Assembly (NCBI GenBank): GCA_024228115.1
Contig: JAAETT010000621.1
Coordinates: 1-35,678, forward strand
DNA: 35,678 nt
From: a bacterium
GTDB lineage: Bacteria; Myxococcota_A; UBA9160; UBA6930
Reading direction: 5' to 3'
This document shows positions 1-35,678 of this stretch, in pieces. Each line of letters begins with the position of its first letter. The stretch's first letter is position 1. The notes below the pieces were generated by a model. The model did no database searches and was not told where the DNA came from. It was given only the letters and a program-made list of their open reading frames with translations. Both the position numbers and the translations under genes were made by a program.

Positions 1-168
1 CACACACAACAGCAGACCAACCGCGATACCCACGGCCCCTTCGACGGGGATGGTGATCGGCCAGACCAGGTGCTGAAGCAGCAGCCCAAGGAGCAACCCG
101 ATCAGCGGAACAAGGGGCGGCGGGAAACGGACGGCCGCGCCATCGGCGGCTTCGGCTTCGTTCGGCAT
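1..168 (-). CDS. Membrane methyltransferase, isoprenylcysteine carboxyl methyltransferase-like (N-terminus, cut by window edge)
   Basis: An open frame runs leftward from an ATG at 168-166 off the window edge. It has a short acidic start (M-P-N-E-A-E-A), then a Pro-rich turn (R-F-P-P-P) and two hydrophobic stretches separated by W-P-I-T-I-P. This Pro-rich entry into a first membrane helix is what small membrane-bound methyltransferases of the isoprenylcysteine carboxyl methyltransferase/phospholipid methyltransferase type usually show. The catalytic C-terminal half is outside the window, so the family is inferred from the N-terminus alone and the substrate cannot be named. No strong ribosome binding site is visible. 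It lies 67 bases downstream of two co-directional isomerase genes and could be the last gene of their transcript. Confidence 0.55.
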   Translation of the reverse strand, partial: MPNEAEAADGAAVRFPPPLVPLIGLLLGLLLQHLVWPITIPVEGAVGIAVGLLLCV

Positions 169-235
169 TGACGGAAGATGCCACAGGCGAGTCCGTCCGA
201 CCCGCACCGCCGATGCTTCGACCTACGCTTCCCGA

Positions 236-862
236 TCACCCCTGGATGGGAATCGGCCCCGACCGTCCGTCCAGAATCCAACGCAGCATTGGGAAATGTT
301 GGCGCCCGAAGAAGAGCTCGCCGTCCACGACGAACCCGGGTACCCGAACGAGGCCCTCGTCTCGTAGCTCCGATTGGAGCTTTGCCGCGACCCTCGTGCC
401 CTCGTTGCCAGACCAGACCAGGAACGAAGCGCCGTCCGCGTCGAACGAGTCGATCAGGGATGCAATCTGTTCCGGGTTCGACGCATCGAGTTCGAGCGAC
501 CAGTAGCCACGAAACAACTCTCCCAGAAATGCAGTCAGGCGCTCAGGTGCTCGCTCTCGGATCCATAGCCAGCCGAGGTGCGCGGCATCGACACTCCCGT
601 TGCGATACGGCTCACGCAGGATGATTCCCTGGGCCCGGGAGTAGGTTTCGATCTCCCGTGCAATCGCCTCCGCTCGGTAGAAGAAATGGCGGACTCCCCT
701 GCCGTCCCCGTCCTTTGGAGCGACAGGCGGCTGGAGTGGCGAAACATCCAGCGGCAGCCAGTCGACGGCATCGGATCGCGAAGCCGCCAGCTCCATGGCC
801 GGCTGCAGGGCCAGGAAGGCGAGAGGGTGTTTGAGATCGAGCAGGATACGGAGCCTCGTCAC
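236..862 (-). CDS. DsbA-fold protein, 2-hydroxychromene-2-carboxylate isomerase-like
   Basis: 208 residues in the thioredoxin/DsbA-fold family of HCCA isomerases, which includes the glutathione-dependent isomerase of naphthalene degradation and kappa-class GSTs. The family signature is at the start (D-L-K-H-P-L-A-F) and the V-P-G-F-V-V-D-G-E-L-F-F-G segment, the usual V-P-x-(F/Y) plus F-F-G-x-x block, lies near the C-terminus. The GTG at 862-860 is chosen because it overlaps the stop of the upstream gene in a GTGA arrangement, which implies translational coupling; the frame stays open further upstream but only inside that gene. The position that is Ser in classical isomerases (S-P-Y) is His here (K-H-P). 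No Cys-x-x-Cys is present, so it is not a disulfide oxidoreductase. The true substrate is unknown. Confidence 0.82.
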   Translation of the reverse strand: MTRLRILLDLKHPLAFLALQPAMELAASRSDAVDWLPLDVSPLQPPVAPKDGDGRGVRHFFYRAEAIAREIETYSRAQGIILREPYRNGSVDAAHLGWLWIRERAPERLTAFLGELFRGYWSLELDASNPEQIASLIDSFDADGASFLVWSGNEGTRVAAKLQSELRDEGLVRVPGFVVDGELFFGRQHFPMLRWILDGRSGPIPIQG

Positions 863-1548
863 GGGCCGAAGCCCCGATTGGCCACATCCGGCGAGGGCCC
901 GACCGAGCCTCGGAGCAACCAGGCGACGCGCGGGAGGTGTTCGCGGCCGAACCACATTTCATCGGCGACGAGATACGAGGGAACGCCGAATACGCCGGCA
1001 TCGAAAGCTGCTTCGTTCAACTGGTCGTGGGCATCACGGCCGGCACCTCTGGCATAGGCTCGGAAGCCGCCGACATCCGCGCCGATCCCGGCAAGGGCTG
1101 CTTCGAGAACGTCCAGATCCTCGATATCCAGATCGCGGCGCCAGAAGCGTTCGTAGGCCTCGTCGACGAATCGATCGAAACACTCGCTGCCTTGTTGCTT
1201 CGCCCAGAGCATCGCAATACCGGCCAGACTGGAATCCCAGATCTTCTCGGTACCCCGGAGCGTCTTGTCACGCAGCTTCGCATAACGCCGCGCATCCTGA
1301 TACGCGTAGCGAACCCACGACCATTGGCTGGGGGTGCGTTGGCTGCTCTCGACCTTTCCCTTCTTGTCGAGCCGGGCGGAACCCAGAAAACTGGGAATGT
1401 CCAGCGTGAACGGCCGCCAATCGATCGAAACACCGGCCGCCGCGGCCATCGCCCGGGTCGGCTCGATGGCGATGAACGCGTAGGGGCTCTTCATGTCGAT
1501 GTAGACCGCGAGGGCCGCATCTCCGCGGAGCCGCGAGAACTTGTTCAT
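859..1548 (-). CDS. DsbA-fold protein, 2-hydroxychromene-2-carboxylate isomerase-like
   Basis: 229 residues, a paralogue of the gene that overlaps its stop codon. The N-terminal beta strand and active-site turn read Y-I-D-M-K-S-P-Y-A-F, which keeps the Ser that contacts glutathione in the naphthalene-pathway isomerase. The C-terminal block G-V-P-S-Y-L-V-A-D-E-M-W-F-G matches the family. A middle insertion rich in Trp, Tyr and Arg lies around residues 65-100. The protein is cytoplasmic, with no signal peptide. Together with the downstream paralogue it probably forms a co-translated pair and possibly a heterodimer, which is inference. It is divergent from the nitroreductase-family gene at 1642, with 93 bases between the start codons. 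The chemistry is likely an isomerisation or glutathione-dependent step in ring degradation, but the substrate is not determined. Confidence 0.85.
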   Translation of the reverse strand: MNKFSRLRGDAALAVYIDMKSPYAFIAIEPTRAMAAAAGVSIDWRPFTLDIPSFLGSARLDKKGKVESSQRTPSQWSWVRYAYQDARRYAKLRDKTLRGTEKIWDSSLAGIAMLWAKQQGSECFDRFVDEAYERFWRRDLDIEDLDVLEAALAGIGADVGGFRAYARGAGRDAHDQLNEAAFDAGVFGVPSYLVADEMWFGREHLPRVAWLLRGSVGPSPDVANRGFGP

Positions 1549-1641
1549 TTGCCGAGTGTAGAGGATCCGCGATCCGGCCCTCTCGGGTCGGCCTGCGGTA
1601 GGCTTTCAGTGCCGTGCCCGCCCCCCTCTCGGAGGAATCCC

Positions 1642-2100
1642 ATGTCTACCGAAAAGACCTCAGGCCCCGGCTCGCCCCCGCCCCGCTTCATCCTCAAGGC
1701 CATGACCCGGACGCATGTCTTCCTGCACCGTTTGTCCGGTGGACGCTTCTTCAACAAACTGGGTGGTGACGACGTCTGCTTCGTGACGATGACCGGTGCG
1801 AAGAGCGGACGCCGTCTGACCGTTCCGTTGATGTACGTACCCCACGAAGGCGGCATTCTTCTCGTAGCCTCCCAGGGCGGCGCGCCGAAGAACCCGGTCT
1901 GGTACGGCAACCTGGTCAAGACCCCGGACATCGAGGTCGATCATCGAGGCCGGCACTCGAATCTCCGGGCCCGGCTGGCGACGGCGGAGGAGAAGCCCGC
2001 TCTCTGGCCGATCTGTGACCGCCACTATGCACCCTATGCTGAGTACCGGGAGAGGACGACCCGCGACATCCCGATCTTCGTATGTGAACCCACGGACTGA
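1642..2100 (+). CDS. Nitroreductase/deazaflavin-dependent (F420) oxidoreductase family protein
   Basis: 152 residues. The core K-S-G-R-x-x-x-V-P-L-M-Y followed by G-G-I-L-L-V-A-S-Q-G-G and K-N-P-V-W-Y-x-N-L is the split beta-barrel signature of the deazaflavin-dependent nitroreductase (Ddn-like) family. These proteins bind F420 or a related flavin and reduce quinones, nitro compounds or enones. The start is ATG 1642, preceded by GGAGG at 1631-1635 with ideal spacing; the frame is open upstream but carries no other good start. It is followed after 15 bases by another DsbA-fold gene, so the two are likely co-transcribed. Presence of this family suggests, but does not prove, that the host makes F420. 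Confidence 0.85.
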   Translation: MSTEKTSGPGSPPPRFILKAMTRTHVFLHRLSGGRFFNKLGGDDVCFVTMTGAKSGRRLTVPLMYVPHEGGILLVASQGGAPKNPVWYGNLVKTPDIEVDHRGRHSNLRARLATAEEKPALWPICDRHYAPYAEYRERTTRDIPIFVCEPTD

Positions 2101-2115
2101 GGAGAACTCCCCGAG

Positions 2116-2775
2116 TTGGCCGATTCCCTGACGATCGACGTGTTCTGGTCGTTTCGAAGCCCCTGGTCCTATCTGGCGACGCCTCGTCTCGCTGCCTGGC
2201 AAGACCGATACCAGTTGGACGTGCGCTTTCGTCCGGTCTACCCCATTGCGATTCGCACTCCCGAGTTCTTCGACCAGGTTCATCCGTTGTGGACCCGCTA
2301 CTTCATGGTCGACGTGCAACGCGTCGCGCAGTTCCTCGAACTTCCGATCGCGTGGCCGCACCCGGATCCGGTCGTCCAGGAACTGGCGGACGGACGCATG
2401 CGAACCGGTGAGACCCAGCCCTACATCCACCGCCTCACCCGGCTGGGCGTTCTGGCGGAAGAAGAAGGCTCGGGGGTCGAGTTTGCCCTTGCGGTCTCGA
2501 ATCTGATCTGGGGCGGCACGGAGAACTGGCACGAGGGAGAACATCTGGCGCGAGCCAGCGCTGAAGCAGGCCTCGATCTCGAGGCCCTCGACGCCCGCGC
2601 GGAGAGCGAGGTCGATCGAATCGAAGCGGCAATCGCGCAGAACGAAACCGACCATGCGACCGCAGAACATTGGGGGGTGCCTACCTGCGCTTTCCAAGGT
2701 GAGCCGTTCTTTGGTCAGGATCGATTGGACGTACTCCTCTGGCGGTTGAAACAAAACGGCCTGGAAGAACGCTGA
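2116..2775 (+). CDS. DsbA-fold protein, 2-hydroxychromene-2-carboxylate isomerase-like (third copy)
   Basis: 219 residues beginning with TTG at 2116, with AGGAG at 2100-2104 overlapping the previous stop. The N-terminus reads V-F-W-S-F-R-S-P-W-S-Y-L-A, the HCCA-isomerase/DsbA-fold signature with the catalytic Ser retained. The C-terminal W-G-V-P-T-C-A-F-Q-G-E-P-F-F-G-Q-D-R-L is the family's cis-Pro loop and terminal helix. It has no Cys-x-x-Cys. It is more distant from the two minus-strand copies than they are from each other, judged by insertions and motif spelling. Immediately after the stop comes a strong hairpin (2789-2820). Function is predicted as a glutathione-type isomerase or transferase; the substrate is unknown. 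Confidence 0.85.
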   Translation: MADSLTIDVFWSFRSPWSYLATPRLAAWQDRYQLDVRFRPVYPIAIRTPEFFDQVHPLWTRYFMVDVQRVAQFLELPIAWPHPDPVVQELADGRMRTGETQPYIHRLTRLGVLAEEEGSGVEFALAVSNLIWGGTENWHEGEHLARASAEAGLDLEALDARAESEVDRIEAAIAQNETDHATAEHWGVPTCAFQGEPFFGQDRLDVLLWRLKQNGLEER

Positions 2776-2788
2776 TCCGCCGCGAGCA

Positions 2789-2820
2789 ATGCGGCGAGCA
2801 TGATGCGATGCTCGCCGCAT
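2789..2820 (+). promoter_or_regulatory. Perfect 13-bp inverted repeat overlapping a start codon
   Basis: The arms at 2789-2801 and 2808-2820 are exact reverse complements (ATGCGGCGAGCAT / ATGCTCGCCGCAT) around the six-base loop GATGCG. The right arm contains the first two bases of the ATG of the amidohydrolase gene at 2819. There is no T-tract, so it is not a canonical intrinsic terminator. It could end or attenuate the upstream transcript, mask the start codon, or be a dyad protein-binding site. The repeat itself is directly visible; its role is inference. Confidence 0.7.
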
Positions 2821-4057
2821 GCGAACGCTCTCGACCTTCTCCCGTCGCCAATTCCTGACCGGCACTGCCGCAAGCGCCGCCGGCCTTGCCCTCGGCGCTT
2901 GTTCCTCGCCCCCGGAGCCGGGCCGATACACGGAAGCGGATATCGCGGGACTGGCCGAGCAACGGAAGACCGAGCTTGCCCGCTCCGGGAAGGGACCCTT
3001 CGGCCCGCAGAAGTATCGTGGCTACCGCGGCCTCGCCGAGCTTCCCTGGTTCGAACTCGACTCCCTGGGTCAACTCGTCTGCGTCGCGGACGATTTTCCG
3101 ACCGCCATCGATATGCACTGTCACTTCGGGATCTCGATGCTCCTGGCGCCGGACGTCGACCTCATGCAACGAGGGGAACGCGTCTGGCACCTGCTCGATT
3201 GCGATTCCGAAGATCCTGGCTGCGAACTGGACCTCGACGTCTACATCAATGCCAACTTTACCGAGGACGACCTCTGGGAACTGCGAAAAGGGGTCGTCGC
3301 CCAGGCCAGCTGGGGAAGCTCCGCGGCTGCGACCCACACCATCCCCAACCTCCTCGCCGAGATGAAGGCATCCCGCGTGGGCGAGGCCGTCATCCTGCCG
3401 ATCGCCTTCGGCCTTCCGTTTGGAGACGACCTGACGGAGCGCTGGATGGCGACCATCGATCAGGCCGAGGCGGGAAATCAGTTCGTGAAGGCCGCTTCCG
3501 TGCACCCGCGAGATCCAAACCGCATCGAAAAGCTCGATCGATACGCGGCCGCCGGTGCTCGGGCGATCAAGTTGCATCCCACGATGCAACGCTTCTATCC
3601 GGATGACCCCGATGTCATGGACATCTACGAAGCCTGCGAGCGGCTGGGGCTGGCTGTGACCTTCCATGCGGGGCGTGCGGGTATCGAACCCGAATCCACC
3701 CATCGCTACGCAATGCCGCGCCACTTCGAAGGCGCGCTAAGCAGCTTCCCGGGCGTGAACTTCGTTCTCCTGCACTCCGGTGCCCGCGACGCAGCCTCTG
3801 CCCTCGACCTTGGTCTTCGCCATGAGAACGCCTGGCTGGGCATCCACGGCCAGGGCGTCACCTCGCTGCACGAGATGCTCGAAGCGACCGGTGGCGAGCG
3901 CATGCTATTCGGAACCGACTGGCCCTTCTATCACCTCGCAGCCACGTTGGCGAAGGTCTTGATCGTCACCGAAGGCAGACCCGAGCAGCGTGCGGCGATC
4001 CTGCGGGGGAATGCGGAGCGATTGCTGGCACCCCCGACTTCTACTTCCAGCGCCTGA
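2819..4057 (+). CDS. Tat-exported lipoprotein amidohydrolase (amidohydrolase-2 family)
   Basis: 412 residues. The N-terminus has a twin-arginine motif (S8-R-R-Q-F-L13), a hydrophobic Ala/Leu/Gly stretch and a lipobox (L-G-A-C28), so the enzyme is probably exported folded and lipid-anchored. The mature part is a TIM-barrel metal hydrolase: H100-x-H102 at the first strand, K-L-H253, F-H283-A-G, a later L-H-S-G strand and F-G-T-D367-W-P, the usual terminal metal-binding Asp of amidohydrolase-2 proteins. That family contains decarboxylases and hydrolases of aromatic or lactone substrates; the substrate here is unknown. An in-frame stop at 2801-2803 leaves ATG 2819 as the only sensible start, yet it has no Shine-Dalgarno and lies at the end of a perfect hairpin. 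The 3' end overlaps the convergent SDR by 17 bases. Confidence 0.85.
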   Translation: MRTLSTFSRRQFLTGTAASAAGLALGACSSPPEPGRYTEADIAGLAEQRKTELARSGKGPFGPQKYRGYRGLAELPWFELDSLGQLVCVADDFPTAIDMHCHFGISMLLAPDVDLMQRGERVWHLLDCDSEDPGCELDLDVYINANFTEDDLWELRKGVVAQASWGSSAAATHTIPNLLAEMKASRVGEAVILPIAFGLPFGDDLTERWMATIDQAEAGNQFVKAASVHPRDPNRIEKLDRYAAAGARAIKLHPTMQRFYPDDPDVMDIYEACERLGLAVTFHAGRAGIEPESTHRYAMPRHFEGALSSFPGVNFVLLHSGARDAASALDLGLRHENAWLGIHGQGVTSLHEMLEATGGERMLFGTDWPFYHLAATLAKVLIVTEGRPEQRAAILRGNAERLLAPPTSTSSA

Positions 4058-4846
4058 ACCCACCTTCGCTGTTGATCACCTGCCCCGTGATCCACGCCGC
4101 CTCCTCGCCGACCAACCAGGCCGCCATGTTTGCCACGTCCTCCGGCATTCCCCATCGACCCGCCGGCATCATGTCGGCAATGGCCCGGTGCATCCTGGGA
4201 GGCGCATAACCGGTATCCGTTGGGCCAGGGTTGATGCAATTGACCGTGATCCCCTGGTCGATCAGCGCATCGGAGAGGGACGCGGTCATCTGGTGAATGG
4301 CGCCCTTGGTCACCGCGTAGGCGATCTCGTTCGACATCGGACCGATATGCTGCCCGCTGCAGAACAGCAGCATACGGCCATGGGAGCGGGAGGCGTCGTG
4401 ACGCGCGGCGAAGCTCTGGGCCAGCAAGACCGAAGCCCGCCCGTTGGCGGCCCAGCAACGATCGAGTTCCAGCGCTGTTACATCGGCCAGCGATTCGGTC
4501 GAGCTGCGCGCATGGTTCGCGATCAGGATGTCGATCGCGCCAAATCGCGCTCCACCGTCTCACGAACGAGCTGATCGGCGACGGCCGGATCTTCGAGGTC
4601 CGCTTCCTGGTAGTGAAAACGACCGTCCCCTGGATCGAGTTCGGCTAGAAATGCCGCCCCGCGGTCCGCATCGGCGCCCCAGGCCATCTCATCGTCGTGG
4701 GAAGCCCAACCGGTCGAAAAGACCGAGGCGCCCTCGTCGAGCATGCGGCGCGCCAGAGTGGCACCGATGCCGATCTCCCGAGACACACCGGTGAGGAGTA
4801 CGACGCGGTTCGATAGAGATCGATCGCGAGAAGAAGATCGAGACAT
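4041..4846 (-). pseudogene. SDR-family oxidoreductase interrupted by a single-base frameshift
   Basis: Two frames together make one short-chain dehydrogenase/reductase of about 268 residues. The first frame (start ATG 4846, AAAGGA upstream) carries the Rossmann motif V-L-L-T-G-V-S-R-E-I-G-I-G and ends in V-E-R-D-L-A-R-S-T-S-stop near 4523. The second frame picks up at about 4541 with G-A-I-D-I-L-I-A-N-H-A (the N-A/N-H-A strand), then Y-A-V-T-K (the catalytic Tyr-x-x-x-Lys) and the terminal G-Q-V-I-N-S-E-G-G. Insertion of one base at the AAA run 4542-4544 restores the reading frame as E-R-D-F-G-A-I-D. This is either a real loss-of-function frameshift or a sequencing/assembly error in a homopolymer; all catalytic motifs are otherwise intact, which favours error or very recent decay. 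Confidence 0.8.
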
Positions 4847-5067
4847 GAGCAGGTCCTTTCGATGGCGAGCCACTCGCGAGAGCTTCTCTAGACCATCGCG
4901 AAACGGGTTCGGAACACCGAACGCGGGGGAGGGTCCTGGTTCGGGGCGGTCGTTCGCTATCCGAGTCCTGCTCTACATCGCAGACGAGCATAATCCCCTG
5001 CGGCGGCGCAGCAACTCGGAAACTGCCAACGCTCAAGGCCCCTGGGCCGGGTTCCGAACCACCCCTC

Positions 5068-5343
5068 ATGAGCTGGATCCACGATCTGCGGAAGCCCGGG
5101 CACACGACCCTGCCAAGCGCCGTTGGGATTCCCCTTCTCGTGCTCTTCCTGGGGTTCTGGCTGGCAGACGCCTGGCAGCATCGGAACGACTTCAAGAGGT
5201 GCCAAGCCACTTGCGATGCGCAGGGCGCGGCCGACTCGACCTTCATCGCCGAGAACCAGCAGCACAGCCGACCCGCCGAATGCCGATGCGGTTTCGGAGA
5301 CGGCGAAGGGCTGAGCTGGAAGAGAGTGAAGATCCCGGACTGA
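5068..5343 (+). CDS. Small single-pass membrane protein with a cysteine-rich tail, unknown function
   Basis: 91 residues. After a short basic N-terminus there is one hydrophobic segment, roughly residues 17-35 (G-I-P-L-L-V-L-F-L-G-F-W-L-A), then a soluble tail with four cysteines arranged C-x3-C and C-x-C, the latter in A-E-C-R-C-G. The paired cysteines in a probably periplasmic tail suggest disulfides or metal binding. I do not recognise the family. No ribosome binding site is visible before the ATG, so the gene call rests on the coherent protein features. It is flanked by 221 bases without a gene on the left, in which I see nothing definite, and converges on the cbpM-like gene. Confidence 0.5.
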   Translation: MSWIHDLRKPGHTTLPSAVGIPLLVLFLGFWLADAWQHRNDFKRCQATCDAQGAADSTFIAENQQHSRPAECRCGFGDGEGLSWKRVKIPD

Positions 5344-5386
5344 GGCGCCGACCCGGGAAGCCTCCCTCGGGTGGGAAGAGCCTGGC

Positions 5387-5677
5387 TCAGGGCGATTGGC
5401 TCTGGCCCCGAAGCGCACGCACCAATGCCTCGATGCGTGCCCGGCTGGTTCCGAGTTCTTCGCGCAGGCGAATGATCACGGCCACACCGGGGAGGTTCAC
5501 CTCCAACTCCTCGGTCAGGCTGTAGGCAACCCGTGCCCTCTCGAGCATGCGTTCGCTGTACGGTGCCTGGCTGCTCGTGGCATCGGCAAACAAGATCTCC
5601 TCGGTCTCGAGGCGAATCAGGAAGCCCTCGTCGATCTCGAGGATCTCGGCGATCTGGTGGCGAGTGAAGGTCGGCAT
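5387..5677 (-). CDS. cbpM: CbpM-like chaperone modulator (MerR-like helical protein)
   Basis: 96 residues. The N-terminal M-P-T-F-T-R-H-Q-I-A-E-I-L-E-I-D-E-G-F-L-I-R-L-E is typical of the small helical modulators that bind the J-domain of CbpA and block its co-chaperone activity. A heptad-like helical region follows, ending in R-I-E-A-L-V-R-A-L. The start at 5677 is chosen because it lies one base after the stop of the DnaJ-like gene and is preceded by a GGAGGGG run at good spacing; the longer open frame would extend into that gene. The adjacency to a CbpA-type protein supports the identification more strongly than the sequence alone. Confidence 0.72.
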   Translation of the reverse strand: MPTFTRHQIAEILEIDEGFLIRLETEEILFADATSSQAPYSERMLERARVAYSLTEELEVNLPGVAVIIRLREELGTSRARIEALVRALRGQSQSP

Positions 5678-5678
5678 C

Positions 5679-6632
5679 TCAGAGCCCCTCCCGCAGGTGC
5701 GCGCGGACATCGTCCGCATACAGGCCTTCGAGTTCGCGGACGGCCGCCTCGAGCTTCTCGGCTTCCGCATGCTCGGGGAGCACCGCCTCGAGCCGGACGT
5801 AGAGATCTCCCCGCCCGCCGTCGCGCCGCTTTGCGCCCTTCTCCCGGAGACGGAGCTTCCGGCCCGCCTGCGAGCCTGAGGGCACCGTCATGCGGACGGA
5901 GCCATCGGGCGTCGGCACATCGATCTCGGCCCCAAGCACGAGCTCTGGGATCGTCACCGGGACGTCGACTCCGAGGTCATCGCCTTCGCGCTCGAAGAAC
6001 GGATGGGGACGTACGCGAAGGCGGACGAAGAGATCGCCCGGCTTGCCCCCACCCGGTGCCGGCGCGCCCTGCCCGGCCAGACGAATGCGCGTCCCGTCTC
6101 GTGCGCCGGGAGGAATGCTCACCTTGAGGGTCGGGCGCCCTTCGGGCCTGAGCTCCACTTCGGCCGCTCGAACCACATCGAGGAAATCGACCCCCACCTC
6201 TGCCTCGAGATCCGAGCCGCGCAGCGGGCCCCGCCGGCCGAAGCCGTGCATCCCCTCGAATTCATGGGCACCACCCCCGCGGCCCTGGAAGAGATGCGAG
6301 AGCAGATCTTCCACATCGACATCGCCGCCGAACTGATCGTGACCCGGACTTCGCCCCGCACGCCGCGCCCACTGTTGATAGGCGCGGGCCTTTTCCGGAT
6401 CGAAACCGGCCGCCAGGCCCTCGTCCCCGAACTCATCGAAGCGCCTTCTCTTCTCGTCGTCGAGCAGCACCTCCTTCGCCCAGGAGATCACCTTGAAGCG
6501 TTCCTCGGCGGCTTCGTCACCCGGATTCACGTCCGGGTGGGTCTCTCGCGCCAGCCGCCGATAGACCTGCTTGATCTCGTCGCCCGATGCATCCCGCGCC
6601 ACGCCCAGAATCTTGTAGGGATCGCGATCCAT
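5679..6632 (-). CDS. cbpA: DnaJ-class co-chaperone, CbpA-like (no zinc-finger domain)
   Basis: 317 residues. The N-terminal J-domain (D-P-Y-K-I-L-G-V at 4-11, H32-P-D34 motif) stimulates the ATPase of DnaK. A linker with a G-F-containing stretch follows, and then the two C-terminal substrate-binding beta domains (V-S-I-P-P-G-A-R-D-G-T-R-I-R-L-A-G-Q-G and the R-P-H-P-F-F-E-R-E-G-D-D-L block). The Cys-rich zinc domain of DnaJ itself is absent, as in CbpA. Length is that of the CbpA family. The cbpM-like gene follows directly, so the pair is probably an operon encoding a co-chaperone and its inhibitor. The protein is expected in the cytoplasm or nucleoid. The 267 bases to the divergent large gene on the right hold promoters for both. 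Confidence 0.88.
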   Translation of the reverse strand: MDRDPYKILGVARDASGDEIKQVYRRLARETHPDVNPGDEAAEERFKVISWAKEVLLDDEKRRRFDEFGDEGLAAGFDPEKARAYQQWARRAGRSPGHDQFGGDVDVEDLLSHLFQGRGGGAHEFEGMHGFGRRGPLRGSDLEAEVGVDFLDVVRAAEVELRPEGRPTLKVSIPPGARDGTRIRLAGQGAPAPGGGKPGDLFVRLRVRPHPFFEREGDDLGVDVPVTIPELVLGAEIDVPTPDGSVRMTVPSGSQAGRKLRLREKGAKRRDGGRGDLYVRLEAVLPEHAEAEKLEAAVRELEGLYADDVRAHLREGL

Positions 6633-6805
6633 CCAATGAGGATCGGCGCGAACCGTGATCTTTCAAGGCCAGGCTCGGTGGGGCCAGCAGATGGCGTCGC
6701 GCGGCCTCTTCCGGGATCGGGGCTCGGCTGGATTCTTGCGATCTACTCGACCAGTCCCCGAGGGGAGTTCCATGGACGAATCCGCGCCTCCACTCCGCTA
6801 GTCCT

Positions 6806-6834
6806 GGAATTCCGTGGGAACTTCCCCCTATAGT
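6806..6834 (+). promoter_or_regulatory. Possible promoter with two adjacent short palindromes
   Basis: Upstream of the large secreted protein gene lie GGAATTCC (6806-6813) and GGGAACTTCCC (6816-6826), both perfect dyads, followed by a -10-like TATAGT at 6829-6834. No convincing -35 at 17 bases is present, which would be consistent with an activator-dependent promoter, but short dyads are common by chance. The dyads are seen; the promoter role is inference. Confidence 0.25.
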
Positions 6835-6899
6835 ATGGGGCCCTCGGCTCCCGGGCCGCCGGTCTCCGTTTCCATCGCGCTTTTTGACGAGGACTCCCC

Positions 6900-9800
6900 A
6901 TGCCGTTTCGCAACCCGCTCGCTCTTATTGCCCTGGCCGCCGTCGCCTGCCTCGGGTTCACCTGCCCCACCCCGCCGGTGCAGATCATCCTCCCGGCCCA
7001 CAATTCTGTGGTCGGAACCCCGAGCTTCCCGGTGGAGATCCATGTCAGCGGCTCGTCCGTCGATGCGTCCGGAACCACGGCGACGTTGAATGGAATCCCC
7101 GTGTCTCTCACCGAAGGGCCCCCCGGAGTCTTCACGGCGACCGTCGATCCTGGAGACCCCCTGCTCGACAGCAACGAGCTGATCGCCTCGGCACCCCTTG
7201 TCGGTGGCGGCGGTAGCGTCCGGATCGCGGTTGCCTTCTTCGACTACCTGCCGCCGAAGTCTCGCGCCTTCGAGATCACCGACCCGGGGGATCTGCTCAC
7301 CGGGCCCCTGGCCGACAACCGGCTCGGCGACACCATGATCGAGAACGACGTAGCGCGCTTCGTGATCCAGGCTCCCAAACAGCGCGACTTGCATAGCGTG
7401 GGACAATTCGGTGGCAACCTGATCGACGCGGAACTCGTGAGCAAACCGGGGCTCGACCAGTTCTTCGAACTGCAGCCCTCGATCAATCTCGAGACGGTCA
7501 TCAACGCCCAGACCCTCGAGGTGCTCAACGACGGACAGAATGGTGAAGCGGCCGTCGTCAGGACCTGCGGTCCCGACGATCTGAACGACTACATCAACGC
7601 ATCCTCGCAGGTCGGGGAACTGGGGCTCTCGCTCCCCAACGTGTTGAGCATCGTCGATGACCGTGACTACGACGTGGACGGCTGTACGGAATACCGGCTG
7701 GAGCCGGGCAAACGCTACGTGGCGGTAGAAACCACCGTTCACAACAACGCCGCCAGCGACGTCAAATTCTACGTGGGTTACTACGTCAACGGCATGGGCT
7801 CGCTCGAGCAGTGGGTCCGAACCGGGGCCACCCCACTCGGCCTGGGCGAGGCCCTGGTTTCCCCGTCCAGCGAGGTCCTTGCCTTCATGGGCTTCGGCGC
7901 CGCAGAAGGAGTCGACTACGGCCTGGTCCCGATCAATTTCCCGGGCGGCGTTGGCTTCTCGAGTTCCTTCTCCACTTCCGGTGTCAGCTTCATGCTCCAC
8001 ACGCATTCCCTCCTCGCGGTGCTGGGTGCCGATTTCGACCCGTTCTTCACGGTTCCGGCCGGGGGGAGCAACTCTTTCCTCGGCTACTTCTCCGTCGGTG
8101 ACGGCAGCCTGGCCAACACCGCTGCGGTCGAGGCCGAGGTCAAGGGCCTGGCTACGGGAACGCTGAGCGGATGCGTCACGGTCGCTGGCTCGCCGGCCCC
8201 GTCCGCTCGGGTGGCGCTGGGTCCGATCGTTTCCGGCGCAATCTCCCGGGTCGACGCCCACTTCCTCACCGACGCCGCCGGCTGCTACCAGGCGGACATC
8301 CCAGCCGCGACTTACGGCGTCGCGGCTGCCAAGGAGGGCCACCTCTTCGAGGGGGCTGGCGTGATGCCCGTGGTCCACTCCGTTACGGTGCCGGCCTCCG
8401 GTGCCATCGCCGCGCCAACCATCGATCTTCCCGCGACCTCACGGATCCGAATCGAGGCCGTGGACGAAACGAACTCGCCGGTTCCGGTGCGGATCGTCTC
8501 GGTCGGAATCGACCCGAGCCCGGAGCCGACGCTCTCCTTCGCACTGCCCGGCCTCGGTTCCACAACTTCCGGAATCTTCAACGATCTGAAGGAATCCCCC
8601 CTGGACGGGCTGACCTCCGTGAACTTCGCGGGAGCCAGTGGAATCATCGAGTTCGACCTGGAGCCGGGCGACTATCAGATCACCGTCTCTCGGGGCACCG
8701 AATGGTCGATCCACCAGGAGAGCATCACCGCAGTCGCAGGGACGACTCACCTCGTCAGCGCACAGATCGCGCCGGTCCTCGACACCACGGGTTTCGTCTC
8801 CTCGGACTACCACGTCCACATGATCCACAGCCCGGACTCCCGGATCGGCCTGGCCGAGAGGGCCCTCTCCTACTCGGGAGAAGGCGTCGACAATATCATC
8901 GTCACCGACCACGACGCGGTCACCGACCTCATGCCGACCATCACGTCCCTCGGCCTCACGTCCTTCGTGCACGCCACCATTGGCGAGGAGATCACGACCT
9001 TCGACTACGGGCACTACAACGCCTACCCACAGGGCCAGGACACCTCGAAACCCAGCAACGGCTCGACCGACTGGGGAGGGGCTGCACCTGCCGGCAAGGA
9101 TTTCCCGCCTGACTACTATGGACTCACGCCCGCCGATATCGACAGGGCGGTCCTCGCCGACCCGAGCAACGCAGGCCTCGACACGGTCGTGCACATCAAC
9201 CACATCGACAGCCACTTCGGCCCCTTGCAGATCGACACGGGGCTCGAACCCCCGCAGTCGCTGCTCGCCGATCCGACCATCTTCCGGCTCAACCCGGACG
9301 TTTCGAATTTCTTCCATCCGTTCCTGGCCCTGGAGCTGTGGAATGGCGCATCCGTCGGCGCCCAGAACTCCTTCCTCAACAACCGGATCGGAGTCTGGAT
9401 GAACCTGCTCAACCAGGGGTACCCCTCGACCGCCATCGCCGACAGCGACACGCATACCGTGAAGGACCTCGAGAGCGCCGGAGGCCGAACATGGACGCCC
9501 TCTTCGAGCGATTCGCCGGCGGCGATCAGCGACAGCGAGATCGGGCTGGCGGTGCAAACCCAGCGCGCGGTCGGCGGGCAGGGGTGCTACCTGCAGAGCC
9601 AGCTGGTCGAAGGTGCCGCGGTTGCTGATTTCAGCCTCGGCGGGACCACGTTGGTCACCGCGACCGACGGTTCGGTCGATCTCGACATCCACGTCCAGGC
9701 GCCCGTCTGGGGGGAGTACGACACCATCGAAATCTACCGGAACGCCGAAACCGTCGTCGCCGGAACCTCGGGCGGGACGCCTGTCGCCTACGGCGCGAAT

Positions 9801-10148
9801 CCGACGACCGTGCTGACACTCGGTGCGGGTGACTTCGTGCGAAACACGCTGAACGTTCACCCGGGAGTTACGGGTGCGGACCGCTTCGACACCCTGCTCA
9901 CGGTTCCGCTCACGGACCTTACCGTCGACGAATGGGTCGTGGTCGTGGCGAAGGGAACGGTCGGCAACTCGACCCCCACCTTCCCGGTCTACCCGAACAA
10001 CGCCGACGGCGGCCAGACGCTGGCGCAGCTCACCACCCTCGATCCGAACGAGGGGGGCGTGCGAGCGCTCTGCTACACCAACGCCCTGTTCGTCGATGTG
10101 GACGGCAACAGCAGCTTCGATGCGCCTGGCGTGCAACTGGCTCCCTGA
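6900..10148 (+). CDS. Large secreted PHP-domain (CehA/McbA-type) metallohydrolase-like protein
   Basis: 1082 residues with an N-terminal signal peptide (hydrophobic L-A-L-I-A-L-A-A-V-A-C-L-G-F then T-C-P-T-P; Cys15 or Cys22 could be a lipidation site). After about 400 residues of beta-rich sequence comes a carboxypeptidase-regulatory-like beta sandwich (about 417-500). The PHP domain follows: D636-Y-H638-V-H640, V-T-D670-H671-D672, G-E696-E697, H765-I-N-H768, and D848-S-D850-T-H852. This is the full set of metal-ligand motifs of CehA/McbA-type PHP phosphoesterase-like proteins. A C-terminal beta domain finishes the protein. ATG 6900 has AGGA at 6890-6893. It acts outside the cytoplasm; the substrate is unknown, and related proteins hydrolyse phosphate esters or carbamates. 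It is followed at 15 bases by a HEAT-repeat gene, probably in one operon. Confidence 0.82.
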   Translation: MPFRNPLALIALAAVACLGFTCPTPPVQIILPAHNSVVGTPSFPVEIHVSGSSVDASGTTATLNGIPVSLTEGPPGVFTATVDPGDPLLDSNELIASAPLVGGGGSVRIAVAFFDYLPPKSRAFEITDPGDLLTGPLADNRLGDTMIENDVARFVIQAPKQRDLHSVGQFGGNLIDAELVSKPGLDQFFELQPSINLETVINAQTLEVLNDGQNGEAAVVRTCGPDDLNDYINASSQVGELGLSLPNVLSIVDDRDYDVDGCTEYRLEPGKRYVAVETTVHNNAASDVKFYVGYYVNGMGSLEQWVRTGATPLGLGEALVSPSSEVLAFMGFGAAEGVDYGLVPINFPGGVGFSSSFSTSGVSFMLHTHSLLAVLGADFDPFFTVPAGGSNSFLGYFSVGDGSLANTAAVEAEVKGLATGTLSGCVTVAGSPAPSARVALGPIVSGAISRVDAHFLTDAAGCYQADIPAATYGVAAAKEGHLFEGAGVMPVVHSVTVPASGAIAAPTIDLPATSRIRIEAVDETNSPVPVRIVSVGIDPSPEPTLSFALPGLGSTTSGIFNDLKESPLDGLTSVNFAGASGIIEFDLEPGDYQITVSRGTEWSIHQESITAVAGTTHLVSAQIAPVLDTTGFVSSDYHVHMIHSPDSRIGLAERALSYSGEGVDNIIVTDHDAVTDLMPTITSLGLTSFVHATIGEEITTFDYGHYNAYPQGQDTSKPSNGSTDWGGAAPAGKDFPPDYYGLTPADIDRAVLADPSNAGLDTVVHINHIDSHFGPLQIDTGLEPPQSLLADPTIFRLNPDVSNFFHPFLALELWNGASVGAQNSFLNNRIGVWMNLLNQGYPSTAIADSDTHTVKDLESAGGRTWTPSSSDSPAAISDSEIGLAVQTQRAVGGQGCYLQSQLVEGAAVADFSLGGTTLVTATDGSVDLDIHVQAPVWGEYDTIEIYRNAETVVAGTSGGTPVAYGANPTTVLTLGAGDFVRNTLNVHPGVTGADRFDTLLTVPLTDLTVDEWVVVVAKGTVGNSTPTFPVYPNNADGGQTLAQLTTLDPNEGGVRALCYTNALFVDVDGNSSFDAPGVQLAP

Positions 10149-10163
10149 GGTCATTTGCCCTCC

Positions 10164-11414
10164 ATGTCGAGGCGGTTCGCAAAGCTCAGTCTGTTGCCGT
10201 TCTTCTTGCTGCTGGCCCTCCCGGCCGGCGGCCTGGAGACGTCGATCCCTGCGGCCGGCGGCTACCGCTTGCTCGAGGCGGCCCAGGGTGCACCGCTCAC
10301 GGTCGTGGGCCTGGTCGAAGCCCCCAGTCGCATCGATACCTATGGCCGGCGTGCCGGGCTTCGTGTCGAGCGGGTTCTCAGCGGAGAGGCCAACCCGGGT
10401 GATCTCCTCGTGATCGCGTGGGAAGAGTTCGGCCGGGATCAACAGCTGCGATTCACGGCAGGGAAACGGAGTGTGTTGGCACTCGAACCGCTCCCCTCTG
10501 GTTCCCTCTGGCGCAAGCGATTCCCCGCACGAGAAGCCTTGGCGATCGCGGCCCGCGGAGAGGCATTCCTGAACGACCCGGACCCAACCACTCTCGACTC
10601 CCTGGAAGCCTACCTTCGCCTTTCCTCCGAGGAGAGAGAAGAGAAGGCGGGTGTCACCGCGTTGGCAGCGCTTGCGGCAGTCGGTGATGCGCGGTTGGCC
10701 ACGGCTGCCATCGATGCGCTGGCGCGTATCCCCGGCCTGGAAAACCGGCTGGAAACGGAGTCGACGGCCCACCTCGAGGCATTGCTCGAGAACGCCTCGC
10801 GCCCGGTCGAGCTCCGACGCCAACTCATCACCCTGGCAGGAGACCAATCCCTTCATTCATTGGAACCAGCGCTCTCGCCCCTCGCGGCCCTCCCCTCCGC
10901 GCTGCAAGGCTCGGCCGTCACATCGCTCGCGCAGCTTCAGGGAGGTCTCTCGGCGGAACGAACCGAAAAGCTGCTCGCGAGCGAAGACCCTCGAGTGCGC
11001 GCTGCAGCGACGCGATGGGGAGGCAAAGGACTCCCTGATACCAAGCTGAAGGAGCTGATGGCGAAAGATCCAGCGGGGCAGGTCCGGGCCGCCGCGCTGA
11101 CGGCCCTGTTCGAGCGACACGGGCTGGCCTCCCTCGAGGCCGCCCTTCCGGCGCTCAGCGATGACGATGGGCAGGTACGAGGGGCCGCCATGGAGAGCAT
11201 CGGGCGGCTAGGCGGTTCAGCCGTTCCTGCGCTTCGTGAGATGCTCTGGAATCCAGATGCAGATCCAGCAACGCTGACGACCCCGCTGATGACCTTGGCG
11301 CTCACCGGTCCGGAGGGCCTCGGCGAGCTGCAGAAGATCGCTGCGGAGCATCCGACCAAGAAGCTCCGCAAGCTTGCTCGCTTCGTCCTTGGGCAGGATC
11401 CGGGCCACGATTGA
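10164..11414 (+). CDS. Exported HEAT-repeat protein
   Basis: 416 residues from ATG 10164; a TTG at 10155, nine bases earlier in frame, is an alternative start closer to GAGG at 10147-10150. The N-terminus is a signal peptide (R-R-F-A-K then L-S-L-L-P-F-F-L-L-L-A-L-P-A-G-G). A beta-rich domain spans about residues 25-130, followed by alpha-helical repeats with HEAT signatures, clearest from about 265 on (D-P-R-V-R-A-A-A-T-R, G-Q-V-R-A-A-A-L-T-A-L and D-G-Q-V-R-G-A-A-M-E-S-I-G-R-L-G-G). HEAT solenoids bind other proteins, so a scaffolding role for the PHP-domain protein encoded immediately upstream is a reasonable inference. No catalytic motif is visible. Confidence 0.78.
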   Translation: MSRRFAKLSLLPFFLLLALPAGGLETSIPAAGGYRLLEAAQGAPLTVVGLVEAPSRIDTYGRRAGLRVERVLSGEANPGDLLVIAWEEFGRDQQLRFTAGKRSVLALEPLPSGSLWRKRFPAREALAIAARGEAFLNDPDPTTLDSLEAYLRLSSEEREEKAGVTALAALAAVGDARLATAAIDALARIPGLENRLETESTAHLEALLENASRPVELRRQLITLAGDQSLHSLEPALSPLAALPSALQGSAVTSLAQLQGGLSAERTEKLLASEDPRVRAAATRWGGKGLPDTKLKELMAKDPAGQVRAAALTALFERHGLASLEAALPALSDDDGQVRGAAMESIGRLGGSAVPALREMLWNPDADPATLTTPLMTLALTGPEGLGELQKIAAEHPTKKLRKLARFVLGQDPGHD

Positions 11415-11546
11415 GCTCGCACCCGGATCTGACGTGGGCCACCGGACGCGCCAGCATCCCGCCACATCCTGACTCAGCAGGAATCTCCCGGGCGCAACCT
11501 ACCTGGCCACCACTTGCGCCTATTGAGCTTCGCCGCTTGAAAGGCC

Positions 11547-14500
11547 CTAGACCAGCCGCCGTCGGCGCCGTCGCCAGGCCCCCAGAGCCAGCACCGGTAG
11601 GACCTCGAGGCCAATCAATCCGCAGTTGATCTGGTTGACAGAATTCTCGCGGTTCAGCGACGACGAACTGCCGCACTGAGCGTCCGCAAGGTCGATGTTG
11701 CCGTCGCCATCATTGTCGAGCCCGTCGTCGCACTCGGGCATTTCGTTGTTCCAGGTCGCGTTGAAGCAGCCGCCGTCGGCGAGGTCGATGTCGCCATCAC
11801 CGTCGTCGTCGAGGCCGTTGTTGCAGGCACCCAGGAAGCTCGCCGGGTTGTCCGTCTCGGTTCCATCGGCGTGTTCGTCGCCATCCAGGAACCCGTCCTC
11901 ATCGCGGTCCAGGGCGACCCGCACGCCGGAGCCCGGGGGAACGCAGGTCCAGGTGAGCTCCTGCGCCGTGCCGCCGGCCAGCGCCTCGAGGGAAGCCCGT
12001 GAGACGGCCGCCTCGGCCGCGACGTCCGTCCGGTAGTCGTCGGTTCCGGGCTGGTAGACCCAACCGCGTCGCACCTTGGCGACCAGGGCGGTCACGACCA
12101 GGTCGCATTCCTTGACGGCGCCACCCAGCACGAGGGAGGTGAAATTCGCCGCCGCTCGCTGCTCGAGCAGGGTGATGCGTCCACCCACCGTCGCGAGATT
12201 TCCACCGTCGAGCGTGACCTGCTGTCCGACGATCGGTGCGATGTCCGTGTCGAAAGCGAGCATGAACTGCTCGACATCCCGGCGCTGGTTGTCGCCTCCG
12301 TCGAACCCGGCGTTGTTGCCAGGGTTGTTGTTGAAGACCACGGCTTGGAAGAAGCGGAACAAGGTGTCGTCGGAGCCGTCGTGCAGGAAGCCCGTTCCGC
12401 GTACCTGGTCACCCTTGTGACCGTTGTCGCCCGAGTTGGTGAAGTCTTCATCCGGCTTCCCGAACATGCCGACCTTCTGGTAGAGGTTTCGAAGTTGAGG
12501 GATCTTGAAGATCTGAGGCTCGTTCTCGAAACTGGCGTTCCCTCCCGTTCCGAAGAAGCCCTGGGACGCGTCCAGGGTGTGGCAACCGTTGCAGGAGAAG
12601 CCAAGGATCCCCTCCAGGTTACCGGGGGAGCAGAGCCCGTCCGAGCAATCGTTCCCACCATGGTCGCCGAAGTAGAAGTCCCGGCCGGCTTGCTGGCTAC
12701 TGTTGAGTGAGTTGTCCAGCGCGCGCACGGGATTGGGCGGCAGCCTCACGTCGAGCATGAAGTCGGCGAAGGCCTGGACATCCGCCTCGAAGGCAGGATT
12801 CACACCCGGGCCACCCGAGAGATCGATGTCCATTCCGACCAGGCCCGGGAACGCCACGATGAAATTCCGAAAGGAGAGGTCCGAATCGTTGGTGTTCGGG
12901 CTGTCCTCACCGAAGAACCCATTGGCCCGGTCTCCGCGCCAATGCATGTGACCGGAGGTCTCCATGCCGCGCAGGGTCTGGGTCGTCATCGGGCCTTTCA
13001 TCGAGGAGAACTCGGTGAGCACGCCGGTTCCGTTGATGTCGCCAGGGGCCGCAATCCCGAGGTTGATCACCAGGGGGTTGTGGTGGTTTGCGTCATCCGG
13101 GTTGCCGAGGTCCCACGCCAGGCTGTCGAAATCTCCGAACACGTGGCAGCTGGAGCAGGAAGCCTCACCGTTCGACGACGTCTGAAGGGCGTCGTAGAGC
13201 ATGAAGCGGCCATCGGTGACGTTCGCCGGCTCGGGGTTGTGGAAGTTCACGTGACCCGTTTCCGTGCCCGTATTCGTATCCACGACCGAGATGCCGTTGT
13301 CGAAGCGGGTGTAGACGAACATCCGGTTGCTGCTCTCGTCCAGCACCAGACCCGAGGGACCGCCGCCCGTGACGTCGATGTAGTTGGCACTCTCGACGGT
13401 CGGGTCGAATTCAGTACCGGCATTGTCCCAGAGCAGATCGTTCTCGAGATCCGCCGTGTCGATCACGCCCACCTTGCTGGAGCCGAAGGCCGCCACGTAG
13501 AGGGTGGCGCCGTCGCTCGAAACGACCATCTCGACCGGATTCGCCAGACTATGCGCCTTGGTACCCGCCGGGGCCGGAAGCACGCCGTAGTTGATGTGCT
13601 TGTTCAGGTGCCGCGGCTCGACGTCACCCGTACCCGGTGTGATCACCGTGATGTGGGAGCGCGCGATGTTGCCCTGCACCGTGCTGCCACCGCCGCCCGG
13701 GCCCTCGAAGCGCACCGCATTGTTGGCATCGGTGTTTGAAACGTAGATGTTCCCGTTGACCGGATTCGTCACCATGTTGAACAGGATCGTTCCGACATGG
13801 GGGTAGTCGGTACCAACGGCAAGGGTGTTCGCGTTGATCGTGAACACGTCCGTGTCCGGCAGGTTGAAGCGGATCGCGTTGCTGAAATTCAGGCCCCGCT
13901 CGTCGCGCCACTCGCCCGAGGGATTGTCGTATTTCAGGATCAGGCCGACTTCGGGGGCCGCTTCCATGCTGGTGTTCTCGGACGGCCCGGGGTTGCCGCC
14001 GGGAATCTTACCGGCGTTGAGACCGTTCGGCGAGGTGATGCCGTCGCCGTTACAGTTGCCTGCGCCGCCGAAGCCGTCACAGATCGTTCCTTCATTGGCG
14101 GGTGCCGTCTGGTTGCCCGAATGGAAGACCGCTGCGTAGACGGTGTTGCCGTCGGGGCTTACGGCCAGAGCGCGCGGCGTGTCGCCGAACATCGTGACGA
14201 TCTCGACCGGCGTGCCACCGAGCGTGCCACCGAGCGCCGTCGCGTCGAATACCCAGACATCCGCGCGATCCACACCGGCCGTGGTGAGCTGGGGATCGCC
14301 GGCGCCGGTCACGCCCGAGATCGAGCTATGGGTCCGGTGCTGGCCGCGGTGGGCCGTGGTGATGAACGCACGGTTGCCGCCGGTGCCTGCGAAGACGATG
14401 TCGCGGGGTTCGTCACCAACCAGCAGGGTCCGTGTGACGCGCCAGCCATTCGCATCGAGGGTGAGGATGCTGATGCTGTCCGAGAGGTGGTTCACCACCC

Positions 14501-14771
14501 AGACCTCGGTGTCGCTGCGAGCGGCTACGGCCACGGGCTCCAGGCCGACGGGGACCGATCCCTTGGAGACCAGCCCGAAGCCTTCGACCTTGTAGATCTC
14601 CAGCCGATTGTCCGGGGTGTTGACCGCGAACAGCTTGGCTCCGTTCGGGGAGATGGCGAGCGGGCGAACGGGCCCACTCTCGAATGCAACGAAGGACGTC
14701 TGAGCCGCCGCCGGAGCCGCGAACAGGGCCACCACGGCGAGGCACAGAAAAACACGAAGGGACAACGGCAT
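11547..14771 (-). CDS. Secreted beta-propeller two-haem c-type cytochrome with Ca-binding repeats and C-terminal sorting tail
   Basis: 1074 residues from ATG 14771 (GAGAGG upstream); an in-frame ATG at 14822 lacks a ribosome site and would spoil the signal peptide (V-F-L-C-L-A-V-V-A-L-F-A-A-P-A-A-A). The first half is a beta propeller with repeated S-P-D/N-G-x-x-x-Y/F-V blades of the YVTN type. Two haem c sites follow, C539-x-x-C542-H543 and C727-x-x-C730-H731, in a region that resembles di-haem peroxidase/MauG-type proteins (F-K-I-P-Q-L-R-N-L). Near the end are D-x-D-x-D-G calcium motifs (D-R-D-E-D-G, D-D-D-G-D-G-D, D-N-D-G-D-G-N). The tail N-C-G-L-I-G plus a hydrophobic stretch and six arginines looks like a cell-surface sorting signal (MYXO-CTERM-like). 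Likely an outer-surface electron-transfer or oxidase protein; the partner is unknown. Confidence 0.83.
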   Translation of the reverse strand: MPLSLRVFLCLAVVALFAAPAAAQTSFVAFESGPVRPLAISPNGAKLFAVNTPDNRLEIYKVEGFGLVSKGSVPVGLEPVAVAARSDTEVWVVNHLSDSISILTLDANGWRVTRTLLVGDEPRDIVFAGTGGNRAFITTAHRGQHRTHSSISGVTGAGDPQLTTAGVDRADVWVFDATALGGTLGGTPVEIVTMFGDTPRALAVSPDGNTVYAAVFHSGNQTAPANEGTICDGFGGAGNCNGDGITSPNGLNAGKIPGGNPGPSENTSMEAAPEVGLILKYDNPSGEWRDERGLNFSNAIRFNLPDTDVFTINANTLAVGTDYPHVGTILFNMVTNPVNGNIYVSNTDANNAVRFEGPGGGGSTVQGNIARSHITVITPGTGDVEPRHLNKHINYGVLPAPAGTKAHSLANPVEMVVSSDGATLYVAAFGSSKVGVIDTADLENDLLWDNAGTEFDPTVESANYIDVTGGGPSGLVLDESSNRMFVYTRFDNGISVVDTNTGTETGHVNFHNPEPANVTDGRFMLYDALQTSSNGEASCSSCHVFGDFDSLAWDLGNPDDANHHNPLVINLGIAAPGDINGTGVLTEFSSMKGPMTTQTLRGMETSGHMHWRGDRANGFFGEDSPNTNDSDLSFRNFIVAFPGLVGMDIDLSGGPGVNPAFEADVQAFADFMLDVRLPPNPVRALDNSLNSSQQAGRDFYFGDHGGNDCSDGLCSPGNLEGILGFSCNGCHTLDASQGFFGTGGNASFENEPQIFKIPQLRNLYQKVGMFGKPDEDFTNSGDNGHKGDQVRGTGFLHDGSDDTLFRFFQAVVFNNNPGNNAGFDGGDNQRRDVEQFMLAFDTDIAPIVGQQVTLDGGNLATVGGRITLLEQRAAANFTSLVLGGAVKECDLVVTALVAKVRRGWVYQPGTDDYRTDVAAEAAVSRASLEALAGGTAQELTWTCVPPGSGVRVALDRDEDGFLDGDEHADGTETDNPASFLGACNNGLDDDGDGDIDLADGGCFNATWNNEMPECDDGLDNDGDGNIDLADAQCGSSSSLNRENSVNQINCGLIGLEVLPVLALGAWRRRRRRLV

Positions 14772-15050
14772 GGGACCTCTCTGGTCATTCGCCGCCCGTC
14801 GGTCCGAGGCCCACAACACCACGTCCAGCTACGCCGGCCTGACGCCCGGCCAACGAGCGTGCAATATCGTTCGGCATCGTCTCAAAGTGAGCCGCTCAAA
14901 TCAAAGGATTTCTCTGTATTCGGGGGTGAAAGGGACCCGTCCGCCCAAAGGCGCGCCGGCTCGACGCACGTCAGGTCGCCGATCTCTCCCCCTCGGGGAT
15001 TCAGGTTCGCTCGCCATCCGACTCGTAGCGTTCGCCCCGAGTGGCCGCGG

Positions 15051-16759
15051 TCAGCGTTCGCTTCCCTGTACGCGCTCCGCGCGCGCGCCAAGTTGCGCGT
15101 CGATTGCGCGTTCGGCGATCGATCGGAAAGCGGGATCGAGCCGGGACAGGACCTCGCTCGAGTAGCGCTCCAGCGCCGTTCCGCTCGTACCTGATGAGCG
15201 GACACCCGAAGCTTCGAATTCCTCCTCGAGCCTGCGTTCGATGGCGTCGACCCGCAACTGCTGGCTCGTCACCCGCTCGAAGTGGTAGCCCTTGATCGCC
15301 AGCCGGAATGCCTCCGCGACGTGCTCCCGGTGGTACCGGACCACCCGCCAGAAGAAGTGTGCGTAGGCGGGGCCCTGGCGGGAGAAGAGTTGGCGGCGCA
15401 GGGAACGGAGTGCGGCCCGCAGGTCGACCCAGCTGACCTTGCGAGCATCGTTCCGACGAGGAGCCAGGTGCTCGAACAGGGTCAAGCAGCGCTCGAAGTA
15501 GCCCCGGAGAGAGGGCTCGTAGAGCGTTCGGATCAGTCGGCGGTACTCCTCGAGCAGGACCTCGCGGGGCAACTCCGGCTCGAAGTTCAGATCGATCGCG
15601 GTGTTGCAGCCGGTGGAGGCCGACCGAAGCCGCCCCTCGCGAGCCAGCCGCGCGTGCAGCCGGGTGCCTTCGAGTGCCGTGAGCAGACCTGCCATCGCCA
15701 TCGGAATCCCCGCCTCGCGGGTGAGGCGCAGGTGGGAATCGAACTCCTTGTCGCCATCGAGGCCAACGATGAAACCTCCATGCCGTGGGCTTGAAGGGTA
15801 TGAACGGCCCTCTGCAGGAAGCTCCCCGCCTCCTCACCCTGGCCCAGGTTCTGGCCCTTGGAGGTCTTCTCGAGTGCCGCCTCACCGGGGGACTCGATGC
15901 CAAGGAAGACCATGGTGAAGCCGCTCTCCTGCATCGCCCTCAACAACTCTGGGATCTTCGCCAGGTTCACACTCGCTTCCGTCATGAAGCTGAATGGGTA
16001 CCCGTGCGCCTCCTGCCATTTCTTCACGGCCTCGAGCAACTGCAACGCGTTGCGTTTGTTGCCGATGAAATTGTCATCGACCAGGAAGAGCGATCCGCGC
16101 CAGCCCGTCCGGTAGACCGCTTCGAGTTCGACGACCATCTGCTCCGGGCTCTTGGTGCGAGGCCGGCGGCCGTAGAGCGCCGTGATGTCGCAGAACTCGC
16201 AATCGAACGGGCATCCACGGGAATACTGGAGGGCCATCGATCCGTAGTCGTCCGGGTCGATCAGGTCGAAACGGGGGACCGGCGTCGTGGCGACCTCCGG
16301 TTTCTCGGCAGGCCCGTAGAGCGGCTTGGCGATCCCCTTGCGCAGATCCTCCAGGAAAGCAGGGAAGATCGCTTCGACTTCACCGAGGACGAAATGATCG
16401 ACGCCCTCCCCTGGCTCGAACTCAGCCTGGATCCCCGCGTGGTGTGCCGTCGGGTGGGGCCCCCCGGCAACGACCGGCACGCCAGCCCGCCGGCAACGTT
16501 GCACCACGTCGAAGAGCGAATCCCGTTGCACGATCATGCTGGAGGTGAAGACCGCATCGGCCCAGGCGAGATCCTCGTCGTGCAGCGGGCGGACATTCAT
16601 GTCGACCAGCCGTAGCGACCAATCGTCCGGGAACATGGAAGCCACCGTGAGCAAACCGAGCGGCGGGATGCTGGCCTTCTTGCCGACGAACTCCAGCGCG
16701 TAGGAATAGCTCCAATAGGAAGGGGGGAAGACCGGGTTCACGAGCAATGCGTTGCGCAT
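15051..16759 (-). pseudogene. B12-binding radical SAM protein (DUF4070-type) interrupted by a frameshift
   Basis: The two frames give one protein of about 570 residues. The first frame starts at ATG 16759 (M-R-N-A-L-L-V-N-P) and contains the cobalamin-binding-type domain (residues about 1-150, with V-V-A-G-G-P-H-P) and the radical SAM core with C183-x3-C187-x2-C190 (G-C-P-F-D-C-E-F-C). Near 15774, after H-G-M-E, the frame is lost; the next frame resumes with F-I-V-G-L-D-G-D and I-P-M-A-M-A-G-L-L-T-A-L-E-G-T, then the helical C-terminal DUF4070-like region to the stop at 15051. One missing G in the run 15774-15775 would restore M-E-G-F-I-V-G. It is a methyltransferase-class radical SAM enzyme by family; the hopanoid C-2 methylase HpnP belongs to the same broad group, but the substrate here is not assignable. 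It is a pseudogene or a sequencing error. Confidence 0.82.
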
Positions 16760-16878
16760 GGAATCGCAACTATGGCGAAGGCGGCTCCCGGCTGCTTGCC
16801 CAGCGGTAAGGCGAGTCGGACGGTTCGGCTTGCCGTGGCATGCCAAGAAGACACCTCCCGGTGCTAACTTCAGCCGGA

Positions 16879-18813
16879 ATGGCGGACGAGACGAGCACGG
16901 GACGCGACCGCGATTTGGGAATGGATCGCCCGATCAGTCGCCGCCATTTCCTGCAAGGCAGCGCGGTAGCCGTTGCGGGCGGACTGCTTCCGAAGCGTGC
17001 ATCTGCAAATGAAGCCACGCCGCAGACCACCTACCCACCTGCGCTGACGGGGCTGCGGGGCAGCCACGTCGGAAGCTTCGAAGTGGCCCACGATCTTGCG
17101 TGGAATCGCCGCACGGATTGGGGCGCAGCGACCGAGCCCGACGGAGGGGTCTACGACCTCGTGGTGGTGGGCGCTGGCGTGAGCGGCCTCTCGGCCGCGC
17201 ACTTCTACCGCGCGAGCCACGGTGAAAATGCACGGGTGCTGCTGCTCGACAACCACGACGATTTCGGCGGCCATGCCAAGCGCAACGAGTTGACGGTCGG
17301 CGGGCAAACCCAGCTCGTCTACGGTGGGAGCCAATCCCTCGAGGCGCCGGGCAGCTACAGCGATGTGGCCAAACAGCTCTTGAACGATCTCCAGATCGAC
17401 GTGGAGGCCCTCAGCGGAGCCTACGACAAGGACTTCTATCGCAGGCATGGGCTCGCCATGGGCGTCTACTTCGACGCCGAGAACTACGGCGTCGATCGAT
17501 TGGTGATGAACGACCTCATCGACCCATCGCTCTTCCTGCCCCTTCCCAGCTCGGGCGTCGAGAACGAAACGGCCATTGCCCAGATGCCCATTTCGGCTGC
17601 AGCGAAGTCGGAGTTGACCCGGCTCGTGAACATCAGCGAGGATCGGCTCGACGAGATCTCGATCTTTGCGGAGCCCGACTATCTCGAGCGCATCTCGTAC
17701 AAAGAGTTGCTGACCCGGCACCTCGAAATCCGCGATCCCCAGGTCCACGCGTTGCTGCAGGACATGGCGGCGAGCTATTTCGGCCTCGGGACCGACGCGA
17801 GTCCAGCTCTCCTCTGCCTCGGCTTCGGCCTCCCCGGCCTCGGCGGAACCGGGCTCGGTCGATTCTCCTGGCTGATCGAGCGCGCGATCCGCTGGTCTAC
17901 TGAGCCCTACACCTATCATTTCCCCGATGGCAATGCCTCGGTCGCGCGTCTGCTGGTGAGACGCCTCATTCCCGCGGTCGCATCCGGCGCGGGAATGGGA
18001 GACATCGTGGGCGCGCGTTTCGACTACGCCCGGCTCGACCAGGAGGATTCGCCGGTGCGCTTGCGCCTCGGCAGCACGGCAGTTCGGGTGCAACACGGCG
18101 GCAACCCTGCCACGGCCGACGACGTGGAGATCACCTATGTGCGCGGCGGGCGAACCGAGCGCGTGCGAGCCAAGCACGTCGTACTCGCCTGCTACAACAT
18201 GGTGATTCCGCATCTCTGTCCGGAGCTCCCGGCCAACCAGCGTGAGGCGCTTTCATCCCTGGTGAAGGTGCCGTTGGTCTACACGAACGCCTTCCTCGAG
18301 AACTGGCGCGCCTTTCGCGAACTCGGCGTCGGCCTGGCCCACTGCCCGGGCAGTTATCACCGACAGCTGATGATCGATTTCCCTGTGAGTCTCGGAGGCG
18401 TGCAGTTCTCGAAAGGGCCGGATGAGCCCATCGCCCTCCACATGAACCGCGTTCCCGGCAAGCCGGGGCTGAGTGCGAGGGACCAGCATCGGGCCGGCCG
18501 GCACGAACTCCTTGCGACTTCCTTCGAACAGATCGAGCGCGGCGCGCGGACCCAGCTCGCCGGTATGCTCGGGCCGGCCGGCTTCGATCCGGCCGTCGAC
18601 ATCGCCGGCATCACCGTAAACCGCTGGCCCCACGGCTATTCCTATTCGCACAACCCGCTCTTCGATCCCGACGTTCCCGAAGAGAAGCGCGCCCACGTGG
18701 AAGGTCGCCAGCGCTTCGGCCGCATCGCCATCGCGAACTCCGATGCGGGTGGCCGTGCCTACCTCGACTGCGCAATCGACGAGGCTCATCGGGCGGTCGC
18801 AGAACTCGGCTAG
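16879..18813 (+). CDS. Tat-exported FAD-dependent oxidoreductase, spermidine-dehydrogenase-like
   Basis: 644 residues from ATG 16879; an in-frame ATG at 16840 is possible but gives a poorer signal peptide. The leader D-R-P-I-S20-R-R-H-F-L25 is a twin-arginine motif followed by A-V-A-V-A-G-G, so the folded, cofactor-loaded enzyme is exported. The FAD-binding Rossmann motif is V-V-V-G-A-G100-V-S-G103-L-S-A-A-H-F, then L-L-L-D-N-H-D-D-F-G-G-H-A-K-R-N-E, the FAD-ribose-binding segment. This leader and FAD segment together match Pseudomonas SpdH-type spermidine dehydrogenases and related flavoproteins. A C-terminal stretch around W-P-H-G-Y-S-Y fits the family. The substrate is not proven; amine or polyamine oxidation in the periplasm is the leading idea. 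It is divergent from the radical SAM gene with 119 bases between the starts. Confidence 0.82.
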   Translation: MADETSTGRDRDLGMDRPISRRHFLQGSAVAVAGGLLPKRASANEATPQTTYPPALTGLRGSHVGSFEVAHDLAWNRRTDWGAATEPDGGVYDLVVVGAGVSGLSAAHFYRASHGENARVLLLDNHDDFGGHAKRNELTVGGQTQLVYGGSQSLEAPGSYSDVAKQLLNDLQIDVEALSGAYDKDFYRRHGLAMGVYFDAENYGVDRLVMNDLIDPSLFLPLPSSGVENETAIAQMPISAAAKSELTRLVNISEDRLDEISIFAEPDYLERISYKELLTRHLEIRDPQVHALLQDMAASYFGLGTDASPALLCLGFGLPGLGGTGLGRFSWLIERAIRWSTEPYTYHFPDGNASVARLLVRRLIPAVASGAGMGDIVGARFDYARLDQEDSPVRLRLGSTAVRVQHGGNPATADDVEITYVRGGRTERVRAKHVVLACYNMVIPHLCPELPANQREALSSLVKVPLVYTNAFLENWRAFRELGVGLAHCPGSYHRQLMIDFPVSLGGVQFSKGPDEPIALHMNRVPGKPGLSARDQHRAGRHELLATSFEQIERGARTQLAGMLGPAGFDPAVDIAGITVNRWPHGYSYSHNPLFDPDVPEEKRAHVEGRQRFGRIAIANSDAGGRAYLDCAIDEAHRAVAELG

Positions 18814-18911
18814 GCGACGCTCCAGTGAGCCATTCCAGCTCCGCGCCGAAGCAACCGCTACCGCCGCCTTGGTTCACAGGCTGGGATCAGATTGCCGCGA
18901 CGCTGTACCGG

Positions 18912-20072
18912 CTACAGTGATCTTACGTCCGTATCGAGCCCAAGCAGCATACGTCCCACCAGTTCGTAGGTCGGAGGAGCCACCATGATGTGCTGTGTGG
19001 CCACGTGCATGTCGCGAAAGATGCGGCCCAACGGGTAGCGCTCATAGACAGACGTACCGCCTGCAGCGTCGTACATCAGGTCCACCGCCTTCGCCGATTG
19101 CCGCGACGCGTTGGTGGTCGCCAGGCGGAGCTGCAGCCGATGATCGATCGTGAGCGGCTCACCCGCGGCGGCGGCTGTCCAGGCCGACTCGACCGATTCC
19201 TTCAACAGGGCTCGTGCCGAGCGCACGGCGGCCTCGGCTTCGGCCAGCGAAGATCGGACGTAGCCGCGGTGGGCGAGAGTTCGGGAGCTGGCGACCGGAA
19301 CCTTGGTATCCGCCATTGCAACGAATTCGTCGATGGCATGGCGCGCCAATCCGAGCGAAATCGAACAGACCCCGAGGCCGAGAAAACCGAGCAGTGGAAA
19401 CTGGTAGAGCCCCCTCAAGCGCGGCCCGTCGACACCAAACCGCAGCCAGCGTCCTTCTGGCACGAACGCCCCTTCGGTCTTGAAGTCCGTACTCCCGGAG
19501 CCTGCCATCCCGTGGACGTACCAGGTGTCGAGGATCTCGACCTGGTCCGCCGCCAGCATGGGTAGGAGATGCTGTGGGGCACCGTTCTCGTCGCGGAGGA
19601 GTTCGCCGGCATCATCGACGAGCAGCGAGCCGCCGACCAACCAATCCGCGTGGTGGCAGCCGCTACCCCATTGCCACTGGCCGGTCACTTCGATGCCCCC
19701 ACCGACCCGGCGCGCTCGCCCGTTCGGTGCCGTCACACCGGCACTGATGACATTGGGATCGGCTGCGTAGATCTTCTTCGCCCATTCATCTGGGAAGTAG
19801 CCCGAAAGGAGAGCCGTGGTCGAGCCGACCATCAAGACCCAGGCCGTCGAACCGTCGGCACGGGCAATCTCCTCGATGACGCGCAGGGTCTCGAGCGGTG
19901 GGACCTCCATGCCGCCATGCGCCTTCGGAATACAGAGCCGGAAGAGCCCAGCCCGTCGGAGGTCTTCGATGATATCGGCCGGAACACAGCGGGCGCGTTC
20001 GATCTCGTCCCCTCTTGTCCGGATCCCCGCGGACAGTTCGCGGGCTCGGTCGAGCGGAGAGGTAGGGCTCAT
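18912..20072 (-). CDS. Acyl-CoA-dehydrogenase-fold flavoprotein (C-terminal type 2; HpaB/HsaA-like monooxygenase group)
   Basis: 386 residues, start ATG 20072 with GAGGAA six bases upstream; the frame is open further left without a ribosome site. The N-terminal helices read A-D-I-I-E-D-L-R-R-A-G-L-F-R-L-C-I-P-K-A-H-G-G, then A-R-A-D-G-S-T-A-W, both characteristic of the acyl-CoA dehydrogenase type-2 group. This group includes FMNH2/FADH2-dependent hydroxylases of phenols and steroids (HsaA, HpaB) and desulfurisation monooxygenases. The central strand V-T-G-Q-W-Q-W-G-S-G-C-H-H-A-D-W is the flavin-proximal beta domain. The C-terminal helix has G-G-T-S-V-Y and R-I-F-R-D-M-H-V-A-T-Q-H. A separate flavin reductase would be needed and is not obvious here. 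It is divergent from the enoyl-CoA-hydratase-fold gene; the region between holds a 6-bp dyad at 20139-20154. Confidence 0.84.
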   Translation of the reverse strand: MSPTSPLDRARELSAGIRTRGDEIERARCVPADIIEDLRRAGLFRLCIPKAHGGMEVPPLETLRVIEEIARADGSTAWVLMVGSTTALLSGYFPDEWAKKIYAADPNVISAGVTAPNGRARRVGGGIEVTGQWQWGSGCHHADWLVGGSLLVDDAGELLRDENGAPQHLLPMLAADQVEILDTWYVHGMAGSGSTDFKTEGAFVPEGRWLRFGVDGPRLRGLYQFPLLGFLGLGVCSISLGLARHAIDEFVAMADTKVPVASSRTLAHRGYVRSSLAEAEAAVRSARALLKESVESAWTAAAAGEPLTIDHRLQLRLATTNASRQSAKAVDLMYDAAGGTSVYERYPLGRIFRDMHVATQHIMVAPPTYELVGRMLLGLDTDVRSL

Positions 20073-20215
20073 CGAAGGTTCCTCGGTCCGGTGGGTTGGG
20101 CTGGCCCGGCGCTCGGTATGGCGGCGCGTGCCATCTCGGCTCGGACATCCGAGCATGGAATCTGGAAATGGGCTGATACTCTACCGGTCAGAGCGACAAG
20201 GAGCATGCTGCCCCC

Positions 20216-21043
20216 ATGACGGATCGGACTACAGGCGACTCGGCCGAGAACGAATACGAAGGCTACCGGGCCCTCCATTTCGAACGTCTGGACGACGTAC
20301 TGCAGATCGTGATCGACCATCCGACCAGTGACCTCAATGCGGTCGATGGGCTCCTACACGACGAATTCACCCGGCTCTTTCGCGAGCTCAAGCGTGAACG
20401 CCGCGCCCGCGCCGTACTGTTGACCGCGCGCGGCAGCGCGTTCAGCGCCGGAGGCGATTTCGACTGGTTCCCGTCCCTCGATGATCTCGAGAAACTCGAG
20501 GCTTTGCGGCGCGATGCCAAGCAGATGATCTGGGACCTGCTCGATGTCGAGCTTCCGATCGTGGCCGCTCTCAATGGGCACGCGATCGGGCTGGGCGCGT
20601 CGCTGGCCTTGCTTTGCGACACCCTCTTCGTCGCGGAAGGCGCCACGATCGCCGACCCGCATGTCCGCGTCGGCCTCGTAGCCGGCGATGGAGGCGCCGC
20701 CATCTGGCCGTTGGTGCTCGGCCCCAGCCAGGCCAAGCGGTACCTGATGACCGGAGACGCGGTGACCGCGCAGGAAGCCGAGCGCCTCGGTCTGGTGCAA
20801 TTCGTCGTACGAAGCGAAGAGCTGCAGGCGCAGGCGCTGGCCTTCGCACAAAAGCTGACCCGCGGTGCGCCACTGGCCATTCGCTATACGAAGCAGGCGG
20901 TGAACAAGCTGGTCAAGGACGCATTGAACGTCGCGTTCGATACATCGACGGCGCTCGAGATCGTCACTTTCCAGAGCGAAGATCACGCCGAGGCCCTGGC
21001 CGCTCTTCGCGAGAGACGCAAGCCGCAATTCCGCGGGCGTTGA
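20216..21043 (+). CDS. Enoyl-CoA hydratase/isomerase superfamily protein lacking both classical catalytic glutamates
   Basis: 275 residues with the crotonase fold. The CoA-binding and oxyanion segments are clear: S-A-G-G-D-F and G-H-A-I-G125-L-G-A-S129-L-A-L-L-C-D, then I-A-D-P-H149-V-R-V-G-L-V-A-G-D-G-G. Aligned with rat enoyl-CoA hydratase the positions of Glu144 and Glu164 fall on Ser129 and His149, with the same 20-residue spacing. The protein therefore cannot use the standard two-glutamate hydration mechanism. The acidic residue in G-D-G-G may serve instead. AAGGAG lies at 20198-20203, twelve bases before the ATG. It belongs to a CoA-linked degradative pathway with the neighbouring flavoproteins, but the exact reaction is open. 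Confidence 0.85.
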   Translation: MTDRTTGDSAENEYEGYRALHFERLDDVLQIVIDHPTSDLNAVDGLLHDEFTRLFRELKRERRARAVLLTARGSAFSAGGDFDWFPSLDDLEKLEALRRDAKQMIWDLLDVELPIVAALNGHAIGLGASLALLCDTLFVAEGATIADPHVRVGLVAGDGGAAIWPLVLGPSQAKRYLMTGDAVTAQEAERLGLVQFVVRSEELQAQALAFAQKLTRGAPLAIRYTKQAVNKLVKDALNVAFDTSTALEIVTFQSEDHAEALAALRERRKPQFRGR

Positions 21044-21132
21044 GAGCCGGGCAAGAGCCGAGCCCGGCATCGAAGGCTTCAGCGCTCCGCCAGGAGTAAC
21101 GCGCGAGAGATGAGATCGAACGGGAGGACAGC

Positions 21133-21780
21133 ATGGATTTCTATGAGACGATGAAGACGCTGAGGGCCGTGCGGCGCCTACGGCCCGATCCCATCCCCGA
21201 CGCCGTGTTGCGGCGGGTCCTCGAGGCTGCCACCTATGCGCCGAGCGGTGGCAATGTGCAGCCGTGGCGAATCGTCGTCGTTGCGGACGAGGACAAGAAA
21301 CGGACACTCGGCACCCTGTATTCGGCGCGTTGGAAAGCCTATAGCTCGGGGCATCGCGCACTCCTGAAGGACGCACCCGAACCGGTCCGAGAGAAGAACG
21401 AGCGGATGATCGGCGCGGGGGACTACCTGGCCGATCACTTTGCCGAAACGCCTGCCGTACTGGTGCAATGTTTCAATCCGAACGGCCTTGCGGTGACGGA
21501 CAAGGATCTGGATCGGCTCTCGGTCGTCGGCGGCGCCTCGATCTATCCCGCGATCCAGAACCTGCTCCTCGCTTGCCGCCATGAAGGTCTCGGCTGCGTA
21601 CTCACCACGCTGCTCTGCGAGGTGGAGAGCGAAGTGCGGGAGCTTCTCGAAATTCCTGATCCCTGGTGCACGGCTGCGGCGGTTCCGGTGGGCTATCCGG
21701 TCGGGCGCGGGCATGGACCCGTCTCGAGGCGGCCCGTCGAGAAGATGGTCTTTGCAGATCGCTGGGGAGATGCCTACTAG
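21133..21780 (+). CDS. Nitroreductase family protein (FMN-dependent)
   Basis: 215 residues. The N-terminus has the family arrangement M-D-F-Y-E-T-M-K-T-L-R-A-V-R-R-L, where the basic residues bind the FMN phosphate, and A-T-Y-A-P-S-G-G-N-V-Q-P-W-R, the S-x-x-N-x-Q-P-W motif. The C-terminal half has A-I-Q-N-L-L-L-A-C-R-H-E-G-L-G-C-V-L-T-T, the second FMN-contact segment, and P-V-G-Y-P. Such proteins reduce nitro groups, quinones, flavins or enones with NAD(P)H. GGGAGG sits directly before the ATG at ideal spacing. It lies 89 bases after the enoyl-CoA-hydratase-fold gene on the same strand, so co-transcription is likely. Substrate unknown. Confidence 0.88.
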   Translation: MDFYETMKTLRAVRRLRPDPIPDAVLRRVLEAATYAPSGGNVQPWRIVVVADEDKKRTLGTLYSARWKAYSSGHRALLKDAPEPVREKNERMIGAGDYLADHFAETPAVLVQCFNPNGLAVTDKDLDRLSVVGGASIYPAIQNLLLACRHEGLGCVLTTLLCEVESEVRELLEIPDPWCTAAAVPVGYPVGRGHGPVSRRPVEKMVFADRWGDAY

Positions 21781-22014
21781 AGTGGCTCGTTCGTTCTCGG
21801 CCTCGAGGCGCGCTCCGCGACCGATCGTTACGATTTCGCCATGGCAACCATGCGTTCCGGGCAGGCTCTCGGCAATGAGGTGGAAGACAGCATCACGCCC
21901 CATCGCCCTGCGCGAGCGCGGCACCCATTCTGGATCACCAGGCTTGGTGTTGTAGCGTTCGGGCTGGCGCTGGCCGGTTGCATCACGGCTGCCGGGGAAC
22001 AGGAGAGAGTCGCC

Positions 22015-22407
22015 ATGTCTTCAGAACCCAACCGGGCCGTCGTCGCGGAGGGCCTTGGCCGCCTTCCACAGTTCTCCCATGCCACGGTGGCAGGTGATCT
22101 CATCTTCGTATCGGGGACCCTGGGCACGATCGGAGACGCCTTCAACCTGGCTGCCGGTGGCACAGGACCGCAGACGGCCCAGACGCTCCGGAACATCGAG
22201 ACCATCCTGCAGGCGGCCGGTGCCAGCCTCCAGGATGTCGTCAAGGTGAGCGTCTACCTGGCGGATATGAGCACCTTCGGGGAAATGAACGAGGCCTACG
22301 GCGCGTTCTTCCCCACGGATCCCCCGGCTCGGATCACGGTCGGCGGCGCGGTGCTTGCGCTGGGTGCGGCCGTGGAGATCGAGTGCGTTGCGCGGCGTGT
22401 TCCCTAG
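22015..22407 (+). CDS. RidA/YjgF family protein, possibly made also as a lipoprotein
   Basis: 130 residues, the normal RidA size, when started at ATG 22015, which has AGGAGA at 22001-22006 with eight bases spacing. The fold signatures are V-A-G-D-L-I-F-V-S-G-T-L-G, T-L-R-N-I-E-T-I-L-Q-A-A-G-A-S-L-Q-D-V-V-K-V-S-V-Y-L and P-P-A-R-I-T-V-G; the last includes the conserved Arg that binds imine/enamine carboxylates. RidA deaminates reactive 2-aminoacrylate-type intermediates. The frame is open upstream to an ATG at 21841 and encodes a basic stretch, a hydrophobic run and a perfect lipobox (L-A-L-A-G-C). A lipid-anchored long form is therefore possible; the long start has no ribosome site. I favour the short form but cannot exclude the long one. 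Confidence 0.82.
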   Translation: MSSEPNRAVVAEGLGRLPQFSHATVAGDLIFVSGTLGTIGDAFNLAAGGTGPQTAQTLRNIETILQAAGASLQDVVKVSVYLADMSTFGEMNEAYGAFFPTDPPARITVGGAVLALGAAVEIECVARRVP

Positions 22408-22599
22408 CCACTAGCGCGCCTACCCCATCATCGATACCGATCGTCCGCTGATCATCGGGGTACCGGCGAACGGAATGCCCCGAAACGCCCCAGCGGCGGA
22501 GATCCGGGCAAGATCGTTACCCTTCGCCCTCCCGTGAGCGAGGACGCTTTGAAGAAACCGTACCCGGACGTTCCGAACCCGACCGGGTGCGAGCCAGGC

Positions 22600-22644
22600 T
22601 TCTCGTTTCCTTTCTCGTCAACTAACGAGAACCGTCCGAGAAGG
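22600..22644 (+). promoter_or_regulatory. Competing hairpin elements in the leader of the MFS transporter gene
   Basis: Two direct copies of TTCTCGT (22600-22606 and 22612-22618) face two complementary elements, ACGAGAA (22625-22631) and CGAGAA (22637-22642). The second of these runs into the AAGG (22641-22644) that serves as ribosome binding site for the TTG at 22653. The inner copies form a 7-bp stem with a six-base loop. Mutually exclusive pairing could expose or hide the ribosome site; alternatively the dyad is a repressor site. The repeats are visible; the mechanism is inference. Nothing else definite is seen in 22408-22599. Confidence 0.35.
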
Positions 22645-22652
22645 CGCGCGAG

Positions 22653-23903
22653 TTGAGCGAGCAGCCAAGCACGTGGGCCTCCCTTCGAGCCGCCTGGCCT
22701 CTGCTGTTGGCGTGCTTCGTGATCGAGTTCGTGGTCATCGGAGGCGGGATCGACACGGTGAGTGTCTTCCTGAACGAGCTTTCCTCCAGTGAGGGATGGT
22801 CTCGCCAGGGGCTCTCGACCGGGATCGCGGTAGGCGCGGTCACTGCAGGGCTCGTGACGCCGGGTGTCGGATGGATGGTCGACCGATACGGTGTGCGGGT
22901 TCCCATCACGATCGGAACGGCCTTTCTGGCCGGGGGCTTCGGGGTGCTGATCGGCATGAGCGAACCGTGGCACTTCGTGGTTGCGAACCTCCTCCTTGGT
23001 CCGGGGTTCGCGTTCGGTGCCATGTTGCCGGTCACGGTGGCGGTGACAGTCCTGGTGCCCCATCGCACCGCGTTGGCACTCGGCATCGTGACGATGGGTT
23101 CGAGCCTCGGGGCGTTGGTCTTGGCACCCGTCGTTCAGGAACTGATCAACGCCCTCGGCTGGCGCCAGACCTACCTCGCGATGGGGGGAGCCACGTTGTT
23201 GACCCCGATCGTCTGCGTGCTCTTCGCGCTGCCGCGCGGCCGTCTGCAGAAGCCCTCCCCTTCCAATGACGTGAAGGAAGCGACCCCGAGGCAGCCTCTC
23301 CAGCTGGGCCTCGTACTTCGCCGTCCCGGCCTATGGCCGATGGTAGGCGTGTTGATGCTTCCCGGCTTGGCGAGCTTCGGTATCCAGGTCCATCTGGTTC
23401 CCTATCTCGCCGATCAGGGCCACGCGGTCACCTTCGCGGCAGGTGCGCTGGGCGCGGTGATCGGGGTCTCGGCGATCGGAAAGCTTGGCGGTGGCTTGTT
23501 GGCCGATCGCCTCGGTTTGATGGCCACCTTGAGGCTGGCGCTGTTCTTCGAGATCGCAGGATCTGCACTACTGCTGGTCGGCAGCTCCGGCATCGCAGTC
23601 TGGTCGTTCGTGGCGCTGCACGGCCTTGCAGTCGGAACCCAGGTGGCCGTCATGCCAGTCGTCGCAATGGCTGTCCTTGGGCAGGAGAACTTCGGAACGC
23701 TCTATGGACTGCTCCAGCTCGCAACCATCGTGACGATCGGGGCTGCTCCCATCATCCCGGGTGCCATCTTCGAAACGACCGGCAACTACCACGCGGCCGT
23801 ACTCTTCTGGGTCGCGGTCATGGCTTCATCGTTCGCGATCGCATTCCTGCTCCGGCTCCCCGCGGCACCGTCGGAATCGCGATCTGTGCTCAGTTCGGGC
23901 TAG
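22653..23903 (+). CDS. Major facilitator superfamily transporter (monocarboxylate/oxalate-formate-like)
   Basis: 416 residues with about 12 hydrophobic segments in two groups of six, separated by a polar loop near residues 195-220 (rich in Arg, Lys, Pro and Ser). The loop between helices 2 and 3 has the MFS signature G-W-M-V-D-R-Y-G-V-R, repeated in degenerate form in the second half as G-G-G-L-L-A-D-R-L-G-L. The long first periplasmic loop with S-S-S-E-G-W-S-R is like the monocarboxylate/oxalate-formate antiporter group. It starts with TTG at 22653 behind AAGG. The alpha/beta hydrolase follows after 29 bases, suggesting uptake of an ester, amide or organic acid that the hydrolase then processes. 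The substrate is not determinable from sequence. Confidence 0.86.
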   Translation: MSEQPSTWASLRAAWPLLLACFVIEFVVIGGGIDTVSVFLNELSSSEGWSRQGLSTGIAVGAVTAGLVTPGVGWMVDRYGVRVPITIGTAFLAGGFGVLIGMSEPWHFVVANLLLGPGFAFGAMLPVTVAVTVLVPHRTALALGIVTMGSSLGALVLAPVVQELINALGWRQTYLAMGGATLLTPIVCVLFALPRGRLQKPSPSNDVKEATPRQPLQLGLVLRRPGLWPMVGVLMLPGLASFGIQVHLVPYLADQGHAVTFAAGALGAVIGVSAIGKLGGGLLADRLGLMATLRLALFFEIAGSALLLVGSSGIAVWSFVALHGLAVGTQVAVMPVVAMAVLGQENFGTLYGLLQLATIVTIGAAPIIPGAIFETTGNYHAAVLFWVAVMASSFAIAFLLRLPAAPSESRSVLSSG

Positions 23904-23932
23904 GCAAGCAAGTTTCAGGGAGGAACCGGAGA

Positions 23933-24835
23933 ATGCGAGAAGACATCCAGCTTCCGAGTCGTGGCTCGCGCTGCCACGGTTGGCTCTACCATCCGGAGCG
24001 CCCCGGCGCCCAGGACGGATCCCCTGCAATCGTGATGGCTCACGGCTTTTCGGCCGTGAAGGAGATGTTCCTAGACCGCTTTGCCGAGAGCTTTCGGGCG
24101 GCCGGCTTCGCCGTGCTGGTCTTCGATTTCCGGTTCCTCGGAGCGAGCCCGGGAGAGCCGCGTGGGCAGATCTTCCCGACCGAGCAGCACGAGGACTACA
24201 GGAACGCCATCAGCTGGCTCGCAGGCCGACCGGAAATCGATGCGGAACGAATCGGCGCCTGGGGATCCTCCTTCAGCGGAGGGCATGTGCTCCAGCTGGC
24301 GGCCTTCGATCGCCGCATCAAGGCCGCGGTCGCACAGGTGCCGGCACTCGGGATCTGGCGACAGGCTGTTCGTTCCGCGGGAGTGGAGGGGCTGCGGGCT
24401 TTGCTAGGCCTGTTGACCCTCGACCGAGTGGCCCGTTACCCCGATGGCGCAGTGAACTACATCCCCGTGGTTGGCCCACCCGGATCGCCGGCGGTGCTCG
24501 GCACGCCTGATGCCTACGCCTGGTTCCTCAAACAAGGGGATTCGATCGCACCCAGTTGGCAGAACGCCGTCACCATCGAGTCGGTCGAGCGGATGATCGA
24601 GTACGATCCGGCCGCAGCCATCGAACTGATTGCTCCCACGCCCCTCCGAATGATCGTGGCAGAACAGGACTCGCTGATATCGATCGAGGAGGTGGAGGCG
24701 GCCTTTGCGCGTGCGGGCGAGCCCGCCGACCTCGTGCGTCTCGCCTGTGGCCACTTTGATGTGTATGCCGACGAGCCGTGGTTCACGCGGGCCTCAGAGG
24801 CCGCGACAAGCTGGTTCGTAGAGCATCTTGGCTGA
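23933..24835 (+). CDS. Alpha/beta hydrolase (serine hydrolase, dienelactone-hydrolase/peptidase-S15-like)
   Basis: 300 residues from ATG 23933 with GGGAGGA at 23918-23924. The oxyanion strand is I-V-M-A-H37-G-F, and the nucleophile elbow is S113-F-S115-G-G117. Here the first small residue of the usual G-x-S-x-G is Ser, a known variant in this group. D246 in A-E-Q-D-S-L and H274 in C-G-H-F-D-V-Y complete the catalytic triad at the expected spacing. There is no signal peptide, so it is cytoplasmic. It probably forms a two-gene unit with the transporter upstream. Its stop lies nine bases from the convergent stop of xsc, which leaves essentially no room for a terminator between them. Ester, lactone or amide hydrolysis is predicted; the substrate is unknown. 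Confidence 0.86.
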   Translation: MREDIQLPSRGSRCHGWLYHPERPGAQDGSPAIVMAHGFSAVKEMFLDRFAESFRAAGFAVLVFDFRFLGASPGEPRGQIFPTEQHEDYRNAISWLAGRPEIDAERIGAWGSSFSGGHVLQLAAFDRRIKAAVAQVPALGIWRQAVRSAGVEGLRALLGLLTLDRVARYPDGAVNYIPVVGPPGSPAVLGTPDAYAWFLKQGDSIAPSWQNAVTIESVERMIEYDPAAAIELIAPTPLRMIVAEQDSLISIEEVEAAFARAGEPADLVRLACGHFDVYADEPWFTRASEAATSWFVEHLG

Positions 24836-24844
24836 GCAGGCAGC

Positions 24845-26632
24845 CTAGGAGTGCTCTCCCCCCGAGCGCTGCGGGCGCATGTCCGCGGCATCGATCCCGG
24901 CCACCACGGTGGGCTTCTTCATGGCATCCCGGCGGAAGGGCTCGCCAAGCTCCTGATTGAGCAAGACCTCGATGAAGGTCGTGACCCCATTCGCCTGGCC
25001 CTTGCATGCGATCCTGAGCGCTTCGGTCATCTCCGCCGGCGTCTGGACCGTCACGCCCGTCAGGCCACAGCCTTCGGCGACGCGTGCATAGCTCACCTGC
25101 GGATCGAGCTCCGTCCCTACGAAGTTGTCATCGTACCAGAGCGTCGTGTTCCGCTTCTCTGCGCCCCATTGATAGTTGCGGAAGATGATCATCGTGATCG
25201 CGGGCCAGTTCTCACGCCCGACGGAACTCATCTCGCTCATCGAAATTCCGAAGGCACCATCGCCCGCGAATCCAACCACCGGGACGTCTGGGCACCCGAC
25301 CTTTGCGCCGATGATCGCGGGAAAGCCGTAACCGCACGGCCCGAATAGACCCGGAGCCAGGTACTTCCGCCCGGACTCGAAGGACGGATAGGCATTTCCG
25401 ATCGCGCAATTGTTCCCGATATCGGATGAGATGATCGCATCCTTCGGGAGCGCTTCCATGATCGCACGCCAGGCTTGTCTCGGCGACATGCGTTCGGCAT
25501 CGCGCCCTCGCGCGCGCTCATTCCAGGTCGTGCCCGGGTCGTCATCCTCGTGATCCATCTTCACGAGGGTGGCCTGCCAACTCGCCTTGGTCTCCCGAAT
25601 GAGGGTTTCCCGCTCCCGGCGACCGGCGTCTCCAGCGTCGGCCGCAAGCTGACCCAGGATCTGTTCGGCCACTAGCTTCGCGTCGCCCTCGATGCCAACA
25701 GCGACATCTTTCGTGAGTCCGATGCGATCAGCGTTGATGTCGACCTGAATGATCTTGGCCTCAGTCGGCCAATAGTCGATGCCATATCCGGGCAGCGTGG
25801 AGAAGGGGTTCAGCCGTGTGCCCAGAGCGAGCACGACATCCGCCTTGGAGATCAACTCCATGGCCGCCTTCGAACCGTTGTAGCCGAGCGGACCGCATGC
25901 GAGAGGATGGCTGCCGGGAAACGCATCGTTGTGTTGATAGTTACAGCAGACCGGGGCGCTCAGGCGCTCGGCTAGCGCTTGCGACGCAGGGATGCCGTCG
26001 CTGAGGATGACGCCGGCGCCGTTCAGGACGACCGGAAACCGGGCTGCGGAGAGCAGGCCCGCCGCATCTGCGATCGCGTTCCGGCCGCCAGCCGGGCGCT
26101 CGAACCGAACCATCTGGGGAAGCTCGATATCGATGACCTGGGTCCAGAAATCGCGCGGCACATTGATCTGGGCCGGAGCGGAGCCGCGCCAGGCCTTGAG
26201 AATGACCCGGTTCAAGACCTCGGCCACGCGAGAGGGGTCACGTACTTCTTCCTGGTAGCAGACCATGTCCCGGAACATCGCCATCTGTTCGACTTCCTGG
26301 AAGCCGCCTTGCCCGATCGTCTTGTTGGCAGCCTGAGGCGTCACCAGCAGCATCGGTGTGTGATTCCAATAGGCGGTCTTCATCGCCGTCACGAAGCCCG
26401 TAATCCCGGGCCCGTTCTGTGCGATCGCCATCCCCATCTTGCCACTCGCTCGCGTGTAGCCATCGCAGATGTACCCGCCGTTCGTTTCGTGGGCGACATC
26501 CCAGAAGGTGATCCCGGCCTTCGGAAACAGATCGGAGATCGGCATGAAGGCAGACCCGATGATGCCGAATGAATGCTCGATGCCATGCATCTGCAGGACC
26601 TTCACAAAGGCCTCTTCCGTGGTCATCTTCAT
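24845..26632 (-). CDS. xsc: Sulfoacetaldehyde acetyltransferase
   Basis: 595 residues, the usual length of Xsc. This thiamine-diphosphate enzyme converts sulfoacetaldehyde and phosphate to acetyl phosphate and sulfite, the desulfonation step of taurine and other C2-sulfonate degradation. The N-terminus is nearly consensus for Xsc (M-K-M-T-T-E-E-A-F-V-K-V-L-Q-M-H-G-I-E-H). TPP features are E49 in A-H-E-T-N-G-G and the cofactor motif G457-D-G459-A-F-G-I-S-M-S-E. The block Q-A-A-N-K-T-I-G-Q-G-G-F-Q-E-V-E-Q separates Xsc from acetolactate synthases. The start is ATG 26632, with AGGAG upstream at proper spacing. No taurine dehydrogenase, transaminase, sulfoacetaldehyde exporter or Pta is next to it, so it is an isolated copy in this window. 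Confidence 0.93.
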   Translation of the reverse strand: MKMTTEEAFVKVLQMHGIEHSFGIIGSAFMPISDLFPKAGITFWDVAHETNGGYICDGYTRASGKMGMAIAQNGPGITGFVTAMKTAYWNHTPMLLVTPQAANKTIGQGGFQEVEQMAMFRDMVCYQEEVRDPSRVAEVLNRVILKAWRGSAPAQINVPRDFWTQVIDIELPQMVRFERPAGGRNAIADAAGLLSAARFPVVLNGAGVILSDGIPASQALAERLSAPVCCNYQHNDAFPGSHPLACGPLGYNGSKAAMELISKADVVLALGTRLNPFSTLPGYGIDYWPTEAKIIQVDINADRIGLTKDVAVGIEGDAKLVAEQILGQLAADAGDAGRRERETLIRETKASWQATLVKMDHEDDDPGTTWNERARGRDAERMSPRQAWRAIMEALPKDAIISSDIGNNCAIGNAYPSFESGRKYLAPGLFGPCGYGFPAIIGAKVGCPDVPVVGFAGDGAFGISMSEMSSVGRENWPAITMIIFRNYQWGAEKRNTTLWYDDNFVGTELDPQVSYARVAEGCGLTGVTVQTPAEMTEALRIACKGQANGVTTFIEVLLNQELGEPFRRDAMKKPTVVAGIDAADMRPQRSGGEHS

Positions 26633-26809
26633 CGATGCATCTCCTGAGGTATCCGTGGTCAGTGCAGGGAGCGGCGCAGTGGCTGCGGGACGGGCTCGAA
26701 CCTGGGCCGGCTCCAATCCTGGTTGGCTTGCCCGATCGTTTGGCGCCACTGACGATCCAGCCACCATTCTATCGAATCCGAGCCGCGATCCGCACATGAG
26801 GAAGCAGCG

Positions 26810-27064
26810 TTGGCGTACACTCCTTCGACCGAGGCGCTGTTTGCACGCCACAAGGAATGGAAGATTCCCAAAGGAGACGGCGGGGAGTTCTCAGCGATCG
26901 GCGTCTACAACCAATTCATCTACGTCGACCCTTCCCGAAAGACCGTCGTCGTCAAGCTCTCGGCGAACCGCGCATACGGAACATCTCCTGGTGAAGACAC
27001 CCATCCCGAGATGGAGACGATCGAATTGCTGCGCGCCATCGCCAGAAAAGCCGATTGCGATTGA
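26810..27064 (+). pseudogene. 3'-end relic of a beta-lactamase-fold serine hydrolase (6-aminohexanoate-dimer-hydrolase-like)
   Basis: The open frame encodes about 84 residues. From about residue 17 on it reads like the last strand and helix of class-C beta-lactamase-family hydrolases: W-K-I-P-K-G-D-G-G-E-F-S-A-I-G-V-Y-N-Q-F, I-Y-V-D-P-S-R-K-T-V-V-V-K-L-S-A, then H-P-E-M-E-T-I-E-L-L-R-A-I-A-R. Complete members are around 400 residues and carry S-x-x-K, Y-x-N and the final K-T-G/H-x-G motifs; the first two are missing because everything upstream is absent. The 5' part has been replaced by the xsc promoter region. Expression as a small protein from TTG 26810 (AGGA nearby) cannot be excluded, but no catalytic residues remain. 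Confidence 0.68.
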
Positions 27065-27153
27065 GAACCCGCCCAGAGCCAACCGCGATCAGATCGGAGG
27101 GAAGGCCTACCTCTCGGGCGTCCTGGAGCAGCACCTGGAAAACGTGAGCGTGT

Positions 27154-27183
27154 TTGACAGACAGGTAACACGACAGGTAATCT
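27154..27183 (+). promoter_or_regulatory. Putative sigma-70 promoter for the acyl-CoA dehydrogenase gene
   Basis: A perfect -35 TTGACA (27154-27159) is followed after 18 bases by TAATCT (27178-27183) as a -10. The transcription start would fall near 27190, about 80 bases before the ATG at 27270. Two ACAGGTAA copies lie inside the spacer, so a bound protein there would block the polymerase. Confidence 0.45.
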
Positions 27184-27212
27184 GATCCCCCGATATTACC
27201 ACGCGCGGTAAT
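27161..27212 (+). repeat. Cluster of four GGTAA motifs: direct repeat plus dyad, candidate operator
   Basis: ACAGGTAA occurs at 27161-27168 and 27173-27180, exactly 12 bases apart. A dyad ATTACC-ACGCGC-GGTAAT follows at 27195-27212. GGTAA(T/C) is thus present four times in 52 bases, once in inverted orientation. The direct copies sit between the -35 and -10 of the putative promoter and the dyad lies at or just after the predicted start of transcription. This layout is typical of a repressor-controlled promoter. No regulator gene is adjacent. Confidence 0.5.
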
Positions 27213-27269
27213 AGACCAACCGAGCAGCGCCGTAGACGGTCGAAGCCCAATCATTTCGAGGACCACCCG

Positions 27270-28415
27270 ATGAGCCAGGACCCGCTGAACTCCCCCGAAC
27301 ACCAACTCTTTCGCGAGACCGTCCGCAAGTTCACCGAGCAGGAGCTACGGCCCCGTGCTCGGGAGTTCGACCAGATGGGCCGCTTCGATACGTCACTCTT
27401 CAAGAAGATGGGTGACCTCGGCATGTTAGGCCTTCGCTATGACCCGGATTACGGAGGCGCAGGTCTCGATTGGTCGTACTCCGCGGTGATGTTCGAGGAA
27501 CTGGGCCGTGCAGACAACGCCGGCGTGACGATGGGGATCAGTGTCCACACGGACATGGCGACGCCCTCCCTTGCCGAGTTCGGAAGTGAAGAGCTCAAAC
27601 AACGATTCCTCGTTCCCTCGATCGCCGGCGACATGATCTCCGCCATTGCCGTGACCGAGCCAGACGCCGGTTCCGATGTCTCCGGTGTCCGAACGCGCGC
27701 CGTTCGCGATGGTGAAGAGTGGGTGATCAATGGCTCGAAGATCTACATCACCAACGCGGCCACGGCGGATTGGCTCTGCCTCCTGGCCGTGACTGACCCC
27801 GACGCCGGATATGGAGGCTTCTCGCAGATCATCGTCCCAACCGCGACGCCCGGCTTCCGGTATGAGCTACTCGACAAGATCGGAAACTGGGGCTCGGATA
27901 CGGGGCAGCTCTTTTTCGAAGATGTTCGGGTGCCGGTGGCCAACACGATTGGCGAAATCGGTCGAGGCTTCCAGCAGCAGATGATGCAATTCCAGGACGA
28001 ACGCCTGGTCGCCTGTGTCAGCTCGGTCTCCGCCAGCATGTTGCTCTGGGAAGAAACCCGAAGCTGGGCGGAGGAGCGTGTCCTCTTCGGTAAGCCGCTC
28101 TCAAAGATGCAGAACACCCAGTTCAAGATGGTGGAGCTCTATACCCAGCTCGCGGCAGCAAAGGAGCTGGTGAATTCCTGCGTACGAAAGCGCGTAGCGG
28201 GTGAAGACGCGACGAATTTGATCACGATGGCGAAGCTCTTCTGTGGCGGCGTATGTCGTCGGGTTGCCGATGAATGCATCCAATTTCACGGCGGCTACGG
28301 CTACATGAAAGAGAGCATGGCGGGCCGCGCTTTCGTCGATTCCCGGCTGATCAGCATCGGCGGCGGATCGGATGAGACCATGCTGTTCTACATGGCCAAG
28401 CAGCTGGGGTTCTAG
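27270..28415 (+). CDS. Acyl-CoA dehydrogenase
   Basis: 381 residues, the normal length. The N-terminal helical domain has F-R-E-T-V-R-K-F-T-E-Q-E-L-R-P and L-G-M-L-G-L-R-Y-D-P-D-Y-G-G-A-G-L-D. The flavin-binding beta domain has the signatures A-V-T-E-P-D-A-G-S-D-V-S-G-V and W-V-I-N-G-S-K-I-Y-I-T-N-A. The C-terminal helices include F-G-K-P-L-S-K-M-Q-N-T-Q-F and C-I-Q-F-H-G-G-Y-G-Y-M. The loop that carries the catalytic Glu of MCAD reads I-G-G-G-S-D-E here, with Gly at the Glu position, so the base must lie elsewhere, as in isovaleryl-CoA-type enzymes. Electrons would go to ETF. It is a single gene behind an elaborate promoter region, convergent with the next gene, and the chain length preference cannot be read from sequence. 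Confidence 0.9.
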   Translation: MSQDPLNSPEHQLFRETVRKFTEQELRPRAREFDQMGRFDTSLFKKMGDLGMLGLRYDPDYGGAGLDWSYSAVMFEELGRADNAGVTMGISVHTDMATPSLAEFGSEELKQRFLVPSIAGDMISAIAVTEPDAGSDVSGVRTRAVRDGEEWVINGSKIYITNAATADWLCLLAVTDPDAGYGGFSQIIVPTATPGFRYELLDKIGNWGSDTGQLFFEDVRVPVANTIGEIGRGFQQQMMQFQDERLVACVSSVSASMLLWEETRSWAEERVLFGKPLSKMQNTQFKMVELYTQLAAAKELVNSCVRKRVAGEDATNLITMAKLFCGGVCRRVADECIQFHGGYGYMKESMAGRAFVDSRLISIGGGSDETMLFYMAKQLGF

Positions 28416-28468
28416 CCACCACGCCGCATGCCAGGCCGTGTGGACGGACGGGCTATCCGGCGATGCAC

Positions 28469-28885
28469 CTAGAGCACTCGCATGAACGCCACCAGATCGT
28501 TCTTGGCCGTCGGGTCGAGCTTCAACTCCAGCACCAGGTTGAAGAACTCGACGGTATCCTCGAGCGTCAGGAGCCGGCCATCATGAAGATAGGGTGGCGA
28601 ATCCTTGATCCCTCGCAGCGGGAAGGTCTTGATGCGCACCAGGGGGGCGTCGGCGTCTTCGCCCGCCCAGAGTTCGAGCTTGCCCTCGGCCTTGAACGCC
28701 CGCAGCAGCATGGCCTTCGCCGGGTAGGCCACGGCCTTGTCGACGAAGAGGTGCTGAACCGCATCGCTTCGGGCCGCACGGGCCGCCTTCACCCGAGCGG
28801 CGCCGTTCTGCCGCTCGGCAAACGTCTCCGCCCCCGCCGGCACGACGCAGCACAGGATCCACAGAACCGCGAGGCTCATTCGCAT
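28469..28885 (-). CDS. Chimeric short protein: L,D-transpeptidase N-terminus joined to cytochrome-peroxidase C-terminus
   Basis: 138 residues with a signal peptide (L-A-V-L-W-I-L-C-C-V-V-P-A-G-A-E). Residues 20 to about 85 (T-F-A-E-R-Q onwards, then Y-P-A-K-A-M-L-L-R-A-F-K-A-E-G-K-L-E-L-W) match the leader region of murein L,D-transpeptidases. From about residue 86 to the end (T-F-P-L-R-G-I-K-D-S-P-P-Y-L-H-D-G-R, then L-V-A-F-M-R-V-L) it is the C-terminal piece of di-haem peroxidase-like cytochromes. Neither the transpeptidase H...C site nor any C-x-x-C-H haem site is present. The join is in frame. It is probably a fusion relic produced by a deletion, although the open frame and signal peptide mean it could still be made and exported. 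No strong ribosome site is seen; ATG 28879 is an alternative start. Confidence 0.62.
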   Translation of the reverse strand: MRMSLAVLWILCCVVPAGAETFAERQNGAARVKAARAARSDAVQHLFVDKAVAYPAKAMLLRAFKAEGKLELWAGEDADAPLVRIKTFPLRGIKDSPPYLHDGRLLTLEDTVEFFNLVLELKLDPTAKNDLVAFMRVL

Positions 28886-29000
28886 CGGGGTCGATGATAG
28901 GGCAATGCGCGGGCGGGCATGGCATCCGAACGGGCAAGCTCCATCACGAGGCGCTATGGCTTCCCGTACTCGAAGCGATTCCTGATCCGAAAGGACCCCC

Positions 29001-29597
29001 ATGAGCCTCATCGACCTCGTCCGCTCTGAAGCGAAGATCCTGGAAATCTCCCAGCACCTTGATTCGCTCTCCCACGAAGAGCGGCTTCGTGAAGTCCGGA
29101 GCCTCTCGGGCGCCGACCAGAACCGGCTCTTCCAGGCTGCCGCCTCCTCGCCGCCTCTCGATTTCGCTTTCTTCGTGCCGGACGGCACGCCGCCGCTCAC
29201 CCAGGTGATCCACCACGGCAAGAACAGCCAGCCCGCCTTTCGGAACTTCGAGAAACGCTGGTGCAAGCCCGCCGACCGGGACGATGTCTGCTACGGCTAC
29301 AACGAGACGGTCGTTCGACCCTTGATCGGTCCGGGCTATTTCGTCGCCCGCGAAACCGACGACGGCGGGCGCGACCCGCGCGGCGCGATCGTCGTGGACT
29401 ACTTCATGACACCGCCCGAGGACGGCAAGGCACCCGGCTGGCCTCCCGTGAAGCCCAACTCCAGCGGTCTTCAGCGTTTCGTCTACCACCAGACGCGCGA
29501 CTACATGCGGCGCGTCTCGGCCCACGTGTCGATCGGCGAGGCCCATCGTCTCGAAAAGCGCGTCATGGGTTGGTTCATCCTTTGCCGCGAGGACTAG
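29001..29597 (+). CDS. Conserved-looking protein of unknown function
   Basis: 198 residues, cytoplasmic, with no signal peptide and no membrane segment. AAAGGA precedes the ATG at good spacing. The first 50 residues are helical (E-A-K-I-L-E-I-S-Q-H-L and S-H-E-E-R-L-R-E-V-R-S-L); the rest is a mixed alpha/beta domain with many aromatic and charged residues (R-N-F-E-K-R-W-C-K-P, G-P-G-Y-F-V-A-R-E-T, I-V-V-D-Y-F-M-T-P-P). I do not recognise the family. The 2OG-oxygenase-fold gene begins six bases after its stop, so the two are almost certainly co-transcribed, and a role near that enzyme is the only functional hint. Confidence 0.75.
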   Translation: MSLIDLVRSEAKILEISQHLDSLSHEERLREVRSLSGADQNRLFQAAASSPPLDFAFFVPDGTPPLTQVIHHGKNSQPAFRNFEKRWCKPADRDDVCYGYNETVVRPLIGPGYFVARETDDGGRDPRGAIVVDYFMTPPEDGKAPGWPPVKPNSSGLQRFVYHQTRDYMRRVSAHVSIGEAHRLEKRVMGWFILCRED

Positions 29598-29603
29598 GTC
29601 GCA

Positions 29604-30578
29604 ATGATCCCGCGCATCGACATCTCCGCCCTTCTCGAGGAGGGGTTCGAGGCGCCGCGTAGCCACTCCGTGCTCGAACAGATCCGCACGGCCGGAGCCG
29701 ACCTCGGTTTCATGACCGTCTGTGGCCATGGCGTACCACCGGATCTCATGATCGAGATGGACGCGGCCGCGCGTGCCTTCTTCGCCCTGGGCATCGAGAC
29801 CAAGACATCCGTCTCGCCGCGACCGTGGAATAGGGAAACCACGAACGTCTACCGCGGCTACTTCCCAAGTTCGACCGCCGGAAAAGAGGGCTTCGACATC
29901 GGAGAGCCCGCCCTGGCTACCGGCGACCCGCAGATGGACGCTCTCCTCGATGGGCCTTACAGCGAGGTGAACCGGTTTCCGACCGTACTCGGTAGGGGCT
30001 GGCGTGCGACCGTCGAGCGATACTTCGACGCCCTTTCCTCCCTTGGCGGCGTCCTCGTGGGAGCGATGGTGGCCGCGCTCGGCGGCGATCCGAATCGCAT
30101 CGCCGAAGCCTTCCATCGACCGCGAAGCCTGAGCACGCTGCGGCTCAACTTCTATCCGCCAAGGGGGCAGCACGAGGCTCCCATCGAAGTATCGCGCGAG
30201 GACGGTGTCGCACTCGCGTGTGAGACCTACGTCGATAGTGGCTTGTTGACGATCCTCTACCAGGACGCTCAGGCGGGGCTCCAGGTGCGGGATCGGAAGC
30301 GCGTGTGGCACGACGTACCGTTCGATCCCGACGTGTTCGTCGTCAATACCGGCCTTGCTTTCGAGCGAATCACCGATCGGGCCTTCATCGCAACCCGCCA
30401 TCGCGTGCTGCTCTCGCCCGCCGAGCGCCTTTCGATCCCTTTCTTCTTCGAACCCGTTCGCGAGTTCGTACTCGCGCCCGGCTCGTTGGGCCTCACCGGT
30501 GACCTCGAAGACGATGCGGAGCCCTACGGCAGGTTTCTTCGCGAGTTACTCACGAAGTTCGCCGAGTACGACCGATAG
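29604..30578 (+). CDS. 2-oxoglutarate/Fe(II) oxygenase-fold protein (isopenicillin N synthase family) with altered metal site
   Basis: 324 residues. The N-terminal non-haem dioxygenase domain has I-P-R-I-D-I-S-A-L-L and D-L-G-F-M-T-V-C-G-H-G-V-P. The core has L-R-L-N-F-Y-P, then Y209-V-D211-S-G-L-L-T-I-L-Y-Q-D, where active enzymes have H-x-D, then N-T-G-L-A-F-E-R, R-H266-R-V, and the co-substrate motif R275-L-S277. So the proximal metal His is Tyr (codon TAC, one base from CAC), while the Asp, the distal His and the Arg-x-Ser are kept. The protein may be inactive, may bind metal weakly, or Tyr may be a ligand. Start ATG 29604 is close behind the upstream stop. The natural reaction, if any, would be hydroxylation or oxidative cyclisation; the substrate is unknown. 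Confidence 0.83.
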   Translation: MIPRIDISALLEEGFEAPRSHSVLEQIRTAGADLGFMTVCGHGVPPDLMIEMDAAARAFFALGIETKTSVSPRPWNRETTNVYRGYFPSSTAGKEGFDIGEPALATGDPQMDALLDGPYSEVNRFPTVLGRGWRATVERYFDALSSLGGVLVGAMVAALGGDPNRIAEAFHRPRSLSTLRLNFYPPRGQHEAPIEVSREDGVALACETYVDSGLLTILYQDAQAGLQVRDRKRVWHDVPFDPDVFVVNTGLAFERITDRAFIATRHRVLLSPAERLSIPFFFEPVREFVLAPGSLGLTGDLEDDAEPYGRFLRELLTKFAEYDR

Positions 30579-30715
30579 CGGCCAGCCCGAGCGCCGAACC
30601 GGCGTAGCGCATCTTGAACTCGCGAAGGGTCCAGACGCAGAGAAGATCGCGTGCGCCGATCAACGCCATCGGATCATCACCCATGGCGCATTCATTCCGG
30701 ACACACCCTCGCGAG

Positions 30716-31498
30716 TCAAGACTGCTTCTCCGGCGCGGTCATGCTGAAGCGGAGGTGCCCATTCCAAGTGGCCAGGAGCGGGGTCTTCGGAAGCCCGAGC
30801 GAGCGGAGCGCGTCGGCCAGGGGATGGTCACCCAGCGAAATCGTGGCACCGCCCAACGCATAGCCGGTCTCCCGATAGCTCTGGGTGAGATGACTCACGT
30901 GCGGTGCACCCTGGTAGATCGAGTAGACCGGCGACGTGATCGACGCCGGGGTCTTGCTCCCGCTGGCCTTCATCGCGAAATCGAAGACCAGACGATCCTC
31001 CATTCGAAGGGAGCAGCGAAGCCTCCCGCCCGTCTGCTCGAACTCGATATCGGCGATTTCCTTGGGGAAGCCCCACATCTGCAGGCCGCATTGCTGCGAA
31101 AGGCGAGTCGTGACCTGGAGCCGCCACGTATAGCTGGCGACCCGGCCAGAGAGGAAATCACGCCAGGTCGAGAGGTAGCGGCCGACTCCCGGAACCGAAC
31201 CGAGAATCGACCCTTGGGAGCCCAGCGGCCGAACGAAGAAGGCCTGGGCGGTCTCCTCGTAGACGCCACAATCCGTATCCGTGTAGTGGACGCAGGTAAA
31301 GGCAAGGATTCCTCTACCCGGAGCGATCTCGGCGATCTCGAATCCCGTCTCCTCGATCAGCTGCTGCGCGGCGTGGGCATCCACGACGAAGAGAGCAGCC
31401 GCCGATGCACCGTCGCGAAAGAGTGTGGGATATCCGAGATCTTCACCTTCGATCTCGAATCTTCGCGCCGGCGAGTCGTCTGTCTTTTCGATGGACAT
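30716..31498 (-). CDS. Acetoacetate decarboxylase-family protein
   Basis: 260 residues. The family block Q-M-W-G-F-P-K146-E147-I-A-D-I-E-F contains the Schiff-base lysine position of acetoacetate decarboxylase (Lys115 in the clostridial enzyme). The following residue, normally a second Lys that lowers the pKa of the first, is Glu here. Preceding beta-barrel strands (A-F-T-C-V-H-Y-T-D and the V-P-G-V-G-R-Y segment) fit the fold. The altered dyad suggests the chemistry is not simple acetoacetate decarboxylation; relatives catalyse aldol, dehydration or other Schiff-base reactions. It is the last gene of a minus-strand run, separated by 193 bases from the VOC gene, with no gene visible in that gap. 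Confidence 0.8.
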   Translation of the reverse strand: MSIEKTDDSPARRFEIEGEDLGYPTLFRDGASAAALFVVDAHAAQQLIEETGFEIAEIAPGRGILAFTCVHYTDTDCGVYEETAQAFFVRPLGSQGSILGSVPGVGRYLSTWRDFLSGRVASYTWRLQVTTRLSQQCGLQMWGFPKEIADIEFEQTGGRLRCSLRMEDRLVFDFAMKASGSKTPASITSPVYSIYQGAPHVSHLTQSYRETGYALGGATISLGDHPLADALRSLGLPKTPLLATWNGHLRFSMTAPEKQS

Positions 31499-31691
31499 CG
31501 CGCGAACTGTTCGCCTTCCGTTTCTGACGCGACTCGCCGAAAGAACGGCCGGGATCCGCAGTCTTACGGAGCCAATGGTACCGGATCAGGAGATGTTCTT
31601 GCCTTCCACCACACGCGATCCGAAGCTGCGTCAGTCAATGCTCGTTCTGTTCAACGTATTCGAACGAGCGGATCTCGGCGCCCAGCCCTCG

Positions 31692-32240
31692 TCACGACTC
31701 CTGGAGGCGCTTCGTGAACTCCGCCTGCCATTGCGACATCGGCTGAAACTCCGGGTCCGACGCAACTCGTTCGCGGGTCGCCTCCAGAATCTCCTCATCG
31801 CTCTTGTCGAGATCGAATCCCTCAGCGAAGGGCTGGGCCACATGAAAGGGGGTGTCGACGAAGCACTCGATCCCATTGCCTTCGCAATCCTTGAAATACA
31901 GCGACCAGGCATTGCCGTGGCAGATCGGGATGATCCCCTCCACTCCGGCGTCGACCAGCTTTGCGCGGATCGTACGAAGATCGTCGAGCGTACCCGTGCA
32001 AAAAGCCAGATGGTCGACCATCACGAAGGCCGCGTCCGGCGGAGCCACACCGCCCGTCATGGCGATCTGGTGATGGAAGCTGGGATCCTGGCTCAAGAAG
32101 GCGAGCTCGGACCCGTCACCGCCAACAGGGCCGCGATTGGTGACGTGAAAGCCGAGCACGTCGCAATAGAATGCCGAAAGGCGATCCAGGTCTCGGGCCG
32201 CCAATGTCGAGTGTCCCAACGCAAGGCGCGGCGTAGTCAT
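31692..32240 (-). CDS. VOC-family protein, extradiol ring-cleavage dioxygenase-like
   Basis: 182 residues from ATG 32240, which has GGAGAG five bases upstream; ATG 32255 overlaps the previous stop as ATGA and is an alternative start. Two beta-alpha-beta-beta-beta modules carry the metal triad of type-I extradiol dioxygenases: H10 (L-G-H-S-T-L), H77 (V-D-H-L-A-F) and E125 (G-I-E-C-F-V-D). A C-terminal helical extension of about 50 residues follows (D-K-S-D-E-E-I-L-E-A-T-R-E-R-V, then M-S-Q-W-Q-A-E-F). The likely role is Fe(II)-dependent cleavage of a dihydroxylated ring made by the hydroxylase encoded just upstream. It is shorter than two-domain catechol 2,3-dioxygenases. Confidence 0.82.
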   Translation of the reverse strand: MTTPRLALGHSTLAARDLDRLSAFYCDVLGFHVTNRGPVGGDGSELAFLSQDPSFHHQIAMTGGVAPPDAAFVMVDHLAFCTGTLDDLRTIRAKLVDAGVEGIIPICHGNAWSLYFKDCEGNGIECFVDTPFHVAQPFAEGFDLDKSDEEILEATRERVASDPEFQPMSQWQAEFTKRLQES

Positions 32241-32251
32241 CTTCTCTCCAT

Positions 32252-33943
32252 TCATGAGGTTCGACCCTCGATGATCTGCGCGATGACTTCGCGAAGAACC
32301 GATGAGGCGTCTTTCGGAAGCGAGGCTGATCGCCAGGCCACATGTTGATCCGGACGGACGAGCAGCGCGCCGTCGAAGCCGATCCCCGACTCCTCCAACC
32401 AACGCGCTTCATCCGATAGTTGCGCAGGATCGAGCGCAACGTATCGAAGCGGAGCATCCAAGACCAGAGACGCAGCGGCCGCCCACGCGTCGTTCTGCAC
32501 TGTCGTGATCAGCGTAAACGAATCGAGTTCGAGCAGATCGAGGGTCGAGATACGCTTGTCGTCTCGCATGAGCCAGGCATGGGGTATGCGGCCACCCGGG
32601 CGGCCGGACGGCAGGAAGTCACGGACTTGATCCACACCTTCCGGCGACTGCGTCCCGTCGGACACGATCGCGCCAGCGTCGTACTGAAAGCCCAACTGGA
32701 GCCCGATTGTGTCGAAATGGTCCGCCTGATTCGCAATGGCCGCTTCGACCCGAGCCCGACCTTCGGAATCATCGAGCGTGGCACGCATGCGCTCCGTCGT
32801 ATTCTCCTGGTCGAGCCCAAGCGCTTGAACGACTTCGAACATCTTCATCGCATTGCGAAGGCTGTTGTCGGCGTTTTTCATCGCGACCGGTCGGCGCTCG
32901 GTCTCGTAGGAGTCGAGCAAGCCCGTTCGTGCCCAGCCCGCCTCGATCCCCGCCAATCGCCAAACGAGATCGTGGATGTCCTGGACGCCCCCGTTCAACC
33001 CGAGCCCCCCGGTCGGCGGGAAGCGGTGTGCCGAATCTCCAGCGAGCAGGATCCGCCCATCCCGGTAGCCATCGGCGATCTGCGCGCTCATCGCCCACGT
33101 GCTGATCGTCTCGATCTTGACCGGAACCTCATCACTTCCGATCGCCGCCTTCACGAGCGCCTCGCAGCGCTCCACCGGATAGTCAGCCTCGGTTTCGCCA
33201 TCCGGATCGTAGGAAACCATGTAGACCCATTCCCGGTCGATGTTGTGCGCGACGAGTGCCCCCGGCGAGCTGGGATCCGTCAGCCAATACAGAACAGCCG
33301 GTCGTTCCTTCACCAACTCTCGAAGGTTCGCTTCGAAGTGGATCATCACGAAATTCTGAAGACTCTGCGGTCCGACCATCTCGATACCGAGAGATTTCCG
33401 AATGCGACTGCCTGCACCATCGCAAGCGATGACGTACCGACTTCGGATCTCGCAGACCTCATCCGTCGCGAGATCGCGGATCCGTGAGGTCACACCTTCC
33501 TCGTCCTGTTCTGAGCTCTCCCACTGCTGGCCGTATTGGATTTCTTCACCACCGACTTTCGGCAACGTATCGCGCAGCACAGCCTCGAAACGGTGTTGCG
33601 CAACATTTCGAAGCGGCGTCGGCGTAAGGCGCAGCACCTCGTCGGTCTGACGCTCGAAGGGCAGATGACCGATCTCCTCTCCCGCCAGATTCGTCACCCA
33701 CCTCACGTGCCCCGCATCCTTCGGATCAGCGGCGAACTCTGCGAATGAGTCCATGTCGACACCTACGGCGCGGCAAATCTCGAACGTGCGCGCGTTGACG
33801 ACATGCGCAGCCGGTGCGCGAATCGGCGTTTCGCGCCGATCGATGAGGCGAGCCTCCAGCCCCTGACGTGCAAGGAGCAACGCTCCCATCAAACCGACTG
33901 GACCGGCACCCACGATCAAGACGGGAACTTCGATTCGAGACAT
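32252..33943 (-). CDS. FAD-dependent aromatic hydroxylase (phenol-hydroxylase/PheA-TfdB group)
   Basis: 563 residues, typical for two-domain flavoprotein hydroxylases with a thioredoxin-like C-terminal domain. FAD and NAD(P)H motifs are in order: L-I-V-G12-A-G14-P-V-G17-L-M, C-D175-G176-A-G-S-R (the DG motif), and R-I-L-L-A-G302-D303-S-A-H-R-F-P-P-T-G-G (the GD motif), followed by G-L-N-G-G-V-Q-D. The C-terminal 150 residues have the thioredoxin-fold strands (I-P-H-A-W-L and F-T-L-I-T-T). It would hydroxylate an aromatic or hydroxyaromatic compound with NAD(P)H and O2. ATG 33943 has AAAGGAA upstream. It is followed by the extradiol-type gene and preceded by an SDR on the same strand 71 bases away. 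Confidence 0.9.
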   Translation of the reverse strand: MSRIEVPVLIVGAGPVGLMGALLLARQGLEARLIDRRETPIRAPAAHVVNARTFEICRAVGVDMDSFAEFAADPKDAGHVRWVTNLAGEEIGHLPFERQTDEVLRLTPTPLRNVAQHRFEAVLRDTLPKVGGEEIQYGQQWESSEQDEEGVTSRIRDLATDEVCEIRSRYVIACDGAGSRIRKSLGIEMVGPQSLQNFVMIHFEANLRELVKERPAVLYWLTDPSSPGALVAHNIDREWVYMVSYDPDGETEADYPVERCEALVKAAIGSDEVPVKIETISTWAMSAQIADGYRDGRILLAGDSAHRFPPTGGLGLNGGVQDIHDLVWRLAGIEAGWARTGLLDSYETERRPVAMKNADNSLRNAMKMFEVVQALGLDQENTTERMRATLDDSEGRARVEAAIANQADHFDTIGLQLGFQYDAGAIVSDGTQSPEGVDQVRDFLPSGRPGGRIPHAWLMRDDKRISTLDLLELDSFTLITTVQNDAWAAAASLVLDAPLRYVALDPAQLSDEARWLEESGIGFDGALLVRPDQHVAWRSASLPKDASSVLREVIAQIIEGRTS

Positions 33944-34014
33944 TGGGTATTCCTTTGGGGATTGGAAGCGTTCGCTGGGCGAAGAAGCCGAGCCGAACGC
34001 TTCAGAACGGTCTT

Positions 34015-34794
34015 CTAGACGAGGCCTGCGTAGCTCCCGCCATCGAGTTGTAGATTCTGGCCGGAGATGAAACCCGCTTGCGCGCTACACAGGAAGGCGC
34101 ATGCCGCACCGAACTCCTCAGGGCGACCGAGCCGACCCGCCGCGATCGTCTTCTTCATCTCTTCGTAGGCCTCGTCGATGCTCACGCCACCCATCTTCGA
34201 ACGCATCTCGGCCATGAATTTCTGACGATCCGTATCGAAGCGTTCCGGCAGGAGGTTGTTCAGCGTGACGTTTGCACTGGCGACCTGCCGCGAAAGCCCC
34301 TTGCTGAGTGCCGTCAGCCCCGCCCGTGCGCCCGTCGAGAGACCCATCGGTGCCAGGGGTGTCTTCACCATCGCGGAGGTGATGTTGATGATCCGCCCGA
34401 AGCGCCGTTCGACCATGCCATCGAGAACGGAACGGATCATCAAGGCCGGCGCGATCATGTTCGAATCGAGCGCGCGGGTCCAGGCGTCATGATCCCAATC
34501 CTGGTACCGGCCCGGCGGAGGCCCACCGTTGTTGTTCACGAGAATGTCGGGCTGGGGGCAGGCCTCGAGGAGTGCCGAACGCGTGGTTTCCGATTCGATG
34601 TCGCCAAGGACCGTTTGGACCTCGGCCGATGTGGCGCCGCGGATCGCGTCGGCAGTTTCCTCGAGCGACTCAGGAGTTCGCCCGTTGATCGTGACAGCGA
34701 CGCCCTCCTGGGCCAGCGCAACGGCGCAAGCGCGCCCCAACCCCCGACTCGAAGCGCAGACAATCGCGCTCCTTCCCGCAATCCCTAGATCCAT
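34015..34794 (-). CDS. SDR-family oxidoreductase lacking the canonical Tyr-x-x-x-Lys
   Basis: 259 residues from ATG 34794. The cofactor motif is V-C-A-S-S-R-G-L-G-R-A-C-A-V-A-L, and D-I-L-V-N-N90-G/G-G-P-P-P-G carries the N-N-G-G variant. S140 is kept (N-I-T-S140-A). The Tyr and Lys positions 13 and 17 residues later read S153-T-G-A-R157. This spelling, with S-x-G-A-R-x-G-L, marks a known divergent branch of FabG-like SDRs, so it is a family property and not a random defect, but the catalytic mechanism is unclear. The protein ends in G-Q-N-L-Q-L-D-G-G. It is the first gene of the minus-strand catabolic run and is divergent from a TetR gene. Confidence 0.85.
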   Translation of the reverse strand: MDLGIAGRSAIVCASSRGLGRACAVALAQEGVAVTINGRTPESLEETADAIRGATSAEVQTVLGDIESETTRSALLEACPQPDILVNNNGGPPPGRYQDWDHDAWTRALDSNMIAPALMIRSVLDGMVERRFGRIINITSAMVKTPLAPMGLSTGARAGLTALSKGLSRQVASANVTLNNLLPERFDTDRQKFMAEMRSKMGGVSIDEAYEEMKKTIAAGRLGRPEEFGAACAFLCSAQAGFISGQNLQLDGGSYAGLV

Positions 34795-34835
34795 GCCGCT
34801 GCCCTCGCCCTGATGCACATTTCGGTTGAAACCCA

Positions 34836-34865
34836 CTCATACAGCATTTCTGGGAACTATGTCAA
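34836..34865 (-). promoter_or_regulatory. Putative promoter of the SDR-hydroxylase-VOC operon
   Basis: On the minus strand TTGACA (34865-34860) is followed after 18 bases by TATGAG (34841-34836). Transcription would start near 34829, about 35 bases before the ATG at 34794. The -35 lies inside the palindrome at 34861-34872, so the TetR protein would be able to block it. Confidence 0.45.
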
Positions 34866-34872
34866 TATTGAC
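34861..34872. promoter_or_regulatory. Perfect 12-bp palindrome GTCAATATTGAC, candidate TetR operator
   Basis: The sequence GTCAATATTGAC is its own reverse complement and lies in an AT-rich patch within a GC-rich genome, exactly between the TetR gene and the divergent SDR gene. It contains a TTGAC on each strand, which serve as -35 elements in both directions. TetR-family regulators normally bind such dyads next to their own gene. Binding is inferred, not shown. Confidence 0.6.
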
Positions 34873-34896
34873 TTTTCCCCCAATTTCGGTTCTACT
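34868..34896 (+). promoter_or_regulatory. Putative promoter of the TetR gene, possibly leaderless
   Basis: TTGACT (34868-34873) and TCTACT (34891-34896) are separated by 17 bases. The transcript would start at about 34902-34903, that is, on the ATG of the regulator, and no Shine-Dalgarno precedes this ATG. A leaderless mRNA is therefore plausible. Confidence 0.3.
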
Positions 34897-34902
34897 CGGC
34901 CC

Positions 34903-35544
34903 ATGACCGCCCCTCAGGCCGAAGGAAAGCCCTCTAGAGGCCACAAGAAGCGAGAACGGACCCGCCATCAGTTGATCGGGGCGGGCATCGCGGTCCTCGC
35001 CGAAAAGGGCGAGGCGCTCACCATCAGCGATGTCGTCGCGAGGGCCGAGGTCTCCAACGGCACCTTCTACAACTACTTCACCGACCGCGACGAACTGATC
35101 GACGCACTGGCGGACCACTCACTCACTTCACTGGCCGCGGAATCCGCCGCCCAGACCACGGACCAGGACCCAGCGCGACGCTTTGCCTTCGCCACGCTTC
35201 GAGTCTTGAATCGCGCAGCGGAAGATCCGAACTGGGGTCGCGTCGTTCTACGTCTGATCGATCATCGCCGTTCCTACTCTCGCGAGATGGTTGGCTATCT
35301 GCGAGAGGATCTCTCCTCGGGCTTCGACGAGGGACGTTTCGAGTTTGGCGCCGACGAGGTCACACTGGATGTCCTCGCGGGTCTGACCTTGATGTCCGTT
35401 CGTCGGATCGTTCGAGGTGACGCCCCGCCCGACCACGCCGCACGCGTACTCGAACGCGCCCTTGCGATTCTCGGCATCCCGAAAGACGAAGCCAGAGACC
35501 TGGCGACAGAGGTGGTCGCCGATCAGAAGCGGAATACTCACTAG
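34903..35544 (+). CDS. TetR-family transcriptional regulator
   Basis: 213 residues from ATG 34903; an upstream in-frame ATG at 34813 would read through the palindrome and is unlikely. The N-terminal helix-turn-helix is R-T-R-H-Q-L-I-G-A-G-I-A-V-L-A-E-K-G then L-T-I-S-D-V-V-A-R-A and V-S-N-G-T-F-Y-N-Y-F-T-D-R-D-E-L, the standard TetR DNA-binding domain. The C-terminal helical domain (about 75-213) would bind an effector, perhaps an aromatic compound or CoA thioester handled by the divergent operon. It probably represses both itself and that operon via the GTCAATATTGAC dyad. Its stop codon (TAG, 35542-35544) lies against an IS630-type element, so the native C-terminus may have been altered. Confidence 0.87.
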   Translation: MTAPQAEGKPSRGHKKRERTRHQLIGAGIAVLAEKGEALTISDVVARAEVSNGTFYNYFTDRDELIDALADHSLTSLAAESAAQTTDQDPARRFAFATLRVLNRAAEDPNWGRVVLRLIDHRRSYSREMVGYLREDLSSGFDEGRFEFGADEVTLDVLAGLTLMSVRRIVRGDAPPDHAARVLERALAILGIPKDEARDLATEVVADQKRNTH

Positions 35545-35551
35545 TCCCTTG

Positions 35552-35678
35552 TCACACCAAAAGCTGGGGGTAGAGTCGTCGCAGTTTCACGCGGGCTTGT
35601 TGGGTCGTGAATTGCCAGTCGACGCCCTTCGTCGTTCGGTTGCGATCGTCTTGCCAGGCTTGGACTTGGCGCGTGAGA
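35552..35678 (-). mobile_element. IS630-family transposase, C-terminal end (cut by window edge)
   Basis: The minus strand encodes 41 residues up to a TGA at 35554-35552. They read L-T-R-Q-V-Q-A-W-Q, D-D-R-N-R, V-D-W-Q-F-T-T-Q-Q-A-R-V-K-L-R-R-L-Y-P. The W-x-F-T-T-x-x-A-R-x-K-L-x-R-L-Y-P ending is characteristic of IS630-type DDE transposases. The remainder lies outside the window. Such elements insert at TA dinucleotides, and the nearest TA toward TetR is in the TetR stop codon, ten bases away. The inverted repeat end cannot be confirmed because the other end is not visible. Confidence 0.78.

Follow-up and report, generated by a model that had tools for sequence, protein, structure and literature searches.

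A chimeric open reading frame with L,D-transpeptidase-like and di-haem peroxidase halves: a probable relic of in-frame deletion

We describe a small open reading frame (ORF) in which the beginning of an exported L,D-transpeptidase-like protein runs in frame into the end of a di-haem peroxidase, and which we consider most likely to be a recent and one-off relic of an in-frame deletion rather than a new protein family. The ORF lies on the minus strand at 28469-28885 of the window (by which we mean the whole 35,678-nucleotide stretch of DNA analysed) and encodes 138 amino acids followed by a TAG stop, in agreement with the position and length given in a preliminary description of this DNA; its chimeric nature is indicated by two profile matches together with codon-position GC. 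On this reading the ORF would be a clear case, its join still legible, of two unrelated exported proteins becoming fused in frame at a few shared bases. A side result, the repeated finding of one haem-peroxidase gene reduced to its tail, cautions that a strong tail match to a protein labelled ‘cytochrome B6’ does not by itself establish a haem protein.

The reading frame begins with an ATG at 28885, and residues 1-19 (28829-28885, minus strand), in the translation read by eye, resemble a signal peptide. For the first half, GC content at the three codon positions is 0.74/0.48/0.88, and for the second it is 0.64/0.30/0.81, both like neighbouring genes, whereas the frame that stays open upstream of 28885 gives 0.51/0.64/0.74, unlike them, which makes the ATG at 28885 a reasonable start; GC at the third position (0.88 and 0.81) is not lowered. 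Neither a CxxCH motif nor any cysteine beyond residue 13 occurs in the 138-residue translation, and both catalytic centres are therefore missing, as previously claimed. The ORF is present once in its 6.41 Mb genome (G000, a draft of 700 contigs that is 97.24% complete), where a whole-genome search returned no second copy and four other matches, all at E ≥ 0.056.

The two parental halves and their join

Residues 19-89 (28619-28831, minus strand) match the N-terminal part of LdtF/DpaA/YafK-type L,D-transpeptidase-like proteins (LDTs), members of the YkuD superfamily (PMC8263019), and lie ahead of where the catalytic residues of such proteins come. Against a profile built from 28 YafK/DpaA-type proteins of the loci L150-L178 this segment scores 72.9 bits (E 1.6e-19). 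Close equivalents of the window's LRAFKAEGKLELWA are found in these relatives, and 28 of the 29 loci encode the YafK/DpaA motifs, the exception (L167) being a 151-codon open frame that lacks them. Parent-type proteins run for about 165 residues further and carry an HGxC...GC motif, whereas the chimera is without the catalytic part, and no YkuD catalytic domain was found in it (Pfam, E ≤ 1). One parent-type LDT, L154, matches Pfam YkuD above the cut-off, and scores 112 bits against the NCBIfam model LdtF_DpaA_YafK, below the equivalog cut-off of 365. With residues 1-88 as the query, matches at E ≤ 0.01 were obtained in 39 of 377 genomes drawn evenly from the larger phylum, the window's own included, and the only other members of its order among them were G009 and G016, both weak (E 0.003-0.007).

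The remainder of the protein, residues 85-138 (28472-28633, minus strand), corresponds to the C-terminal tail of a MauG-like di-haem peroxidase, and scores 109.1 bits alone. A second profile, 451 positions long, was built from 63 full-length peroxidases; the full chimera aligns to its positions 385-451 over residues 69-138 (109.7 bits, E 7.2e-31), and residues 1-90 alone reach -2.1 bits on it, showing that the halves are distinct. Parent-type peroxidases are about 500 residues long and are labelled ‘cytochrome B6’ in many plasmid records; full-length members make up 75 of 80 relatives, these being the best 80 of 490 genome-contig matches by similarity to the query and so biased towards well-kept tails. 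Within the tail the chimera is 63-88% identical to 20 aligned tails of such proteins (e.g. L046, L057, L136), yet it lacks some 400 upstream residues and the CxxCH motif. The four NCBIfam models that the protein hits reach just 11.7-18 bits, where their cut-offs are 150 or more. Pfam matches of the chimera to a RoxA-like cytochrome and to ATP synthase F6 were weak, below cut-off, and were set aside. Chance similarity of either half can be rejected, given that 1000 shuffles of the chimera protein gave at best 6.2 bits on the LDT profile and 4.5 bits on the peroxidase profile.

Scores of truncated pieces, together with a codon comparison, locate the join. The LDT profile score rises up to residue 90 and the peroxidase profile needs protein from about residue 85, such that residues 85-90 (IKTFPL; 28616-28633, minus strand) serve both. 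The join contains AAGACCTTCCCG, which is present in the window, in the LDT relative L154 and in several peroxidases: L154 has the codons GTG AAG ACC TTC CCG, the peroxidases L104, L045 and L136 have ATC AAG ACC TTC CCG CTG CGC, and the window has ATC AAG ACC TTC CCG CTG CGA. The tract common to relatives of both parents thus extends over about 12-15 nt (twelve bases in the codon comparison), and that of the true parents may have been longer. Judged by eye, the closest peroxidase DNA at the join is that of L057, which shares the window's CGA GGG ATC AAG GAT TCG codons. Two elements of the preliminary description are borne out here, namely a chimera of two parents, with both profiles far above shuffles and a switch at residues 85-90, and a likeness between the parent families at the join itself.

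Distribution of the chimera, its parents and decayed peroxidases

A conserved family with this two-part architecture, the finding that would refute the preliminary description, was looked for in 79 genomes of the order, 60 relatives, plasmids, phages and viral contigs, none of which yielded a further homologue with both parts. In the order search (E ≤ 1e-6), 5 of the 79 genomes matched: in the window's own the match runs the full length, and in the other four it is confined to the tail. Four congeners lack the chimera, and no match crosses the join in the 60 relatives or in the best 80 of 490 genome-contig matches. Coverage of the chimera stays below 80% in all 41 plasmid records; the full peroxidase, used as the query, matches 40 plasmid records over at least 70% of its length. 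The chimera was likewise not found in phages or viral contigs. Among 302 loci, both profiles match only in six overlapping copies of the window locus. Seven loci (L059, L079, L096, L097, L100, L102, L110) had appeared to align ahead of the tail, beginning at residue 23, 44 or 62, and on inspection are ordinary full-length peroxidases for which the upstream alignment is weak and forced. In the literature, judged by titles, we found no bacterial fusion of this kind, which is no claim of its absence from print.

With the full peroxidase and the full LDT as queries, the chimera is the sole orthologous match in its own genome, and neither missing half was found in the four congeners, where the matches are no more than distant di-haem relatives and, in G001, a single weak hit to the LDT (E 0.017); the genus that carries the chimera has thus yielded neither parent. 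Nor were the parents found side by side in the 14 neighbourhoods of full-length peroxidases from the phylum, in 20 LDT neighbourhoods (taken from 42 listed places, one being the window itself) or in the best 80 of 490 peroxidase loci; of 302 loci, none but the window's own carries both.

The surroundings of the chimera are native in part. On its left, an acyl-CoA dehydrogenase gene (27270-28415, plus strand) was identified by comparison with congeners as a native flank, its protein being 94% identical to that of G003 and 95% to that of G004, and at the DNA level the likeness to G003 extends as far as 28424, 9 bases beyond the end of the gene. On the right, an acetoacetate-decarboxylase-like protein (30716-31498) is 86% identical to that of G003. 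The two blocks flanking 28425-30715 are conserved in the genus; the intervening stretch, in which the chimera is accompanied by genes for a 198-aa protein and a 2-oxoglutarate-dependent oxygenase, was not found beside either of them in the congener contigs read, and the oxygenase has a relative (54%) on another contig of G003. The 198-aa protein (29001-29597, plus strand), encoded divergently from the chimera, has no match in Pfam or NCBIfam and is unassigned to a family, with relatives in G017 (78%) and G016 (54%) of the same order.

Searches with the full peroxidase, for which at most four candidates were scored per genome, matched 45 of the 377 phylum genomes at E ≤ 1e-8: 14 have long matches at 45-55% identity, 29 have weaker di-haem relatives, and two (the window's genome, 83%, and G046, 75%) have a well-conserved tail only. 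No front-only fragment at orthologous identity was seen in this search, and two tail-only cases are too few to support a claim. The G046 tail (L232:8375-8524; contig G046:C88) starts at PLRGIK, is the sole match to the gene there at E ≤ 0.001, and reads as intergenic from the open frames. A second detached tail, in a betaproteobacterial sequence (L038:7887-8174), has HDNR in place of HDGR, starts a little further upstream, with no further match in its genome at E ≤ 1e-8. Both detached tails resemble the chimera in retaining just the last 50-65 codons with no intact copy found, and differ from it in having no recognised secreted protein fused to them. Reduction of this peroxidase gene to its tail thus recurs, in two other genomes where no intact copy was detected. 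Decay takes another form in L037 (7269-8162), where an internal deletion with a frame change has put profile positions 32-169 in one frame and 352-451 in another, and no other peroxidase copy was found in that genome. In L058, two overlapping frames together span the peroxidase profile, and in two further loci that are not full-length (L044, L092) the open frames begin at the start of the locus sequence.

Deletion and alternative origins

We infer that the genes for an exported YafK/DpaA-type protein and for a di-haem peroxidase probably once lay side by side and were read in the same direction, that a deletion between the stretch common to both (about 12-15 nt, AAGACCTTCCCG) would have taken the catalytic end of the LDT and some nine tenths of the peroxidase, leaving an in-frame ORF of 138 codons, and that the result would be without function: any protein made from it would be exported and would catalyse neither of the parental reactions, and its fragments would not be expected to fold as the parents do. 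RecA-independent slippage is the usual route for deletion between short repeats, and one deletion through a tandem pair would explain the loss of both missing halves at once. Three other genomes with a decayed peroxidase and no intact copy (G046, L038, L037) count in favour of a relic. Against it stands the main gap, that no genome has the parents adjacent, along with the intact, undecayed state of both halves and the weakness of the N-terminal matches elsewhere in the order. Deletion at microhomology, as suggested in the preliminary description, has in its favour the shared tract and the failure to find either removed half in the genome, while the adjacent parents that it calls for have no example among the 302 loci.

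The state of the two halves bears on the age of the fusion. At all 35 tail positions with ≥ 95% conservation among 83 relatives (of 84 tails, the shorter G046 tail being dropped) the chimera agrees with them, and in a simple neutral simulation the chance of zero changes was 0.49, 0.22, 0.094 and 0.022 at 1, 2, 3 and 5% substitution per site, respectively, in a test that is generous given that the relatives were picked by similarity to the query. Intact peroxidase members look similar to the chimera tail in their conservation. The absence of erosion in either half implies that the fusion is either recent or still constrained, two states that a single sequence would not tell apart. A predicted model of the chimera has a mean pLDDT of 83.3 and a pTM of 0.52; confidence is low for residues 91-100, and a comparison of the model with the PDB returned nothing at E ≤ 0.001. 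Its input alignment comprised the chimera, 24 LDT fragments and 20 peroxidase tails, and was made from the halves separately, so that pLDDT there reflects the parents; a model of this sort would be expected from two local fragments connected by a loop.

The preliminary description left a choice between a relic and a new small secreted protein, and the evidence leans towards the relic. A working secreted protein, in which an exported N-terminal part carries a peroxidase tail kept for a binding or structural role, would be in keeping with the intact frame, the signal-peptide-like start, the un-eroded conserved tail residues and the mean pLDDT, but we regard it as improbable: the chimera was found in one genome only, the pTM of 0.52 comes with no recognised fold and a pLDDT owed to the parents, and recency accounts equally well for the missing erosion. 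No sigma-70-like promoter was found in 28300-29100, which says little, as other promoter types fall outside the scan. An artefact of assembly or binning, whereby two real genes, from separate loci or separate organisms, became fused at a common stretch during metagenome assembly, is unlikely in our view, although the assembly is a draft of 700 contigs, the join falls on a stretch common to both parents and neither parent was found elsewhere in the genus. The outer flanks, however, belong to the genus, and codon-position GC is coding-like on either side of the join. A mis-join would usually leave the other halves somewhere, unless unbinned, and their absence from the assembly consequently counts against an artefact. 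Usual assembly word lengths exceed 12-15 nt, and the tract common to the relatives falls below them.

We give very little credence to insertion, by which a detached peroxidase tail would have been moved by recombination, in frame, into a YafK-type gene so as to replace its end. Detached tails do exist in G046 and in the L038 genome, with no intact copy detected, and that of G046 starts at nearly the same residue as the chimera's, yet the L038 tail begins further upstream, no direct repeat was found in 28300-29100, no transposase or integrase was found among 26 ORFs of the window scanned with Pfam, and no tail was found in phages or viral contigs. Moreover, the displaced end of the LDT should remain nearby, and was not found. 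A bolder version, in which the last 50-60 peroxidase codons are a module that repeatedly survives or moves alone and has here been captured in frame behind an export signal, as the first step of a new secreted protein, strikes us as similarly improbable, although the tail does stand without a detected intact copy in three genomes, this one included.

Elsewhere in the window, two long frames overlap on opposite strands, one of 1082 codons (6900-10148, plus strand) and one of 805 codons (8439-10856, minus strand), and only the plus-strand frame has a Pfam match, which is weak.
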